From the NCBI GenBank assembly GCA_903857865.1, contig CAIOGO010000017.1:1-64000 (forward strand): a stretch of 64,000 nt of DNA, written 5' to 3'. This document shows, piece after piece, positions 1 through 64,000 of this stretch. The notes under the pieces are model-generated. The model was not told the origin of the DNA. It worked only from the letters and a program-made list of their open reading frames with translations, and did no database searches. Position 1 is the stretch's first letter. The number at the start of each line of letters is the position of its first letter. The stretch comes from an uncultured bacterium. GTDB taxonomy: Bacteria; Bipolaricaulota; Bipolaricaulia; UBA7950; UBA9294. Both the position numbers and the translations under genes were made by a program.

Positions 1-2522
1 CCGACCTTCCAGACACTGAGACCAACGGGGAAAGTGTAGGTGCCAGTCCCAGTGTTCTTGACAACAAACTGGAACCCGACGGACTGACCCGCCGTGGCCG
101 GACTCGGAGTAACGGTCCAGCCCATGATCGTGCCAGACACATCGGTGGGCGGCGAGCTCGCGCTGATGTAGTCGTTCAGCCAGCCAGTCGCTGCCAGCGA
201 GTTCTGCTCAGCCTGCTCCTTCCACACGCCAAAGTAGATGTCCCAGGCGCCAGACGTATCGGGAACGTAGCTCCATGTCGCAGTTCCCTGCTGTCCAGCG
301 CTGAGAGTCAGAGGCTTTAGATCGAGGTTGACGTGCGAGCCGTTCGGCTTCTTCAGGCTCACGGCGATGTAGAATGTCCAATCGCTGCCGCCCGTGTTCT
401 GTACTGTCGCGGTCAACGTCACTGGCTGACCTAGCGGCACCTGCTGTGGGGTGGCAGAGTAGCTCACAAGCCTAGCCGTGACAGGTTGGCTTCCGCCGTC
501 TGGTATGAGGCACCTGTCACAGGTGGTTGTTGTACTCACGTTCAGGTCCCACGTTGTCGCTTGGTAGCCAACCTTCGAGGCAGAGACGTGCCACGTCCCC
601 GTCTGGCCAGTCAGTGTCACATACCCGCTTGGGTCGGTCGCCACACTGAGAGAACTGCCTGCTCCGTCTGTGCCGCTCACCGCGACGCCATTCAGGATTG
701 GCCCGCTCACGCTCCCGTCATGTACGTACAACGTCACCGCGACAGGTGCCGGCGTCGATGGTGCCCGGAAGTACATCTTCATAGAATCTGGACTCCACTC
801 TCTCCCGTCTCCGGCCTGCACCACCCAGTAGTAGGACTGTCCACTTTGCAGCACCCCTACGGGAACGCCAATCGACGTGTCTGGCAAGGCATCCGAGCCC
901 CAGATCACACCTTGGCTGCCATAGGTGGCCGTGCTGACCTTGACTCGATAGATGTTAGCTTCTGGAGACGCGATCCAGCTGAGAGTAGGGATGAAATTGG
1001 CGACCTGCTCCCCGGGAGCTGAAAACGATCCAGGGGAGACTGGCCCTGGCGCGGCAATCCCAGGCGCATCGCTGCTGTACGGATCGGATCTCTGTAGAGA
1101 ATACACAGGGTTACTTCTTGTCATGCTCATCGTGACCAGCGCCGCCGCGAGTTTCGCCACAGCCAAGAACTTGATCCCGGGAATCTCCTTGCCAGCCATT
1201 TCCGCCAGGCTCTTGACGACTTTCACGCCGTTTCGCCAGAGGAAACCTGCGTCTAGTGCCGCTGTTCCTTCCATTGCGAAGGTGGCAACATCCCGCACGA
1301 TTTCGATCGTGCTGATCACCCCAGCAAGCACGGGAACACAATTCATGACTTTGATACCGAAATACCCACGATTGGTGTCATCTGTATCAGGATTGTTGGC
1401 ATCAAAGACTAGCGACGCGCTAGCTGCACCTGGGGTGAACTCCAGCACAACGTCGGCGCCGTCGTTGGACATCTCGAGGACGGAATTGTGAGGGACGAGG
1501 TCGCCGGTCAGAGTCGCACCCTCTGCGGTGACCTTGTAGGCCACGCCTCCGAAGAAGTCATTGTCGGGCGACGTGATGTGGCAAGGCATTCGGGCGCCGC
1601 TGCTTGTGGCTTCGACCGCCCCAGGTTCCACCCTTACTTCGTATGGTGGCACACGCTCTGCGATGGCGTGCAGAATGACGAGCGCCAGACTCCCTGTGCT
1701 TCTGACGGTAGGGGCAGTCGAGGTCGCGCTCTCGAAAGGCACATCTACAACGATGGACTTGTGGTCAGGGGTGAGTGTCCCTCCTGCACTTCCAACAGGA
1801 TCGGCGGACGCCTTTGACATGGCCAAGTACCACTGCTCATCCGCCCCCAGCGTACAGACTGCTAGCCTGTCTGGATTTGCGTAACCTGAGACGTCGATAG
1901 TGGCAGTTGTGACATCTGCGAGTCTGTCCACTGACACTCCCGTCTTCGCTCCAGTACTACTCGGAGTTCCAGCCGTCAGCTCAATGCTGAAGACACGGAC
2001 GACTTCAAGCGACTCGTCTCCGCCGCCGACGGGAGTCGCGTCGACAGCCACCTGTATGTATGCGGTGCCCACATCTCCGACGGGACGGACCTCGACGTCG
2101 ACGCCGTCGGGGTGCTCCAGAGTGATGCCTGCGGTCACATCAAATGGCGTCGCCACCGATTCGGATTGCGTAGGCGAAGACACGTGTATGAGAATCGACG
2201 TAGAATCACTTGCCCCGCGCTCGTCTGTGACGCGCAGTCCGACTCGATAGTCACCCGGTTTCGAGTAGCTCCGGAGGGCAGTCGTTCCTGCATTTGTGTC
2301 TCCGTCCTCGAAAGACCACTCATACGTGAGGACTTGGCCATCGGCAGATCTCGAAGATGAGCCATCAAACTGGACAAGCAGGGGGGCGGCTCCCGATTGG
2401 GGGTTGGCCGTGATGATGGCGGTTGGAGAGACAGCTGGAGGTATGCACGAAGTGAGAATCGCTGTACCAAGAACAATGACACCGACAGCCAGTAGTCGCC
2501 AGCTTTTCGCAATGCGTTGCAT
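1..2522 (-). CDS. PKD-domain surface lipoprotein, C-terminus beyond window
   Basis: The reading frame is open from the ATG at 2522 to the left edge (about 840 codons seen; the 3' end is outside). The start has a GGAGG site six bases upstream. Residues 1-26 form a lipoprotein signal: KSWR, a hydrophobic stretch, then a lipobox LTSC. A PKD domain follows (FDGSSS, TYEWSFEDGD, YSKPGDYRVGLRVTD). Later segments look like fibronectin/carboxypeptidase-regulatory-like beta domains (VSGTDGAGSSLSVATDPSGY, GTWHVSASKVGYQATTW) and CARDB-like repeats near the left edge (VTLTATVQNTGGS). It is probably an exported, lipid-anchored adhesin or binding protein; the ligand is unknown. Residue-level translation was checked through most of the frame with no stop found. 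Confidence 0.85.
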   Translation of the reverse strand, partial: MQRIAKSWRLLAVGVIVLGTAILTSCIPPAVSPTAIITANPQSGAAPLLVQFDGSSSRSADGQVLTYEWSFEDGDTNAGTTALRSYSKPGDYRVGLRVTDERGASDSTSILIHVSSPTQSESVATPFDVTAGITLEHPDGVDVEVRPVGDVGTAYIQVAVDATPVGGGDESLEVVRVFSIELTAGTPSSTGAKTGVSVDRLADVTTATIDVSGYANPDRLAVCTLGADEQWYLAMSKASADPVGSAGGTLTPDHKSIVVDVPFESATSTAPTVRSTGSLALVILHAIAERVPPYEVRVEPGAVEATSSGARMPCHITSPDNDFFGGVAYKVTAEGATLTGDLVPHNSVLEMSNDGADVVLEFTPGAASASLVFDANNPDTDDTNRGYFGIKVMNCVPVLAGVISTIEIVRDVATFAMEGTAALDAGFLWRNGVKVVKSLAEMAGKEIPGIKFLAVAKLAAALVTMSMTRSNPVYSLQRSDPYSSDAPGIAAPGPVSPGSFSAPGEQVANFIPTLSWIASPEANIYRVKVSTATYGSQGVIWGSDALPDTSIGVPVGVLQSGQSYYWVVQAGDGREWSPDSMKMYFRAPSTPAPVAVTLYVHDGSVSGPILNGVAVSGTDGAGSSLSVATDPSGYVTLTGQTGTWHVSASKVGYQATTWDLNVSTTTTCDRCLIPDGGSQPVTARLVSYSATPQQVPLGQPVTLTATVQNTGGSDWTFYIAVSLKKPNGSHVNLDLKPLTLSAGQQGTATWSYVPDTSGAWDIYFGVWKEQAEQNSLAATGWLNDYISASSPPTDVSGTIMGWTVTPSPATAGQSVGFQFVVKNTGTGTYTFPVGLSVWKV

Positions 2523-3080
2523 CAGAGATACCTCCATCCGCGCCCGCACTACAGCAGATACTGCGCCGAGCACATTTAGCTTCTGTCATCCTCTGCGCAG
2601 TGTAGGGAGTGGAGCATCTTGGGGCAAGCCTCCGTAAGTCGTGGCGGTCCATGGGACGGCTCGCGTCTTCGTGCGGTCTGCTTATTACTGCCCCGCCACC
2701 GTCCTTCGAATCAGGTTGGATGGCGTGCCGGTTGGAGTTTTACGTACGCCTACGCCTGAACCGCCGCGGCCTTTCCGGAGGCTCCACTACCTGAGGCTGG
2801 CGACTACCTGATCCAAGATGCCAACCGATGCGGCTTTCATGTCAATCGCCAGGAGTCCGGAAGTCCTCCAATGGGGCGCACCAGACGGTACGACTCCCGA
2901 ACTCAGTGCCTGGTTCGCAAGTAGTCCACCAAGGCGCACCAATTCTCGTCCTCCAAGCCCCTCCCGAGTGCCCTTATCGGAAAACTCTGCTAGATGCAGC
3001 CGACGGCTTGGCAGCACCGAGGTCGATGCTTGGTCCTCCGCGTGCCTCGCGCGCTAGAATCGGCCGGAGGTGAGGCGACG
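2523..3080. other. Intergenic region, no gene seen
   Basis: 558 bases between the divergent lipoprotein and marC genes. Short open frames here have no plausible start site or recognisable product. It contains the likely lipoprotein promoter at 2599-2627 and the marC Shine-Dalgarno sequence at 3066-3073. Confidence 0.5.
2599..2627 (-). promoter_or_regulatory. Candidate sigma70-type promoter of the lipoprotein gene
   Basis: On the minus strand TTGCCC (2627-2622) and TACACT (2604-2599) are separated by 17 bases, giving a leader of about 70 bases before the ATG at 2522. Pattern match only. Confidence 0.35.
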
Positions 3081-3671
3081 GTGACGATTCTGGCGGCGCT
3101 CCTGCTGATGCTCTTGGTCATGGATCCGCTGGGGAACATCCCGGTGTTGCTCGCACTCCTCGAGAACGTGCCGCAGCCGCGACGGCGGTGGATCCTCTTC
3201 CGCGAGTCGGTGTTCGCGCTCGGGTTCCTGCTCGTCTTCCTCTACCTTGGCCGCTACGTGCTTGGCATGCTGGCGATCTCGCAGGAGGCGCTCGGAATCG
3301 CGGGCGGGGTGGTGCTCTTCTTGATTGCGCTGCGGATGATCTTCCCGCAGCCAGGCGGAATGTTCGGCCCGTCGCTCAAGGGCGAGCCGTTCATCGTGCC
3401 AATCGCGATCCCGCTGATCGCCGGGCCGTCGGCGTTGGCGACGGTGATGCTGCTCGCAACGCGGGAGCCGACGCGGCTCCTGGCGTGGACGGCGGCGCTC
3501 GCCGGGGCGTGGTGCATTTCGACCGTAGTCATCATAGGCGCAGAGGGTCTCGGCCGCGTCTTGCGGCCGCGAGGTCTGGTGGCGATGGAACGGCTGATGG
3601 GAATGATCCTGATGACGGTCGCGGTGCAGATGTTGCTCTCGGGAATCCGCGAGTTCCTCGCTGCCATCTGA
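3081..3671 (+). CDS. MarC family integral membrane protein
   Basis: 196 residues, near the usual MarC length. The family is made of six-helix inner-membrane proteins of unsettled function (UPF0056). The N-terminus carries the family signature MDPLGNIPVLL in the first helix; further helices carry FLLVFLYLGRY, GGVVLFLIALRMIFP and PIAIPLIAGPSALATVMLL. I chose the GTG at 3081 because GGAGGTGA lies seven bases upstream and the protein then begins directly with helix 1. An upstream in-frame ATG at 2994 would add an implausible Arg-rich tail. It is followed by a strong palindrome at 3673-3729. Family assignment is firm; no transport substrate can be inferred. Confidence 0.88.
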   Translation: MTILAALLLMLLVMDPLGNIPVLLALLENVPQPRRRWILFRESVFALGFLLVFLYLGRYVLGMLAISQEALGIAGGVVLFLIALRMIFPQPGGMFGPSLKGEPFIVPIAIPLIAGPSALATVMLLATREPTRLLAWTAALAGAWCISTVVIIGAEGLGRVLRPRGLVAMERLMGMILMTVAVQMLLSGIREFLAAI

Positions 3672-3672
3672 T

Positions 3673-3729
3673 GGGGGACACAAACCCCATTTCGACCTTA
3701 GGGCCGCCGAAATAGGGTTTGTGTCCCCC
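3673..3729. repeat. Long REP-like palindrome (possible bidirectional terminator)
   Basis: Two perfect 15-base arms, GGGGGACACAAACCC (3673-3687) and its reverse complement (3715-3729), with a second 6-bp stem ATTTCG/CGAAAT inside after one mismatch. It begins two bases after the marC stop. Arms of this GGGGACACAAACCC type are typical of REP elements mobilised by REP-associated tyrosine transposases in other bacteria; no such transposase is in the window. It may also end marC transcription. Confidence 0.7.
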
Positions 3730-3775
3730 TGCACCAGCTCCGCGCCCTCTGCGCGTTCCGCGGTGAGCAAGTCCC

Positions 3776-3804
3776 TTGTTGGCTCGCGACTTGTCCGCTA
3801 CGGT
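3776..3804 (+). promoter_or_regulatory. Promoter of the VTT-domain gene, leaderless geometry
   Basis: TTGTTG (3776-3781), a 17-base spacer, then TACGGT (3799-3804). The ATG at 3811 is six bases beyond the -10 hexamer, so the expected transcription start coincides with the start codon. Confidence 0.4.
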
Positions 3805-3810
3805 GGACGC

Positions 3811-4269
3811 ATGCACGTGCTGGCAGGTCTCTTCCTTGTCTTCCTGTACGAGATTGGAGCTGCCGTCATCCTGCCGACGCCGGCCGAACTGCCGCTCGTT
3901 ACGTACAAGTGGCTGCCCGTCGGATGGATGACGCTCTTCGCGGTCGTGGGCAAGGTCGTCGGCTCGTACCTCGTGTTCTTCCTCGGCGATCGCATGAAGA
4001 ACACGGAGCGCTTCCACCGTTTGGTCGCCCGCTACGACGTCCTGCACGCGGTCATGAAATGGTCGGAACGCTTCGTCCGCCGCTACGGCGTGTTCGCCGT
4101 GTTCCTGCTTCTCTGCATTCCGGGATTCCCGGACACGATCTCGCTCTATCTCTTTGCGCTCATCGGCCAGCGGCCGGTGCTGTTCTCGCTCGCGGCAGGG
4201 GCAGCGACGGCGGTTCGATTCGGTCTCGTGATCCTCGGCGTGTGGAGCATCGGGCAAGTTGCCCAGTAG
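3811..4269 (+). CDS. VTT/SNARE-associated (DedA-like) membrane protein
   Basis: 152 residues, all hydrophobic segments: FLVFLYEIGAAVILPTPAE, WMTLFAVVGKVVGSYLVFF, GVFAVFLLLCIPGFPDT and a C-terminal helix. The PTPAE near the N-terminus, the GKVVGSY/GDR stretch and the PGFPD motif fit the VTT (DedA-like) superfamily, whose members are linked to lipid or undecaprenyl-phosphate translocation. It is shorter than canonical DedA proteins (about 200 residues). The start at 3811 begins in the first helix; an alternative GTG at 3721 lies in the preceding palindrome and is unlikely. It converges with the metallohydrolase gene at 4277. Confidence 0.7.
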   Translation: MHVLAGLFLVFLYEIGAAVILPTPAELPLVTYKWLPVGWMTLFAVVGKVVGSYLVFFLGDRMKNTERFHRLVARYDVLHAVMKWSERFVRRYGVFAVFLLLCIPGFPDTISLYLFALIGQRPVLFSLAAGAATAVRFGLVILGVWSIGQVAQ

Positions 4270-4276
4270 CCCTTTT

Positions 4277-4942
4277 CTACAGCAGTTTGGCGACGCGGTC
4301 CGCGTCGAATGGTCCGCCGTGCGCGGGATGGAAGCGGCGCGCACCGCGGTCGAGGAGCAGACGCACGCTGCGCGCCCACGCGTCGGGGTCCTCCAGCAGA
4401 AGAGGCGCCGAAGGCGTACGCGGCCGGGCGAGCTTGCCACTCACGAGGTCGCCGACGATCGCCTGGTCTCCTACGAGAACCGACAGACAGCCCCGCGTGT
4501 GTCCCGGCGTCGTCAGAAGCATCCCATCGATCCCGAACGGGGCCAGGGTCATTGTCTCGACGACCGCGACGTCGGCATCGACCGCGGGGTAGGACGCAAA
4601 CCGCGACATGAGCGGCAGGAGCGCTCTGCCGACGACCGTGCGCGGTTTCATCGGCGCGGCCGCCCCACGCCGCAGGTTCTCCATAGTTTCGCGGCTGCAG
4701 GCGATGGCGGCATCGGTCATGTCGGACAGCCGGGCGAGACAGCCTGCATGGTCGCCGTGAGCGTGCGTCACCACGATGAGTGCGATGTCGGGGAGTTCGA
4801 CGCCGATGCGCCGAAGCTGCCATCGCAGGAGCGCGTCCTGTCCGACCATGCCGGCGTCGATGAGAATGGGGACCGGCCCTCGGATCACGTAGGCGCTCGT
4901 CGCGCCGAGCGGAATGCGGACGATCAGCTCGCTCGGATTCAT
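4277..4942 (-). CDS. MBL-fold metallohydrolase
   Basis: 221 residues. The metallo-beta-lactamase metal motif THAHGDHAG is at about residue 59, followed by TTPGHTRGCLSVLV (third metal histidine), VGDLVSG (bridging aspartate) and a C-terminal PAHGGPF histidine. This is the glyoxalase II-like or general MBL hydrolase arrangement. The substrate is not predictable. The ATG at 4942 is preceded by GGGAGGG; longer upstream readings would run into the divergent cyclase gene. Its stop is seven bases from the stop of the VTT gene. Confidence 0.85.
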   Translation of the reverse strand: MNPSELIVRIPLGATSAYVIRGPVPILIDAGMVGQDALLRWQLRRIGVELPDIALIVVTHAHGDHAGCLARLSDMTDAAIACSRETMENLRRGAAAPMKPRTVVGRALLPLMSRFASYPAVDADVAVVETMTLAPFGIDGMLLTTPGHTRGCLSVLVGDQAIVGDLVSGKLARPRTPSAPLLLEDPDAWARSVRLLLDRGARRFHPAHGGPFDADRVAKLL

Positions 4943-5054
4943 CGACCCTCCCGGGGTGCGCCTCAAGGTGCAACGCCATTTTGCCACCTCGGCGGCGCCG
5001 CGCCAAGCCGCGCTCGTGGGATGCCTTGGACTCCCGCTTGGCCGCCGGCGTGGG

Positions 5055-5060
5055 TAGACT
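5055..5060 (+). promoter_or_regulatory. -10 element of the diguanylate cyclase gene
   Basis: TAGACT ends six bases before the ATG at 5067 and no Shine-Dalgarno sequence is present. A matching -35 hexamer at 17 bases is poor, so the call rests on the -10 and its spacing. Confidence 0.3.
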
Positions 5061-5066
5061 GGGCCC

Positions 5067-6677
5067 ATGCTCTGGATTCTGACGCCGGGCGCGGGGATTC
5101 TCTTTGCCACGGCTGCGCTTTCCGTGATGCTTGCGGGACTGGCTTGGGGCCGAAGCGCACAGCCGCAGTGGCGGTTCTTTCCGTTCCTCATGCTCGGCGT
5201 GGCGGGCTGGTGTCTCGCCTCCGGGCTCGAGGCGTCGTTCGTGCCCCTCGCGTGGAAGCTCTTCTGGGCGAAGCTCGAATACGTGGGGTCGGGGTCCGCG
5301 GCCACGCTGCTCTTGCTGTTCGCTGCACGGTACTCGGGGCAGGACCGCTGGGTGCGCGGTGCTCGCCAGCTTGTCGTGTGGGTGCTGCCGGCCGTCAGCG
5401 TGGGGTTGGCTGGCACCAACGAGTTCCATCACCTCGTGTGGGCCGTCTTCTCACCCGGTCCGGCCGGAACAAACTCCCTGATCTACCACCACGGCGCGGG
5501 GTACTTCGCCGTCGTCGTCTGGATCTACGCGTACCTGCTCTCTGCGTGCGCCCTTCTCGTGAAGTCCGCTTTGCGCTCGCCACCCGGACGCCGACGTCAG
5601 GTCGCGATGATCCTCCTCGCCGTCGCCTTTCCCTCCACCGCGGGCATTCTGTACTCGCTCGGGGACTCGCTCGTCCCGGGACTCAACCTGGTTCCCGTGT
5701 CCTTCGCCCTGACGGCCGTCGTGCTTCTCGTCGGCATGGGCCTGTTCCGCGTGTTGGATCTCGTCCCCTTCGCGCGAGACACCCTGATCGAGCGGATGCC
5801 GGATGGCATCATCGTCGTCGATGCGCATCGACGCGTCGTCGACGCGAACGGGGCCGCCGCGCGCTTCCTCGGGGCGCGTTCGTCGCTCGTCGGGCGGGAT
5901 ATCGGCGCCGTATGGGGAGACTGGAGCAAGCTGGATCTTTCATGCCCGTCCGGGGAAGAGCGACACATCGAGATCACCTTGTCACGCGAGCCTCTGCTCC
6001 ACGTAGACGTGCGCATGACACCGCTGCATGAGCCGGGGCAGCGCGCCGCGGGATGTCTCATCGTGATGCGCAACATCACCACGCGGTACGAGGCGGAGAC
6101 GTCGCTGCAGCGGGCGAACGAGCGCTTGAGAGACGACGTGCGACGAATCGAAGCGCTCCAAACGGAGCTCACGGACCAGGCGATCCGTGATAGCCTCACC
6201 GGCCTGTTCAACCGTCGCTACCTCGACGAGATCCTGCCGCGCGAGCTGGCACGCGCCGCCCGCGAGAAGAGCGTGGTCTCCGTCGTCATGATCGACATCG
6301 ACCACTTCAAGGAGACCAACGACCGTCGGGGCCACCGCGAGGGGGATCGCCTCTTGTCGCTCTTCGGTACTCTGCTTCGCGAGCGCACGAGGCCGGGCGA
6401 CGTCGCCTGTCGCTACGGCGGCGAGGAGTTCCTCCTCGTGCTGCCAGGAGCGTCGCTCGAGATCGCCCGCGATCGCATGGAGGCCATCCGCAACGAGTGC
6501 TCGCTCCGACTCCACGCGGAGGGTTTTGCCCAACCTCCGACGCTGTCCGCCGGTGTCGCCGCCTTTCCGGAACACGCGGGATCCGACGACGAACTCCTCC
6601 AGGCTGCCGACGAAGCTCTCTACCGCGCCAAGGCGGAAGGGCGGGATCGCGTCTGCGTCGCCGGCGCCGGATCCTAA
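5067..6677 (+). CDS. Membrane-bound PAS-GGDEF diguanylate cyclase
   Basis: 536 residues. Residues 1 to about 235 form seven or eight membrane helices of the histidine-kinase-N-terminal-7TM type. A PAS-like domain follows (LIERMPDGIIVVDAHRRVVD, about 240-345), then a coiled coil (ETSLQRANERLRDDVRRIEA) and a GGDEF domain (about 375-530). The active site is GGEEF, within CRYGGEEFLLVLPG, and an inhibitory RxxD (RPGD) lies five residues upstream, so both synthesis of cyclic di-GMP from two GTP and product feedback are expected. The membrane part probably senses a signal. Its stop overlaps the convergent C45 gene by four bases. Confidence 0.93.
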   Translation: MLWILTPGAGILFATAALSVMLAGLAWGRSAQPQWRFFPFLMLGVAGWCLASGLEASFVPLAWKLFWAKLEYVGSGSAATLLLLFAARYSGQDRWVRGARQLVVWVLPAVSVGLAGTNEFHHLVWAVFSPGPAGTNSLIYHHGAGYFAVVVWIYAYLLSACALLVKSALRSPPGRRRQVAMILLAVAFPSTAGILYSLGDSLVPGLNLVPVSFALTAVVLLVGMGLFRVLDLVPFARDTLIERMPDGIIVVDAHRRVVDANGAAARFLGARSSLVGRDIGAVWGDWSKLDLSCPSGEERHIEITLSREPLLHVDVRMTPLHEPGQRAAGCLIVMRNITTRYEAETSLQRANERLRDDVRRIEALQTELTDQAIRDSLTGLFNRRYLDEILPRELARAAREKSVVSVVMIDIDHFKETNDRRGHREGDRLLSLFGTLLRERTRPGDVACRYGGEEFLLVLPGASLEIARDRMEAIRNECSLRLHAEGFAQPPTLSAGVAAFPEHAGSDDELLQAADEALYRAKAEGRDRVCVAGAGS

Positions 6678-7909
6678 GCGCTGAGGACGAACGTGTGGAG
6701 CTCGCCGTATCGTTCGCCGAACGTGCCGTCGCTCTTCTTCGTTTCTCCCGCGTAGAACCGGATGCGCATCGATCGCGCCTCGGCGTCGTAGACGACGTGC
6801 CACAGCGTTCGCGAGAGGCCCGGCGACGCGGCGATGGCCTGTCGCGCGGGTTCAGGGATCCACTCGAGGACGCGCGATACCGAAACCGTCGCGCAGGCCT
6901 TCTCCATGTCCTCGACTCTATGCGTCCCGGCCGCCTGTGCGACGGCATCCTCCAAATGGACGAACCGGTCGAAGCTCGTCGTCCCGACGCTCTGGACGTC
7001 GTGGGGCTGCGGGAACGACACCCGATCCGGGAAGCGGTGGAGCGGGTGGTTCGTCATCACGAGAGGGCGTTCTCGGCCCGGAAGAACGTGCGTCCCTCCG
7101 CGTGGATCGCGCTCGAACACGAAGCTCTGACCTTGTCGGTCGGCCACGAGGTAGTGGCAGGGCATCATCGCCACGTAGAACCGAGCGGAGAGGAGGAAGT
7201 CGCGCGCCTCGTCCGCCGTTGCGCAGCCGTCGAGAACTTCGCGCATACACGAGAGTTCGTGGAACCCCGTGCCCTGCGGCTGCGGCCCCATCCCTTCGCG
7301 GAGCGAGACTTCGTCTCCGTTGACGGCCATCATCAGGCCCTCGCTGTTGATCCCGTCCAGAGTGCCCGCGAGGAGGTCGAACGAGACCATGGCCAGCGAC
7401 GCACACCCGCCGTCGGTGGGGTGGAGTTCGAGGACGTAGGGATCGGCCATGAACGGGCGCACGGACTGCCGGACCTCGGGCGGAAGCTCGATGCCGAACA
7501 TGTCGGCCGCCGACCCCTTGGGAAAGTCGTAGTTGCGCGACAGACACGGATGGCCTGACCGAGTAGTTCGCGGAGGGTAGTAGACGAGAGAGCAGCCCGG
7601 GCCGGCAAGGCCCGGCGGGAGTTGGTTATACGGGAGCGTCGTCGAGTCGCACGTTGGAGTCTCAAGGCTCAGCCCGCGCGCGACACCCTGCGCTCGTTGC
7701 CAGAGGATGGGCGCGTGCTCCGAAATGTAGTCCGTCTGTACACACGACCGACTGGGGTCCGCGTCTTGCAGAGCGCGCGCCGTCAGTCCGTGGCGTGTCG
7801 CGGCGACACGAGCTAGCGCCGCGCCGATCTCTTGGTTCGTTCCGCGCAAGACGAGGTGACGAACGATGGGGAACCCACCCTCTCCCGTATGCACAACTCG
7901 CTCTTCCAT
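6674..7909 (-). CDS. C45-family autoproteolytic acyltransferase/hydrolase
   Basis: 411 residues. The pattern resembles the acyl-CoA:6-aminopenicillanate acyltransferase and choloylglycine-hydrolase superfamily of N-terminal nucleophile enzymes. GPGCSLVYY offers the nucleophile Cys, exposed after self-cleavage. It is followed by SRNYDFPKG, FDLLAGTLDGINSEGLMMAVNGDE and the conserved MTNHPLHRFP stretch. Such enzymes hydrolyse or exchange amide-linked acyl groups; the substrate here is unknown. The start at 7909 has GGAGGTG five bases upstream. There is no signal peptide. It stands downstream of, and codirectional with, the CDF/DUF362 operon. Confidence 0.78.
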   Translation of the reverse strand: MEERVVHTGEGGFPIVRHLVLRGTNQEIGAALARVAATRHGLTARALQDADPSRSCVQTDYISEHAPILWQRAQGVARGLSLETPTCDSTTLPYNQLPPGLAGPGCSLVYYPPRTTRSGHPCLSRNYDFPKGSAADMFGIELPPEVRQSVRPFMADPYVLELHPTDGGCASLAMVSFDLLAGTLDGINSEGLMMAVNGDEVSLREGMGPQPQGTGFHELSCMREVLDGCATADEARDFLLSARFYVAMMPCHYLVADRQGQSFVFERDPRGGTHVLPGRERPLVMTNHPLHRFPDRVSFPQPHDVQSVGTTSFDRFVHLEDAVAQAAGTHRVEDMEKACATVSVSRVLEWIPEPARQAIAASPGLSRTLWHVVYDAEARSMRIRFYAGETKKSDGTFGERYGELHTFVLSA

Positions 7910-7964
7910 CCCGCACCTCCACTCGGTGTGTCGCCAGTGTACGACGGAGGGTTCATCGCCGGCG

Positions 7965-9116
7965 CTAGCGCGCGCGGCGGATGAGCCGCCCGAGAAGGGG
8001 AACCGCGATCTCGATCGCGCCCTCCGGGCAGATCTCTTGGCAGCAGTAGCAGCGAATGCAGCGGTCGTAGCGATGAACCGGCGGCGCGGACCTCGCTGCG
8101 TCTTCAAAGTCGACGGCCTTCGGGGTTACGGGGCAAATGGTCACGCATGTGCCGCACCTCGTGCACCGCACCGGGCGGATCGCCGGCTTCGGGATGACGA
8201 AGCGACGGAAGAAGAGCGACAGCCGCCCAGGACGAAGCGCGGTCCCCGTCGTCGGAAGAGCGCGCCGATTGACGACGAAGTCCCGGGCAACGAAGCCCTC
8301 GATGGGATCGCCGACGTACTCGATCCCCGCCGCCGTGCCGAGGCCGGCTTCCTCGCCGGCCACGATCGGGAGCACGAGATGCGGGTCGAGGTCGACGAGG
8401 CGGCAGAACGCCGCGTCGAGCGCAACGGGGTCGTCCGACAGGAGAAGAACGTTCATGTTGCGCAGCTGTCCGCCCTGCGGTCCGTTTCCTTCCATCGCCA
8501 CGACGCCATCCATGACGTAGAGCCGCGGCCGCAGAAGGCCGTTGAGGTCGACGAGCATCTGCGTGAACAGACGCGCGTTCGGCAGGCGGGCGTGGAACTC
8601 GGCTTTGAGTAGCCCTGGGATGCATCCGTATTGGTTCTTGATCGCACCGGTGATACGTGTGAGTCCGTGCGTCTTCATCTTGCAGAGCGAGACGATGCCG
8701 TCCGCGTCAAGCACGCCCTGCGCGATCGTGAACTGCTTGATCAGCACGCCCTCGGGATACGAAGCCGCAACGGGGGTGACGAAGTCGGCGAGGGGAACCC
8801 CAAGTTCGCGCGCCGCCTCCGCGATTCCTGCGCGGCCGGCAACCCCCTCCGCCCGCCCGAACGCCGGGGAATCCCCGTACGTGAGCGACGCGCCCGCCGT
8901 CAGGAACAGCTCCGCGACCGCTCGGAACACGCTCGGGTGCGTGGTCACGGCGCGGTCAGGCGCTCGCCCGATGAGGAGGTTCGGCTTGAGGAGGATCGTC
9001 TCTCCTGAACGAGCGAAGCGCTCGACGCCGCCGAGAAGTCCGATGCCTCGCTCGACGGCTGCACGCACGGCGGCGATGTCGTAGGACGGGCAGCGGACGA
9101 CGGCCACGCGACTCAC
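7965..9116 (-). CDS. DUF362 protein with C-terminal 2[4Fe-4S] ferredoxin domain
   Basis: 383 residues. The N-terminal DUF362 domain is seen in ETILLKPNLLIGRAPDRAVTTHP and TAGASLTYGDSPAFGRAEG. The C-terminus has two clusters, CTRCGTCVTICPV and CIRCYCCQEICPEGAI, for two [4Fe-4S] centres. Proteins of this build are soluble, of unknown reaction, and common in anaerobes. The GTG start at 9116 overlaps the CDF stop (GTGA), so translation is coupled. Shared control with arsR and a metal exporter makes a metal or redox role possible, but that is inference. Confidence 0.85.
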   Translation of the reverse strand: MSRVAVVRCPSYDIAAVRAAVERGIGLLGGVERFARSGETILLKPNLLIGRAPDRAVTTHPSVFRAVAELFLTAGASLTYGDSPAFGRAEGVAGRAGIAEAARELGVPLADFVTPVAASYPEGVLIKQFTIAQGVLDADGIVSLCKMKTHGLTRITGAIKNQYGCIPGLLKAEFHARLPNARLFTQMLVDLNGLLRPRLYVMDGVVAMEGNGPQGGQLRNMNVLLLSDDPVALDAAFCRLVDLDPHLVLPIVAGEEAGLGTAAGIEYVGDPIEGFVARDFVVNRRALPTTGTALRPGRLSLFFRRFVIPKPAIRPVRCTRCGTCVTICPVTPKAVDFEDAARSAPPVHRYDRCIRCYCCQEICPEGAIEIAVPLLGRLIRRAR

Positions 9117-10048
9117 GTCGTGTCTCCCGTTCGACAGACGCTACTCTCGTCGTCGCAGCAGGGTCCGCCCCGACTCTCCATTTCGAGTGTCGCGTGGCCG
9201 ATGCCGAAGCGCTTCACCTCTTCCTTCACGCGGCGGCGGGTTGCCGCGGCCTCCGCATGTGAATCGGTCTCGGAAATCACGACGTGGCCCGTCAGGACAT
9301 GGTGCTCCCCGTCCTGAGACCAGACGTGGACGTGATGGACGTCACACACGCCAGGCACGCCGCGGATCGCGTCCTCGACCTCGCGCACGTCAACATCGTC
9401 GGGAACTCCTTCGAGGAAGATGACGAGCGTTTCCCGCAGCCGCTTAGCGACGTTCCAAAGCACATACGTCGTGATGGCGATCGACAGGATGGGGTCGAGA
9501 ATCGGCAAGTCGAAGAAACGCATCACGAGGGCCGTGACGAGCACGGCGGCCCAGCTCAGCACATCCTCGAGAAGGTGCCACGTGACGAGCCGCTCGCTCA
9601 GGGAGCGCCCTCCGTGCATGCGGAGCGCCGCCAGGCCGTTGGCAACAATCCCAACGCCGGCCAGGATGAGCATTCCCGTCGCGTTCGTGGGCTCGGGAGC
9701 GATGAGGCGAGGCACCGCCATGAACAGAACGTAGATCCCGCCCGCCAGCAGGAGGATGGACATCACGAGCGCGCTCAGGAGCGAGAAGCGACGATACCCA
9801 AACGTGAAGACTGCGTCGCCCGTCCGGCGCGAAAGACGCTGAAATCGCCATCCGAGAGCGAGGGCCAGGCAGTCCCCGAGGTCGTGGAGCGCGTCGGACA
9901 AGACCGCGACGCTGTTCGTCCACAGCCCGCCGCCCACCTCGATCAGCGTGAACGCCAGGTTGAGGAAGAATGCGAAGCCAATGCGGCGCTCGGCGGACGA
10001 TCGGCGGCCGTGAGGATGATCGTAGTCGTGGTCGTGGTCGTGGGCCAT
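9113..10048 (-). CDS. Cation diffusion facilitator (CDF) metal efflux protein
   Basis: 311 residues. It starts with a metal-binding MAHDHDHDYDHPHG tail, followed by six membrane helices with the family signature SVAVLSDALHDLGDCLALALGW and a second site in WHLLEDVLSW. A cytoplasmic domain follows (VREVEDAIRGVPGVCDVHHV). The end, GGPCCDDESSVC, adds possible metal ligands. It should export Zn, Cd, Co or Mn in exchange for protons. I chose the ATG at 10048 (GGGAGGAAG upstream) over an upstream start at 10090 because the His-rich start is typical. It lies 28 bases downstream of arsR and overlaps DUF362 by four bases. Confidence 0.92.
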   Translation of the reverse strand: MAHDHDHDYDHPHGRRSSAERRIGFAFFLNLAFTLIEVGGGLWTNSVAVLSDALHDLGDCLALALGWRFQRLSRRTGDAVFTFGYRRFSLLSALVMSILLLAGGIYVLFMAVPRLIAPEPTNATGMLILAGVGIVANGLAALRMHGGRSLSERLVTWHLLEDVLSWAAVLVTALVMRFFDLPILDPILSIAITTYVLWNVAKRLRETLVIFLEGVPDDVDVREVEDAIRGVPGVCDVHHVHVWSQDGEHHVLTGHVVISETDSHAEAAATRRRVKEEVKRFGIGHATLEMESRGGPCCDDESSVCRTGDTT

Positions 10049-10076
10049 CGCGCCGCTTCCTCCCTCGTCGACTAGC

Positions 10077-10355
10077 CTACGGCGACTCAACTAGGTATTT
10101 CAGGAAGTCCTGGAATCTCTGTTCGAGCTGCTTCGTGTCGACCGAGTAGTACCGGTTCTGCGCGTCGCGACGCACGGCGACGAGATCCTGCTGCCGGAGA
10201 ACCTGGAGGTGCCGCGATACCGTCGGCCCGGCAAGCTCGAGCGCAGCCGTCAGCTCATCCACGGACATCTCTCCGTTCTGCGAAAGGAGCCTCAGGATGG
10301 CCGTTCGGGACCGACTGGATAAGGATTTGAAGAAGGTAGCATGCGGGTCGATCAT
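10077..10355 (-). CDS. ArsR/SmtB-family transcriptional repressor
   Basis: 92 residues, the usual size for the family. The winged helix is clear: LSSRSRTAILRLLSQNGEMS, VDELTAALELAGPTVSRHLQ (recognition helix), then LVAVRRDAQNRYYSVD (wing). There is no CxC metal site in the recognition-helix region, so metal sensing, if any, would use other residues. The start at 10355 has GGGAGG upstream. It heads the arsR-CDF-DUF362 operon and is expected to repress it. Its promoter faces that of the small peptide gene, and both share one operator-like region. Confidence 0.88.
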   Translation of the reverse strand: MIDPHATFFKSLSSRSRTAILRLLSQNGEMSVDELTAALELAGPTVSRHLQVLRQQDLVAVRRDAQNRYYSVDTKQLEQRFQDFLKYLVESP

Positions 10356-10397
10356 TCCGTTCCTCCCTACGCCGGCCCCGCCCCCCCGCCAAACCAC

Positions 10398-10458
10398 TTG
10401 ACAGGGCCTCATCTGTGAGTATAATGCCAAGTGCGCATCTAGACAAGTGCGCAATTAG
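10398..10458. promoter_or_regulatory. Face-to-face overlapping promoters with twin TGCGCA operator repeats
   Basis: Plus strand: TTGACA (10398-10403), 16-base spacer, TATAAT (10420-10425). Minus strand: TTGTCT (10446-10441), 17-base spacer, TATACT (10423-10418). The two -10 elements overlap by four bases. Two direct repeats, AAGTGCGCATCTAG (10429-10442) and AAGTGCGCAATTAG (10445-10458), are 16 bases apart and each contains the palindrome TGCGCA. They cover the minus promoter's -35 and spacer and the plus-strand transcription start, so one bound repressor could block both directions. Confidence 0.7.
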
Positions 10459-10483
10459 CAAGTCACCGAAGGAGGTGGCAAGA

Positions 10484-10552
10484 ATGACCAAGAAGCCAGC
10501 GGCGAAGAAGCCAGTGAAGTCAGCGAAGCCCGCACCGAAAAAGGGGAAGTAG
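10484..10552 (+). CDS. 22-residue Lys/Ala/Pro-rich basic peptide
   Basis: ATG at 10484 with GGAGGTGG seven bases upstream, 22 codons, TAG at 10550-10552. The peptide starts MTKKPAAKKPVKS and contains nine lysines and no acidic residue, so it is strongly basic and probably unstructured. It resembles the tails of histone H1-like proteins. Near-consensus promoter, strong ribosome site, own terminator (10565-10620) and divergent position from arsR argue for a real transcription unit. It is below the size cut-off of most gene callers. It could bind nucleic acid; alternatively the RNA is the functional product. No family is recognised. Confidence 0.55.
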   Translation: MTKKPAAKKPVKSAKPAPKKGK

Positions 10553-10564
10553 CTGGTTTGAGAA

Positions 10565-10620
10565 GACAGCAGCCTCCATACAAGCCCACCGAGAGTCTGA
10601 GGCTGCTGTCATCTTTGTTG
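10565..10620 (+). terminator. Rho-independent terminator of the small peptide unit
   Basis: GACAGCAGCCTC (10565-10576) and its exact complement GAGGCTGCTGTC (10599-10610) form a 12-bp stem with a 22-base loop, followed by ATCTTTGTTG. It lies 13 bases after the peptide stop. Confidence 0.7.
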
Positions 10621-10676
10621 GGGAAGGTTCGCGTGCCGGGTCTTCGGACGCGCCGTCCCACACGGATCCACAGACC

Positions 10677-11597
10677 ATGACCGAGAGACTGCGCATCGGA
10701 CTTGCCCTCGGCTCCGGCGGCGCGCGAGGAGCCGCACACACCGGCGTCCTGAAGGTTCTCGAACGAGAGGGCGTCCACCCCACGGTCGTTGCCGGTTCCA
10801 GCATCGGATCGCTCATCGGAGCCGCGTACGCCTCGGGAAAGCCCACGGCGGACATGGAGAAGGAGTGGCTCGCTGTCGGAGTCTCCAAGGTCTTGCGCGG
10901 CCTCATGCCTACGTTCCCGCGCGCCGGCTTGAGTTCGGGGCACGAACTGCGGAAGCTGCTCGTCGGCCTGTTCGGCGACGTGAGGATCGAGGATCTCCCC
11001 ATGCCGTTTGCGGCTGTGGCGTGCGATATCGATACGGGAGAGCCCGTGGTCCTACGCAGCGGCTCTCTCGCGGACGCGATCCTGGCATCCACAGCGATTC
11101 CCGGCATCTTTCATCCGGTTCGGTGGGAGTCACGCATTCTCGTGGATGGAGGCATGGTCGATCCTGTGCCGGTCAGCGTGTGCCGCGACCTCGGCGCCGA
11201 TCTCGTCATCGCGGTGGACATCACGGCGCGCCCCGTTCCAACGACACCGAGCAGCCGTACCGTGTGGAACAAGATCGGAGACCACGTCCACGAAGGATTG
11301 AGCCAGCAGGCGTGGATCCCGGCCAGCCTCACCGAGCTCCTCGACAGAACCTTCCGCGAGCGGCCGGAACGACCGTTGCCCGGCCTGTATAGCATCTTGA
11401 ACCAGTCCATCTCCATCTTATTGCAGGAGATCGTCCGACAGAGATTGGCTCTCGATCCGCCCGAGGTTCTCATCCGCCCGGACCTATCGCTATCGATCCT
11501 CAGCTTCCGCCAGGCGAAGGACGGTATCGAGGCGGGCGTCCGCGCCGCCGAGGCGGCGATGCCCCTTCTGCGGCAGCGACTGGCCGAGCATTCCTAG
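10677..11597 (+). CDS. Patatin-like phospholipase (RssA type)
   Basis: 306 residues. It has the glycine-rich oxyanion motif LGSGGARGAAHTGVL, the nucleophile elbow GSSIGS (Ser at about residue 43) and the catalytic Asp in DGGMVDPVPV. Together these form the Ser-Asp dyad of bacterial patatins such as RssA/YchK. It should hydrolyse acyl esters of phospholipids or related lipids in the cytoplasm or at the membrane face. There is no signal peptide. The ATG at 10677 has no good Shine-Dalgarno sequence. It follows the small peptide's terminator, so it is probably transcribed separately. Confidence 0.9.
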   Translation: MTERLRIGLALGSGGARGAAHTGVLKVLEREGVHPTVVAGSSIGSLIGAAYASGKPTADMEKEWLAVGVSKVLRGLMPTFPRAGLSSGHELRKLLVGLFGDVRIEDLPMPFAAVACDIDTGEPVVLRSGSLADAILASTAIPGIFHPVRWESRILVDGGMVDPVPVSVCRDLGADLVIAVDITARPVPTTPSSRTVWNKIGDHVHEGLSQQAWIPASLTELLDRTFRERPERPLPGLYSILNQSISILLQEIVRQRLALDPPEVLIRPDLSLSILSFRQAKDGIEAGVRAAEAAMPLLRQRLAEHS

Positions 11598-11666
11598 GGG
11601 AGAAGGCCTGCTCGCGCGCTTGCTCCTCGAGAGGTCTCGACCCATGATGCTGTCTGAGGTGAGCCG

Positions 11667-12131
11667 ATGAACGCACGATTCGTCTGTCTTATCGCGGTCG
11701 CCCTCGTTGCGACGGCCGTTCTCCCGTGGGTGGGGATCGCCGCGCAGGATCCGACCGTCGTCGTCTTCTATCGCGAGGGGTGCGAGGACTGCCTCCGCAT
11801 GGAACCCGTGCTCAGAGAGCTCGAGGCGCAGTACTCGAACCTCGGCTTCCGCTTCATCGAGTGGGCCGATCCCGACGCAACCCTACTGTGGATGCTCGCG
11901 GCTCGGTACGGCGTCCTACCATCGAAGTTCCCGGTGATCTTCGTGGGCAAGACCGCCATCGTGGGGAGCAGCCTATCGAACGAGCTTCTCCTCCGCTCCG
12001 CCGTGGAGGCGTGCGCTTCGTCCAACTGCCCGTCGCCGCTCGTGTCTCTCCACGCGTCGGCCATCCCTTGGGCCACGTTGTTGCTCGTCGGATTGGCGCT
12101 TCTCGTCCTCGCGGTTCTCCTCCTCGCGTGA
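11667..12131 (+). CDS. Exported thioredoxin-like protein with C-terminal membrane anchor
   Basis: 154 residues. Residues 1-25 are a signal sequence (LIAVALVATAVLPWVGIAA). A thioredoxin fold follows with a redox CEDC (YREGCEDCLRM), a cis-Pro region (SKFPVIFVGKTAIVG) and a second cysteine pair (ACASSNC). The last 25 residues are a membrane helix (WATLLLVGLALLVLAVLLLA). It is likely a periplasmic or extracytoplasmic disulfide oxidoreductase tethered to the membrane. GAGGTGAG upstream supports the ATG at 11667. No redox partner gene lies next to it. Confidence 0.75.
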   Translation: MNARFVCLIAVALVATAVLPWVGIAAQDPTVVVFYREGCEDCLRMEPVLRELEAQYSNLGFRFIEWADPDATLLWMLAARYGVLPSKFPVIFVGKTAIVGSSLSNELLLRSAVEACASSNCPSPLVSLHASAIPWATLLLVGLALLVLAVLLLA

Positions 12132-12510
12132 TGCCGTCCCGCGATGTCTGCGTCCGCCGAGACCGGTCCGTACGACCAAGGCCATGCGGAAGTTCGCGGC
12201 GAGCGTGATGGAACGGGCGAGAGCCCTCGATCCGGACTTCCTCGTCGCCCCCGAACGGACTTGAACTGCCGACGAACGGCGGCCGACCCGACAGTCATCT
12301 CGTCGCGGACCACGTCGCAGCCATCGATGGGATCAACCAAGAGGATCTTTCGTAGGGAGCCACGGCGGACTGCCTCCACCCGTCGCGAGGATCCCGAGCG
12401 GCAGGGGTTTGTCCTCGCGCGGTGGATACGCTCGTCGGCGCGCGATTCGATGGAGTCGACCTCGATTGAGTCAGCGCGTACGAAATGTTCAGGGACTCGC
12501 CCCAGCGGGG
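12132..12510. other. Intergenic region, no convincing gene
   Basis: 379 bases between the thioredoxin-like gene and the 3' end of the small membrane protein gene. Open frames here have neither ribosome sites nor recognisable products. A 26-codon frame from an ATG at 12184 was seen but cannot be supported. Confidence 0.4.
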
Positions 12511-12690
12511 CTAGGGAAGATCCTTGCGGTCCTTCTTGTCCTCGCTCCCTGGACGGCGTTCGTCGTCTTCGGGGCGATGAGAGTGATCCTGGCGCGTCCA
12601 GAGGTAGCTCTTCACGGCGAAGTAGAGGGCGGCAACTCCGCAGACTCCAAGGACAACGATGATGACGGCGGCTCCCGCGGTGATCGGCAT
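12511..12690 (-). CDS. Small single-pass membrane protein
   Basis: 59 residues. An N-terminal membrane helix (AAVIIVVLGVCGVAALYF) is followed by a short charged cytoplasmic tail (EDDERRPGSEDKKDRKDLP). I chose the ATG at 12690, which has GAGGAGG about 11 bases upstream, inside the 3' end of the nucleoside phosphorylase gene. An alternative ATG at 12723 overlaps that gene and lacks a ribosome site. It lies seven bases downstream of the phosphorylase stop, so the two are probably cotranscribed. No family is recognised and the function is unknown. Confidence 0.5.
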   Translation of the reverse strand: MPITAGAAVIIVVLGVCGVAALYFAVKSYLWTRQDHSHRPEDDERRPGSEDKKDRKDLP

Positions 12691-12697
12691 GGCGAGT

Positions 12698-13501
12698 TCA
12701 GCCTCCTCTTGCGTGCGCGCCATCCGTCGGCGCTCGTCCGATGATAGCGGATCTCCCGGCGAGAGGTGCCGTAGCAGACGCGAGGTGAGCCACGGCATCG
12801 AGCGCGACGGCGATCTCCCGATCGATGGCGGCCCTGACTAGGTCCTTGTGGGGGTCGTGGTCGCCGGACGCGGCACGCCGAGCATCTCCGTCGATAGTGA
12901 CGATCGCCCCCGTCCGCACCCGCCGCAGCGTGCCGACGACGAACAGGGCCGAGCACTCCATCTCGACGCAGATCGCGCCCGCCGCGGCGTAGGTCTCGAA
13001 TCCCAGATCGATCACGCCGCGGTAGAATGCATCGACGGAGACGCCGATCCCGCGGTGCGCGCGGCCTCCACGCGCGTTCGCCGCGCTCCACAGAGCCGCC
13101 GAGACGTCCGCATCCGCAATGGCCGGCATCTCAAGCGGCACGAGTTGGCGCGACACGCCTTCGCCGCGCGCTGCGCCAAGCACAACGACGAGGTCCCCCG
13201 TCACGACGTCGTCCGTGAGTGACCCTGCCGTGCCGACGCGAATCAGCGTTCGAGCCCCGGCCCGGATCGCCTCCTCGTACGCGATCACCGCGCCCGCCGC
13301 GCCGACGCCGGCCGACGTGACCCCGACCGGGACTCCACGATACGTACCGAGGAAGGTGTGATACTCGCGGTTGGCGGCAATCTGCCGCGCCCCGTCCAGA
13401 CTCTCGGCGATTCTCGCCGCGCGCTGGGGGTCTCCAGGAACGAGCACGTATGCCGGCAGGTCCCCGGAATTAAGAAGAAGATGAGGAAGCTTCTGAGCCA
13501 T
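12698..13501 (-). CDS. Nucleoside (uridine-type) phosphorylase
   Basis: 267 residues, the usual size for the hexameric PNP/UDP phosphorylase family. The motifs are clear: AYVLVPGDPQRAARIAESLDG (phosphate-binding GDPxR), NREYHTFLGTYRGVPVGVTSAGVGA, LIRVGTAGSL, and the nucleoside-binding VEMECSALFVVG. It cleaves ribonucleosides with phosphate to give base and ribose 1-phosphate. The uridine-type pattern is favoured but purine specificity cannot be excluded. The start at 13501 has GGAGGTG immediately upstream. The small membrane protein gene follows directly. Confidence 0.88.
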   Translation of the reverse strand: MAQKLPHLLLNSGDLPAYVLVPGDPQRAARIAESLDGARQIAANREYHTFLGTYRGVPVGVTSAGVGAAGAVIAYEEAIRAGARTLIRVGTAGSLTDDVVTGDLVVVLGAARGEGVSRQLVPLEMPAIADADVSAALWSAANARGGRAHRGIGVSVDAFYRGVIDLGFETYAAAGAICVEMECSALFVVGTLRRVRTGAIVTIDGDARRAASGDHDPHKDLVRAAIDREIAVALDAVAHLASATAPLAGRSAIIGRAPTDGAHARGG

Positions 13502-13616
13502 GCACACCTCCGCGCAACGCACTCCCGTGCGCTGATTCTACTCCTGGCAACACGGGGAGAGCCATCGCGCCGCTCCGCGAGCTCCCCGCTGGTTCGCCTC
13601 CGTCCGTCTCCCTTCG

Positions 13617-13622
13617 TAGGCT
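13617..13622 (+). promoter_or_regulatory. -10 element of the phosphodiesterase gene
   Basis: TAGGCT ends five bases before the ATG at 13628, with TTCGCC about 18 bases upstream as a weak -35. No Shine-Dalgarno sequence is present between them, again a leaderless arrangement. Confidence 0.28.
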
Positions 13623-13627
13623 GATGC

Positions 13628-14167
13628 ATGGGGCCGAGAACGCACCGGATCGGCGTGATCGCGGACACGCACGTTCCGAGCGCACTTCGCTGCCTGCCGA
13701 ACTCTCTGGCCGCCGCGCTCGCCGGCGTCGACCGCATCGTCCACGCCGGGGACCTCATCTCTCTCTCCGTCCTCGACGAGCTGAATGCTATCGCTCCGAC
13801 AACGGCCGTGGTCGGCAACTGCGATCCGCCGGAGGTCGCACGGCACTTGTCCGCGCGGGCGACGGTCGAGATCGCCGGCCGCCGCGTGGGTATCCAGCAC
13901 GGCCACCAGAGCCATTTCCTACAGAACCAGTACGTCGCGTACAGCTACGGCGCCCCCGAGTTCGATCTCTTCTACCAAGCGATGGCAACCCAGCTTCCCG
14001 ACGCCGACGTCATCGTCTTCGGCCATTTCCACGCGCCGATGGTGCGGGAGTGGCACGGAATCCTGTTCGTCAACCCGGGCTCGGTCGCTCCGCCGCACGC
14101 CCGCCCGACGTTCGCGGTGCTCGAGATCGGCGAGCGCCTCATCGCGCGCATGAATCTCCTGGCGTAA
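13628..14167 (+). CDS. YfcE/MJ0936-type metallophosphodiesterase
   Basis: 179 residues. The calcineurin-like metal motifs are complete: IGVIADTHVPSA (DxH), IVHAGDLIS (GD), AVVGNCDPPE (GNCD), IQHGHQ (H) and DVIVFGHFHAPM (GHFH), then the ending NPGSVAPPHARPTFAVLEI. Family members are Mn/Ni-dependent phosphodiesterases acting on small substrates such as bis-pNPP in vitro; the natural substrate is unknown. The alpha/beta hydrolase gene follows after 22 bases and may be cotranscribed. Confidence 0.92.
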   Translation: MGPRTHRIGVIADTHVPSALRCLPNSLAAALAGVDRIVHAGDLISLSVLDELNAIAPTTAVVGNCDPPEVARHLSARATVEIAGRRVGIQHGHQSHFLQNQYVAYSYGAPEFDLFYQAMATQLPDADVIVFGHFHAPMVREWHGILFVNPGSVAPPHARPTFAVLEIGERLIARMNLLA

Positions 14168-14189
14168 GATCTTGCGCGAGGATCCAGCG

Positions 14190-14948
14190 ATGCCATACGC
14201 GATCAACGCCGATGTCCGCATTCACTATCAGGTCGTGGGAACCGGCCCGCCTCTCGTACTCCACCATTGGACGTTCTCGTCGCTCGACGCCTGGTACGAA
14301 CTCGGCTACGTCGACGCGCTGGCGAACGAACACCGACTGATCCTGATCGACTCCCGCGGGCACGGGAAGAGCGACGCGCCGCACGACGCAGCCGCGTACC
14401 GACCCGAGTCGCGCGTCGGCGACGTCGTCGCCGTGCTCGACGCGCTTGGCGTGGGGGCGGCAAGCTTCTTCGGATACTCCATGGGCGGATGGATCGGTTT
14501 CTGCTGCGCGAAGTACGCGCCGGGCCGCTTCCCCACGTTCGTCCTCGGCGGACAACACCCGTACGCCCAGAGCATGGAGGACGCGCGCAGTTGGCTTCGC
14601 GTCGGCGAGGAACGGGGAGGAGATGCATTCATCGATCTGTGGGAGAGCAACGTTGGCGCCCTCCTCCCTTCGCAGCAAGAGCGGATGCGATCGTTCGACT
14701 TCACGGCCATGATCGCCGCGGCCCAGGATCGAGTGAGCCTGGAGTCGATTCTGCGCGGGATCGACGCGCCGTGCCTGTTGTTCGCTGGGACGAATGACGC
14801 CGCCCACTCGCTGGCCGACCGGGCGGCCGGGCAGATTCCGCGCGGGCAGTGCGTGTCCTTGCCCGGCCTCGACCATGCGGAGACCATCGCGCGGTGCGAC
14901 CTCATCGCACCCTTGGTGCTTGAGTTCCTGAAGACGGCGAACGCCTAG
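14190..14948 (+). CDS. Alpha/beta hydrolase
   Basis: 252 residues. It shows the strand-turn start IHYQVVGTGPPLVLHHW, RLILIDSRGHGKSD, the nucleophile elbow GYSMGG (Ser at about residue 99), and a late acid/histidine pair (FAGTNDAAH and GLDHAETI). These fit esterase/lipase-like or haloperoxidase-like hydrolases. The substrate cannot be told. The ATG at 14190 has GAGGAT seven bases upstream and is preferred over a TTG at 14172. Confidence 0.88.
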   Translation: MPYAINADVRIHYQVVGTGPPLVLHHWTFSSLDAWYELGYVDALANEHRLILIDSRGHGKSDAPHDAAAYRPESRVGDVVAVLDALGVGAASFFGYSMGGWIGFCCAKYAPGRFPTFVLGGQHPYAQSMEDARSWLRVGEERGGDAFIDLWESNVGALLPSQQERMRSFDFTAMIAAAQDRVSLESILRGIDAPCLLFAGTNDAAHSLADRAAGQIPRGQCVSLPGLDHAETIARCDLIAPLVLEFLKTANA

Positions 14949-15004
14949 GATCGCGCAAGGGAAAGGCTCCTGCCGAGAGTGCCGCACCAACAGCTCACCT
15001 CGTC

Positions 15005-15033
15005 TCGATTTCCGCCTCCCGCCGCGCTATGCT
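15005..15033 (+). promoter_or_regulatory. Promoter of the GNAT-tex pair, leaderless geometry
   Basis: TCGATT (15005-15010), 17-base spacer, TATGCT (15028-15033), then six bases to the ATG at 15040. Confidence 0.35.
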
Positions 15034-15039
15034 CGATCC

Positions 15040-15672
15040 ATGACCTCGAGGCGATCTCGAAAGGCGGCCCAAGAGAGCGGGACGAGAACCGACGTCAAGA
15101 AGCCCGCCATGGAACAGGACGTCTTCCGCGGGAAGCACGTGCGCTTGACGATTCTGCGCAAGGACGACGCCGCGACCGTCGCGCGCTGGACCGAAGACGG
15201 CGGGTACTTGCGCCTGCAGGACACCGGAGTCGCTCGGCCGGAGAGCGAGGAATCGATCGCGGCGGACATCGAGCGGGACAACGAGTCGACGACGACGTTC
15301 GCGTTTGCCATCCGCCGCATCGCCGACGACGCCCTCCTCGGAACCGTCGGGCTGTTCGACGTCGAGTGGGCCAACCGAACCGCGTGGGTCGGCATCGGCC
15401 TCGGCGACCGCGCCGACTGGAACCAGGGGTACGGCAGCGAAGCCATGGAACTCGCCGCCCGCTACGCGTTCGACGAGTTGAACCTGCACCGACTGCAGTT
15501 GACGGTCATCGACTACAACCCGCGCGCCATCGCGATGTACGAGAGGCTCGGCTTCGTGCGCGAGGGCAACTACCGCGAGTTCGGCGAGCGAGACGGAGCG
15601 CGGTACGACCTCTTCTTGTACGGTCTCCTGCGGCCGGAGTGGCGAGAGAGAACTCGCGGAGCCTCCTCGTGA
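15040..15672 (+). CDS. RimJ/RimL-type GNAT N-acetyltransferase
   Basis: 210 residues. After a basic N-terminal tail of about 24 residues the fold starts at FRGKHVRLTILRKDDAATVA. The acetyl-CoA loop is read as GDRADWNQGYGSEAM (Q/R-x-x-G-x-G/A pattern) and is followed by LHRLQLTVIDYNPRAIAMYERLGFVREG, the classic GNAT end. The acceptor could be a protein N-terminus or a small molecule. The stop overlaps the tex start by one base (TGATG), so translation is coupled. Confidence 0.88.
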   Translation: MTSRRSRKAAQESGTRTDVKKPAMEQDVFRGKHVRLTILRKDDAATVARWTEDGGYLRLQDTGVARPESEESIAADIERDNESTTTFAFAIRRIADDALLGTVGLFDVEWANRTAWVGIGLGDRADWNQGYGSEAMELAARYAFDELNLHRLQLTVIDYNPRAIAMYERLGFVREGNYREFGERDGARYDLFLYGLLRPEWRERTRGASS

Positions 15673-17852
15673 TGGACGGGGCGGAGAAGCTCGTCGCAGC
15701 AGAGCTCCGTCTGTCGCCATCGCAAGTAGCGGCCGTCTCGGAACTCCTGTCGGAGGGCGCAACGGTCCCGTTCATCGCCCGCTATCGCAAAGAGCGGACG
15801 GGATCCCTCGACGAAGTGGCGATCGCGTCAGTCCGCGACCGCTTGAGGCAGCTCGCCGCCCTCGCCGAGCGGAAGGAGGCCATCGTCGCCTCGCTCGCCG
15901 AACGCGACCTCCTCACCCCCGAGCTCCAGGCGGCCATCGACGCGTCGCAAACGATGACGGCGCTCGAGGATCTCTACTTGCCCTACCGGCCGAAGCGGCG
16001 GACGCGGGCGATGATCGCCCGCGAGAAGGGCCTCGTGCCGTTGGCCGACCTCGTCTTCACCCAAGATCCGGCGACCGATCCGCGGCACGAGGCCGAGGCT
16101 TACGTCCGTCCCGACGCCGGGGTCGAAAGCGTTGACGACGCGCTGCAGGGCGCTCGCGACATCCTCGCCGAGACCATCAGTGAGTCGTCCGACGCGCGGG
16201 GCGAGATCCGTGAGCTGTTCGCGAAACGCGGCGTCCTGCGTTCCTCCCTGGTCGAGGGAAAAGAGGCCGAGGGCGCGACGTACCGCGACTACTTCGACTG
16301 GCAGGAGCCGCTGGCGAACGCGGCCGGTCACCGCGTCCTGGCCCTCCTACGGGCCGAGCGCGAGGGCATCGTCCGCCTCTCCGTGCGGCCCGAGGAAGAG
16401 ACGGCGCTCGCGTTCCTGAAGCGCCAGTTCGTCCGCGGCGACGGTCCATGCGCGGAGCAGGTGGCGCTCGCCGTCGAGGATGGGTACAAGCGCCTCCTGG
16501 CGCCGTCCATCGAGACCGAGATCCGCGCGGAGTTCAAGGCGCGAGCTGATCGAGAGGCGGTGCGCGTCTTCGCCGACAACGTGCGCCAGCTTCTCTTGGC
16601 TCCGCCGCTCGGGCAGAAGCGAGTCCTCGCCGTCGATCCCGGCTTCCGCACCGGGGGCAAAGTCGTGTGTCTCGACGCCCAAGGGAAGCTCCTGTCTCAC
16701 GACGTCGTCTACACGACGGGCTCCGACGGCCAGCGAGCGCACGCCCGGCAGACTCTGATCGAGCTGGTGAAGGCGTACGCCATCGAGGCGATCGCGATCG
16801 GAAACGGAACGGCGAGCCGCGAAACCGAGGCGCTCGTTCGCTCGATCGACTTCGGCCGCGCGATCCCGATCGTGCTCGTCAACGAGAGTGGGGCCTCGGT
16901 CTACTCAGCGTCCGAGGTCGCTCGAGCGGAGCTTCCCGATCAGGACATCACCGTCCGCGGCGCCGTGTCGATCGGCCGGCGGCTCGTCGACCCGCTCGCC
17001 GAGTTGGTCAAGATCGATCCCAAGGCGATCGGCGTCGGCCAGTACCAGCACGATGTCGACCAGAGTTTGCTCCATCAAAGCCTCGACGATGTCGTCGAAC
17101 ACTGCGTCAACGCCGTGGGCGTCGAGGTGAACACCGCCAGCGCGCCGCTCCTCGCCCGCGTCTCCGGCCTCGGGCCGAAGCTTGCCGAGAACGTCGTCGG
17201 CTATCGAGACGAGAACGGCCCCTTCCGCCGCCGCGCCGACTTGAAGAAAGTGCCTCGGCTCGGACCGAAGGCGTTCGAGCAGGCTGCCGGATTCCTGCGA
17301 ATCCGCGACGGCGAAGATCCGCTCGACCGGAGCGCCGTCCACCCGGAGAGTTACGGGATCGTCCGCCGCATGGCCGCCGACCTCGAATGCACGGTCGTCG
17401 ACCTGATGCACGACGCCGGCCTGCGGGAGAAGGTCGACCTCCACCGCTACGTGACCGACGGCGTCGGCCTGCCGACCCTGACCGATATCCTGACCGAATT
17501 GGCCAAGCCGGGCCGCGACCCGCGGGAGCGCTTCGAGGTCTTCTCCTTCTCCGACGACGTCCACGAGATCAAGGACCTGAAGGCGGGGATGAAGCTCCCG
17601 GGGATCGTGACGAACGTCGTCGATTTCGGCGCGTTCGTCGACATCGGCGTGCACCAAGACGGCCTCGTCCACGTCAGCCAGCTCGCCGATCGCTTCGTCG
17701 AGCACCCGTCGAAGATCGTCAAGGTCGGCCAGCAGGTGACCGTGACCGTGCTCGAGGTTGACGCCGAGCGTCGCAGAATCTCGCTGTCGCTGCGGGCGCC
17801 GCGGCCGTCAGGCTCGCCCGCCGCCGGGCGCGAGAAGACGGCAGCTCGTTAG
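15672..17852 (+). CDS. tex: Tex-like RNA-binding transcription accessory protein
   Basis: 726 residues, typical of Tex. The N-terminal helical region has VAAVSELLSEGATVPFIARYRKERTG. It continues with LPYRPKRRTRAMIAREKGL, the YqgF/RuvC-like domain VLAVDPGFRTGGKVV, and helix-hairpin-helix motifs (LLARVSGLGPKLAENVVGYR, PRLGPKAFEQAAGFLRI). A C-terminal S1 domain (GIVTNVVDFGAFVDIGVHQD) completes it. Tex proteins associate with nucleic acid and RNA polymerase and influence gene expression and stress tolerance. The ATG at 15672 overlaps the GNAT stop; GAGCCTCCTC upstream is not a ribosome site, so translation probably depends on coupling. Confidence 0.95.
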   Translation: MDGAEKLVAAELRLSPSQVAAVSELLSEGATVPFIARYRKERTGSLDEVAIASVRDRLRQLAALAERKEAIVASLAERDLLTPELQAAIDASQTMTALEDLYLPYRPKRRTRAMIAREKGLVPLADLVFTQDPATDPRHEAEAYVRPDAGVESVDDALQGARDILAETISESSDARGEIRELFAKRGVLRSSLVEGKEAEGATYRDYFDWQEPLANAAGHRVLALLRAEREGIVRLSVRPEEETALAFLKRQFVRGDGPCAEQVALAVEDGYKRLLAPSIETEIRAEFKARADREAVRVFADNVRQLLLAPPLGQKRVLAVDPGFRTGGKVVCLDAQGKLLSHDVVYTTGSDGQRAHARQTLIELVKAYAIEAIAIGNGTASRETEALVRSIDFGRAIPIVLVNESGASVYSASEVARAELPDQDITVRGAVSIGRRLVDPLAELVKIDPKAIGVGQYQHDVDQSLLHQSLDDVVEHCVNAVGVEVNTASAPLLARVSGLGPKLAENVVGYRDENGPFRRRADLKKVPRLGPKAFEQAAGFLRIRDGEDPLDRSAVHPESYGIVRRMAADLECTVVDLMHDAGLREKVDLHRYVTDGVGLPTLTDILTELAKPGRDPRERFEVFSFSDDVHEIKDLKAGMKLPGIVTNVVDFGAFVDIGVHQDGLVHVSQLADRFVEHPSKIVKVGQQVTVTVLEVDAERRRISLSLRAPRPSGSPAAGREKTAAR

Positions 17853-17869
17853 GTTCGGAGGGAAGAGAC

Positions 17870-18376
17870 GTGTCCAAACGTCGCGTCTCGATGGAGATGG
17901 CGCTCGAACGGCAAACCACGCCTGCCTCCTTCGCTTCGCGCGCCGCGGTCCCGTCGGACAAGGAAGCGCTCGCCGTCCTCCTCTACTCCGCCTATCGCGG
18001 CACGATCGACGACGAGGGAGACTCGTTCGCCGACGCGCTCGTCGAGATCGAGAAAACGTTCCGCGGCGAGTACGGCCGTTTCCCCCCCGAGGCCTCGTTC
18101 GTCGTTGAAGACGGGGAGTTTCTCTCGTCGGCCTGCCTCGTCAGCTTCTTCGAGCCGCACGCCGCGCCGCTCGTCGTCTTCCTCATGACGCGGCCGGAGG
18201 CGAAGCGCCGCGGCCTCGCGCGGCAGCTTCTCAGGCAATCGATCAACGCCCTCCTTGACACCGGCACCTCTCGCCTCACGCTCTTTGTCACCGACGGCAA
18301 TGAGCCGGCTGAGCGCCTGTACGAAGCGCTCGGATTCCACCCGATCGAGGATTCCGGCTTGACGCCCGATTGCTGA
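17870..18376 (+). CDS. GNAT N-acetyltransferase
   Basis: 168 residues. The GNAT core is seen in FLMTRPEAKRRGLARQLL (acetyl-CoA-binding R-R-x-G-L-A) and RLTLFVTDGNEPAERLYEALGFHPI. The GTG at 17870 has GGAGGG eight bases upstream; an ATG at 17891 is an alternative. It lies 17 bases after tex and is probably in the same transcript. The acceptor is unknown. Confidence 0.85.
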   Translation: MSKRRVSMEMALERQTTPASFASRAAVPSDKEALAVLLYSAYRGTIDDEGDSFADALVEIEKTFRGEYGRFPPEASFVVEDGEFLSSACLVSFFEPHAAPLVVFLMTRPEAKRRGLARQLLRQSINALLDTGTSRLTLFVTDGNEPAERLYEALGFHPIEDSGLTPDC

Positions 18377-18499
18377 GTGGACGTAGCGGGAACAGCGCGG
18401 CGGTTTCGCCCGGCGCAATCGCTGGGCGCGGTATACTTCCTCCTCGCGCGCTCTCTCACGTCAAGGGGGGCCGCAGATCTCAAGTTCGCGGAGGACCGC

Positions 18500-19969
18500 A
18501 TGCAGGGAAAAGACACGACGATGGAGAAGGTCGTTTCGCTGTGCAAACGGCGCGGGTTCGTCTTTCAGTCGAGCGAGATCTACGGCGGAATCGGCGGCTT
18601 CTGGGACTACGGCCCCTTGGGCGTCGAGCTGAAGCGGAACGTCAAGGAGGCGTGGTGGCGCGACATGGTGAGTGGCCATGACGATACGAGCGCTCCTGCG
18701 GGCGCGCCGTCGCCGTACGAGATGGTCGGGCTCGACACGACGATCATCATGCACCCCCAGGTGTGGAAGGCGAGCGGCCACTTCGATCTGTTCTACGACC
18801 TGTTCGTCGACTGCAAGACGTGCAAGGCCCGCTTCCGCGTTGACCAGGTGAAGGACAGCGAGTGCCCGCGCAAGCCGAGCAAGCATCCCGGCGAGCATGC
18901 GGACTGCAACCTCACCGAGCCGCGCGAGTTCAACCTGATGTTCAAGACCACCCTCGGAGCGTTGCTCGATCCGTCGGCCGAGGCGTACTTGCGCCCGGAG
19001 ACCGCCCAGGGCATCTTCGTCAACTTCAAGAACGTCGTCTCGACATCGCGAGTCAAGATCCCGTTCGGCATCGGCCAGATCGGGAAGTCGTTCCGCAACG
19101 AGATCACGCCGCGCAACTTCACGTTCCGATCGCGCGAGTTCGAGCAGATGGAGATCGAGTTCTTCTGCGCACCGGAAGCATCGCAGGACTGGTACCGCTA
19201 CTGGCGCGATCGCCGCGTCGCGTGGTACGTGTCGCTCGGCCTGTCGAGCGATCGGCTCCGCCTGCGCGAGCACGAGACGGCCGAACGAGCCCACTACTCG
19301 TGCGGCACCGCCGACATCGAGTACGCGTTCCCATTCCTCGCGGACGGCGAGTTCGGCGAGCTTGAGGGCGTGTCGCACCGCAGCGACTTCGACCTGCGCA
19401 GCCACATGGAGGGGAAGCTCGTCCGCGACGGCGACGCCCTCGTCGTCGAACGCGGCGCCGACGGCCAACCGCGGCACCCGGGAAGTGGCAAGGACCTCTC
19501 CTACTTCGACGAGGCGACACAGCGAAAGTACGTGCCACACGTCATCGAGCCGTCGGCGGGCGCCGATCGGGCAACCCTCGCCTTCCTGTGCGAGGCGTAC
19601 GCCGAGGACTCGATCCCCGACGAGAAGGGCGTCCCGCAGGAGCGCATCGTCCTGCGGCTGCACCCCCGACTCGCTCCGATCAAGGTCGCCGTCTTCCCGC
19701 TGATCAAGAAGGACGGCCAGCCGGAGATGGCGGCCGACATCTATCGCAACCTCAAGAGGCGCTGGAATGTCTTCTACGACGAGAAGGGGTCGATTGGGAA
19801 ACGCTACCGCCGCCAGGACGAGTCGGGGACTCCGTTCTGCGTCACCGTCGACCACCAGTCGATGGAGGACCAAACCGTCACCCTACGCGACCGCGACACG
19901 ACGACTCAAGAGCGCGTGAAGATCGTCGAACTCGAGGCGCTCATCGCCGAGCGCCTACGCGCCGCGTAG
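18500..19969 (+). CDS. glyQS: Glycyl-tRNA synthetase, single-chain dimeric type
   Basis: 489 residues. This is the alpha2 (eukaryote/archaea/Gram-positive) GlyRS, not the alpha2-beta2 bacterial form. Class II motifs are visible: GFVFQSSEIYGGIGGFWDYG, motif 2 FRNEITPRNFTFRSREFEQMEIEFF, and the glycine pocket AHYSCGTADIEYAFPF. YLRPETAQGIFVNFK lies between, and the anticodon-binding domain (LAPIKVAVFPLIKKDGQ) ends the protein. A four-Cys zinc-like insert (CKTCKARF, and C with C at SEC and ADC) is present. The ATG at 18500 has GGAGG five bases upstream; the frame is open further upstream but without support. Confidence 0.95.
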   Translation: MQGKDTTMEKVVSLCKRRGFVFQSSEIYGGIGGFWDYGPLGVELKRNVKEAWWRDMVSGHDDTSAPAGAPSPYEMVGLDTTIIMHPQVWKASGHFDLFYDLFVDCKTCKARFRVDQVKDSECPRKPSKHPGEHADCNLTEPREFNLMFKTTLGALLDPSAEAYLRPETAQGIFVNFKNVVSTSRVKIPFGIGQIGKSFRNEITPRNFTFRSREFEQMEIEFFCAPEASQDWYRYWRDRRVAWYVSLGLSSDRLRLREHETAERAHYSCGTADIEYAFPFLADGEFGELEGVSHRSDFDLRSHMEGKLVRDGDALVVERGADGQPRHPGSGKDLSYFDEATQRKYVPHVIEPSAGADRATLAFLCEAYAEDSIPDEKGVPQERIVLRLHPRLAPIKVAVFPLIKKDGQPEMAADIYRNLKRRWNVFYDEKGSIGKRYRRQDESGTPFCVTVDHQSMEDQTVTLRDRDTTTQERVKIVELEALIAERLRAA

Positions 19970-20006
19970 ACGGCCATAGGCCGCCAGCTGCCGGGGAGGT
20001 GTTGCC

Positions 20007-21209
20007 TTGCCTCGCGCCGATCGTCTGCGTCTCTTCTCAACCGCCGCCTACTTCGCCTCCAACGCGTTCATCGGCGTTCTCGGCGGCGCCGTCGGCCCGA
20101 CGCTCGGCCCGTTCGCCGCACAAGTCGGCGTCGGGCTCTCGACGATCGGCGTCATTCTCACGGCGCGGTCTCTCGGCTACCTGGCCGGCGCGGCGGGAGG
20201 CAGCCGCTGGATGGATCGGATTCGCTTGCATCGCGGGCTTGCCGCCGCGGCCCTCTTCGCTGCCGCGTTCCTTGCGGTCCTGCCGTGGGCTCGGTCGCTC
20301 GGGCTCCTCGTCTTCTTCCTCGTGCCTCTCGGGTTCGCGACCGCCTGCCTCGATGTCGGCGTGAGCACGATGCTCCTGCGCGTCTACCGCAACCGCGCGG
20401 CGCCGTTCATCAGCGCGCTTCATTTCTCCTACGGAGTCGGCGGGCTGGCGGCGCCATTCCTGATCGCCACGCTGGCCGTTGGGTCAGCCGTGCTCGTCTA
20501 CCCGATCCTCGCCGTAGGATTCGCCCTGCTCAGCGTCACCTTCCTTGCGCTGCCAGAGTCGCCGGCGGCACCGACCGGGAGAGTGGAATCAAAGGACGGG
20601 CGCCTCGACCGGCGATTCCTCGCCTCGACCCCAGTCGTCGCGCCGAAGCGACTCGGACGCGGCTTCTTGGCTGCGACGACCGTCATCCTCTTCTACGTCG
20701 GAGCCGAGATTGGATTCGCAAGCTGGCTCTACGTCTTCGTCGATCTTCAGTTCGGCAGTCGACCCGCAACCGCCGTCACGGGAGCCTTCTGGGGTGCGTT
20801 CTCTCTCTTCCGCCTCCTCGGCATCCTAGGCGCGCGGCGCTGGGCGCCCGAACGCATCCTCACGATCTGCTTCTCGAGCGCGCTCGCGTTCGCGCTGCTT
20901 CTCGCTCTGTCACCGCATTCCCTCGCCGCTGTCTGGGTCGGTGCCGTCGGCGTCGGCGCGTCCGTCGCCGCGATCTATCCCACCGTGATCACGGCGTACT
21001 CCCGGCGGGTCGAGCTGACCGGGCGCCGGTTCGGCGCCATCGCCGTCGCCTCCTGTCTCGGCAGCATGACCTTTCCGTGGCTCATCGGCCGACTGCTCGA
21101 CATCGGCGGCCCCGTCGTCGTCCCCGCGGTCACCGCTGCGCTCCTCGCCACGGCGTTCGTGCCGACGTGGGTGTTCCTGCGTCGGCAACCCGACACGGCA
21201 CGACGGTAA
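20007..21209 (+). CDS. Major facilitator superfamily transporter
   Basis: 400 residues with about 12 hydrophobic helices. The loop 2-3 region reads GSRWMDRIRLHRG, a variant of the MFS G-x-x-x-D-R motif, and the second half repeats it loosely (LGARRWAPERI). The start is TTG at 20007 with GGGGAGGTG upstream. The helix pattern (YFASNAFIGVLGGAVGPTL) resembles fucose/permease-like MFS proteins, but the substrate cannot be told. It follows GlyRS by 37 bases. Confidence 0.85.
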   Translation: MPRADRLRLFSTAAYFASNAFIGVLGGAVGPTLGPFAAQVGVGLSTIGVILTARSLGYLAGAAGGSRWMDRIRLHRGLAAAALFAAAFLAVLPWARSLGLLVFFLVPLGFATACLDVGVSTMLLRVYRNRAAPFISALHFSYGVGGLAAPFLIATLAVGSAVLVYPILAVGFALLSVTFLALPESPAAPTGRVESKDGRLDRRFLASTPVVAPKRLGRGFLAATTVILFYVGAEIGFASWLYVFVDLQFGSRPATAVTGAFWGAFSLFRLLGILGARRWAPERILTICFSSALAFALLLALSPHSLAAVWVGAVGVGASVAAIYPTVITAYSRRVELTGRRFGAIAVASCLGSMTFPWLIGRLLDIGGPVVVPAVTAALLATAFVPTWVFLRRQPDTARR

Positions 21210-21393
21210 CCTCCCCGTCTAGCCGGAGAAAGGGCCTTGGCGCTGTCCGAGCTTCATGCGTGACTTGGCGCCCGACCCCGATTCTTGCAGGATGAGACAG
21301 AAGCAGGAGAGGCCGCAGTGAGGCGGCGTACGTGGTGAGGTTCTCCTCCGGCGCCTCCGCTTCCCGAAGACGACGAAACCCAAGGAGAGTCCC

Positions 21394-22731
21394 ATGGACA
21401 AGAAGGAATTGCTGGCGCGCGTGAAAGAGGACCACGTCAGATTCATTTCGTGTCAGTTCACCGACGTGATAGGCGTGGTGAAGAGCGTCGACGTGCCGGT
21501 CGCGCGCCTCGGAGTTGCGCTGGAAGAGGGCGTCTGGTTCGACGGCTCCTCCGTGGAAGGATTCGCCCGCATCCAGGAGAGCGACATGCGTCTGGTCATC
21601 GACCCGGCGACCTACGCCCTCCTGCCGTGGTCCCCGACGGACGCCCGGCGGGCGCGCGTCTTCTGCGACATCTACACACCGGATGGAACGCCCTTTGGCG
21701 GGGACCCGCGCGGCGTTCTCAAGCGGATGCTCCAGAAGAGCCAGGCACGCGGATGGACGTACAACGTCGGCCCGGAGCCGGAGTTCTTCCTGTTTAGGCA
21801 CAACGAAGGCGAGAGGGTCCACCCGGTTCCCTACGATATCGGCGGCTACTTCGACTTCTCGTCCGACGACGAGGCCGTGCGCGTTCGGACAGAACTCATG
21901 GACGCCCTGAGCGGCATGGGACTGGAAGTGGAGGTCGCCCACCACGAGGCGGCACTCGGCCAGCATGAAATCGACTTCCGCTTTGCGGACGCCCTGCGCA
22001 CAGCGGACAACGTCTTAACGCTGAAGTACACCGTCAAGGCGATCGCCGCCCGGCACGGCCTGGTGGCCTCGTTCATGCCCAAGCCGGTCTTCGGCATCAA
22101 CGGATCGGGCATGCACTGCCACCAGTCGTTCCTTGACGAGAAGGGGAAGAACCTCTTCTTCGACGCCAAGGACGAATACCACCTCTCGCCTCTGGCGTAC
22201 TCGTTCATCGCCGGGCAATTGGCGCACGCGCGGGCCCTGGCCGCCCTCGTCGCCCCGACGGTCAACTCCTACAAGCGCCTGGTGCCGGGCTACGAAGCGC
22301 CCGTGTACATCAGTTGGGCACAGATCAATCGATCGGCGCTCATTCGCATCCCGCGCTACACCGAAGGGTGCGATGAAGGAGCGCGCGCCGAGCTGCGCTT
22401 CCCCGACCCGTCCTGCAACCCGTACCTGGCGTTCGCCGGGATGTTGGCCGCCGCTCTCGACGGGATTGACAGGAAGATGACTCCGCCCAAGCCGCTCAAC
22501 AACATCAACATCTACGAGCTTGACGAGGCACAGCGCGCGAAACTCGGCATCGCTTCCCTGCCCGGCTCACTGGCCGAGGCGCTTCGAGAACTGGAAGGCG
22601 ATCTCGTCCTTCAGGCCGCGCTTGGCGAGAGTGCCTACGAGGCCTTCCGCCGCGCCAAGTGGGAGGAGTGGGATGAGTCCCGCATCGCGGTGGCGGACTG
22701 GGAAGTGGAGAGGTATCTCGAGGCGGCGTAG
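21394..22731 (+). CDS. glnA: Glutamine synthetase type I
   Basis: 445 residues, the short GSI-alpha form. The signature blocks are all present: WFDGSSVEGFARIQESDM, GPEPEFFLF, HHEAALGQHEIDFRFADAL (metal-binding E and H), KPVFGINGSGMHCHQS, NSYKRLVPGYEAP and RAELRFPDPSCNPYLAFAGMLAA. It condenses glutamate and ammonia with ATP in the cytoplasm. The usual adenylylation-site region near the C-terminus (Tyr in NLYDLP of GSI-beta) reads NINIYELDEAQ here, so adenylylation control is not expected. The start has AGGAGAG upstream. Confidence 0.96.
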   Translation: MDKKELLARVKEDHVRFISCQFTDVIGVVKSVDVPVARLGVALEEGVWFDGSSVEGFARIQESDMRLVIDPATYALLPWSPTDARRARVFCDIYTPDGTPFGGDPRGVLKRMLQKSQARGWTYNVGPEPEFFLFRHNEGERVHPVPYDIGGYFDFSSDDEAVRVRTELMDALSGMGLEVEVAHHEAALGQHEIDFRFADALRTADNVLTLKYTVKAIAARHGLVASFMPKPVFGINGSGMHCHQSFLDEKGKNLFFDAKDEYHLSPLAYSFIAGQLAHARALAALVAPTVNSYKRLVPGYEAPVYISWAQINRSALIRIPRYTEGCDEGARAELRFPDPSCNPYLAFAGMLAAALDGIDRKMTPPKPLNNINIYELDEAQRAKLGIASLPGSLAEALRELEGDLVLQAALGESAYEAFRRAKWEEWDESRIAVADWEVERYLEAA

Positions 22732-22735
22732 GCCT

Positions 22736-22753
22736 GCCGTCGGGGAGGACGGC
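22736..22753 (+). terminator. Short GC hairpin after glnA
   Basis: GCCGTC (22736-22741) and GACGGC (22748-22753) form a 6-bp stem five bases after the stop. No T-run follows, so it is a weak terminator candidate. Confidence 0.3.
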
Positions 22754-22924
22754 GATCAGTGGGGACTCCATCCTCCGTACAGCAGGTACTGTTGAAGCCA
22801 GTCGCGCTCGGTCTCAGGAACCGGCGCACGTTCCGCGGGCCGCCGCAGGCTGTGGCCCTCCGCCGCCCACGGCGACAGACTCCCTCGGAGTGCGGACTCG
22901 TTAGCACGCCGTGCGCTTCGCCGT

Positions 22925-23785
22925 CTAGCGAGACACCGCGAGCTGCTTCTGCAGCCAGCAGACTTTGAAGTACACGCCGGTATGGTGGGCGATGTACTTC
23001 AAGGCTTGCCCCCCGGCGAGGCTTCGCGCCGAGACGTCCATCGAAAGGTCGTGCAGGAACACAATCTTGCCTACCGAACGAAGCTTGAGGGCCAGGCGAA
23101 CGTCCTCAGCCTCATTCGGATACGTTTGCCCGACGGCGAATCCCCCGACGTCGTGGAAGGCCGACTTCCGCACGGCAAAGTTCGGGCCGCAACAGATGGG
23201 ACGCCCGAGGAGGAGATTCACGCTCTGGAAGGCTCGGAACAGAGAGTGCCCGATCGCCACGAGCGCGCCCGCGCCCGAGAGGCGGATCGTCCCGAACGAG
23301 CACACGGCCGCAGGGTCGCGCAGCGGATCCACCAGACGCTCGATCCAATCGCGTGAAGGCAGGGCGTCGGCATCCGTAGAGACGATGATGCCCCGGCTGG
23401 CCGCGTCAAACCCTGCCTGTCGGGCGAGACCCACGCCCGGCTGCTCGAGCCGGATCACGCGCGCCCCTAGGGCGCGAGCCACGGCGCCGGTCCTGTCTGT
23501 AGATGCGGAGTCGACGACGATGATCTCGAAACCCGGGAGACTCTGTTCGCGCAGGCGCGCCAGACACTCAGGAAGACGTGCTTCCTCATTCCGCGCTGGA
23601 ATGACAACCGATACGTCCGCCCCTGTCAACGTCCAAGCGGCTAGAGAGCGCCCTCCTCTCTGCGGCCGACTTGCCGCATACCCGGCTGAGCTCCTTGGCG
23701 TGTCCATGTGGTGGGCGCCGGGGCCTCGACCGGACGGAGGCTGCGTTGCGTCACGGTTCTCGGGTTCGCTGCCAAGAAGCACCAT
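22925..23785 (-). CDS. Family 2 glycosyltransferase
   Basis: 286 residues from the longest start. The GT-A fold is clear from about residue 55: DVSVVIPARNEEARLPECL, EIIVVDSASTDRTGAVA, IIVSTDADALPSRDWIERLV (DxD-like TDAD), then FAVRKSAFHDVGGF and NEAEDVRLALKLRSVG (catalytic ED). It transfers a sugar to a lipid or polysaccharide acceptor. A short amphipathic or hydrophobic tail ends the protein. The start is uncertain: 23785 lies 12 bases after the recombinase stop and has only a weak GAGAG; an ATG at 23707 would remove a low-complexity 26-residue tail. Confidence 0.8.
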   Translation of the reverse strand: MVLLGSEPENRDATQPPSGRGPGAHHMDTPRSSAGYAASRPQRGGRSLAAWTLTGADVSVVIPARNEEARLPECLARLREQSLPGFEIIVVDSASTDRTGAVARALGARVIRLEQPGVGLARQAGFDAASRGIIVSTDADALPSRDWIERLVDPLRDPAAVCSFGTIRLSGAGALVAIGHSLFRAFQSVNLLLGRPICCGPNFAVRKSAFHDVGGFAVGQTYPNEAEDVRLALKLRSVGKIVFLHDLSMDVSARSLAGGQALKYIAHHTGVYFKVCWLQKQLAVSR

Positions 23786-23797
23786 CAGCTCTCGGGC

Positions 23798-24358
23798 CTA
23801 GCGCACGGCAAGCGCCTCGCACACGCCATCCCAGACGCTCTGCTCGGTCGCCGGCGTCCGGCCGATGTAGGCCATCAACTGAGTCGGATTGCTGTGTCCG
23901 GTGACACGGGCCGTCAGGACAGCGTCACCCCCGGAGTTGTCGTACGCGATCGTCGCGAAGGTCTTCCTCATGGAGTGGGTGCCGAACTGCCCTTCGATGT
24001 TCGCCGACTTACACCAGTCCTTGACGAGCCGCCGCGCGTGCTGCCGCGTGATGGGGAACAGGAGCTCAGTCCGCCTCAGCTCGGGGAGGTACGCGTCAAT
24101 CGCCTCGCGCACGAGGGGAATGAGTTGCACGCCCCGCTCCTTCTTCGTCTTGGTCGCCCGAACCGCCAGCTGCACATCCACATGGCCCTCCGCCGTCAGG
24201 AAGTCGCACACGCGGAGTCGTAGGAGATCGCCGATGCGCAGACCTGCGCCGATCCCCAGGGACCACAACGCAACGTCGCGTCGACTGCCTGTTTGCCTCA
24301 AGTACGCCAACACGGACAGCGCCTCTTCACGGGTCAGGGCACAAACTCGCTCAGCCAT
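23798..24358 (-). CDS. Core-only tyrosine recombinase
   Basis: 186 residues, so only the catalytic domain is present; the N-terminal arm/core-binding domain of ordinary integrases is absent. The catalytic set is complete: GAGLRIGDLLRLR (Arg I), KTKKERGVQ (Lys), THSMRKTFAT (HxxR), and HSNPTQLMAYIG (final His and Tyr nucleophile). This size resembles FimB/FimE-type invertases and some orphan integrases. The ATG at 24358 has GGAGGG four bases upstream, and any longer reading would run through the cold-shock gene. No clear attachment or invertible repeat was found beside it. Confidence 0.85.
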   Translation of the reverse strand: MAERVCALTREEALSVLAYLRQTGSRRDVALWSLGIGAGLRIGDLLRLRVCDFLTAEGHVDVQLAVRATKTKKERGVQLIPLVREAIDAYLPELRRTELLFPITRQHARRLVKDWCKSANIEGQFGTHSMRKTFATIAYDNSGGDAVLTARVTGHSNPTQLMAYIGRTPATEQSVWDGVCEALAVR

Positions 24359-24607
24359 GGGTCCCTCCGTTGATCGTGGTTCCAAAGATTGCCTTATCGT
24401 AACTCCAGGAACATCGGAACGCAAGCAGAGTCCGCGGATCGCTACACCACCCGGTCCGTCGCATTGCGGAATCCATTGCCATGCGGTATTGTCCTGGTGT
24501 TGTTGGCAGTCTTGCAGTCGTTTACCTCTGGAGAACAGGTTGTTCTTTGTTCCGCCTAGGACGTTCTGCTGGAACGAAACCCCCAACATGTAGGAGGTAG
24601 GAAAATC

Positions 24608-24820
24608 ATGGCAGATCGTCAGGTCGGTACCGTCAAGTGGTTCAACGAGACCAAGGGATTCGGCTTTGTTCAGCGCGAGCAGGGCGCGGACGTATTCGTC
24701 CACTACAGCTCGATTCGCGGCGACGGCTTCAAGTCGCTCAGCGAGGGTCAGAAGGTGGAGTTCACCGTAGGCGAAGGGCAGAAGGGTCCCCAGGCGAACG
24801 ACGTCGTCGTCATGCCGTAG
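24608..24820 (+). CDS. Cold-shock protein
   Basis: 70 residues. The cold-shock domain is complete: [20 protein letters not shown] (RNP1 KGFGFV), VFVHYSSI (RNP2 VFVHY) and [12 protein letters not shown]. It acts as an RNA chaperone. GGAGGT lies upstream of the ATG, and an intergenic region of 249 bases separates it from the divergent recombinase, long enough for a structured 5' leader. It is monocistronic, with a strong terminator at 24847-24884. Confidence 0.96.
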
Positions 24821-24846
24821 CAGGCACGAGTCATAGATCGTAGACG

Positions 24847-24884
24847 GAAGCAGCAGCCCTCTCGGGTTGCTGCTTCTCTTTTGG
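24847..24884 (+). terminator. Rho-independent terminator of the cold-shock gene
   Basis: GAAGCAGCAGCCC (24847-24859) pairs with GGGTTGCTGCTTC (24864-24876), with one G-T pair and a 4-base loop, followed by TCTTTTGG. Confidence 0.85.
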
Positions 24885-25106
24885 GACTGCATTCTGATGA
24901 CCTCTTGGAGCACGAGGAATGGCCTGCCGCGAAGGCTTTCGCCGCAAGTCGAGCCTAAGCGATGCGTTATTCCAAGACTGCGTACAGAGAAGTCAGAAGA
25001 GGGACCCAACTGCGTCAACGTTGTAGGCGTTCCCCGCAAGTCGGCGCTGCCTCTTCGCGTTCCCGCGCCGGATGCACGTGGATCTTCCACCCGGCTAGCC
25101 TGACTC

Positions 25107-25135
25107 TTGATTTAGACTTCGTCCAAGATTACACT
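25107..25135 (+). promoter_or_regulatory. Promoter of the Fur-family gene
   Basis: TTGATT (25107-25112), 17-base spacer, TACACT (25130-25135). The ATG at 25145 is nine bases beyond the -10, with no Shine-Dalgarno sequence, so the transcript should be nearly leaderless. No obvious Fur/PerR box could be read. Confidence 0.5.
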
Positions 25136-25144
25136 AGCTCCATC

Positions 25145-25570
25145 ATGGCGCCGGAGAAGCGGATGGCGAGGATGCGCGACGCAGGCGTAACGCCGACGAT
25201 GCAGCGTCTAGCCATTCTTGAGTTCCTCGAGGGGACGAAGTCGCACCCGACGGCCGACAAGGTCTACGTCGAGGTGCGGAAGACGTGTCCGACGATCGCG
25301 CGGGCGACGGTCTACAACACGCTCGAGGCGCTGACGAAGGCGGGCACAATTCTCCAGCTGACGGTCGATCCATCGGCTGCACGCTACGACGCGGACCTCG
25401 GTCCGCACGTGCACTTCCGCTGTCGGCTGTGCGGCGAGGTCTACGACATCGACGTCAAGCAGGAGAACTGCCTCGGAGACCTTGTGAAGGGCCACCGAGT
25501 CGAGGCTGTGCGCACCTACGCATTCGGCGTCTGTGCGTCGTGTCGGAAGAAGGGCCGGGACGATGCCTGA
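25145..25570 (+). CDS. Fur/PerR-family metalloregulator
   Basis: 141 residues. The winged helix is GVTPTMQRLAILEFLEGTKSHPTADKVY and PTIARATVYNTLEALTKAGTI. The metal region HVHFRCRLCGEVYD supplies the regulatory histidines and the first CxxC; CASC near the end supplies the second CxxC for structural zinc. Leading the aerotolerance gene run suggests a PerR-like peroxide or iron sensor rather than a general Fur, but Fur and PerR cannot be separated by reading alone. It overlaps mutM by eight bases and so heads its operon. Confidence 0.92.
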   Translation: MAPEKRMARMRDAGVTPTMQRLAILEFLEGTKSHPTADKVYVEVRKTCPTIARATVYNTLEALTKAGTILQLTVDPSAARYDADLGPHVHFRCRLCGEVYDIDVKQENCLGDLVKGHRVEAVRTYAFGVCASCRKKGRDDA

Positions 25571-26357
25571 ACTCCCGGAAGTCGAGACCTTCGTGCGCGG
25601 GCTGACGCCCGCGATCAGGCGAACGATCGCGTCGGCCGATGTGCTTGACGCGCGGCTCGCGGTCTCTGCTGAGGATCTTGTCGGGGCGCGGATCGCGGGG
25701 ATTCGCCGGCGCGGGAAGTACATCGAGATCGATCTCGGCGACGACCGAAGCTTGGTCATCCACTTGCGAATGTCGGGGCGGCTGCGACTTGAGTGTCGGG
25801 AGTGCGAGACGCGGTACACGCGGATGATCCTACGGCTCGACGACGGGCAGTGCATCTACTTCGTCGACCCGCGACGGCTCGGAACGGCCGACGTGCGCGA
25901 GGCCGGGTTCGAGCTTCCGCTCGGACTCGAGCCCCTCGACGCGACGTTTACGACCGCTGCTCTTGCTGAGCTGGCGAGCCAGTCGAGGGCACCGATCAAG
26001 CAACTCCTGCTCGACCAGAAGAAGGTCGCCGGCATCGGAAACATCTACGCCGCGGAGGCGCTGTGGCGCGCGTGCATCGATCCGCGCCGAAAGGCGAACG
26101 AGCTCTCGCGAGCCGAGATCGGCCGCCTCCACAAGGCCATCGTCGGTGTGCTCGGCGAGGCGATCGCCCAGTTGGGGACGACACTCGGGACGAGCGTGTC
26201 CGACTACCACCCGACTGCCACCGAGACGGGGTCGTTCCAGAACCGGCTCGCCGTCTACGGACGCGAGGGCGAAGCGTGCGAGCGGTGCGGCGAGGAGATC
26301 GAACGCGTGATTCAGGCCGGGCGGTCGACGTGTCTCTGCCCGGCGTGCCAACGATAG
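25563..26357 (+). CDS. mutM: Formamidopyrimidine-DNA glycosylase (Fpg/MutM)
   Basis: 264 residues. After Met removal the N-terminus is PELPEVETFVRGL, giving the catalytic Pro and Glu of Fpg. KKVAGIGNIYAAEALW holds the helix-two-turn-helix, and the C-terminal zinc finger is CERCGEEIERV and CLCPACQ. It excises 8-oxoguanine and ring-opened purines and nicks abasic sites. Placement between the Fur-type regulator and rubrerythrin links DNA oxidation repair to the oxidative-stress run. Confidence 0.96.
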   Translation: MPELPEVETFVRGLTPAIRRTIASADVLDARLAVSAEDLVGARIAGIRRRGKYIEIDLGDDRSLVIHLRMSGRLRLECRECETRYTRMILRLDDGQCIYFVDPRRLGTADVREAGFELPLGLEPLDATFTTAALAELASQSRAPIKQLLLDQKKVAGIGNIYAAEALWRACIDPRRKANELSRAEIGRLHKAIVGVLGEAIAQLGTTLGTSVSDYHPTATETGSFQNRLAVYGREGEACERCGEEIERVIQAGRSTCLCPACQR

Positions 26358-26383
26358 AGACAAGAAGCTAGGGAGGACGAGAG

Positions 26384-26956
26384 ATGCAGTTCAAGGGATC
26401 GCAGACGGAGAAGAACCTACTCAAGGCGTTTGCCGGCGAGTCGCAGGCGCGCAATCGCTACACGTACTTCGCGTCGCAAGCGAAGAAGGAGGACCTGATT
26501 CAGATCCAGTCCATCTTCGAGGAGACGGCGGATCAGGAGAAGGAGCACGCGAAGCGCTTCTTCAAGTTCCTTCAGGGCGGCGAGGTCGAGATCACGGCCG
26601 CGTTCCCGGCCGGAACGATCGGGACGACGGCCAAGAACCTGCGCGCCGCGGCAGGTGGCGAGCACCACGAGTGGAGTTCGCTCTACCCCGAGTTCGCGAA
26701 GATCGCGCGCCAAGAGGGGTTCGCCGAGGTTGCCGCGACCTTCGATGCGATCTCGGTCGCCGAGAAACAGCACGAGAAGCGCTACTTGGGCTTCCTGAAG
26801 AACGTCGAAGCGGGAGCCGTGTTCAAGAAGCCGGCGCCCGTCGCGTGGCGCTGCCGCAACTGCGGCTACATCCACACGGGGGCCGAGGCGCCGTCTGTGT
26901 GCCCGGCGTGCGCCCACCCGCGAGCCTACTTCGAGCTCTTGGCCGAGAATTGGTAG
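26384..26956 (+). CDS. rbr: Rubrerythrin
   Basis: 190 residues. The four-helix diiron domain has the expected ligands in FAGESQARNRYTYF, EETADQEKEHAKRF and ISVAEKQHEKRYL. The C-terminal rubredoxin domain is WRCRNCGYIHTGAEAPSVCPACAHP, with two CxxC. It reduces hydrogen peroxide to water using electrons from rubredoxin or NAD(P)H-linked partners. The start at 26384 follows GGGAGGACGAG. It sits 26 bases after mutM. Confidence 0.97.
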   Translation: MQFKGSQTEKNLLKAFAGESQARNRYTYFASQAKKEDLIQIQSIFEETADQEKEHAKRFFKFLQGGEVEITAAFPAGTIGTTAKNLRAAAGGEHHEWSSLYPEFAKIARQEGFAEVAATFDAISVAEKQHEKRYLGFLKNVEAGAVFKKPAPVAWRCRNCGYIHTGAEAPSVCPACAHPRAYFELLAENW

Positions 26957-27041
26957 GGGATCGTCCAGAGGATGTTGAATGGAGCAGGGCGAGAGGCACG
27001 GGTCACTAGAGCCCTCATCGCTCGCCAGGAGGTAACGAACG

Positions 27042-27575
27042 GTGATCAAGAAGCGAATGCAGGACGCCATGAACGATCAGATCCAGCACGAGATGGCGTC
27101 GGCCTACCTCTACCTCGCGATGGCCGCCGACTTCCACGCGAAGGGCCTCGACGGCATGGCACAGTGGATGAAGGTTCAGACCCAGGAAGAGATGGTCCAC
27201 GCGATGCGATTCTTCGCGCACATCGACGAGCGCAACGGCCGCGTGGAGCTGAAAGCGCTTATGGCGCCGCAGAAGGAGTGGACGTCGCCGCTCGCCGCAT
27301 TCGAGGCGGCGTACAAGCACGAGCAGTTCATCACCGGCCGCATCGACGAGCTGGCGAAGATCGCCCGCGAGGAGAACGACAACGCGGCGCTCATGATGCT
27401 GCAGTGGTTCGTCAACGAGCAGATCGAAGAGGAAGCGAACGTCTCGAAGGTCATCGACCTGCTCAAGCTCGTCGGCGATTCCGGCCAGGGCCTGTTGATG
27501 GCCGACCGGGAACTGGGCGCCCGCGTCTTCGTTCCGCCCCCAGCGGGGGCGGCCGCAGCCGGGACCCCGGTGTGA
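27042..27575 (+). CDS. ftn: Bacterial non-heme ferritin
   Basis: 177 residues. The ferroxidase ligands are seen in DQIQHEMASAYLYLAM, KVQTQEEMVHAMRFF and WFVNEQIEEEANVSKV. The 24-mer shell oxidises and stores iron, which limits Fenton chemistry. The start is GTG at 27042 with AGGAGGTAACGAAC upstream. The last 20 residues (VFVPPPAGAAAAGTPV) are a Pro/Ala tail not usual in FtnA. It is the third gene after the Fur-type regulator. Confidence 0.95.
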   Translation: MIKKRMQDAMNDQIQHEMASAYLYLAMAADFHAKGLDGMAQWMKVQTQEEMVHAMRFFAHIDERNGRVELKALMAPQKEWTSPLAAFEAAYKHEQFITGRIDELAKIAREENDNAALMMLQWFVNEQIEEEANVSKVIDLLKLVGDSGQGLLMADRELGARVFVPPPAGAAAAGTPV

Positions 27576-27595
27576 GCGAACGAGGAGGAGGCGAG

Positions 27596-28111
27596 ATGGC
27601 GTTCACGTTCGTCACGGACTCCGCAGGTCTGAATCAGGCTCTGTTCCAGGTGACGCACGGGCTGTACGTCGTCACGGCGAAGCGCAGGGACAAGTCCAAC
27701 GGCCAGGTCCTCGATGCGTTGATGCAAGTTACGAACGCGCCGCCGCGGATCGCGGTCGGGATCGGGAAACGGACGTTGACGCACGAGATGATCGCCGAGA
27801 CGGGGCGATTCGTCGTGAGCGTGCTCGATCGCGGCGACCCGGCGTGCGTCGACGTCATCAAGCGGTTCGGCTTCCAGTCAGGGCGCGACGTCGACAAGTT
27901 CCTCGACTTCCCGCACTCAACGACCGATCGCGAGCTCCCGTACCTGCCCACGGCGGTCGCCGTGTTCGAAGCGACGGTCGTCCCGTCGTGGACGATCGAT
28001 CTCGGCACCCACTCGGTGTTCATCGCGTCGATCGATCAGGCAGGCACGCGAGAAGGCGGCGAGCCGCTGACCTACAACGAGTATCGGAAGAGCATAAGAA
28101 GGAAGGGGTAG
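27596..28111 (+). CDS. Flavin reductase-like FMN-binding protein
   Basis: 171 residues. The FMN-binding split barrel is visible: ALFQVTHGLYVVTAKR, DALMQVTNAPPRIAVGIGKRTLTHEMI, FVVSVLD and KRFGFQSGRDVDKF. In Moorella this domain is fused to rubredoxin in Hrb, the NADH-to-flavodiiron electron carrier. Here the rubredoxin gene follows three bases later and the flavodiiron gene comes next, so I infer a split Hrb that passes electrons from NAD(P)H to rubredoxin. GAGGAGGAGG upstream supports the ATG at 27596. Confidence 0.9.
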   Translation: MAFTFVTDSAGLNQALFQVTHGLYVVTAKRRDKSNGQVLDALMQVTNAPPRIAVGIGKRTLTHEMIAETGRFVVSVLDRGDPACVDVIKRFGFQSGRDVDKFLDFPHSTTDRELPYLPTAVAVFEATVVPSWTIDLGTHSVFIASIDQAGTREGGEPLTYNEYRKSIRRKG

Positions 28112-28114
28112 CTG

Positions 28115-28276
28115 ATGGGAAAGTGGATGTGCACGGTGTGCGGGTATGTCTACGACCCGGCGGAGGGAGATCCGACGGCCGGAGTGATGCCGGGAACGCC
28201 GTTCGAGAGTGTTCCCGAGGAGTGGGTCTGCCCGCTCTGCGGCGTGGGCAAGGACATGTTCGAGCCGCAAGGCTAG
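28115..28276 (+). CDS. Rubredoxin
   Basis: 53 residues, the normal rubredoxin length. The iron is bound by [16 protein letters not shown] and [14 protein letters not shown], two CxxCG motifs, with the conserved aromatic core (KWMC, GYVYD, FE). It is a small cytoplasmic one-electron carrier, likely serving the flavodiiron protein and rubrerythrins on either side. Its ATG is three bases after the flavin reductase stop; GGAAGGGG upstream is the ribosome site. Confidence 0.97.
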
Positions 28277-28379
28277 AGACAAGATCGGCGCGACACCCGA
28301 TCCCTGCCACGGAAGGCACCTCAGGGACAGGGCGGCGGGGACACGGGGCGCGCCGGCTCCGTGGAGAAAGGAGGACGAC

Positions 28380-29552
28380 GTGAAGCGACGCGAGTTGCGA
28401 CCGGGCATCGAGTGGGTCGGCGCGGTCGACTGGGATCGGCGCCTGTTCGACGCCTTGATCCCTCTCCCGGACGGAACGAGCTACAACGCGTACCTCGTGC
28501 GAGGTCGCGAGCGGACGGCGCTGATCGACACGGTCGACCCGACGAAGGCCGACGTGCTTTGGGCACACCTCGCCGACGTGCCGCGCATTGACGATCTCGT
28601 GATCCAACACGTTGAGCAGGATCACTCGGGGCTCGCGCCCGCCGTGCTCGCCCGCTACCCCGAGGCGCGCGTCCTCGCGACGCCCAAGGCGCGGATGATG
28701 ATCGCCGACCACCTCGGGATCCCGGCCGAACGCGTGACACCGGTGGCCGACGGCGAGACCGTGTCGCTCGGCGGGCGCACGCTCCACTTCGTGCACGCCC
28801 CGTGGGTCCACTGGCCGGAGACGATGTTGACGTACGTGCCCGAGGATCGGCTCTTATTCACCTGCGACCTGTTCGGTTCGCACCTCGCGTCGAGCGAGCT
28901 GCACGTGGCAACCGCCGAGCACGTGGCCGAGGCGGCCAAACGCTACTACGCCGAGATCATGATGCCGTTCGCGAAGACGATCCACGGCCACCTCGAGAAG
29001 GTCCGCCGCCTCGACGTCGCAACGATCGCGCCGAGCCATGGACCGGTGCACGACGACCCCGCGTCCATCCTCGCCGCCTACGACCATTGGGTCATCGACG
29101 CCCCGTCGAACCTGGTTCTGCTCCCGTATACCACCATGCACGGGAGCACGGCGAAGATGGTCGAGCACCTCGTCGCGGCGCTTGCCGATCGCGGCGTGCC
29201 GTCGGCGCCGTTCAACATGACGGTCTCCGACCTCGGAGCCTACGTGATTCGCCTCGTGGACGCAGCGACCGTCGTGTTCGCGACGCCGACGGTTCTCGTC
29301 GGGCCGCACCCGAGCCTAGTCGTCGCTGCGGCGCTGACGTCTGCCCTGCGCCCCAAGGCGCGCTTCGCCGCCGTCATCGGCTCTTACGGCTGGGCGGGAA
29401 AGGCGGCGGAGACGATCCAAGCGTTGGCATCCGGGCTGTCGGCGGAGTGGTTGCCCTCGGTGTTCGCCCGCGGCTTGCCGACGGATGAGACGCTGCGCGC
29501 GTTGGACGGGCTGGCGGACACGATTGCCGAGCGGCACAAGGGACTCGGCTAG
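28380..29552 (+). CDS. fprA: Flavodiiron protein (A-type, FprA)
   Basis: 390 residues. The metallo-beta-lactamase-like diiron domain has H77-x-E79-x-D81-H82 (QHVEQDHSG), H144 (WVHWPE), D163 (TCDLFG) and H220 (APSHGP), a complete ligand set. The flavodoxin domain begins at about residue 245 (VLLPYTTMHGSTAKMVEHL) and binds FMN. It reduces oxygen to water, or NO to nitrous oxide, with electrons from rubredoxin. It lies just after rubredoxin. The GTG start at 28380 has AAAGGAGG five bases upstream. Confidence 0.95.
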   Translation: MKRRELRPGIEWVGAVDWDRRLFDALIPLPDGTSYNAYLVRGRERTALIDTVDPTKADVLWAHLADVPRIDDLVIQHVEQDHSGLAPAVLARYPEARVLATPKARMMIADHLGIPAERVTPVADGETVSLGGRTLHFVHAPWVHWPETMLTYVPEDRLLFTCDLFGSHLASSELHVATAEHVAEAAKRYYAEIMMPFAKTIHGHLEKVRRLDVATIAPSHGPVHDDPASILAAYDHWVIDAPSNLVLLPYTTMHGSTAKMVEHLVAALADRGVPSAPFNMTVSDLGAYVIRLVDAATVVFATPTVLVGPHPSLVVAAALTSALRPKARFAAVIGSYGWAGKAAETIQALASGLSAEWLPSVFARGLPTDETLRALDGLADTIAERHKGLG

Positions 29553-29559
29553 GAGGGGA

Positions 29560-31251
29560 ATGCAGGATCGGAGCGTGCTTGTCGCGGGCGCCGCGGGAGA
29601 GGGGGTCCAGACGATCGGCGACGTGATCGCTCGCTCGTTCCTGTCGCACGGCTACCCGGTGTTCGCCACGCAGGACTACGAGTCGCGAATTCGCGGCGGT
29701 CACTCGAGCTATCGCCTCCGCATCGGCGACGAGCCCCGGAACGCCCCGCGCGCGGACGCTGACGTGCTCCTCGCGCTGAACGCAGAGGCTCGCGAACACT
29801 ATCAGGGTCTCCTGAATCCGAATGGCCTGCTCCTGTCACCGGATTCGGTCGACGCGTCAGCTGCGGCCGACGGCGCGTCGGTGGCGGTCGCGTTCTCGAA
29901 TCTTGCTCTGGAGCATGGCGGCTCGAAGCTCTACACCAACTCGGCGGCAGCCGGCGCGCTGTGCGCGGCCCTAGGGCTTCCCTTCCCCGTCCTCCAGGCG
30001 ATCCTGGCGGAGACGTTCTCCAAACGCGGGGCCGAGGTTGCCGAATCGAACGTCCGCGCAGCCAAGGCCGGATTCGACGCGGCGCGGGCCACGCTTGGCG
30101 CGCGACGGCCTGCCGAGCTCCCGGCGCGCGTGAACCGCTACGCCTTTACCACGGCCCACGAGACGATGCCGCTCGCGGCCGCCGCGGCCGGGTGCCGATT
30201 CATGGCCGCCTATCCGATGTCTCCGTCGACGGGCATCATCACGGCCTTCGCTCGCCATCCTGAGTTGGGCGTGTTTGCCGAGCAAGCGGAGGATGAGATC
30301 GCCGCGATCCACATGGCGCTCGGCGCGAGTGCAGCGGGCGCACGAGCGATGACGGCCACGTCGGGCGGCGGGTTCGCGCTGATGGTCGAGGCGATGAGCC
30401 TCGCCGGCATGACAGAGACGCCCCTCGTGGTCGTTCTGGCGCAGCGGCCGGGCCCCGCGACGGGCCTGCCTTCGCGCACGGCTCAGGAGGATCTTCTCTA
30501 CGCCATCCATGCCGGGCACGGCGAAGCGCCGCGCGCCGTCTTGGCTCCGTCGGATCCGCAGGACGCAATCGAGAAGACGGTGCGTGCCTTTGACCTAGCG
30601 GACCGCTTCCAGATTCCCGTCGTCCTGCTCACCGACCAATTCCTCGCCGATTCGTCATTCTCGATGGACGCGCTGTCGCTCCCGTCGGAGATCCCCGCAC
30701 CTCATCTGGCCGATCCGGAGGCCATCGAGAGTGTGTATCGGCGGTACGCGTTGACCGAGGACGGGGTCTCGCCACGCCTCTTCTTCGGACAGAGCCGGCA
30801 CCTGGTCTGCGTCGACAGCGACGAGCACGACGAGGGCGGACACATCACCGAAGACCTCGACTGGATGCGCTCGGCAATGGTCGAGAAACGCCTCGAAAAG
30901 GGACGCCGCCTGCGCAACGAGATGGCCGCGCCATCGCGCAACCGCACGGAGGACGCGGAGCTTGTTCTCATCGGCTGGGGCTCGACGAAGGGGGCAATCG
31001 ACGAAGTTGTCGATCTGGCCCGCGCGACCGGCCACAAAGTGGGCGCCCTGCACTTCACCGAAGTGTGGCCGCTGCCGGAGCTCGCTTTCCCGGAGGGGCC
31101 GCAGTATTGGGTGGTCGAAGGGAACGCGACGGGGCAGTTCGCGCGCCTCCTGCGGGCAGAGTGTGGGCTCGAGACGGAGGGACGGATCGGCCGCTACGAC
31201 GGCCTGCCCCTCGACGCTGCGACGATCGTGAAGGAGCTGCCGTGGGCGTAG
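29560..31251 (+). CDS. 2-oxoacid:ferredoxin oxidoreductase, fused gamma-alpha subunit
   Basis: 563 residues. The gamma domain is at the N-terminus (VLVAGAAGEGVQTIGDVIAR, TQDYESRIRGGHSSYRLRI) and the alpha domain follows from about residue 195 (HETMPLAAAAAGCRFMAAYP, then ATSGGGFALMVEAMSLAGM). This is the two-subunit KorAB/archaeal-type layout. With the beta subunit it oxidises a 2-oxoacid to acyl-CoA and CO2 and reduces ferredoxin. The exact substrate is not clear. AGGAGGGGA precedes the ATG at 29560, eight bases after fprA, so it is inside the aerotolerance transcript. Confidence 0.93.
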   Translation: MQDRSVLVAGAAGEGVQTIGDVIARSFLSHGYPVFATQDYESRIRGGHSSYRLRIGDEPRNAPRADADVLLALNAEAREHYQGLLNPNGLLLSPDSVDASAAADGASVAVAFSNLALEHGGSKLYTNSAAAGALCAALGLPFPVLQAILAETFSKRGAEVAESNVRAAKAGFDAARATLGARRPAELPARVNRYAFTTAHETMPLAAAAAGCRFMAAYPMSPSTGIITAFARHPELGVFAEQAEDEIAAIHMALGASAAGARAMTATSGGGFALMVEAMSLAGMTETPLVVVLAQRPGPATGLPSRTAQEDLLYAIHAGHGEAPRAVLAPSDPQDAIEKTVRAFDLADRFQIPVVLLTDQFLADSSFSMDALSLPSEIPAPHLADPEAIESVYRRYALTEDGVSPRLFFGQSRHLVCVDSDEHDEGGHITEDLDWMRSAMVEKRLEKGRRLRNEMAAPSRNRTEDAELVLIGWGSTKGAIDEVVDLARATGHKVGALHFTEVWPLPELAFPEGPQYWVVEGNATGQFARLLRAECGLETEGRIGRYDGLPLDAATIVKELPWA

Positions 31252-32114
31252 CCGACGCGTACCGAAACTCCGTGGAAAACCAGTGGTGTCCGGGGTGCCC
31301 GAACTTCGGGATCTTGGCCGCCGTGAAGAAGAGCCTGGCGGAACTCGATCTCGCACCACATCAGGTTTGCCTCGTCTCGGGCATCGGGCAGGCGGCGAAG
31401 CTGCCGCACTATCTGCAGGCCAACGTGTACAATGGCCTCCACGGACGGGCGATCCCCGCGGCCATTGGCATCCACGTGGCCAATCCAGAGCTCAAGATCC
31501 TCGTGACGTCCGGAGACGGGGACCTGTACGGCGAGGGCGGCAATCACCTACTGCACGCGTTCCGCCGCAACCCAGACCTGACCGTCATCGTGCACGATAA
31601 CCGAGTCTATGCCCTGACCAAGGGCCAGGCCTCGCCGACCACCCCGCGCGGCGAACAGACCCGGCTTCAATTCGGCGGCGTCGAGATCGATCCGGCCCAG
31701 ATGCTGGCCACGGCCATCGTCAGCGGATGCACGTTCGTCGCGCGGGGGTACGCGGGCGACATCGACGGACTGTCCAAGATTCTGGTTCGCGCGATTCAGC
31801 ATCGCGGCCTGGCGCTCGTCGACGTCATCCAGCCATGCATCACGTGGGGCAACCACCCGGTTGACTGGTATCGAGGGCGCATCGTCCCGCTGCCGCAGGA
31901 CCACGATCCGACCCATCGGGATCGCGCGATCGCCGCGGCGCTCGACGTGGCGGACGTCTTTCCAGTCGGCGTGCTGTACGAGACCGCGCCGCGCCCCACG
32001 TTCGCGGAGTCGTACCGAACGCGTGTCGGCGCTGGACCGCTCGCGCGCCTGCCCCGCATCAACCGCGGAGAGGTCGAGGCCCGCCTTGCGGCGTTCATCG
32101 TGAACAGGGACTAG
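31242..32114 (+). CDS. 2-oxoacid:ferredoxin oxidoreductase, beta subunit
   Basis: 290 residues. The [4Fe-4S]-ligating start NQWCPGCPNFGIL and the thiamin diphosphate motif TSGDGDLYGEGGNHLLHAFRRN identify the beta subunit. ALTKGQASPTT is the conserved family segment and IQPCITWGN supplies the last cysteine. The GTG at 31242 overlaps the alpha stop by ten bases, with AAGGAG upstream, so subunits are made together. No separate ferredoxin-like delta subunit is encoded next to it. Confidence 0.94.
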   Translation: MGVADAYRNSVENQWCPGCPNFGILAAVKKSLAELDLAPHQVCLVSGIGQAAKLPHYLQANVYNGLHGRAIPAAIGIHVANPELKILVTSGDGDLYGEGGNHLLHAFRRNPDLTVIVHDNRVYALTKGQASPTTPRGEQTRLQFGGVEIDPAQMLATAIVSGCTFVARGYAGDIDGLSKILVRAIQHRGLALVDVIQPCITWGNHPVDWYRGRIVPLPQDHDPTHRDRAIAAALDVADVFPVGVLYETAPRPTFAESYRTRVGAGPLARLPRINRGEVEARLAAFIVNRD

Positions 32115-32134
32115 AAGAGACCGAAGGAGATCGC

Positions 32135-32626
32135 ATGGAGATCGTTCGCGTCGGAACCACGGCGCCGCGGATCGCGCTCAAGGATCAGGATGGGAACCTT
32201 GTGAATTTGGCCGCTCTCCAGGGGAAGCGCGTCCTTCTCTCGTTCCACCCGCTCGCCTGGACCGACGTGTGTCGCCTCCAGATGCAGGCGCTCGAGGCGA
32301 GAGCGACCGAGTTCACTCGCTTGAGCGCCGTGCCACTCGGCATCAGCGTTGACCCGGTGCCGTGCAAGAAGGCGTGGGCCGAGGCAATCGGAATCGAGAA
32401 AACCCGTCTCCTATCAGATTTCTGGCCGCACGGTAGAGCGGCCGCCGCGCTCGGCCTTTTCCGCGAGAAGCAAGGCTTCTCCGAACGGGCCGGCGTGATC
32501 TTCGACGAGAAGGGGATCGTTCGCTTCGTCAAGGTCTATCCGCTCAAGGAGCTTCCCGACCTCGACGAGCAGATCGAGGTCCTACAGGACCTCGCCCTGA
32601 AGGACCTCGCCCTGAAGAAGACGTAG
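32135..32626 (+). CDS. Peroxiredoxin (AhpC/TSA family)
   Basis: 163 residues. The thioredoxin-fold start TTAPRIALKDQDGNLVNLA leads to the peroxidatic cysteine in PLAWTDVCRLQM. FDEKGIVRFVKVYPLKELPD closes the domain. A second cysteine lies in VDPVPCKKAW, so an atypical resolving Cys is possible. It reduces peroxides, probably with rubredoxin- or thioredoxin-like donors. The end contains a 15-base tandem repeat (32588-32602 and 32603-32617) encoding KDLAL twice, a recent slippage product. Confidence 0.93.
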   Translation: MEIVRVGTTAPRIALKDQDGNLVNLAALQGKRVLLSFHPLAWTDVCRLQMQALEARATEFTRLSAVPLGISVDPVPCKKAWAEAIGIEKTRLLSDFWPHGRAAAALGLFREKQGFSERAGVIFDEKGIVRFVKVYPLKELPDLDEQIEVLQDLALKDLALKKT

Positions 32627-32637
32627 AGGAGGAATCG

Positions 32638-33141
32638 ATGCAAGCGATGACGAAGGAATTCCTGCAGGCGGCATTCGCCGGCGAGAGTCAGGCCCACCTG
32701 AAGTACCTCATCTTCTCCGACGACGCGGAGAAGAAGGGGCTTCCTCAGCTCGGGCGCCTCTTCCGCGCGATTGCCTACGCCGAGCAGGTCCACGCCACGA
32801 ACCACTTCCGTGAGCTCGGCCACATCCAGGACACAGCCGCCAACGTGCAGTCGTGCATGGATGGCGAGAACTTCGAGGTCACGGAGATGTACCCCGTGTA
32901 CAAGCTCGCAGCCGGGTTCCAGGGGGAGAAGGGCGCCGTCCGCTCGACGCACTACGCACTCGAGGCGGAGAAGATCCACGAGAAGATGTACGCATCCGCC
33001 AAGGCCGTGGTCGCGAACGGCAAGGATTTGGCGCTCGGGCCGGTATCGATCTGCCCGATCTGCGGCTACACGGTCGAGGGCCCGGCACCCGACTTGTGTC
33101 CGGTGTGCGGTGCCAAGCGCGAGACCTTCAAGGTCTTCTGA
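32638..33141 (+). CDS. Second rubrerythrin
   Basis: 167 residues. Diiron ligands lie in FAGESQAHLKYLIFSD, AIAYAEQVHATNHF and LEAEKIHEKMYASA. The rubredoxin domain is ICPICGYTVEGPAPDLCPVCGAKRE. It is shorter than the first rubrerythrin and of the type in which the diiron domain starts very close to the N-terminus. Role: peroxide reduction. GAGGAGGAATCG precedes the ATG at 32638, twelve bases after the peroxiredoxin gene. Confidence 0.96.
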   Translation: MQAMTKEFLQAAFAGESQAHLKYLIFSDDAEKKGLPQLGRLFRAIAYAEQVHATNHFRELGHIQDTAANVQSCMDGENFEVTEMYPVYKLAAGFQGEKGAVRSTHYALEAEKIHEKMYASAKAVVANGKDLALGPVSICPICGYTVEGPAPDLCPVCGAKRETFKVF

Positions 33142-33172
33142 CCTTCAAGGTGTCCTAGAAGAGGAGAAAACG

Positions 33173-33514
33173 ATGAAGCTGGGAGATCTGATCAAGGGCG
33201 GGGCACAAGAGGGGAAGGAGAAGCACGTTCCGACGATCGAACTCGTCGAGTGCAAGGAGTGCGGCGGGCGCGGGGTGAAGGTCACGGTAGGGAAGGAAGT
33301 CGCTCACCCGAACACGGTCGAGCACCACATCAAGTGGATCGCGCTCTTCGGGGTGAAGAACGGCGTTGCCGTCCACATCGCGACGTTCGACCTCGGGCCC
33401 ACGTACGGGATCCCGAAGGCGGTCACGCACGCGAACCTTGATGGCCTGAGCGAGCTCGTCGCGGTCGAGTACTGCAACCTCCACGGCCTGTGGGAAGGCT
33501 CGATCAAGCTGTAG
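33173..33514 (+). CDS. sor: Superoxide reductase (neelaredoxin type)
   Basis: 113 residues, so the one-iron class II form without the N-terminal desulforedoxin domain. The SOR site is read as EKHVPTI (Glu and His ligands), [13 protein letters not shown] and EYCNLHGLW (Cys and His ligands): a complete Cys-His4 centre with the Glu-Lys pair. A CKECGG motif near residue 28 is an additional cysteine pair not typical of plain neelaredoxin. It reduces superoxide to hydrogen peroxide with rubredoxin electrons; the rubrerythrins then remove the peroxide. Confidence 0.94.
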
Positions 33515-33534
33515 ACGGGAATGGAGGAGGTAGG

Positions 33535-34113
33535 ATGACGAACGTGCTTCCGTCAATCGAGGAGCGGCGCGCGCGACGGGCCCTGTCGCCTGAGCCGATC
33601 TCTCGGGAAGTCCTTGGGACCTTGCTGCGGGCCGCCCACCTTGCGCCGTCGTGTAACAACAGCCAGCCGTGGCGTCTGATTGTCGTCGACGAGCCCGAGG
33701 CTCTGGCGCAAGTCAAGGAGGCCCTGTCTGGCGGCAACTATTGGGCGAAGCAAGCGCCCGTCATCATCGCCGTAGCGTCGCGTCAGGATCTCGATTGCGC
33801 GCTTGGCGATCGCCGCGACTACTTCCTCTTCGGTTGCGGGATGGCGGTGGGGAACCTGATGATCCAGGCGACCGAGCTCGGGCTGGTGGCCCACCCGATC
33901 GCCGGCTACAAACCTGAGCAGGTCAAGGCCGCTCTCGGGGTTCCCGAGGACTACGTCCTCATCACGCTCGTCATCGTCGGGCGACCGGGAGACCCGGCCA
34001 CGCTGTCGGACAAGCATCGTGAGATCGAGCAGGGGCCGAGGGTGCGCCGCCCGCTCGAGACGGTCGCCGCCTGGAATCGCTTCGCGTTCGATGATCTGAA
34101 GACGGAGGGGTAA
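33535..34113 (+). CDS. Nitroreductase-family FMN protein
   Basis: 192 residues. The fold signature is [43 protein letters not shown] and [20 protein letters not shown]. It binds FMN and uses NAD(P)H; substrates could be quinones, nitro compounds or metals. Its place in the gene run suggests turnover of electron carriers under oxidative stress, which is inference. GGAGGTAGG is four bases before the ATG at 33535. Confidence 0.9.
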
Positions 34114-34144
34114 GTACACGAGGTTCGGATTCTTGGGAGGCTTC

Positions 34145-35032
34145 ATGGTTCAGAAGAAGACATGCGCCGTCGTGTGCTTGCTGGCTGCGGCCTGCGCGCT
34201 GGTTCTTGGAGTCGTCGCGATGGGAGCGGCCGTGACGCTCACGTTCGAGTTCACGGACTTGGATCCGCACGCCGGCCAGACGATGTTCCTTCGCGTCGTG
34301 GATGCGGCGACGTTCGCCGAGGTCGCGCGGCTCCGCGTGCCCGAGATCCCGGCCGGCGCGTTCCAGATCGACATCTCGCCGCTCGAGACCGGGGCGTCAT
34401 ACCAAGTCGACTACTTCATCGACGGGAACGGAAACGGGGCGTACGACGCGCCGCCGACCGACGAGGCGCGGCGCTTCTTCCTCTCGGACGTGCAGGCGAG
34501 CGGCGCAATCAACGTCGTGCACGACGCGACGCTGACCGACATCGATTGGCCGCCGTTCATCGATGGTGTCGTCAGCCCGGGCGAGTACCGGCACACGATG
34601 ACCGACCCCGTGACCGGGATCAGCGTGTTCTGGCAGAATGGCGCGACCGTCCTTCACGTCGGTCTGGTTTCCCCTGGCACGGGCTGGGTCGGCATCGGCT
34701 TTGACCCCGATGTGCGCATGCAGGGCGCCGACATCCTCATCGCCGCCGTTGTGGACGGCGTCCTCACCATTCAGGATCAATTCGGAGTCGCTCAGACGTT
34801 CCACAGTCCCGACGCTCAGCAAAACGTCATCCAGGCTGCGGGGACGGAGACGGGCGGGGCGACGACCGTCGAGTTCTCCCTCTTCCTCGCCTCGGGCGAT
34901 CCATCGGACAAGCCGCTTCTCCCGGGGCAGACGGTGGCCGTGATCCTCGCCATGCAGCAGAGCGACGACAGCTTGACCGTTCGTCACACGGCCCGCACGA
35001 CGACCAGCATCACGCTCGATGGAGGGACGTAG
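34145..35032 (+). CDS. Exported DOMON-domain protein
   Basis: 295 residues. Residues 1-28 form a signal peptide (VVCLLAAACALVLGVVAMGAA). A beta domain of about 100 residues follows (VTLTFEFTDLDPHAGQTMFL), with a calcium-like DGNGNGAYD loop. A DOMON domain runs from about residue 140 (FWQNGATVLHVGLVSPGTGW, VGIGFDPDVRMQGADILIAAV). DOMON domains bind heme or sugars and often work with cytochrome b membrane proteins. The next gene, two bases away, is a small membrane protein with a possible heme pair, so a surface redox role is plausible. Confidence 0.8.
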   Translation: MVQKKTCAVVCLLAAACALVLGVVAMGAAVTLTFEFTDLDPHAGQTMFLRVVDAATFAEVARLRVPEIPAGAFQIDISPLETGASYQVDYFIDGNGNGAYDAPPTDEARRFFLSDVQASGAINVVHDATLTDIDWPPFIDGVVSPGEYRHTMTDPVTGISVFWQNGATVLHVGLVSPGTGWVGIGFDPDVRMQGADILIAAVVDGVLTIQDQFGVAQTFHSPDAQQNVIQAAGTETGGATTVEFSLFLASGDPSDKPLLPGQTVAVILAMQQSDDSLTVRHTARTTTSITLDGGT

Positions 35033-35033
35033 C

Positions 35034-35267
35034 GTGGAAGCCCTACGATCGTTCGGCTATGGCACGTCGCTCGGGCCGTTTCCGGTTGTCGTGTGGTTCG
35101 GGCTCGCCACGCTCGTGCTGCTCATCGTGACGGCCGGGATCGCCAGCCTAAAGAAACAGATCCCCGCGCTGCGGCGTGTCTCCGTCCGAGTGCATCGGGG
35201 GCTGGCCATCGCTGCCCTGACGCTCGCTCTGTTCCACCTCGTGCTCGGGCTGTCCGCCTACGTGTAG
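35034..35267 (+). CDS. Two-helix membrane protein with HX13H helix
   Basis: 77 residues from GTG 35034 (GGAGGGA upstream, inside the end of the DOMON gene). Helix 1 is VVVWFGLATLVLLIVTAGIA; helix 2 holds two histidines 13 residues apart in HRGLAIAALTLALFH. H-x13-H on one helix is the spacing used to bind two b-hemes in cytochrome b and ferric-reductase-like proteins. Since those proteins need a partner helix, this one would have to dimerise. Coupling with a DOMON gene fits an electron path across the membrane. The family is not recognised; the heme proposal is inference. Confidence 0.65.
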   Translation: MEALRSFGYGTSLGPFPVVVWFGLATLVLLIVTAGIASLKKQIPALRRVSVRVHRGLAIAALTLALFHLVLGLSAYV

Positions 35268-35287
35268 GCACGGCGAGGGCGAGCCCT

Positions 35288-35770
35288 CTAGTAGTCGGGC
35301 CGAAGGCCGAACTCGGCCGACTCGACCCACTCGTTCGGGCGGTTGTAGTACTCGACGAGCGAGCTCACGAGGGCGTAGTGGCTTTGCTCGACTTGCATGA
35401 GTTCGCCGAGGAGGCGGGCGACTCGAGCATCGTCCGCTCCCTCGGCGTGCTCGCGGTAGAAGGCCTCCGTCTGGCGTTCGAGGTCCATGGCGCGGCGGAG
35501 GAGATCGAGAAGACCCCCGTCACGCGAGAGGGTGTTCGCGCCTCCTTCCACAACGCCGCGGACCCAAGCTGACGCGGCCGCCACAAGATCGGGACCCTTC
35601 AGGTCCTTGGCAGCATCAAGGTGCCGAAGCGCTATCGCGTGGCTGGCCTCGGCGTCGGCGAGCAGGACGAGGAGCTTCGTCGCACTTTGGTTCTGCGCGC
35701 GATCTGCGGCCTGCCGGTAGTTCTTCTCCGCCTTCTCCTCAAGGCGCACGGCATCGTCGATCACTCCCAT
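35288..35770 (-). CDS. Ferritin-like diiron protein (rubrerythrin-like, no rubredoxin domain)
   Basis: 160 residues. Helical throughout, with repeating ligand-like motifs: RLEEKAEKNYRQAA, LLADAEASHAIALRH, LERQTEAFYREHA and LMQVEQSHYALVSSLVEYY, the two E and two E-x-x-H of a diiron four-helix bundle. It fits the ferritin-like/rubrerythrin superfamily without the C-terminal rubredoxin. A peroxidase or oxidase role is inferred. It is the last gene of the oxidative-stress region, transcribed toward the membrane protein gene (21 bases tail to tail). Confidence 0.82.
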   Translation of the reverse strand: MGVIDDAVRLEEKAEKNYRQAADRAQNQSATKLLVLLADAEASHAIALRHLDAAKDLKGPDLVAAASAWVRGVVEGGANTLSRDGGLLDLLRRAMDLERQTEAFYREHAEGADDARVARLLGELMQVEQSHYALVSSLVEYYNRPNEWVESAEFGLRPDY

Positions 35771-35849
35771 GGCTCTCCTCCCTTCCTAGGTTCAGGCTGT
35801 GGCGTCGACAAGAAGAGTAGGAGGGGCGCGCCCTCTTCGTCAATTCCCG

Positions 35850-36533
35850 TCAGTCGGCGACGGGGGCGTGGAGACAGTCGCCGCACGAGACGACCTCTAC
35901 GCCATCTTGCGTCTCGACCAGGAGACGGCCGAGCGCGTCGATCCCGACGGCGCGGCCGGCAACCGTCCGGCCGGCCGTGACGTCGATGCGCACGCGGCAG
36001 CCGAGAGTGGCCGAACGGGTACGGTAGCTTTCGAGGATGCCGGCCTCCGACTCTCGCGTCACGAGCCCGCTGTAGATCTCGCGGACGAGGGCGTCGCGAT
36101 CGCCGCGCACGTCGAGATCGAGCAAGCACGTCGCGTCCCCGAGCGGGCTCATCGTGAGGTTGATGCCCACGCCGACCCGTGCAACGTCTGCGTTCGCCTC
36201 AATGAGAATCCCGCCAAGCTTCCGTTCGCCGACGACGAGGTCGTTCGGCCACTTGAGCCGCACGGCCACGCCAAGGGCCTCGAGGACCCGAGCCGCCGCT
36301 AGGCCGGCACGCAGGGCGAGAAGTCGATCGCTTGGCACGATGAACGTCGCGTAGAGGCCACCGGGCGGAGAAGTCCAGACTCGTCCGAGTCGGCCGCGGC
36401 CGGCCGTTTGCTGGTCCGACACGACGATGTGGCCGACGCGCGCTCGTCCGCTCTCAAGGAGATCGCGCGCCGCGCGTTGCGTCGACGAAACGCTGTCGAA
36501 CGAGTGAACGACCGCTTCTTCGTCACGCGGCAT
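35850..36533 (-). CDS. birA: Biotin-[acetyl-CoA-carboxylase] ligase
   Basis: 227 residues, catalytic form without the N-terminal DNA-binding domain. The biotinyl-AMP motif GRGRLGRVWTSPPGGLYAT, KWPNDLVVGERKLGGILIE and GVGINLTMSP are diagnostic; a C-terminal SH3-like domain follows (GRAVGIDALGRLLVE). It attaches biotin to carrier proteins using ATP. The start at 36533 overlaps the end of the larA homologue by 11 bases, so they are cotranscribed. Lack of the helix-turn-helix means it does not act as the bio repressor. Confidence 0.93.
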   Translation of the reverse strand: MPRDEEAVVHSFDSVSSTQRAARDLLESGRARVGHIVVSDQQTAGRGRLGRVWTSPPGGLYATFIVPSDRLLALRAGLAAARVLEALGVAVRLKWPNDLVVGERKLGGILIEANADVARVGVGINLTMSPLGDATCLLDLDVRGDRDALVREIYSGLVTRESEAGILESYRTRSATLGCRVRIDVTAGRTVAGRAVGIDALGRLLVETQDGVEVVSCGDCLHAPVAD

Positions 36534-37776
36534 CGGAGATGGGGAAGGTCTCCCCGGCGTGCGGCATCACGAGGACGCGATACGTCTTCCCGAAACGCTT
36601 CTCCGCTTCGGCCAGGGCAGCGCGGGGATCGGTCGCCGGCCGAAGGAAGAAGCGGCGAACCGTGTCCTCGGGAAGTTCGGACTGCAGGTACACGAGAACG
36701 CGCGCGAGGTCCTGCGCGAGGTACACGGCCTTGTGGCCGCCGAGTTTGAATCCCTCGCACTCGAAGATCGAGAGCACGTCGGCCGGGCACGCGCTGCGTT
36801 CGATCCAGTCTTGGAAGACGCCATGCCCGATACCGTCCGGGCAAGCGGCGAGGAGATAGATGATCCCGCCGTCGCGGACGGCGCGCGCGGCCGTGTATTG
36901 CGCCTTGTACGCCTGGTACAGGTCGATGTCCTTCGGGTGCCCGCCGGCCGACGCGATGACCACGTCGGCTCGCTCGGGCAAGCGCACGACGCAATGCTCG
37001 TCCCAGAACCGCCGTGCCTCCGCGTGCGCCCCCTCCGGGTCGCCGATGATCAGCTTCGCGATCTCGCCGCGTCCGTTCATCACCACATCGACAACGAAGT
37101 CCACGCCGACGAGTCGAGCGGCCTCGACCATCTCCTCGCTGATCGGGTTCCCCTCGTAGACGCAGGCCTGACTCTGCGGGTGCGACATCTGCGCGTGGTT
37201 CGCCTCGATCGTGGCGCGCCCGGCGACGCCGGGCAGGATGTTCTTCCGTCCTCCTGAGTAGCCGGCGTAGTAGTGCATCCCGACGTGGCCGATCGTGACG
37301 ACGTGGTCCGCCTCCGCCACGAGCCGGTTGACGAAGATCGGCGTGCCGCGGGAGCTCTTGCCGATCTCGACGACATCGCGATCGCAGTTGTGGATCGCCA
37401 CGGTGAAGCTGCGCCGCAGGTCGCCGAGCATGCGTTCGAGTTCGTCCTCTGTTGGCGCGCGGTGAGTTCCGGTCGCGACGAGAAGGGTGACATCGGCTGG
37501 AGACACCAGGCCGCAGATTCGCTCCCAGATCAGAGGGAAGAGGAGGCGAGTCGGCGTCTTGCGCGTGTGATCGGTGATCACGAACACCGTCTTCCCCCCG
37601 CCGCGCAAGGCCGCCGCGGGATCGGCCATCCCGATCGGGGAGTTCCACGCGCTAGCGAAGACACTCGGGAGATCGACCGCGGGCATGTCGCGCGGCTTGA
37701 GCGTGCCGAGCAGATTCGCGTCCGGGACGTTGACCGAGACCGTCGCGCGCCCGTAGGCGAGATCGAACCGAGCCAC
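36523..37776 (-). CDS. LarA-family nickel-dependent racemase homologue
   Basis: 417 residues, close to LarA (about 425). The family blocks are ITDHTRKTPTRLL, LVATGTHRAPTEDELERMLG, HNCDRD and MHYYAGYSGGRKNILPGVAG. The lysine in SGGRK is that to which the pincer nickel cofactor is attached in LarA. DUF2088 family members racemise or epimerise 2-hydroxy acids. The cofactor genes larB, larC and larE are not in the window. The start is GTG at 37776 with GGGAGGTGG upstream. The substrate need not be lactate. Confidence 0.88.
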   Translation of the reverse strand: MARFDLAYGRATVSVNVPDANLLGTLKPRDMPAVDLPSVFASAWNSPIGMADPAAALRGGGKTVFVITDHTRKTPTRLLFPLIWERICGLVSPADVTLLVATGTHRAPTEDELERMLGDLRRSFTVAIHNCDRDVVEIGKSSRGTPIFVNRLVAEADHVVTIGHVGMHYYAGYSGGRKNILPGVAGRATIEANHAQMSHPQSQACVYEGNPISEEMVEAARLVGVDFVVDVVMNGRGEIAKLIIGDPEGAHAEARRFWDEHCVVRLPERADVVIASAGGHPKDIDLYQAYKAQYTAARAVRDGGIIYLLAACPDGIGHGVFQDWIERSACPADVLSIFECEGFKLGGHKAVYLAQDLARVLVYLQSELPEDTVRRFFLRPATDPRAALAEAEKRFGKTYRVLVMPHAGETFPISDAA

Positions 37777-37988
37777 AGGCCACCTCCCTTTCCTCTTCTT
37801 GACTCCCGTGCCGGGGGATCGTAGCGCCTGGGTCCACGAGCGACAACCGTTGCGCAGGGGCCGCGCGCTACGCACTCAGGGGCACATGTGCAGGTGCCTG
37901 TATCGGGGCCGAACGCAACACGTCATGCTGTCCGACGTCCCGACCCCGCGCTACCCACCCGAGGGCCATCGGCGTTCCGGGCGCCGGC

Positions 37989-41147
<3,159 letters not shown>

Positions 41148-41732
41148 TGCTCCTCCCCTCGAACATCTGGCGGCCCGCGCCGATCCCGCTGGGGTTCCCG
41201 CTTTGGCCCTTCCTTGCTGCCGCATGCCTTGGCTCACGACGGGTGGAGTCTGAGATTGCGGAATTGGGCCACAATGGCCCGATGGATGGCCCGATGATGG
41301 GTCGGCCCGCCGACACTCCCGAGAATCGGGCCATCTCGACCCGATTCCTGGCCCGATCCTCGCTGTGAGATCTTGCGCATTGAAGACCCGTCCCGGGGGC
41401 GGCGGCCCAATCCCGACAGTCTGTCGGGAGCAGTGTCGGGACTCGCCGTGGGACGCCCTCCATGGCACCGATCCCATGGCCGGATTGCAGGGTGCCGCAA
41501 CCTCTCCGTGTCCTATCCGGACACGATGTCCGGTTCCATGTCCGGCTGATCACGCAGGTTTCGGCACCATCAAGCTCCGGCAGGCTAACAGGCAGCTGAC
41601 AGAGCCACGCGTGCCCGTCCGCCGAGCCCCAGTTCTCTACTGTCGACAGCAAGCTCTTAAATGAGGAACCGACCATGCAATGAGGTGTCTGGCTTTCGAC
41701 GTGCCAGCGCCGAGGTTCATCCTTGAGGAAGC
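41148..41732. other. Non-coding remnant region with short repeats
   Basis: 585 bases between hsdR and the pseudogene fragments. It has four copies of GGCCCGAT in either orientation within 82 bases (41276-41283, 41288-41295, 41325-41332 inverted, 41350-41357), a 19-base palindrome at 41411-41429, and TCCGG-rich repeats near 41517-41547. A minus-strand open frame spans it but shows no protein signature. Confidence 0.45.
41409..41430. repeat. Palindrome copy 1 flanking the accessory block
   Basis: TCCCGACAGTCTGTCGGGA at 41411-41429, with AA before it. An identical core is at 43956-43974. Together they bracket the mrr/phosphatase block. Confidence 0.65.
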
Positions 41733-41879
41733 TCATGCCCACGTACCGTCCGGCTTCCAGAGCACGGCTCCGACGCGAGGGCTCGCCTTGCCATCCGCGC
41801 GCAGTTCGGCAATCGACTGACGCATCACGTCGACGGCCAGTCCCATCAGATTTCGCGCATCAACTCTGGCCTTGGCCAT
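41733..41879 (-). pseudogene. 5' fragment of a deaminase-like gene
   Basis: 48 codons starting MAKARVDARNLMGLAVDVM and ending GAVLWKPDGTWA. I recognise the opening as similar to RibD/dCMP deaminase-like proteins found near type I restriction genes, where the protein normally continues for another 130 residues with a zinc-binding HAE motif. Here it stops right after KPDG. The ATG overlaps the stop of the upstream hsdR fragment (TGATG). Recognition is from memory, so the family is tentative; truncation relative to it is clear only if that is right. Confidence 0.45.
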
Positions 41880-42016
41880 CAACTCCCCTTCCCGATGAAC
41901 CGCTCTGTGAGCAGCTCGCCCGACGCGATCTCGGGGCCATGCTTGACAGAGTAGCCAAGGCTTGCGAGCCAGCCTAGGGCGGCTTCGACGATGGATTCGG
42001 TGAATGAGGAGTTCAT
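41879..42016 (-). pseudogene. Truncated hsdR 5' end (copy 2)
   Basis: 45 codons beginning [20 protein letters not shown], matching the N-terminus of the intact HsdR ([18 protein letters not shown]) and of a third copy at 43880. It ends after LLTERFIGKGS, with none of the nuclease or helicase domains. Its ATG overlaps the mrr stop (ATGA), so it looks like a once-normal mrr-hsdR junction that lost the rest of hsdR. Confidence 0.8.
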
Positions 42017-42981
42017 GCGCGCACAAGTCCTGGCTTCAGGTCGAGCCGCTCTCGAAATTCCGGCGGAATGTCATCCCAGTGCTCGACCAGCAGGTCCACG
42101 AGCTGGCGCCCGTTGATCAGACCGATCCGCGGGAAACCCACCTCCAGCGCCACCTCTGCAGCGGTCCCCTGGAAGTCCGCCGTGGTGATAAACGCACCCT
42201 GACCGCCGAAGGGGATCGCCTGCCGGAGCTGCTTGACGACACTGGCCGCAATCTTCGAGCCAAGCTTGTAGCGCTTGGCTTGGACGAAGACCTTCACTTT
42301 CGCCAAATTGGCCACGTTGAGTTCCCCGGTTGCGTCCACGCCCCCGTCGCCTGTTCTGCCCGTTACCTCGGAACCCTCGAAGCCGAGAGCCGTGAGCAAG
42401 TGGCCCACCAGGATCTCGAACTCCTTGTCGTCCAACTCGAGAACCTGCTCCAGCACGACGCGATACGGGTCGTAGTGTGCAGTCGCGGTCACTGGATCTG
42501 CCTTCCCAATGGCAGCCAGGAACTCCTCCCGCTGCGAGACCGCGAACACCGTGAGCGAGGACCGAATCGTGTTCTGGAACGGGACCGAGAAGTCGCCACG
42601 CTTCAGTCTCCCCTTCGCCCACGACACTCGCCGACGCTGCCCGTACGGGCAGCCGTCGTTGCCCACAGCGAAGAAGTAAGACGGATCCGAAGCGACTTGC
42701 CCGTAGTGCAGCCACTCGGTGTCGGCGGCCGGCGTGATCACGTAGTCGCCCGCCTGGATCTCGAACAAGAACCGCGCGATCTGCCCGACATAGTTGCCGA
42801 TGACGATGGCACTTCGTTGGTCGGGGTACGCAGCCTGCACCACGGGATAGAGTTCGTCTCTGCTCCGGATGCCGCTCAGATCCCGTGCGATCTCGCCCCA
42901 GCCGATCCCCGCATAGCCACCACGTAGGAAGTGTTCCGCGAACTGCCCGCCGTTTGCTCGGACGCACCAGACGTTGGTCAT
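42013..42981 (-). CDS. Mrr-type restriction endonuclease
   Basis: 322 residues. The N-terminal 150 residues are a target-recognition or sensor-like region (WCVRANGGQFAEHFLRGGYA, DYVITPAADTEWLHYG). The C-terminal Mrr_cat nuclease domain is LLTALGFEGSEVTGRTGDGG with VDATGELN and VFVQAKRYKLGSKI: the D...QAK active site of the PD-(D/E)XK group. It probably cleaves modified or foreign DNA. GGAGG precedes the ATG at 42981. It lies inside the type I locus and shares its direction. Confidence 0.88.
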   Translation of the reverse strand: MTNVWCVRANGGQFAEHFLRGGYAGIGWGEIARDLSGIRSRDELYPVVQAAYPDQRSAIVIGNYVGQIARFLFEIQAGDYVITPAADTEWLHYGQVASDPSYFFAVGNDGCPYGQRRRVSWAKGRLKRGDFSVPFQNTIRSSLTVFAVSQREEFLAAIGKADPVTATAHYDPYRVVLEQVLELDDKEFEILVGHLLTALGFEGSEVTGRTGDGGVDATGELNVANLAKVKVFVQAKRYKLGSKIAASVVKQLRQAIPFGGQGAFITTADFQGTAAEVALEVGFPRIGLINGRQLVDLLVEHWDDIPPEFRERLDLKPGLVRA

Positions 42982-43093
42982 GATGTCGCCTCCGCCGCCC
43001 TAGATCGGGTCACGCGCTTCACATCGCCCTCCCGACGAACTGTTCGGCGCTTTCCAGTTGTGGATCGCCGTCATCGTCGTCATCTCTCGGCAC

Positions 43094-43576
43094 CTAGTCA
43101 TTCCAGTGTGCCGCGATGTATCCGGCAATCCCAGGACCTGGATGGAACGCCGGATAGATCCTCTGGTACACGCCCAACGCATCGACAAGCGAGGTCTTGG
43201 GCAAGACAGCGGTGTGGCGAAGAAGGTACAGAAACGCAATCCCTGGCCCTCGGGACTCTCCTTGGTTGCAGTGGACGAGGACCTTCTTCCCGCTCGTCAG
43301 CTTCTCGTGGATGAACGCGATCGCCGCCTCGACCAGCTCTTCGTGGATGTAGCTGGGATCGGGGACATCGACGAGGTTCAGGTACAGGCGGTCTCCGCGC
43401 ACGGCAAGGAAGTACTCGGGATGACCCTTGGGAGCGCCCTGTGTCGTGTACCCGAGAAGTTTCCGGTGGTACGGGTCCTTGCACGCGTGGACAACGGCCC
43501 AGCCTTCTCTGCCATCAACCTGATACTCGAAGTCGCCCTGATGGCCTACGAAGAGGTTGGGGAAGATCTCAGTCAT
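43094..43576 (-). CDS. Dual-specificity/tyrosine phosphatase-like protein
   Basis: 160 residues. The phosphatase P-loop is VHCNQGESRGP (HCx5R). It starts MTEIFPNLFVGHQGDFEYQV and includes a likely general-acid loop (VDVPDPSY). Such small DSP-like enzymes hydrolyse phosphate from protein or other phosphoesters. Presence inside a restriction locus is unusual; NAD/ADP-ribose or RNA substrates are possible but unproven. GGAGGAGCC precedes the ATG at 43576, which lies within the end of the third hsdR fragment. Confidence 0.85.
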   Translation of the reverse strand: MTEIFPNLFVGHQGDFEYQVDGREGWAVVHACKDPYHRKLLGYTTQGAPKGHPEYFLAVRGDRLYLNLVDVPDPSYIHEELVEAAIAFIHEKLTSGKKVLVHCNQGESRGPGIAFLYLLRHTAVLPKTSLVDALGVYQRIYPAFHPGPGIAGYIAAHWND

Positions 43577-43880
43577 GGCTCCTCCGTGCAGCGACGAGCA
43601 TGCGATGTATAGCGTGGTCGCGTTCGATCACCGACGGCGGGTCCGCGCGCATCAGCTTGCGGAAGGCGTCCTCTGGAGCCTCGGCAGGGAGTCCCGGGTT
43701 GAGTCCAGCAGGCGCGTTCTGCAGCCGGTTCTCTAGACCTACGTCGCGGAAGTCTGCGTCGTTCCGCTCAGCGCCGAGCTCGCCGGCCGCGATCTCGGGG
43801 CCGTAGGGCACGGCATGGCCAAGATCTGTCAACCAGGCGAGGGCGGCCTCTTCGACTATGGACTCGGTGAATGGCGTCAT
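43569..43880 (-). pseudogene. Truncated hsdR 5' end (copy 3)
   Basis: 103 codons beginning MTPFTESIVEEAALAWLTDL and continuing through RKLMRADPPSVIERDHAIHRM, colinear with the intact HsdR N-terminus ([21 protein letters not shown]). It stops eight bases into the phosphatase gene, so everything after residue 103 has been replaced. The intact HsdR differs at many positions, so this copy came from a related allele and is not a recent tandem duplication. Confidence 0.85.
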
Positions 43881-43953
43881 TGAGCTGACCCTACCCCTCC
43901 AAAGCACTGCGAGATCTGACGAAGCGAGAGCTTGCCTTGGGTGACAGCCGCCG

Positions 43954-43976
43954 AATCCCGACAGTCTGTCGGGATT
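43954..43976. repeat. Palindrome copy 2 flanking the accessory block
   Basis: TCCCGACAGTCTGTCGGGA at 43956-43974, extended by AA/TT to an 11-base arm on each side. Same core as 41411-41429. Confidence 0.65.
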
Positions 43977-44044
43977 CCCAGTGGACAGCCCTTCTCGACC
44001 CGCCTCTTTCAGTCGTCCTCCCTCGCAGGTCACTCTGGCTGGTG

Positions 44045-45181
44045 TCAATCATCTAGTTCCAGATCGAGTGAACAGGGATCCCTCAGCATAAAGGCTCTGC
44101 CCTCACGAATGAGTGAACCTCGACACGACACAGTCTGCTGATTGTCATGAGCTTGGACGGCCTTGTGGTATTCTGCAGCGGGCAACTCAAGAAACACTTT
44201 CCGGGGCTGCCCGTCAATGAAGCCAAGCACGGTCACGCGCCCAATTGCCGCTCCCTCCGCACGTTCAAGCTTCACGACTGGGCCTCGCAACTCGAAATCC
44301 TCCTGTGGCGAGGTCTCACGGAAGAGCCTCGCTGCCTCCTCAATCACCGGGATCATGTCCCGTGGAAACACGATGCGCTTCGCGTCTCTACTCTGGAGCG
44401 GGCGGCTTTGCGCCCAGGAGAACCCTATCTCAACACTCCGCTCTGACTCATGGCCACCAGCAAGACCGAAAATCGCGTCACAAAGGTTTGCGCTCACCCC
44501 CTTTGGAACAGCGGCCTGGAACTCCTCAAACCGCCCTGTCGAAGCGGCCAGCTCAGCAGCTCTGCGCACAGCTGATACGGCTATCGACAGGGTAGTCGTC
44601 ACCCGACGCTCGAACGGCTCCTCAATCTCGAACAGCACACCTGTCGGCGATATCTCCAGGCCTGGAGGCACGCGGGAAATGACTGTGACTGTGTAACTTC
44701 CGAGTTCGGTTTGCCCCAGCCGGACTTGCCGCAGATATGCCATGGCTTGCTGCGGCTTGCGCGTTTGGTAGATGGCCCTTGGGGCAATGGCAGCACAGGC
44801 GCCCGCCATCATGAGATCGCGAGCGTTCGCGACAAGCTGGGCGCCGTGTTCGAGAGGCAGGGTCCCATCAGACGCATCCCCGTCTGCAACGCGAAGCCTT
44901 AGCACATCTGCCGATGCAGTCAGCAAGTCGCTCAGGATCTCGATTTGGGAGCGGTCCTCGACGATTTCCAGCGTCCTAAGAGCATCAGCCATCCGCAACG
45001 CGAAGTCCCCCAGACTGCGCTCCAGGGGGAGGGTGAGTTCGAAATCGCCCTCTCGGATCCACGTGGACCACAGAGATGAACTCGGTGGCACCTGGTGCCA
45101 GCCCTTTGCGCGAAGGTATGCAACGAACTCCAGGGGACGAATGGCAGCAAGGACATGGGCATCCCGAATCGATGCTCTCAC
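44045..45181 (-). CDS. Uncharacterised protein partnered with the DUF4365 protein
   Basis: 378 residues from a GTG at 45181 with GGAGGTC upstream; the GTGA overlap with the DUF4365 stop couples them. I do not recognise the family. It starts RASIRDAHVLAAIRPLEFVA, is mixed alpha/beta, has no membrane segment, and ends in a beta-rich region (RVTVLGFIDGQPRKVFLEL) and a very acidic tail (SLDLELDD). The middle (VTTTLSIAVSAVRRAAELA) is helical. No nuclease or NTPase motif was seen. Fixed pairing with a nuclease-like gene inside a restriction locus suggests a defence module or an accessory specificity protein. Confidence 0.75.
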   Translation of the reverse strand: MRASIRDAHVLAAIRPLEFVAYLRAKGWHQVPPSSSLWSTWIREGDFELTLPLERSLGDFALRMADALRTLEIVEDRSQIEILSDLLTASADVLRLRVADGDASDGTLPLEHGAQLVANARDLMMAGACAAIAPRAIYQTRKPQQAMAYLRQVRLGQTELGSYTVTVISRVPPGLEISPTGVLFEIEEPFERRVTTTLSIAVSAVRRAAELAASTGRFEEFQAAVPKGVSANLCDAIFGLAGGHESERSVEIGFSWAQSRPLQSRDAKRIVFPRDMIPVIEEAARLFRETSPQEDFELRGPVVKLERAEGAAIGRVTVLGFIDGQPRKVFLELPAAEYHKAVQAHDNQQTVSCRGSLIREGRAFMLRDPCSLDLELDD

Positions 45182-45675
45182 GGCTGACCTCCTTCTGCTA
45201 TTCGCCGCATCATCTCCTGAAGAGCCCCTGGCGTAAAGAGCTGCGCCCGGGGGACGCTCACGGTGACACTCGCCAGGTTCCCTCTCGAATTCAGGCCGCG
45301 GAGGGAGGTCCAGTAAGCGCAGTGGCGCATCACAAGTTCCTCTTCCGATTGGGTAAGCCAATCGGGAACTTTCTCTGGCACGACCAGAACCACAAGTATC
45401 CGTGGCACCAGGAAGTTCCCAGCCCGGAGTTCCTCGTAGTTCTTGACCTTTAGGGGATATCTGAGCTCGTGCTCGTCCATGACTTCGCGCGACGTGCACT
45501 TCAGCTGCAATTCCAGCCTCGGCGATCTCGTCGTGCCGCCGCCCCCGGCAGCCGCTATGCCCCAGTCTACGCTGTCGCTGTCAACCTCTGGCTTGTAGCA
45601 TGTGTACCCAGCAGCTGCAGCGACGGCGCGCACGTACGCATTGCTGAACTGCTCTTTCATTTGCGCTACATCCAT
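45178..45675 (-). CDS. DUF4365-type nuclease-like protein
   Basis: 165 residues. The DUF4365 pattern is KEQFSNAYVRAVAAAAGY, then SVDWGIA (Asp37) and RLELQLKCT (Glu55, Gln57, Lys59), which resembles a PD-(D/E)XK core with Asp and Q/E-x-K. The fold is known in defence-associated proteins and in some antiphage loci; activity is not established. Its ATG at 45675 overlaps the hsdS stop by ten bases, so it is translated with hsdS, and its stop overlaps the next gene by four bases. Confidence 0.75.
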   Translation of the reverse strand: MDVAQMKEQFSNAYVRAVAAAAGYTCYKPEVDSDSVDWGIAAAGGGGTTRSPRLELQLKCTSREVMDEHELRYPLKVKNYEELRAGNFLVPRILVVLVVPEKVPDWLTQSEEELVMRHCAYWTSLRGLNSRGNLASVTVSVPRAQLFTPGALQEMMRRIAEGGQP

Positions 45676-46949
45676 TGCGCCGCCTCCACTGGCACACACG
45701 CCAGCGTTTTCGTATCGAACGCGCCGGACAGCAGTCTCGGCAGGAGCGCGTCGCGCAAAGCGGCGAGTACGCGGACTTCACACTTGCCGGAGAGGATGCG
45801 ATCGTACAATGGCTCGCACAAACCGTTGAAAGCGGCGAGGGCCGATGCCGCTGGGACCACAACCGAGAAATTGTCTATGTCGTTCTTCCCGAGGTGAATG
45901 ACGGTCGTCGCGGTCTCAGTGGCTTCAACTTGGGCGAGCAGCGCAACAATGCTGTTGCGGACAAAGGCCGCTGAGCAGTTGCCCGTAGGAATGAACACGC
46001 ATACTCGCTGGTTGAGCCAAGCCTCGACGCCACCCCATAGGTAGGCACGGAACTCACCATCCATACCCACGACGATGTCACCCGGCCGCACCTTGTAGCC
46101 CTTTGGATGCACCTCCGACGTCCAGACACCGGGGCTCTCGTTCGGAAGGTCGCGAATGCGAATGAGCGGTGACCCGACCTGTTCGGTGTTGAACTCGCGC
46201 GATGCGTAAGGTGCGCCGTAGGCGACATCTGCGATGGCATAAACAGAACGCACCGGCCACCCCTTCGGGATCTTCCCTAACTCCGAATCCTCGAACGAAT
46301 CGGGGAAGAGATCGGCGATGTGGGGCGGGAGGCCAGTGTCGCGGCCTTCGGCCTTGGCGCGGACGGGATCGAAGTCGACGAACCACGACTTGAAGAGCGC
46401 TCGCGCCATGGCCTCCAGCATCTCGCTCACTCGCCGGTTCAGCTCGATCTTGTCGTCTAGCGTGCCGAGGATGTGGGCGATGGCGCGCTGTTCCGCGAGG
46501 GGACGAATCGGGATCGGCAACGCCTCAAGAAGCGGGATGCGCAGGTTGCTCACCGTCGACCCGGTACCCTCGTTCACGCCGATCTCGTGCTGAACGGCCT
46601 CAGATTGTAGGGCGTAGAGGAGGTACCGCGGCTCGGCGCGGCTTCGGTCAGGGCGCAGAAGCACCATTCTCTGGCCGAGGCAACACCGAAGACCGGACGG
46701 GATCATACACACTTGGCCCATGGGCGCTTCGCGAGTGATGACAAGGTCTCCTTCCGTAGGCGTGGCGCGCCTTGTGCGCTCTGCAAAGTAGGTCTCATCT
46801 GTGTAGCTGGGTTCTGAGAGATCGAGCCTGCCGTTGCGAATGTTCTGGCTGCGGAGAACGACTGCGCCGCCAGCTGTCCAAACGGGCGTCGAATGAGGGC
46901 AGTCGACGATCGCTTCGCAGAGTTCTGCCAGTCGAGCGTCACCCGCCAT
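45666..46949 (-). CDS. hsdS: Type I restriction specificity subunit HsdS
   Basis: 427 residues. Two target-recognition halves: the first has VVLRSQNIRNGRLDL and GDLVITREAPMGQ, the second LIRIRDLPNES, GDIVVGMDGEFRAYLW. The conserved helical spacer is ALPIPIRPLAEQRAIAHILGTLDDKIELNRR. It recognises the bipartite DNA target for both methylation and cutting. The ATG at 46949 overlaps the hsdM-tail copy by 11 bases, the same overlap as between the real hsdM and the nuclease gene. GGAGC is upstream. Confidence 0.92.
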   Translation of the reverse strand: MAGDARLAELCEAIVDCPHSTPVWTAGGAVVLRSQNIRNGRLDLSEPSYTDETYFAERTRRATPTEGDLVITREAPMGQVCMIPSGLRCCLGQRMVLLRPDRSRAEPRYLLYALQSEAVQHEIGVNEGTGSTVSNLRIPLLEALPIPIRPLAEQRAIAHILGTLDDKIELNRRVSEMLEAMARALFKSWFVDFDPVRAKAEGRDTGLPPHIADLFPDSFEDSELGKIPKGWPVRSVYAIADVAYGAPYASREFNTEQVGSPLIRIRDLPNESPGVWTSEVHPKGYKVRPGDIVVGMDGEFRAYLWGGVEAWLNQRVCVFIPTGNCSAAFVRNSIVALLAQVEATETATTVIHLGKNDIDNFSVVVPAASALAAFNGLCEPLYDRILSGKCEVRVLAALRDALLPRLLSGAFDTKTLACVPVEAAQWM

Positions 46950-47082
46950 ACCCAAGCTCCTTCCTGCCTTCACCAAAGTCCCGGCAGGCGGACAGGTTGG
47001 CTGCCACCTGTCTGCCGTAGCCTCGGCACAGGCAGGCGGCTTCGGCCTGCCGCTCGCGCAGCGTCGCGGTGAGTCGCTTCAT
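46939..47082 (-). pseudogene. Duplicated 3' end of hsdM
   Basis: 47 codons: [16 protein letters not shown], then an inserted GC-rich palindromic stretch (CLCRGYGRQVAANLSAC), then RKELGYGG and TGA. The real HsdM ends [20 protein letters not shown]...RELGYGG. The copy's start overlaps the nuclease stop (ATGA) and its end overlaps hsdS by 11 bases, keeping translational coupling across the insertion. Confidence 0.85.
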
Positions 47083-48204
47083 CGTTCATTCTCCTCGCGA
47101 CTGAGCTCCGCCTCGATCTCCTCAATCGTTGGTAGGCTGGCCTGGAGCTCCTCTGGCAGGGCATGGGTGAGCCGCGTATCCCATTCAGCTACGCTGATGG
47201 GTCTGGTGCTGCCACCGAGGGCATACTCGACCAGCACGCGGTTCTTCTCGTGCACGAGCAGCAGACCCAGGGTTGGCTTGTCGTTGGGGTGGCAGAGCAG
47301 CCGGTCTACCGCCGTCATGTACATACCCAGTTGTGCGCCATCGCCGGGCTGGAACTTGCGGGCCTTGAGCTCGATCACTACATACCGGCGCAGTTTAAGG
47401 TGGTAGAAGAGCAGGTCGAGATAGAAGTCGTCGTCGCCAATTTCCAGATGCACCTGCCGGCCGACGAAGGCGAAGCCCTGACCGAGTTCTAGGAGGAACT
47501 TCTGCATGTGCGCGACCAGGCCCTGCTCCAGTTCAGCCTCGCGACGCGGTGCGTCGGTACCCAGGAAGTCGAAGAGGTAGGGGTCCTTGAAGACCTGCAC
47601 TGCCATATCGGAATCCGGCGGCGGCAACGTGGCTGGGAAGTTGGTCTGCGCTTTGCCCTGCCGACGGTGGGCCTGAGCCTCGATCTGGAGAACCAGGATG
47701 TTGCTGGACCAGCCGTACTCCAGAGTTTTCGCAGCATACCAGAGTCGGTCGTCGGGGCTGCGGAGCTTCTCGAGCAACGCAAGATTGTGCCGCCAACTCA
47801 ATTGTGCAACGCTCTGTTGCACAATTTCGGGATCAGGCCATGCCGCCGCAAACGCCCGCATGTACTTCAGGTTGCGCGGCGAGAACCCCTTCATCTCGGG
47901 GAAGGCCTCGCGCAGATCAGCGGCAAGGCGATCAATGACCCGGCTGCCCCAGCCCTGAACGTCCTGCTTGTCCAGAATGCTGCGCCCGATGTCCCAGTAT
48001 AGAAGCACCATCACGGCATTGCTGGCGAGCACCACGCGCAGGCGTTGCTGCTGGATGCGCGCCTTGAGGTCCGCGAGCCAGGCCGCGTAGTCCGGCGGCG
48101 CGTCGCTAGTGGGCGGCGGCACGGGGAACATGACGCTGCGGTCGACGCGGCCACGCTGCTTGCGGTCCGGCACTGGATCCGATTTAGCGACCGCGCGTTC
48201 TTTC

Positions 48205-48215
<11 letters not shown>
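47079..48215 (-). CDS. YhcG-like PDDEXK nuclease (DUF1016)
   Basis: 378 residues. The DUF1016 N-terminal region is [19 protein letters not shown] and [17 protein letters not shown]. The C-terminal nuclease domain is [20 protein letters not shown] with [16 protein letters not shown]...E-x-K of the PD-(D/E)XK superfamily. YhcG-type proteins associate with restriction and abortive defence loci. The start at 48215 (ATGGCGGGTAAG) overlaps the hsdM stop by 11 bases. It occupies the place hsdS would normally have, directly after hsdM. Confidence 0.88.
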
Positions 48216-49812
<1,597 letters not shown>

Positions 49813-49856
49813 GGGATGCAGAACTCGGAGCCGCCTCCTCCAAACGGATCTACGTG

Positions 49857-49885
49857 AGTCTAACGAAGCCGATGCGTCGCAACAA
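49857..49885 (-). promoter_or_regulatory. Promoter of the restriction operon
   Basis: Minus strand TTGTTG (49885-49880), 17-base spacer, TAGACT (49862-49857), 45 bases before the hsdM ATG. Confidence 0.5.
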
Positions 49886-49977
49886 CACCAGGGGGGATGG
49901 CACGACACCGGAGCGGATGGAAGCGAAGCCTTGAACCTTTGCCACAGCAGGGACGACACACCGGAGAGGAGGCCCGG

Positions 49978-50595
49978 ATGGGGATGCCGGCTTGGCGAAT
50001 TCTGTGGCTCTGGGGAAGACTCGGGAGGCGGATGCACGTCGTCCATCAGCAGGTGGTTCGCGTTGAGGATGTGTTTGGGGACAAGGATCGGATCCTCGAT
50101 CTGGGCGGCGGTGGCGCCGGCGTGATCGGGCAGCTGCGCGGGCAACAGGTCACTGCCGTCGATATCCGACAGGATGAACTCGACGAGTCGCCGCCGGGGC
50201 CGATCAAGGTGGTGGCAGACGCCAAAGCGCTCCCGTTTCCTGATGGGTCTTTCGATACAGTGACCGCGTTCTTCTTCCTGATGTACGTTCCGGCGGCGGA
50301 TCGCGCGGCGGTTCTCAGAGAGGCCCATCGCGTGCTCTGCCCTGGAGGGACACTCCACGTCTGGGACGCGGTCATTCCTGCTCGTGGCGAACGAACCCAA
50401 GAGCTGTTCGTGGTTCCTGTGCGGGCGGAGCTCCCTGATCAGACCATCACGACAGCCTACGGCGTTCCGTGGAAGGGTCGAGAGATGTCTGGCGATAGCA
50501 TCGCGCGGATGGCACGGGACGTCGGCTTCGCTGTAACCGCCATAGCGCAAGAAGGTGAGACGTTCCGCCTGACCCTGACACGACCGACGGGGTAG
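49978..50595 (+). CDS. Class I SAM-dependent methyltransferase
   Basis: 205 residues. Motif I is [16 protein letters not shown], followed by [11 protein letters not shown] (motif II), [18 protein letters not shown] (motif IV) and [19 protein letters not shown] (motif V/VI), the UbiE/Methyltransf_11 type. The substrate is unknown. AGGAGG is six bases before the ATG at 49978. It is divergent from hsdM and 225 bases upstream of metK, which makes its methyl donor. Confidence 0.85.
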
Positions 50596-50755
50596 AGCGT
50601 CCCGTCTCCAGCAACTTGCGGTCGGAGCCGACATAGCGACGTAGGTCGGAGTCGGCACGGGCGCGAGCACCTGTCGCCACGATGGCCTTCACCTCGAAAT
50701 CCGGTCCAGCTCCAGTGCCGGCACACATCCGTTTGAACATGCCCCCCCGAAGAAA

Positions 50756-50773
50756 GCCGTTCGATGGAACGGC
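50756..50773 (+). promoter_or_regulatory. Hairpin in the metK leader
   Basis: GCCGTTC (50756-50762) pairs with GAACGGC (50767-50773) around a 4-base loop, 47 bases before the metK ATG. It does not match a SAM riboswitch that I can recognise; a leader structure or terminator of the methyltransferase gene is possible. Confidence 0.3.
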
Positions 50774-50820
50774 GACTGGAAAGAAAACTGGGAACTTGTA
50801 CGCTTGAGGAAAGGAGCGAC

Positions 50821-52005
50821 ATGACGATCTCGAGGAGCTACCGAACGTCGGAGTCGGTCACGGAAGGCCACCCGGACAAGGTGGCGGACAGAATCTCGGA
50901 CGCGGTCCTTGACGCGGTGCTGCGCGACGACCCATCGTCCCACGTCGCGTGCGAGACGTTCCTCACGACCGGACTCGTCGTCGTGGGCGGGGAGATCACG
51001 ACCAAGACCTACGTCGACATCCCGTCGCTCGTTCGCCGCGTCCTGTCCGACATCGGCTACGACCGGCCGGAGTTGGGGTTCCACTTTCAGGATTGCGCGG
51101 TCCTCTCAGCCATCAAGGAACAGTCGAAGGACATCGCGGATGCCGTGGGGAATCCCTCTGAGAAGCGCGAAGGCTCGAAGGATCCGCTCAACGAACTTGG
51201 AGCCGGCGACCAGGGCATCACGTTCGGCTACGCGAGGTCGGACACCGAGACCCTGATGCCTCTCACGATTCACCTCGCCCATCGCCTGGCGCAGCGCATG
51301 GCCGCCGTGCGGAAGGATAAGACCGTTCCCTTCCTTCGCCCCGACGGCAAGACGCAGGTAACCGTCGAGTACGAGGGCGATCGGCCGATTCGCGTCGACA
51401 CGGTGCTCCTCGCGGCCCAGCACGGACCTGACGTCGCGCGAGAGGAGATCGAGCGCGAGCTTCTTCGCCACGTCGTGGAACCCGTGCTCGGCCGCTGGCT
51501 CGATGAGAAGACGCTGGTGCTCATCAATACGTCCGGCCAGTTCGTCATCGGCGGCCCGGCGTCGGACTCGGGCGTGACCGGGCGGAAGATCATTGTCGAC
51601 ACGTACGGCGGGTTCTCTTCGCACGGGGGCGGCGCGTTCTCTGGCAAGGATCCGACGAAGGTCGACCGCACCGGCGCCTACATGGCCCGTTACGTGGCGA
51701 AGAACCTCGTGGCTGCGGGGCTCGCACGCGAAGTCGAGGTCGAGATTGCCTACGCCATCGGCCGGGCTGCGCCGCTGGCCGTCAACGTTCAGAGCTACGG
51801 AACCGGAACGGTGTCCGACGAGCGCCTGCGCGACGTCGTGCTCAAGACCTTCGACCTGCGCCCCAAGGCGATCATCGACGCGTTCGATCTCCTGCGGCCG
51901 ATCTACGAGCCGTTGTCCGCCTACGGCCACTTCGGCCGCACGGACCTCGCCCTGCCTTGGGAGCAAACCGACGCGGCCGATCGTCTGGCGCGCGCGATTC
52001 GCTAG
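50821..52005 (+). CDS. metK: S-adenosylmethionine synthetase
   Basis: 394 residues. The conserved blocks are [37 protein letters not shown] (the GAGDQG hexapeptide), [18 protein letters not shown] and [23 protein letters not shown]. It makes AdoMet from methionine and ATP in the cytoplasm. AAAGGAG is six bases before the ATG at 50821. The frame extends upstream without support. Confidence 0.97.
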
Positions 52006-52144
52006 TCCAAGCGGGCCTTGGCTGTCCAGTTTCACAGCAGTGTTTGCAGTCGGCGGCAGTTGAGATAAGGGAGGGCGGCGAACGCGCGTAGCGGGCTCTC
52101 ACGCCAAGAGCGCAAGAGACGGCAGGGTCACTGTAGCGTCGCAC

Positions 52145-52200
52145 GCGTTCGGTTCTAACGAGAGAACGCGCTAATGCGCTCGGTTCTGCCGAGAGAGCGC
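52145..52200. repeat. Two tandem hairpins with compensatory stem change
   Basis: Unit 1 (52145-52169) has stem GCGTTC/GAACGC; unit 2 (52176-52200) has stem GCGCTC/GAGCGC. Both are 25 bases with nearly the same loop (GGTTCT, two variable bases, CGAGA). The T-A pair of unit 1 is C-G in unit 2, so pairing is kept. Confidence 0.6.
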
Positions 52201-52453
52201 ACCACCTTTGTGTGCGACGTTCATGTGTCGGCAGACGATCGTCGCGAACGTCGTCGCGGAGACGGTAACGTCGGAGGCAAGCTCCGACGCTACAGTGGAG
52301 CTGTTCACTCCGTACGGCGCCGACGGGCTGCGTCCCCGTCAGCCGACGTGGCGCAGATCTTCTTGGGCGCGATCCACCACGAAGTCCGGCAGGAGGTCTG
52401 AAGTGTCAACACCATTCCGAAATTGGACAGGCTAGGCTTAGCCTGTCCCAGGC
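52201..52453. other. Intergenic region between metK and thrS 3' ends
   Basis: No supported gene. A plus-strand open frame from 52174 ends at a TGA near 52401 (SADVAQIFLGAIHHEVRQEV) without family recognition. A 9-bp perfect stem GACAGGCTA/TAGCCTGTC (52426-52434, 52439-52447) lies six bases after the thrS stop and may terminate thrS. Confidence 0.4.
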
Positions 52454-54394
52454 CTATGCCTGCCAGTTCTCCGCCGACTTCGAGCGGACGATGCTGTTCG
52501 CCGTATCGATGAACGCCTTCACCGGAACGGCGCCGGCATCCTCTCCGTTGCGGAGCCGCAGCGCGACCGCGCCCGCCTCGGCCTCGCGGTCGCCGACGAC
52601 GAGCATGTACGGGATCTTGTCGAGCTGCGCGGCGCGGATCTTCGAGTTCATCCGCTCCGAGGTGTCGTCCACGACCGCCCGCAGTCCTGCGTTCCGCAGC
52701 CGCTGCGCCACGTCGGCCGCGTAGGCGTTGTGGCGGTCGGCGATGGGAATCACAACGGCCTGAACCGGAGCAAGCCAAACGGGGAAGGCTCCGCCGTAGT
52801 GCTCGATGAGGCACCCGATGAAGCGCTCGAGGCTTCCGAGAAGGGCGCGATGCACCATGTACGGGCGATGCTCGGCTCCATCCTCCCCGATGTACGTCAT
52901 GTCGAAGCGCTCGGGCAGGTTGAAGTCGAACTGGATCGTCGAGCACTGCCACGCTCGGCCGAGCGTGTCGCGCACTTTGATGTCGATCTTCGGTCCGTAG
53001 AACGCGCCGCCGCCGTCGTCCACCTTGTACGGCAGCCCGTGGGCATCGAGCGCGGCGCGCAAGGCGGCGGTGGCTTGCTCCCAGCGCTCCGGCTCGCCGA
53101 CGGCCTTGCCGGCGTGGGGCCGCGTCGCGAGGTAGATGTCGAAGTCGCGGAATCCAAAGGCCGAAAGCATGTTCACGCTGAACTCGTAGACCCCGCGAAT
53201 CTCCGCGTCGACCTGGTCGGGACGGCAGATGATGTGCCCGTCGTCGATCGTGAATCCCCGCACGCGGAGGAGTCCATGCAGGACGCCCGACCGCTCGTAC
53301 CGATACACGGTGCCGAGTTCGGCCATGCGGATCGGAAGCTCGCGATAGGAATGGCCGCGCGTCTTGTAGATCAGGATCTGATACGGGCAGTTCATCGGCT
53401 TCACGTAGTAGTCGGCCCCGTCGATGTCCATCGGCGAGTACATGTTCTCGCGGTAGAAATCGAGGTGGCCGCTCGTCGCCCACAGCTGGGACTTGCCGAT
53501 GTGCGGCGTGGCCACGATGTCGTAGCCCTGGCGATCGTGCTCCGCGTACCAGAATTCCTCGATCGTGCGGCGCAGCCGCGCGCCCTTGGGGTGCCAGCAG
53601 ATGAGGCCGGCTCCACCCTCTTCGTGAATGCTGAACAGGTCGAGATCCTTGCCAAGCTTGCGGTGGTCGCGCTTCGCCGCCTCCTCGAGCCGCCAGAGGT
53701 ACTGCTCGAGATCCTTCGCCCTCTCCCACGCCGTGCCGTAGATCCGCTGGAGCATCGGGCGAGCCTCGTCGCCGCGCCAGTAGGCGCCGGCCACAGAGAG
53801 GAGCTTCACGGCATCGGGCCGCAGCCCGCCAGTCGAGCGAAGGTGCGGGCCGCGGCACAGGTCGACGAACTCGCCCTGCTCAAAGATGCTGACGACGTCA
53901 TCCTCGATGTCCGCGAGAAGCTCGAGCTTGTAGGTTTCCCCCCGTCCTTCGAACAGGGTTCGCGCCTCGGCCTTGGTCATCTCCCGGCGGACGATGGGCA
54001 GATCCGCGGCGATGATTCCGCGCATTTCCTCCGCGATCTGCGCGAGATCCTCCTCGGCGAGCGGCGTCGGGAGATCAAGGTCATAGTAGAAGCCTTCCTC
54101 GATCGCCGGACCGATGCCGAGTTGCACACCCGGGAATCTTCGCTTTACGGCCTGCGCCATGACGTGGGACGCTGTGTGACGCAGCGTTTGCAGGGCCTCC
54201 GGCCCGCCGGGGCCGATCACCGCGAGGTCCCCGTCGACCAGGGCAGCCTCTCGCAGGTCGTGCAGCTCCCCGTTGAAGCGGACGCAGACGGCCGCCTTCG
54301 CCAGTCTCGGGCCGATGCCCTCGGCCACCTCGAGAAAGGAGGCTCCTCTCTTCACTTCACGCACGGAGCCGTCGGGCAGCGTGATCCGAATCAT
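52454..54394 (-). CDS. thrS: Threonyl-tRNA synthetase
   Basis: 646 residues. TGS domain at the N-terminus (RITLPDGSVREVKRGASFLE), editing domain with HTASHVMAQAVKRRFPG, and the class II core: FYRENMYSPMDIDGADYYVK, MNCPYQILIYKTRGHSYRELP and RYERSGVLHGLLRVRGFTIDD. CxH zinc ligands are seen in MNCP and FTIDDGHI. The C-terminal anticodon domain is VWLAPVQAVVIPIADRHNAYA. GGAGG lies five bases before the ATG at 54394. A longer frame (54445) would add an unsupported extension. Confidence 0.96.
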   Translation of the reverse strand: MIRITLPDGSVREVKRGASFLEVAEGIGPRLAKAAVCVRFNGELHDLREAALVDGDLAVIGPGGPEALQTLRHTASHVMAQAVKRRFPGVQLGIGPAIEEGFYYDLDLPTPLAEEDLAQIAEEMRGIIAADLPIVRREMTKAEARTLFEGRGETYKLELLADIEDDVVSIFEQGEFVDLCRGPHLRSTGGLRPDAVKLLSVAGAYWRGDEARPMLQRIYGTAWERAKDLEQYLWRLEEAAKRDHRKLGKDLDLFSIHEEGGAGLICWHPKGARLRRTIEEFWYAEHDRQGYDIVATPHIGKSQLWATSGHLDFYRENMYSPMDIDGADYYVKPMNCPYQILIYKTRGHSYRELPIRMAELGTVYRYERSGVLHGLLRVRGFTIDDGHIICRPDQVDAEIRGVYEFSVNMLSAFGFRDFDIYLATRPHAGKAVGEPERWEQATAALRAALDAHGLPYKVDDGGGAFYGPKIDIKVRDTLGRAWQCSTIQFDFNLPERFDMTYIGEDGAEHRPYMVHRALLGSLERFIGCLIEHYGGAFPVWLAPVQAVVIPIADRHNAYAADVAQRLRNAGLRAVVDDTSERMNSKIRAAQLDKIPYMLVVGDREAEAGAVALRLRNGEDAGAVPVKAFIDTANSIVRSKSAENWQA

Positions 54395-54477
54395 CCTTGC
54401 CTCCTCCACAGCGCAGCCATCATCGGGACCGCAGTTCAGCGCCACGTCGTACGTAACGCGAACGCCGCGTTGGCGCT

Positions 54478-55857
<1,380 letters not shown>

Positions 55858-55864
55858 GTTCTCC

Positions 55865-56410
55865 TCACCACGCAAGCTCTTCGAGAACGATCTGATCATT
55901 CGTGTAGATGTCGATCTCCGCCGCGATCAGAAGCGAGCGGCGAGCGATATCGGCCATGGGCAGCGGCCCACATGACAGGAAGGCCTTGGCCGCCGCCAGG
56001 GCGTACGGGCCTCCGGAACCGATCGCCATCACGCGGCCGTCGGGCTCGAGGACATCCCCGGTTCCGGAGATCATGAGCAAGGCTTCCTCGCTCGTTACGA
56101 GCATGATGGCCTCAAGGTGGCGTAGAATACGGTCAGTTCGCCACTCTTTGGTCAACTCGACCGCCGCCCGCCGGAGTTTCCCATCGTACTTCTTCAGCTT
56201 TCCCTCAAACTTGTCGAGCAACGCCAGGCAGTCGGCCGTGGCGCCGGCGAAACCGACGAGGACGTGGTCATCATGCAAGCGGTAGACTTTCCGCGTGGTC
56301 TTCTTGATGATCGTCGTCTCGAACGTGGCCTGCCCGTCGCTGGCAATGACGGCTCTTCGTTCCTCCGGCGAGTGAAGCGCGAGAATGGTTGTGTTCCGGA
56401 CGCGTTCCAT
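55865..56410 (-). CDS. hslV: ATP-dependent protease peptidase subunit HslV
   Basis: 181 residues. It starts MERVRNTTILALHS: a short propeptide followed by TT, so the catalytic threonine is released by processing, as in Bacillus and Thermotoga CodW/HslV. ASDGQATFE and the SGTGDVLEPDGRVMAIGSGG core are typical. With HslU it forms the bacterial proteasome-like protease. There is no Shine-Dalgarno sequence; the -10 element ends eight bases before the ATG, so the mRNA is likely leaderless. Confidence 0.95.
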   Translation of the reverse strand: MERVRNTTILALHSPEERRAVIASDGQATFETTIIKKTTRKVYRLHDDHVLVGFAGATADCLALLDKFEGKLKKYDGKLRRAAVELTKEWRTDRILRHLEAIMLVTSEEALLMISGTGDVLEPDGRVMAIGSGGPYALAAAKAFLSCGPLPMADIARRSLLIAAEIDIYTNDQIVLEELAW

Positions 56411-56418
56411 AGGCGCCC

Positions 56419-56447
56419 ATTCTAGATCTCTTGCGCTCTTCCTTCAA
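56419..56447 (-). promoter_or_regulatory. Promoter of hslVU, leaderless geometry
   Basis: Minus strand TTGAAG (56447-56442), 17-base spacer, TAGAAT (56424-56419); the ATG begins at 56410. Confidence 0.55.
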
Positions 56448-56735
56448 CGAAGCTAAAGACACCCTGGGATGGAGCTCCGCCCGACACAACAACAAGCGCA
56501 TTCTCCTCTCCATAGAGTGTTGTTGTAGTAGTAGTGCCGTTCGGAAGAGGGGAAAACTGCCCACGTGGCGCTGGAATCAGATCTTACGCCTTCAGGTGAC
56601 TGCCGAAAGCTTGGGGACACCGCCCACCAGCCTGTAGATAACTCTACTGCGTCGCCAGACGTCCCCGTCTTCTCCCCCGCTCCTCCCCAGGATGCGTGCC
56701 TTCAGGGCCTCTGTCTATTCACAAGATCGGGCGGC
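56448..56735. other. Intergenic region between dnaA and hslV
   Basis: No supported gene. It has a TTGTTGT/ACAACAA pair around 56486-56527 and weak DnaA-box-like words (TGTAGATAA near 56633, CTATTCACA near 56715), none exact. Confidence 0.35.
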
Positions 56736-56766
56736 GTTCTCTCTCGTCGCGCGATAGCGAGAGAAC
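56736..56766 (-). terminator. Hairpin after dnaA
   Basis: GTTCTCTC (56736-56743) pairs with GAGAGAAC (56759-56766), two bases past the dnaA stop on the minus strand. No T-run follows. Confidence 0.45.
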
Positions 56767-56768
56767 CT

Positions 56769-58130
56769 CTACCGGATGAGGGAGTAGCGGGACTCCAGCG
56801 CCTCCTGGAGGTCCGTGATGTCCGCGTTGAGAAGAGGAGTGTCAGCAAGAAGAAGCTTGATCTTGGAGTAGGCGTGCATGATCGTCGTATGGTCGCGATC
56901 GCCGAACTCCCGGCCGATCGACGGGAACGACAGCTCGGTCAATTCGCGCGCGAGATAGATGGCGACTTGGCGAGCCTGGGCGATCTCTTTTTTCCGGCTC
57001 GCTCCGTCGAGTTCAGGAAGCGGAATCTGATAGTGCAGCGCCACTTCTTCCTTGATGTGGGAGACGGTCAGTCTCGGACGGCGTCCCTCTTTCGGGAGGA
57101 TCCCTTCGATGCTTCTCGGTGTCAGGGGTTGTCCTTGCAGCTCGGCGTACGCAATTGCCTTGACGAGCGCGCCCTCGAGAGCGCGAACGTTGGACGAAAT
57201 GCGCTTCGCAATGAGCTCGAGGACATCGTGATCGACGTCGAGTCCGCGGGTCACGGCTTTCTCACGAAGAATGGCCATTCGCGTCTCGAAGTCGGGGGGC
57301 TGGATATCGGCCTCGAGGCCCCACTTGAACCGTGACACCAAGCGATCCTGAAGGCCCGCCAAATCTTCGGGGGGGCGATCGCTCGACAGCACAATCTGCT
57401 TTCGACTGCCGTGGAGCTCGTTGAAGGTATGGAAGAGCTCCTCCTGCGTCGCCTCTTTGCCCTTGAGGAATTGCACGTCGTCGATGAGAAGGAGGTCCAC
57501 CTGGCGATACTTCTCGCGGAACGCGGCCGTCCCATTCTTGCGAATCGCGTGGATGAGCTCAATCGCGAAGCGCTCCGACGTCGTGTACACGACGGACCGT
57601 GTCGGATCCGCGGCCGTCACGGAGTTGCCGATCGCCTGGAGAAGATGCGTCTTCCCCAAGCCCACGCTCCCGTAGACAAAGAGGGGGTTGTAGGGCTTCT
57701 TGAGATTGCGGGCGACGGCATCGGCCGTAGCTTCCGAAGCGGCGACGGCGAGGCGATTGTTCTCCCCGCGCACGAACGCGGCGAACGTGTAGTCCGGGTT
57801 CAAGGGCAGTGTTCCGCCGACCGTGACGGTCACTGCAGCTTCGTCTTCTTGAGGGCGCGGCGACGCATCCTCCGAATTGGGTGCAAGCACGCGGACTTCG
57901 AGAGAGACCGGTTGCCTACATACCGAAGCCGCAATCCCTTCGATCGTCTCGCGATAGCGGCGCTCGATTCCCCCCTTCTTGAAGGAGTCGGGGACGCCGA
58001 TCACGAGAGCGCCGTTTGCGTAATCCAGCGGCTGCGCCTCGGAGAACCACGTCTCGAAGCTTGTGGAAGGAATCTGCGTTCGAAGGTCCGAGAGAACGGA
58101 GTCCCAGACCATGATTGGCGAATCGCCCAC
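56769..58130 (-). CDS. dnaA: Chromosomal replication initiator DnaA
   Basis: 453 residues from GTG 58130 with GGGAGGAGG eight bases upstream. Domain I (WDSVLSDLRTQIPSTSFETWF), a linker, the AAA+ domain (NPLFVYGSVGLGKTHLLQAIG Walker A; VDLLLIDDVQFL Walker B) and domain IV (IGREFGDRDHTTIMHAYSKI, the DnaA-box-binding signature) are all present. It opens the origin and loads the helicase. Box sequences just upstream suggest autoregulation. An ATG at 58112 is an alternative start. Confidence 0.97.
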   Translation of the reverse strand: MGDSPIMVWDSVLSDLRTQIPSTSFETWFSEAQPLDYANGALVIGVPDSFKKGGIERRYRETIEGIAASVCRQPVSLEVRVLAPNSEDASPRPQEDEAAVTVTVGGTLPLNPDYTFAAFVRGENNRLAVAASEATADAVARNLKKPYNPLFVYGSVGLGKTHLLQAIGNSVTAADPTRSVVYTTSERFAIELIHAIRKNGTAAFREKYRQVDLLLIDDVQFLKGKEATQEELFHTFNELHGSRKQIVLSSDRPPEDLAGLQDRLVSRFKWGLEADIQPPDFETRMAILREKAVTRGLDVDHDVLELIAKRISSNVRALEGALVKAIAYAELQGQPLTPRSIEGILPKEGRRPRLTVSHIKEEVALHYQIPLPELDGASRKKEIAQARQVAIYLARELTELSFPSIGREFGDRDHTTIMHAYSKIKLLLADTPLLNADITDLQEALESRYSLIR

Positions 58131-58278
58131 CGCACCCTCCTCCCTTTCAGCCAACCTGAGCGTATCGAAGAGCGTGCGCCGGGGTCAAGCGTGCGCCGGC
58201 CGCTCACGCTTGCTGGCTGCGGGCGGTAAGTCCCGCGCGAAGCATGTCCTGCCGCGAAGCGACTCCTTGACCCTGCTG

Positions 58279-58300
58279 GGCGGGGACACCTGTCCCCGCC
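58279..58300. repeat. Perfect 10-bp inverted repeat between dnaA and the origin
   Basis: GGCGGGGACA (58279-58288), CC, TGTCCCCGCC (58291-58300). The GGGGACA/TGTCCCC arms recall the outer arms of the palindrome at 3673-3729. Confidence 0.55.
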
Positions 58301-58362
58301 GGCTGGCCTCGCCTTGCTGGGCCGGCGGGCGTAAGAGACTCCTGTGATGTGTCGCCCGCCCC

Positions 58363-58559
58363 TGTGGATAATCAAGGAAACGCTTAGCCCTAGATACTTA
58401 TCTGCAACAACCTGCTTGTGGACAACATGGGGATCCAGAAGGTCTCGCGGTCTGTTCGTCGTTTCCTCCATGCGCCCCGCGGAACGCACCACGGACTTAT
58501 CCACAGCGAAGTGGCCTTTTGGAGCCTTTTCCAGGCAGTTCTCCACAGGGTTATCCCCA
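58363..58559. other. Probable replication origin (oriC) with DnaA boxes
   Basis: Upstream of dnaA there are five DnaA-box-like 9-mers in 200 bases: TGTGGATAA (58363-58371), TTATCTGCA (58398-58406), TGTGGACAA (58417-58425), TTATCCACA (58497-58505, exact consensus) and TTATCCCCA (58551-58559). They lie in both orientations. The surrounding 58372-58400 stretch is the most AT-rich nearby and may be the unwinding element. Confidence 0.8.
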
Positions 58560-58707
58560 CGCACTCCGGGCTCCGCGAGCGATGAAAGATGCTTACGTAC
58601 GCTTCTCTGCCGCGCGAACGAGAGAACGCAGTGCCGATGCTGTGCGCAGTGCGAAGAGGCTAGATATCGCATGTTGCTGGATTTGCCGGACAACTTCGGG
58701 GAAGAGA

Positions 58708-58783
58708 TGGTGCCGAGGCCCAGACTCGAACTGGGGACACCGGCCTTTTCAGGGCCGTGCTCTACCAACTGAGCTACCTCGGC
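58708..58783 (-). tRNA. tRNA-Phe (GAA)
   Basis: Acceptor GCCGAGG/CCTCGGC, D-arm AGCTCAGTTGGTAGAGC, anticodon loop CTGAAAA (GAA), T-arm with TTCGAGT. The 3' CCA is encoded. Last of six tRNAs read on this strand. Confidence 0.96.
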
Positions 58784-58792
58784 ACGAACGAG

Positions 58793-58868
58793 CGGGGACG
58801 ACCGGATTTGAACCGGCGATCTCTGGAGTGACAATCCAGCGTCTTAGGCCTGACTGGACCACGTCCCC
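58793..58868 (-). tRNA. tRNA-Asp (GTC)
   Basis: Acceptor GGGGACG/CGTCCCC, anticodon stem CTGGA/TCCAG with loop TTGTCAC (GTC), T-loop TTCAAAT, discriminator G. No encoded CCA. Confidence 0.94.
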
Positions 58869-58886
58869 GTAGCAAAAAAACTCACT

Positions 58887-58959
58887 TGGGCAAGACAGGA
58901 CTCGAACCTGCGACCTTCCGGATGTAAGCCGGATGCTCTCCCAACTGAGCTACTCGCCC
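58887..58959 (-). tRNA. tRNA-Val (TAC)
   Basis: Acceptor GGGCGAG/CTTGCCC with one G-T pair, anticodon stem TCCGG/CCGGA with loop CTTACAT (TAC), T-loop TTCGAGT. No CCA. A run of seven T follows on the coding strand. Confidence 0.95.
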
Positions 58960-58998
58960 ATTATAGCGGACCCCTATCGATGCGCAAGAGAGGCCCGC

Positions 58999-59074
58999 TG
59001 GCGTCCCCAAGGGGATTTGAACCCCTGCCGCCGGGATGAAAGCCCGGTATCCTAGGCCGCTAGATGATGGGGAC
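58999..59074 (-). tRNA. tRNA-Glu (TTC)
   Basis: Acceptor GTCCCCA/TGGGGAC, anticodon stem CCGGG/CCCGG with loop CTTTCAT (TTC), T-loop TTCAAAT, discriminator G and encoded CCA. Confidence 0.96.
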
Positions 59075-59167
59075 CTGTGGGTGGGATTATAGGTCAGCTG
59101 CGAAGATCCATCCAATCCGAAGGATGGTCCTCTCATCAGACTGGCCGCCGAGATCCATCCAATGCGG

Positions 59168-59241
59168 TGGGTCGTGCTGGACTCGAACCAGCGACCCCCT
59201 GATTAAAAGTCAGGTGCTCTAACCGCCTGAGCTAACGACCC
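59168..59241 (-). tRNA. tRNA-Lys (TTT)
   Basis: Acceptor GGGTCGT/ACGACCC, anticodon stem CCTGA/TCAGG with loop CTTTTAA (TTT), T-loop TTCGAGT. No CCA. Confidence 0.95.
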
Positions 59242-59258
59242 GTAGGTGATCGCGACTA

Positions 59259-59330
59259 TGGGCCGTAGAGGGCTCGAACCTCCAACCAACGGATTAAGAG
59301 TCCGCTGCTCTACCATTGAGCTAACGACCC
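59259..59330 (-). tRNA. tRNA-Lys (CTT)
   Basis: Acceptor GGGTCGT/ACGGCCC with one T-G pair, anticodon loop CTCTTAA (CTT) on stem GCGGA/TCCGT, T-loop TTCGAGC. First tRNA of the cluster. Confidence 0.93.
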
Positions 59331-59414
59331 GGGCGCCGAATGGTATGGGAGACTCCGTCGTGCTGTCAAGGCCTGAGTTTGCGATTGACGCCTTCCTCTC
59401 CGCGGTGTCCGGTT

Positions 59415-59564
59415 GCCGGCTCAAGGCCGGCACTAGACGGCCGAGTCCGCGCCCAGCCGACAGCTCCTGAGACTCAGGGCTGTCGGCCCTAGCTGCACCG
59501 GCAGCGGGCTTGCGATGGCCAGCCAGCCCGCAGGCTGGCACTAGCCGCTGGCCCGGCCAGCGGC
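59415..59564. repeat. Cluster of four palindromes
   Basis: GCCGGC/GCCGGC (59415-59431); CCGACAGC/GCTGTCGG with an inner CCTGA/TCAGG (59457-59486); CCAGCC/GGCTGG (59523-59538); GCCGCTGG/CCAGCGGC (59544-59564). Two are followed by the word GGCACTAG. No gene is seen in 59331-59650. Confidence 0.65.
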
Positions 59565-59650
59565 CCTTGACAACCGCGATGTGTTCGGGTGAAGTGACGC
59601 AAATACTGCGGCGCTCGCGCGGTGCGCGAACGATCTCGTTGGAGGGATGC

Positions 59651-60268
59651 GTGGGGATCACGGAGTTCCTGGCAGCCGTCGGCACGCGGATGATGGAGGC
59701 GACCGGCTATGCCGGCGTCTTCCTTCTCATGGTGGCCGAGAGCATGGTCCTGCCGGTGCCCAGCGAAGCCGTGATGCCGTTCGCGGGATTCCTCGTGGCG
59801 GAGGGTTCCATGTCGGCTGTCGGGGCGGTGGGGTTTGCCACCCTGGGCAGCCTCGTCGGGTCGCTCCTGTCCTACGCGATCGGGCGGTTCGGCGGCCGGC
59901 CGTTCATCACGAAGTACGGGAAGGTTCTTCTCCTCGACGCGAGCGACCTCGAGCGCACGGACGGTTTCTTCTGCCGGCGCGGGGCGATCACGATCTTCGT
60001 CAGCCGCTTCATCCCCGTCATTCGCCACCTCATCTCCATCCCGGCGGGCATGGGCAGAATGAGACTCCTCCCGTTCTGCCTGTTCACCGTCGTCGGGGCG
60101 GCACTTTGGAACAGCTTCCTCACGTGGTGCGGATTCGCTCTTCGCGCGAACTGGGACGCCGTGCTGCGCTACGCCCGCCTGGTCGACGTCGGCGTCCTCG
60201 TCGTTCTCGCGGGCCTCGTGGCGCTATTCATGCTTCGCCACCTTCGAGTCCGCCGCCGGTTGGAGTAG
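59651..60268 (+). CDS. DedA-family membrane protein
   Basis: 205 residues, standard DedA length. GYAGVFLLMVAESMVLPVPS with EAVMPFAGFLV gives the E and P of the family. LGSLVGSLLSYAIGRFGGRP and FFCRRGAITIFVSRFIPVIR with HLISIPAGMGRM give the G-x-x-x-G and the R-x-x-P-x-x-R region. Four to five membrane helices. Members handle undecaprenyl-phosphate or phospholipid flipping. The GTG at 59651 has GGAGGG four bases upstream. It ends 41 bases inside the convergent protease gene. Confidence 0.93.
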   Translation: MGITEFLAAVGTRMMEATGYAGVFLLMVAESMVLPVPSEAVMPFAGFLVAEGSMSAVGAVGFATLGSLVGSLLSYAIGRFGGRPFITKYGKVLLLDASDLERTDGFFCRRGAITIFVSRFIPVIRHLISIPAGMGRMRLLPFCLFTVVGAALWNSFLTWCGFALRANWDAVLRYARLVDVGVLVVLAGLVALFMLRHLRVRRRLE

Positions 60269-60812
60269 AGGGGCAAGTCCTTCGCTGAGTCCCGCTACTC
60301 TCGCAGAGGGCCCGCGCTAGGGTGGCCACCGTCTCGGTCACGGCGGCAGCGACTTCCTCGGAGAGGCCTTCACCGAACGCGACGACTCTGGGTTGCAGTC
60401 CGAGGAAGAGGACTCGACAGCCCAGTTCTTGCTTGAGGTAGTCGGCGATTACGGCCAACGGGAGCGTGTGCGTGCTCGACGACATTCCGCCGATCTCCAC
60501 GGAATCGACGAGGCGGACGGCGCCCGGTGTCTCTCCGAATTCGGCGGCATCGACGAAGATCACGTGGGACGGGAGAGCCCGGCGGATCTCTCCGGTGACG
60601 TTCTCCGGTGCCGTATCCCCTAGAAGGACGAGCACGCTCGGAAGGTCGAGCTTGCGGAGCTCCTCGGCAATGCGGAGCCCCGCTGCATCATCCGAACGAA
60701 GACTGGATCCGACTCCGACGACGACGACGCGGTTAGGCGTTCGCGGTGTCGGAGTCTCCGGATTCGGGCGCAGGGCCTCCCTCAGGGCCTGCGACAGGCT
60801 TTGGAGCGGCAT
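60228..60812 (-). CDS. hycI: Hydrogenase maturation protease (HycI type)
   Basis: 194 residues. VVVVGVGSSLRSDDAAGLRIAE gives the first metal aspartate, VIFVDAAEFGETPG the second, and SSSTHTLPLAVIADYL the histidine of the nickel-checking protease. The N-terminal 28 residues and the last 20 are extensions. It cleaves the C-terminal tail of the large subunit after nickel insertion. Its start overlaps the polyferredoxin gene by 80 bases, unusually long. It is the last gene of the hydrogenase operon in transcription order. Confidence 0.9.
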   Translation of the reverse strand: MPLQSLSQALREALRPNPETPTPRTPNRVVVVGVGSSLRSDDAAGLRIAEELRKLDLPSVLVLLGDTAPENVTGEIRRALPSHVIFVDAAEFGETPGAVRLVDSVEIGGMSSSTHTLPLAVIADYLKQELGCRVLFLGLQPRVVAFGEGLSEEVAAAVTETVATLARALCESSGTQRRTCPSTPTGGGLEGGEA

Positions 60813-61173
60813 GGTAGACGACCTTCAGGGCCTTCCGATCGAACGCGGCGAGCTCGAAGTCCTTGGTCAGTTCGATCGTCTTCTTCGGACAGATGTCGGC
60901 GCATTGGCCGCAGTAGACGCATCGACCGAGGTCGATCGTGGCTTCGAATTCCTTCTCCCCGATCTTGTCGATCTCGATCGCGCCGGACGGACAATTGCGC
61001 ACGCACATCTTGCAGCCGATGCAGTTCTCCGAGTGGACGACGGGCCGGCCGCGGAAACGGTCGGGCATGACCCACTTCACGAACGGATAGCGGGTCGTTG
61101 CCGGGTGCCGGAAAAGGGACCGCAAGAGAGAGGGGAGCATTCTTCCCGGGCGTCTCCAGGGTGTCCTCGCCAT
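60733..61173 (-). CDS. Hydrogenase 2[4Fe-4S] subunit (NuoI/EchF/MbhN-like)
   Basis: 146 residues. Two cluster motifs CIGCKMCVRNCPSGAIEID and CVYCGQCADICPKKTIEL carry the electrons from ferredoxin to the small subunit. The N-terminal RYPFVKWVMPDRFRGRP is typical of the NuoI-like group 4 subunit. The C-terminal 25 residues are Pro/Gly-rich. It lies three bases after the NuoH-like gene. Confidence 0.93.
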   Translation of the reverse strand: MARTPWRRPGRMLPSLLRSLFRHPATTRYPFVKWVMPDRFRGRPVVHSENCIGCKMCVRNCPSGAIEIDKIGEKEFEATIDLGRCVYCGQCADICPKKTIELTKDFELAAFDRKALKVVYHAAPKPVAGPEGGPAPESGDSDTANA

Positions 61174-61176
61174 GGC

Positions 61177-62118
61177 CTAGATCAGCTCCCTGACGACGAG
61201 GTTGATGAGCACTTGGAGGAAGGCGATCGGCGCGACGACCTTCCAACAGAAGTCGATCATCTGATCGATGCGCAAGCGGGCGAACAGGGTTCGCAGGAGC
61301 GCGAGGATTCCGAGGATGAGGAGCACCTTCCCGAGATAGACGAGGAAGCCGAGCCATGGAGCGAGTCCAAGCCCAAACGGGAGGAACACGGCCGCGATGA
61401 GCGAGGCGCCGACGATGGCCTCGCAATTGATGGCCAGCCGGAAGAACGCCAATCGCCGCCCGCTGTACTCGGTAAAACTCCCGGCGACGATTTCAGTCTC
61501 CGCCTCGGGCGTGTCGAACGGTACCCGTTCGAGCTTTCCTAAGAGCGAAACGAGCGCCACGCCGAAGCCGATGAGGTTCACCAGCCACAGCCACGGGTGG
61601 GCGGCGTAGTACGCCGCGATCTTGGAAATCGACCACGAGTTGGCGAGGAGCGACGGTGCCAGCAACGCGACGAAGAGCGGGATCTCGTACGCGAACACCT
61701 GGGTGATCGCGCGAACCGCGCCGAGCGTGGCGAACACGGAGCGCGAGTACCAGCCGCCGAGGAAGAAGCAGACCGTCGGGATGAGGAGAAGGTACAGGAC
61801 AACGATCAGGTCGCCGTCAAACGGGAAGAGGGACGTCGCGCTCCAAAGAGGAATGTAGAGCGACGCCGCGACCACGGCGGCAAGCGCGAAAACGGGCGCC
61901 AGGTTGAACGTGGTGCGGTCGGCCTCCTCGGGGATCACGTCTTCTTTGCCGAAGAGCTTGAGCACGTCGGCCACCGGCTGGAACCACGGCGGACCTTGGC
62001 GATTCTGGAAACGCGCGTAGAGCTTGCGGTCCACGAACTCGCCGGCAAGTCCGAGGGCGACGAGAAACAGGAATCCGGGGAAGACCAGGATGTTCACCAC
62101 CGCAGTTCCGACCGTCAT
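61177..62118 (-). CDS. Membrane subunit of group 4 hydrogenase (NuoH/EchB/MbhM-like)
   Basis: 313 residues, about eight helices. DRKLYARFQNRQGPPWFQPVAD with VLKLFGKEDVIPEEAD is the conserved quinone-site-loop homologue. EIPLFVALLAPSLLANSWSI, SLLGKLERVPFDTPEAETE and SFTEYSGRRLAFFRL complete the signature. It anchors the hydrogenase and is part of the ion path. The start at 62118 overlaps the large subunit stop (ATGA). Confidence 0.95.
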   Translation of the reverse strand: MTVGTAVVNILVFPGFLFLVALGLAGEFVDRKLYARFQNRQGPPWFQPVADVLKLFGKEDVIPEEADRTTFNLAPVFALAAVVAASLYIPLWSATSLFPFDGDLIVVLYLLLIPTVCFFLGGWYSRSVFATLGAVRAITQVFAYEIPLFVALLAPSLLANSWSISKIAAYYAAHPWLWLVNLIGFGVALVSLLGKLERVPFDTPEAETEIVAGSFTEYSGRRLAFFRLAINCEAIVGASLIAAVFLPFGLGLAPWLGFLVYLGKVLLILGILALLRTLFARLRIDQMIDFCWKVVAPIAFLQVLINLVVRELI

Positions 62119-63341
62119 GCCGTAGAGTCTCCTCGCATCTTGATCTTCGACACATCCACGCCGCGCTCGCGGTACCAGCGAACGCCGTACTGGACAAGCT
62201 CTTCCCAACCCATCGTCCTTGCATCCTCGCGAGTCTTCACGGCGATCATGCGGTCCGTGCACGAGAAGCACGGATCGATCGCCGCGACGACGATCGGCAG
62301 ATCGGCGAGGTAGCCGTCCTCCAGCATCTTGGCCACCGACTGCGTGTTGGCCAGTGTGGGTGCCCGAATCTTCACGCGTTCCGGCTTGTCGGTCCCGTTG
62401 GCCTTCACGTAATGCACATCCTCGCCGCGTGGCGCCTCGTAGCGGCTCACGGCCTCGCCGGCCGGGATCCGAAGCGGCGCCTTCACCGTGATGGGGCCCT
62501 CGGGCATCTGCCTCACCAGCTGTCGGATCATCGAGTAGGTCTGCATGAGCTCGCCAAGGCGAACGACCGCGCGACCGAACACATCGCAGCGATCGTCGGT
62601 GACAACCTGGAATTCCAGCTCGCCGTACGCGGCGTACGGATCGTCCCGCCGAGTGTCCCGATCGACGCCCGATGCCCGAGCCGTCGGTCCGACGGCTCCG
62701 AGCAGGACCGCGTCCTCCTTGGACAGCTTCCCGACGCCCGACAAGCGCTGGGCCAACGTCTCTTCGGTCATGGCCAGTTCGATGTAGTACTTCGTTCGCT
62801 CTTCCAGAGCATCCACAACCTTGAGAATACGCGGGAGCTGTTCCGGGGAGATGTCCCGACGCACCCCGCCGACGGTGTTGATCCCGTAGTTGACCCGATT
62901 CCCGGTGAGCTCCGCGAACAGATCCATGACCTGTTCGCGATCGCGCCACGTGTACATGAGCAGCGTGTCGAATCCGATCTCGTGCCCGGCCACGCCGAGC
63001 CACAAGAGGTGGCTGTGGACGCGCTCGAGTTCGGCGATCAGCGTGCGGATGTACGCCGCGCGGTGGGGCAGCTCAAGCCCGGCGATCTCCTCCACCGCCT
63101 GAACGAACGCCGTGGAGTGCGAGTGCGAGCAAATGCCGCACACGCGTTCGACGAGGTAGACGTCCTGAACGTACGTGCGTTCTTCGCACCCCTTCTCAAT
63201 CCCTCGATGGTTGTAGCCCAACCGCAGGGTGACGGCGCTGATCTTCTCTCCCTGCAGATCGACCATGAAGCTCTCCGGCTCCTTGAGAGCCGGGTGTTGG
63301 GGGCCAATAGGGACGCGAACGATCCTCTCTTTGTCAGGCAT
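62115..63341 (-). CDS. [NiFe] hydrogenase large subunit, group 4 (Ech/Mbh/HycE-like)
   Basis: 408 residues. Both nickel-binding pairs are present: RVCGICSHSH (C68, C71) and DPCFSCTDR (C358, C361), so this is a hydrogenase rather than NuoD. A 44-residue tail follows Arg364, the normal cleavage point for HycI, which is encoded downstream. It catalyses proton reduction with ferredoxin electrons or the reverse, linked to ion translocation. It overlaps the NuoC-like gene by eight bases. Confidence 0.95.
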   Translation of the reverse strand: MPDKERIVRVPIGPQHPALKEPESFMVDLQGEKISAVTLRLGYNHRGIEKGCEERTYVQDVYLVERVCGICSHSHSTAFVQAVEEIAGLELPHRAAYIRTLIAELERVHSHLLWLGVAGHEIGFDTLLMYTWRDREQVMDLFAELTGNRVNYGINTVGGVRRDISPEQLPRILKVVDALEERTKYYIELAMTEETLAQRLSGVGKLSKEDAVLLGAVGPTARASGVDRDTRRDDPYAAYGELEFQVVTDDRCDVFGRAVVRLGELMQTYSMIRQLVRQMPEGPITVKAPLRIPAGEAVSRYEAPRGEDVHYVKANGTDKPERVKIRAPTLANTQSVAKMLEDGYLADLPIVVAAIDPCFSCTDRMIAVKTREDARTMGWEELVQYGVRWYRERGVDVSKIKMRGDSTA

Positions 63342-63798
63342 CCTGAGCTCCCTTCTCCCTTGGTCTCCAATCCTTCAACAGGGGATGCTCGCCCTTCGGC
63401 CAGTTGTCGGGAAGCGGATAGCGCCTTCCCTCAGGCAGTCCCGCGATTCGCGCACCGAACAGGTCCATCAGTTCCCGTTCGTAGATGCCCCCTCCGAGGA
63501 AGGTCGGCGTGATCGTCTGCATCGACTCTCCCTTCGTGCACCGCGTCTTGACGTTCGCCATCAGGCCGCCGTTGCGAGCCAGATGGTAGATGAATCCCAG
63601 GTCGGCTCCTTCGTCGAGCCCGGTGATCATGCAGAGGTTGGAGAACTCCAAGTCCTTGACGAGAAAGTGGAAGACTCCGGCGAACGCCTGGCGATCCACC
63701 TCAACCCACACGCGCGTCGCACGCTGAACGTTCACCCGGCCGGTGAGGGACGGGAACTTGGCTACCAGCTTCGCAACGACCGTTTCAGCGTCGCTCAT
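63334..63798 (-). CDS. NuoC-like 30-kDa subunit of the hydrogenase (EchD/MbhK-like)
   Basis: 154 residues. The 30-kDa subunit pattern is seen in LCMITGLDEGADLGFIYHLA, TITPTFLGGGIYERELMDLFG and the ending RRYPLPDNWPKGEHPLLKDW. It joins the large and small subunits. GGAGGTGGG is just before the ATG at 63798, which overlaps the small-subunit stop (ATGA). Confidence 0.92.
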   Translation of the reverse strand: MSDAETVVAKLVAKFPSLTGRVNVQRATRVWVEVDRQAFAGVFHFLVKDLEFSNLCMITGLDEGADLGFIYHLARNGGLMANVKTRCTKGESMQTITPTFLGGGIYERELMDLFGARIAGLPEGRRYPLPDNWPKGEHPLLKDWRPREKGAQDA

Positions 63799-64000
63799 TT
63801 TCCCACCTCCAGCGTCTTCAGGAGCTTCGCGAACCCATCGATGATCGCTTGAGGGCTCGCCGGGCACCCGGGAATGTAGGCCGCAACAGGAATCACCTGA
63901 TCGATCCCGCTCTTCACATTGTAGAGTCCATTGAAGACACCGCCGCTCGTCGCGCAGGAGCCCACGGCCACCACGAGCTTCGGCTCAGGGACTTGCTCGT
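63795..64000 (-). CDS. Hydrogenase small subunit (NuoB/EchC/MbhJ-like), 5' end outside
   Basis: The last 67 codons are in the window. KLVVAVGSCATSGGVFNGLY supplies one cluster cysteine and AAYIPGCPASPQAIIDGFAKLL the last, as in the [4Fe-4S]-binding PSST-type subunit. The N-terminus lies to the right of 64000, where antiporter-like subunits may follow. Confidence 0.93.
   Translation of the reverse strand, partial: EQVPEPKLVVAVGSCATSGGVFNGLYNVKSGIDQVIPVAAYIPGCPASPQAIIDGFAKLLKTLEVGK

What the first reader, a model, noticed from the sequence alone, without database searches (positions are those of the whole stretch)
44045..45675. DUF4365 nuclease-like gene and an unknown 378-residue partner coupled to hsdS
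Seen: the DUF4365 ATG overlaps the hsdS stop by 10 bases and the unknown gene's GTG overlaps the DUF4365 stop by 4. The DUF4365 protein keeps Asp37 and Glu55/Gln57/Lys59, a nuclease-like core; the partner has no recognised domain. Known: DUF4365-type folds occur in defence loci. Inference: the two form a defence module that is produced together with the specificity subunit and may use it or back it up.
Basis: partly seen in the sequence, partly recalled or inferred. Interest (0 to 1): 0.75.

Follow-up and report, generated by a model that had tools for sequence, protein, structure and literature searches.

The report
Nuclease-partner defence pair behind hsdS
Behind the DNA-recognition gene of a bacterial restriction system sits a tightly coupled two-gene unit, a DNA-cutting enzyme and a nucleic-acid-binding partner, which recurs across bacteria as a self-contained candidate anti-virus module and most likely does not need the restriction system it landed in.

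Summary
On the minus strand, hsdS overlaps the DUF4365 gene (A, 165 aa) by 10 bp, and A overlaps the partner (B, 378 aa, GTG start) by 4 bp. The pair is already catalogued as PADLOC phage-defence candidate PDC-M02 (A 5e-65, B 1e-134), but I found no published function. A has the DREN/DUF4365 nuclease fold of SPARDA (Z 13.8); D32, D37, Q57 and K59 are invariant in 73 homologues, and D37/Q57/K59 match the SPARDA catalytic D-Q-K. B ends in an OB-fold; its first 290 residues match no solved structure found here. A precedes B in nearly every locus examined, with a 4-bp overlap in 64 of 72. The pair recurs next to type I hsd genes (15 of 100 loci) by repeated independent insertion. It also sits in leuC-leuD, behind cysS, on plasmids and in prophages, so HsdS is not needed. 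B occurs in three architectures, sharing only an N-terminal domain. Best reading: an autonomous conditional nuclease module whose partner senses nucleic acid and assembles or aims the nuclease. That mechanism is inferred. The hsd locus carries scars (hsdR 5' fragments, an hsdM 3' repeat) suggesting stepwise cargo accumulation.

The parts
45178..45675 (-). A: DUF4365 / DREN-type PD-(D/E)XK nuclease, 165 aa (PDC-M02A)
   Evidence: Pfam PF14280 1.7e-23; PADLOC 5.4e-65; AlphaFold pLDDT 92.3; SPARDA DREN Z 13.8
44045..45181 (-). B: partner, 378 aa, GTG start (PDC-M02B)
   Evidence: PADLOC 1.3e-134; no Pfam/NCBIfam family; AlphaFold pLDDT 93.4
44912..45181 (-). B N-terminal domain, residues 1-90, the only part shared by all partner architectures
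44306..44911 (-). B central domain, residues 91-292, with motif RLGQTExGS[FY] (154-163) and GVSANLC (228-234); absent from the short partners
44048..44305 (-). B C-terminal OB-fold, residues 293-378
45666..46976 (-). hsdS, type I specificity subunit; its 3' end overlaps A by 10 bp
   Evidence: PF01420, PADLOC Specificity_I 1e-93
47079..48221 (-). YhcG/DUF1016 nuclease (PDC-S02), inserted between hsdM and hsdS
48205..49800 (-). hsdM (start approximate; the open frame runs to 50670)
43592..43875 (-). hsdR 5' fragment (~95 codons) directly after B; 70% DNA identity to the 5' end of the full hsdR
43094..43576 (-). dual-specificity-phosphatase-like gene
   Evidence: PF00782 3e-8
42013..42981 (-). 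Mrr-like nuclease (PDC-S02)
   Evidence: PADLOC 2e-150
41900..42006 (-). second hsdR 5' fragment, starting at the Mrr stop codon
37989..41146 (-). full-length hsdR (start approximate; the open frame runs to 41477)
47036..47083 (-). 48-bp repeat of the hsdM 3' end (48260-48307), 94% identical, flanking yhcG

Best explanation
A and B are one autonomous two-protein conditional nuclease module of the PDC-M02 candidate family. A is a DREN-type PD-(D/E)XK nuclease, harmless as a lone protein. B holds A through its N-terminal domain and carries the trigger part: a nucleic-acid-binding OB-fold plus, in most members, a conserved central domain. When B meets foreign nucleic acid (or its replication or recombination intermediates), it assembles or delivers A so that A cuts DNA, either on target or collaterally, and stops the phage or plasmid. 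The module entered the type I operon as cargo and uses its transcription and translation; it does not use HsdS for recognition. Shown here: module conservation, nuclease fold and invariant catalytic residues, OB-fold, modular partner, independence from hsd, repeated insertion. Inferred: A-B binding through the N-domain, the trigger, activation by assembly, and the defence role.
For: PADLOC PDC-M02A/B; PDCs come from 'guilt by embedding' (PMC10855318, PMC12988326, PMC12255303). A matches SPARDA DREN (Z 13.8, 140 residues); D32/D37/Q57/K59 are 73/73 invariant, and NbaSPARDA D41/Q60/K62 are catalytic while DREN alone is inactive until tetramerised (PMC12205087); TmuRE Q62A/K64A was made as the inactive mutant (PMC10810196). 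Loci with intact A and disrupted B exist (L073/L143 with an IS110-type insertion, L116, L030), consistent with A being harmless alone. B has an OB-fold at 292-378. The partner occurs as N+central+OB, N+OB (Nostocales plasmids L010, L120-L126, L128) and N-only (L145, L146, L148), with the catalytic Q and K of A kept, except K to R in L148. A-B overlap is near universal. Settings without hsd genes.
Against: No experiment on this pair was found. The OB match is a common fold at moderate Z (8-10) and does not prove nucleic-acid binding. The N-only partners have no OB-fold, so nucleic-acid sensing by the OB cannot be universal. PD-T4-10, whose second protein has DUF6575 (a weak structural match to B), behaves as a toxin-antitoxin pair in which the second protein is the toxin (PMC9519451).
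Confidence: 0.5

Rival explanations
1. Toxin-antitoxin module: one protein is constitutively toxic and the other its antidote (A toxin with B antidote, or, as in PD-T4-10, the second protein toxic). Phage attack or plasmid loss frees the toxin.
For: Toxin-antitoxin-like size and overlap; Nostocales copies sit between parA and integrase genes on plasmids; B's best distant structural match outside its own family is a DUF6575 protein (E 3.7e-8), and DUF6575 occurs in PD-T4-10, a bona fide toxin-antitoxin system against T-even phages.
Against: Both single losses occur: B-seeded loci show about 13 broken A to 2 broken B, A-seeded loci show 3 broken B and no clear broken A with intact B, so no asymmetry remains once seeding is allowed for. 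The homologous DREN nuclease is inactive alone. B and DUF6575 are not joined by profile comparison (hhalign score 17.8 against shuffles of 10.3-19.3).
Confidence: 0.22
2. Restriction-like heterodimer: B reads a DNA feature (modification or structure) and A cuts there, as in modification-dependent (type IV-like) systems.
For: A is of the EcoRV/Hjc/DREN superfamily; B has a DNA-binding-type fold; most loci show no dedicated methyltransferase next to the pair.
Against: No known modification-reader domain was found in B; the mini and N-only partners leave little room for a sequence reader.
Confidence: 0.15
3. Accessory subunits of the type I complex: A and B work with HsdS or the methylase complex.
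For: Tight overlap of hsdS with A here (10 bp), in L038 and in L081 (4 bp each); hsdS-AB-hsdR order also in L027, L028 and L070; 15 of 16 hsd-linked cases on the same strand (p 0.0005).
Against: About 85% of loci have no hsd genes near; the pair also couples to leuC, cysS and mur genes; the hsd setting is scattered over the tree.
Confidence: 0.07

Closest known systems
PADLOC PDC-M02 (PDC-M02A + PDC-M02B)
   Same: Both proteins match full length, same order and adjacency; the recorded basis for PDCs, embedding in other defence systems, is what is seen here.
   Different: A catalogue candidate without a published function in the papers searched. This work adds the nuclease assignment, the OB-fold, short partner forms and the non-hsd settings.
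SPARDA (short Argonaute + DREN/DUF4365-APAZ)
   Same: A has the DREN nuclease fold and its catalytic D, Q and K.
   Different: No Argonaute and no APAZ: A is the nuclease domain alone and B is unrelated to APAZ or Ago in any search made.
PD-T4-10 (PD-T4-10A + DUF6575 protein)
   Same: Two overlapping genes, small first and large second; B has a distant structural match to a DUF6575 phage protein.
   Different: The first protein is not a DUF4365 nuclease; no significant profile match between B and DUF6575.
[quoted passage not shown]
   Same: A separate defence module lodged at the hsdS-hsdR junction (PMC12255303).
   Different: Unrelated proteins.

Membership tests
PADLOC PDC-M02 | Protein matching PDC-M02A models | tested here: met
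   PDLC04278, E 5.4e-65, residues 2-164 of 165
PADLOC PDC-M02 | Adjacent protein matching PDC-M02B models | tested here: met
   PDLC04298, E 1.3e-134, residues 1-375 of 378; 4-bp gene overlap
PADLOC PDC-M02 | Demonstrated anti-phage activity | not testable with these tools
   No paper naming PDC-M02 was found
DUF4365/DREN PD-(D/E)XK nucleases | Pfam DUF4365 above the curated cut-off | tested here: met
   83.7 bits against 24.3
DUF4365/DREN PD-(D/E)XK nucleases | Catalytic D...QxK | tested here: met
   D37, Q57, K59 in 73 of 73; compared with D41/Q60/K62 of NbaSPARDA
DUF4365/DREN PD-(D/E)XK nucleases | Nuclease activity | not testable with these tools
   needs purified protein
SPARDA | Short Argonaute in the operon | tested here: not met
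   None among the window operon genes scanned
SPARDA | APAZ domain fused to DUF4365 | tested here: not met
   A is 165 aa and holds only the nuclease domain
PD-T4-10 / DUF6575 | Second protein belongs to DUF6575 | tested here: inconclusive
   No Pfam match; a structural match to one DUF6575 phage protein; hhalign score within the shuffled range
PD-T4-10 / DUF6575 | First protein of the PD-T4-10A type | tested here: not met
   A is DUF4365; only PDC-M02A models among its listed PADLOC matches
Type I restriction accessory subunit | Consistent association with hsd genes | tested here: not met
   hsd genes within about 8 kb in 15 of 100 loci, scattered over the tree

The most novel reading that the evidence does not exclude
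PDC-M02 is a 'constant nuclease, exchangeable sensor' defence family: the DREN nuclease A is always paired with the same ~90-residue adaptor domain, and what follows that domain (central + OB, OB alone, nothing, or possibly another regulator as in L147) sets the trigger. The cassette spreads by inserting behind host genes, restriction genes and housekeeping operons alike, and borrows their expression.
Probability: 0.35. Interest if true: 0.68.

Novelty: new member of a known kind. Interest (0 to 1): 0.5.

Why it matters
It turns a catalogue entry into a testable model: a stand-alone DREN nuclease kept in check or aimed by a partner whose minimal form nature has already made, about 110 residues in some Alphaproteobacteria. 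It also warns that overlap with hsdS does not imply use of hsdS, since the same cassette couples just as tightly to leuC, cysS and mur genes. The hsdR and hsdM end fragments suggest a way that type I loci accumulate extra defence genes.

Tried and rejected
Asymmetric decay as a test of toxin versus antidote: the B-seeded set looked strongly asymmetric (about 13 broken A to 2 broken B), but A-seeded searches gave the reverse, so it was dropped as a seeding effect. A solved relative of B by sequence: none. Pfam on 80 B homologues: scattered weak hits only, one of them an OB-fold family. B as a DUF6575 member: left open. Presence in the host's own phylum: only this genome of 100, which points to horizontal acquisition. 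hsd-embedding as an inherited trait: rejected by the tree. Papers naming PDC-M02: none found; the source preprint for PDCs is not in the library. Viral-contig searches for DUF6575 relatives gave none.

Full report
OBSERVATION. The genes lie on the minus strand as described: hsdM, yhcG (DUF1016), hsdS, A (DUF4365), B. hsdS overlaps A by 10 bp (45666-45675) and A overlaps B by 4 bp (45178-45181). A scores 83.7 bits against Pfam DUF4365 (cut-off 24.3); B has no Pfam or NCBIfam family. PADLOC identifies the two as PDC-M02A (5.4e-65) and PDC-M02B (1.3e-134) over their full length. PDCs are candidates found by 'guilt by embedding' (PMC10855318, PMC12988326, PMC12255303). No paper in the library names PDC-M02.

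RECURRENCE. Only this genome out of 100 in its phylum carries B. Elsewhere B homologues occur on 27 plasmid records, in two Mycobacterium prophage records, in 227 GTDB contig stretches (best 80 fetched) and in 20 viral contigs. A stands immediately upstream of B in almost every locus where the contig allows it, and an NTGA overlap joins them in 64 of 72.

PROTEIN A. In 73 homologues D32, D37, Q57 and K59 never vary; Glu55 does. The model (pLDDT 92.3) matches the DREN nuclease domain of SPARDA best (Z 13.8, 3.5 A, 140 residues), then archaeal Hjc resolvases (Z about 11) and the homing endonuclease I-Ssp6803I (Z 9.9). [quoted passage not shown] in TmuRE-Ago the inactive mutant is Q62A/K64A (PMC10810196). 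The spacing in A (D37, Q57, K59) fits. That A is a nuclease is inference from fold and residues.

PROTEIN B. The model is confident (pLDDT 93.4). Residues 292-378 form an OB-fold like single-strand-binding and anticodon-binding proteins (Z 8-10). Nothing solved was listed for residues 1-290, but that part was barely tested because the OB-fold fills the hit list. Against predicted viral proteins, a Leptospira phage LE1 protein matches along the whole length (1.2e-24) and a DUF6575 phage protein more weakly (3.7e-8). DUF6575 is listed among the new defence domains of Vassallo et al. (PMC9519451). A DUF6575 protein found here (L113), and the gene before it, match PD-T4-10_B and _A in PADLOC. PD-T4-10 is a two-gene toxin-antitoxin system whose second protein is toxic. 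Profile comparison of B with four DUF6575 proteins did not exceed shuffled controls (17.8 against 10.3-19.3), so the link is open.

PARTNER ARCHITECTURES. Three forms were found. Full: N (1-90), central (91-292), OB (293-378). Short: in Nostocales plasmids the profile jumps from position 90 to 295 with no gap (L010, L120-L126, L128); the two sequence groups have A genes only moderately alike, so this is a maintained form rather than one accident. N-only: in Nitrobacteraceae relatives the partner is about 110-127 residues and ends after the N-domain (L145, L146, L148); in L147 the same frame runs on into a response-regulator-like sequence, and L133 has an N-domain followed by other sequence. 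A keeps Q and K in all of these except L148, where K is R. The common denominator is A plus the N-domain, which I read as the A-binding part; the rest is then the trigger. This step is inference.

TOXIN-ANTITOXIN OR CONDITIONAL COMPLEX. Loci seeded with B show about 13 broken or missing A against 2 broken B, but loci seeded with A show broken B instead (L116, L138, L143). Allowing for seeding there is no asymmetry. Nitrobacter Nb-311A keeps an intact A with B split by an IS110-type element (L073/L143). Together with the inactivity of lone DREN this favours a conditional complex over a simple addiction pair, but assembly errors in metagenome contigs add noise.

RELATION TO TYPE I RESTRICTION. 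Of 100 B-seeded loci, 15 have hsd genes within about 8 kb, 14 of them on the same strand (15 of 16 with the window; p 0.0005). hsdS-AB-hsdR order is seen here and in L027, L028, L038 and L070 (A lost in L070), and half of it in L059 and L081, where contigs end. hsdS overlaps A by 4 bp in L038 and L081. On a tree of 90 B proteins the seven embedded rows need seven changes and fourteen hsd-linked rows need thirteen: the setting arose again and again. The same cassette also sits between leuC and leuD (L045, L068, L083), behind cysS (L044, coupled), behind a Mur ligase (L064, 4-bp overlap) and behind a NAPRTase gene (L086). Tight coupling to the upstream gene is therefore a property of the cassette, not a sign of HsdS use.

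HOW CARGO GETS IN. The window holds three copies of the hsdR 5' end: the full gene (from about 41140), a fragment after B (43592-43875, 70% DNA identity) and a fragment beginning at the Mrr stop (41900-42006). yhcG is flanked by a 48-bp, 94% repeat of the hsdM 3' end (47036-47083 and 48260-48307). L081 and L087 carry similar hsdM 3' copies, in L087 directly before A. In L013, the nearest relative of the window pair, a 130-bp, 83% repeat covering the xseA 5' end flanks AB. Direct repeats within 800 bp on both sides occur for 5 of 77 AB loci against 8 of 1089 control segments from the same loci (Fisher p 0.0009). I read these as recombination scars of cargo that inserts in front of or behind a gene and duplicates its end. 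The numbers are small and the mechanism is not shown.

VERDICT. A real, conserved, already catalogued candidate defence module; the defence reading is likely and the HsdS link unlikely. New here are the nuclease and OB assignments, the exchangeable partner architecture, the housekeeping-operon settings and the end-duplication scars.

Noticed in passing
window 43592-43875 and 41900-42006 (-): Two truncated hsdR 5' ends lie between B and the full hsdR, each next to accessory genes, as if cargo had accumulated stepwise in front of hsdR.
   Followed up: partly
window 47036-47083 and 48260-48307: A 48-bp, 94% repeat of the hsdM 3' end flanks the YhcG/DUF1016 gene; similar hsdM 3' copies in L081 (4543-4618/6102-6177) and L087 (5688-5773/7385-7470).
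   Followed up: partly
window 41060-41100 (hsdR) and about 48750 (hsdM): In-frame '[12 protein letters not shown]' and '[13 protein letters not shown]' segments, apparently the same interspersed repeat in opposite orientations, sit inside hsdR and hsdM.
   Followed up: no
window 42013-42981 and 43094-43576 (-): An Mrr-like PDC-S02 nuclease and a dual-specificity-phosphatase-like gene form a second cargo block in the same type I locus.
   Followed up: no
L045, L068, L083: The A-B pair lies between leuC and leuD in a Methylomonas, a Paracoccus and a Roseovarius genome.
   Followed up: partly
L010, L120-L126, L128: Nostocales plasmids carry A with a ~176-180 aa partner lacking the central domain, often beside parA and an integrase.
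   Followed up: yes
L147 (-), partner open frame: The N-domain of the partner runs in one open frame into a response-regulator-like receiver plus LuxR-type sequence; may be a fusion or an accident of deletion.
   Followed up: no
L063 12548-13657: A second full-length B copy without a nearby A in Candidatus Sulfopaludibacter.
   Followed up: no
L070 6632-10054: Caldilineaceae locus with hsdS-B-DUF1828 gene-hsdR in which A is missing.
   Followed up: partly
L011 398-2160: The pair forms genes 1-2 at the left end of a Mycobacterium abscessus prophage.
   Followed up: no
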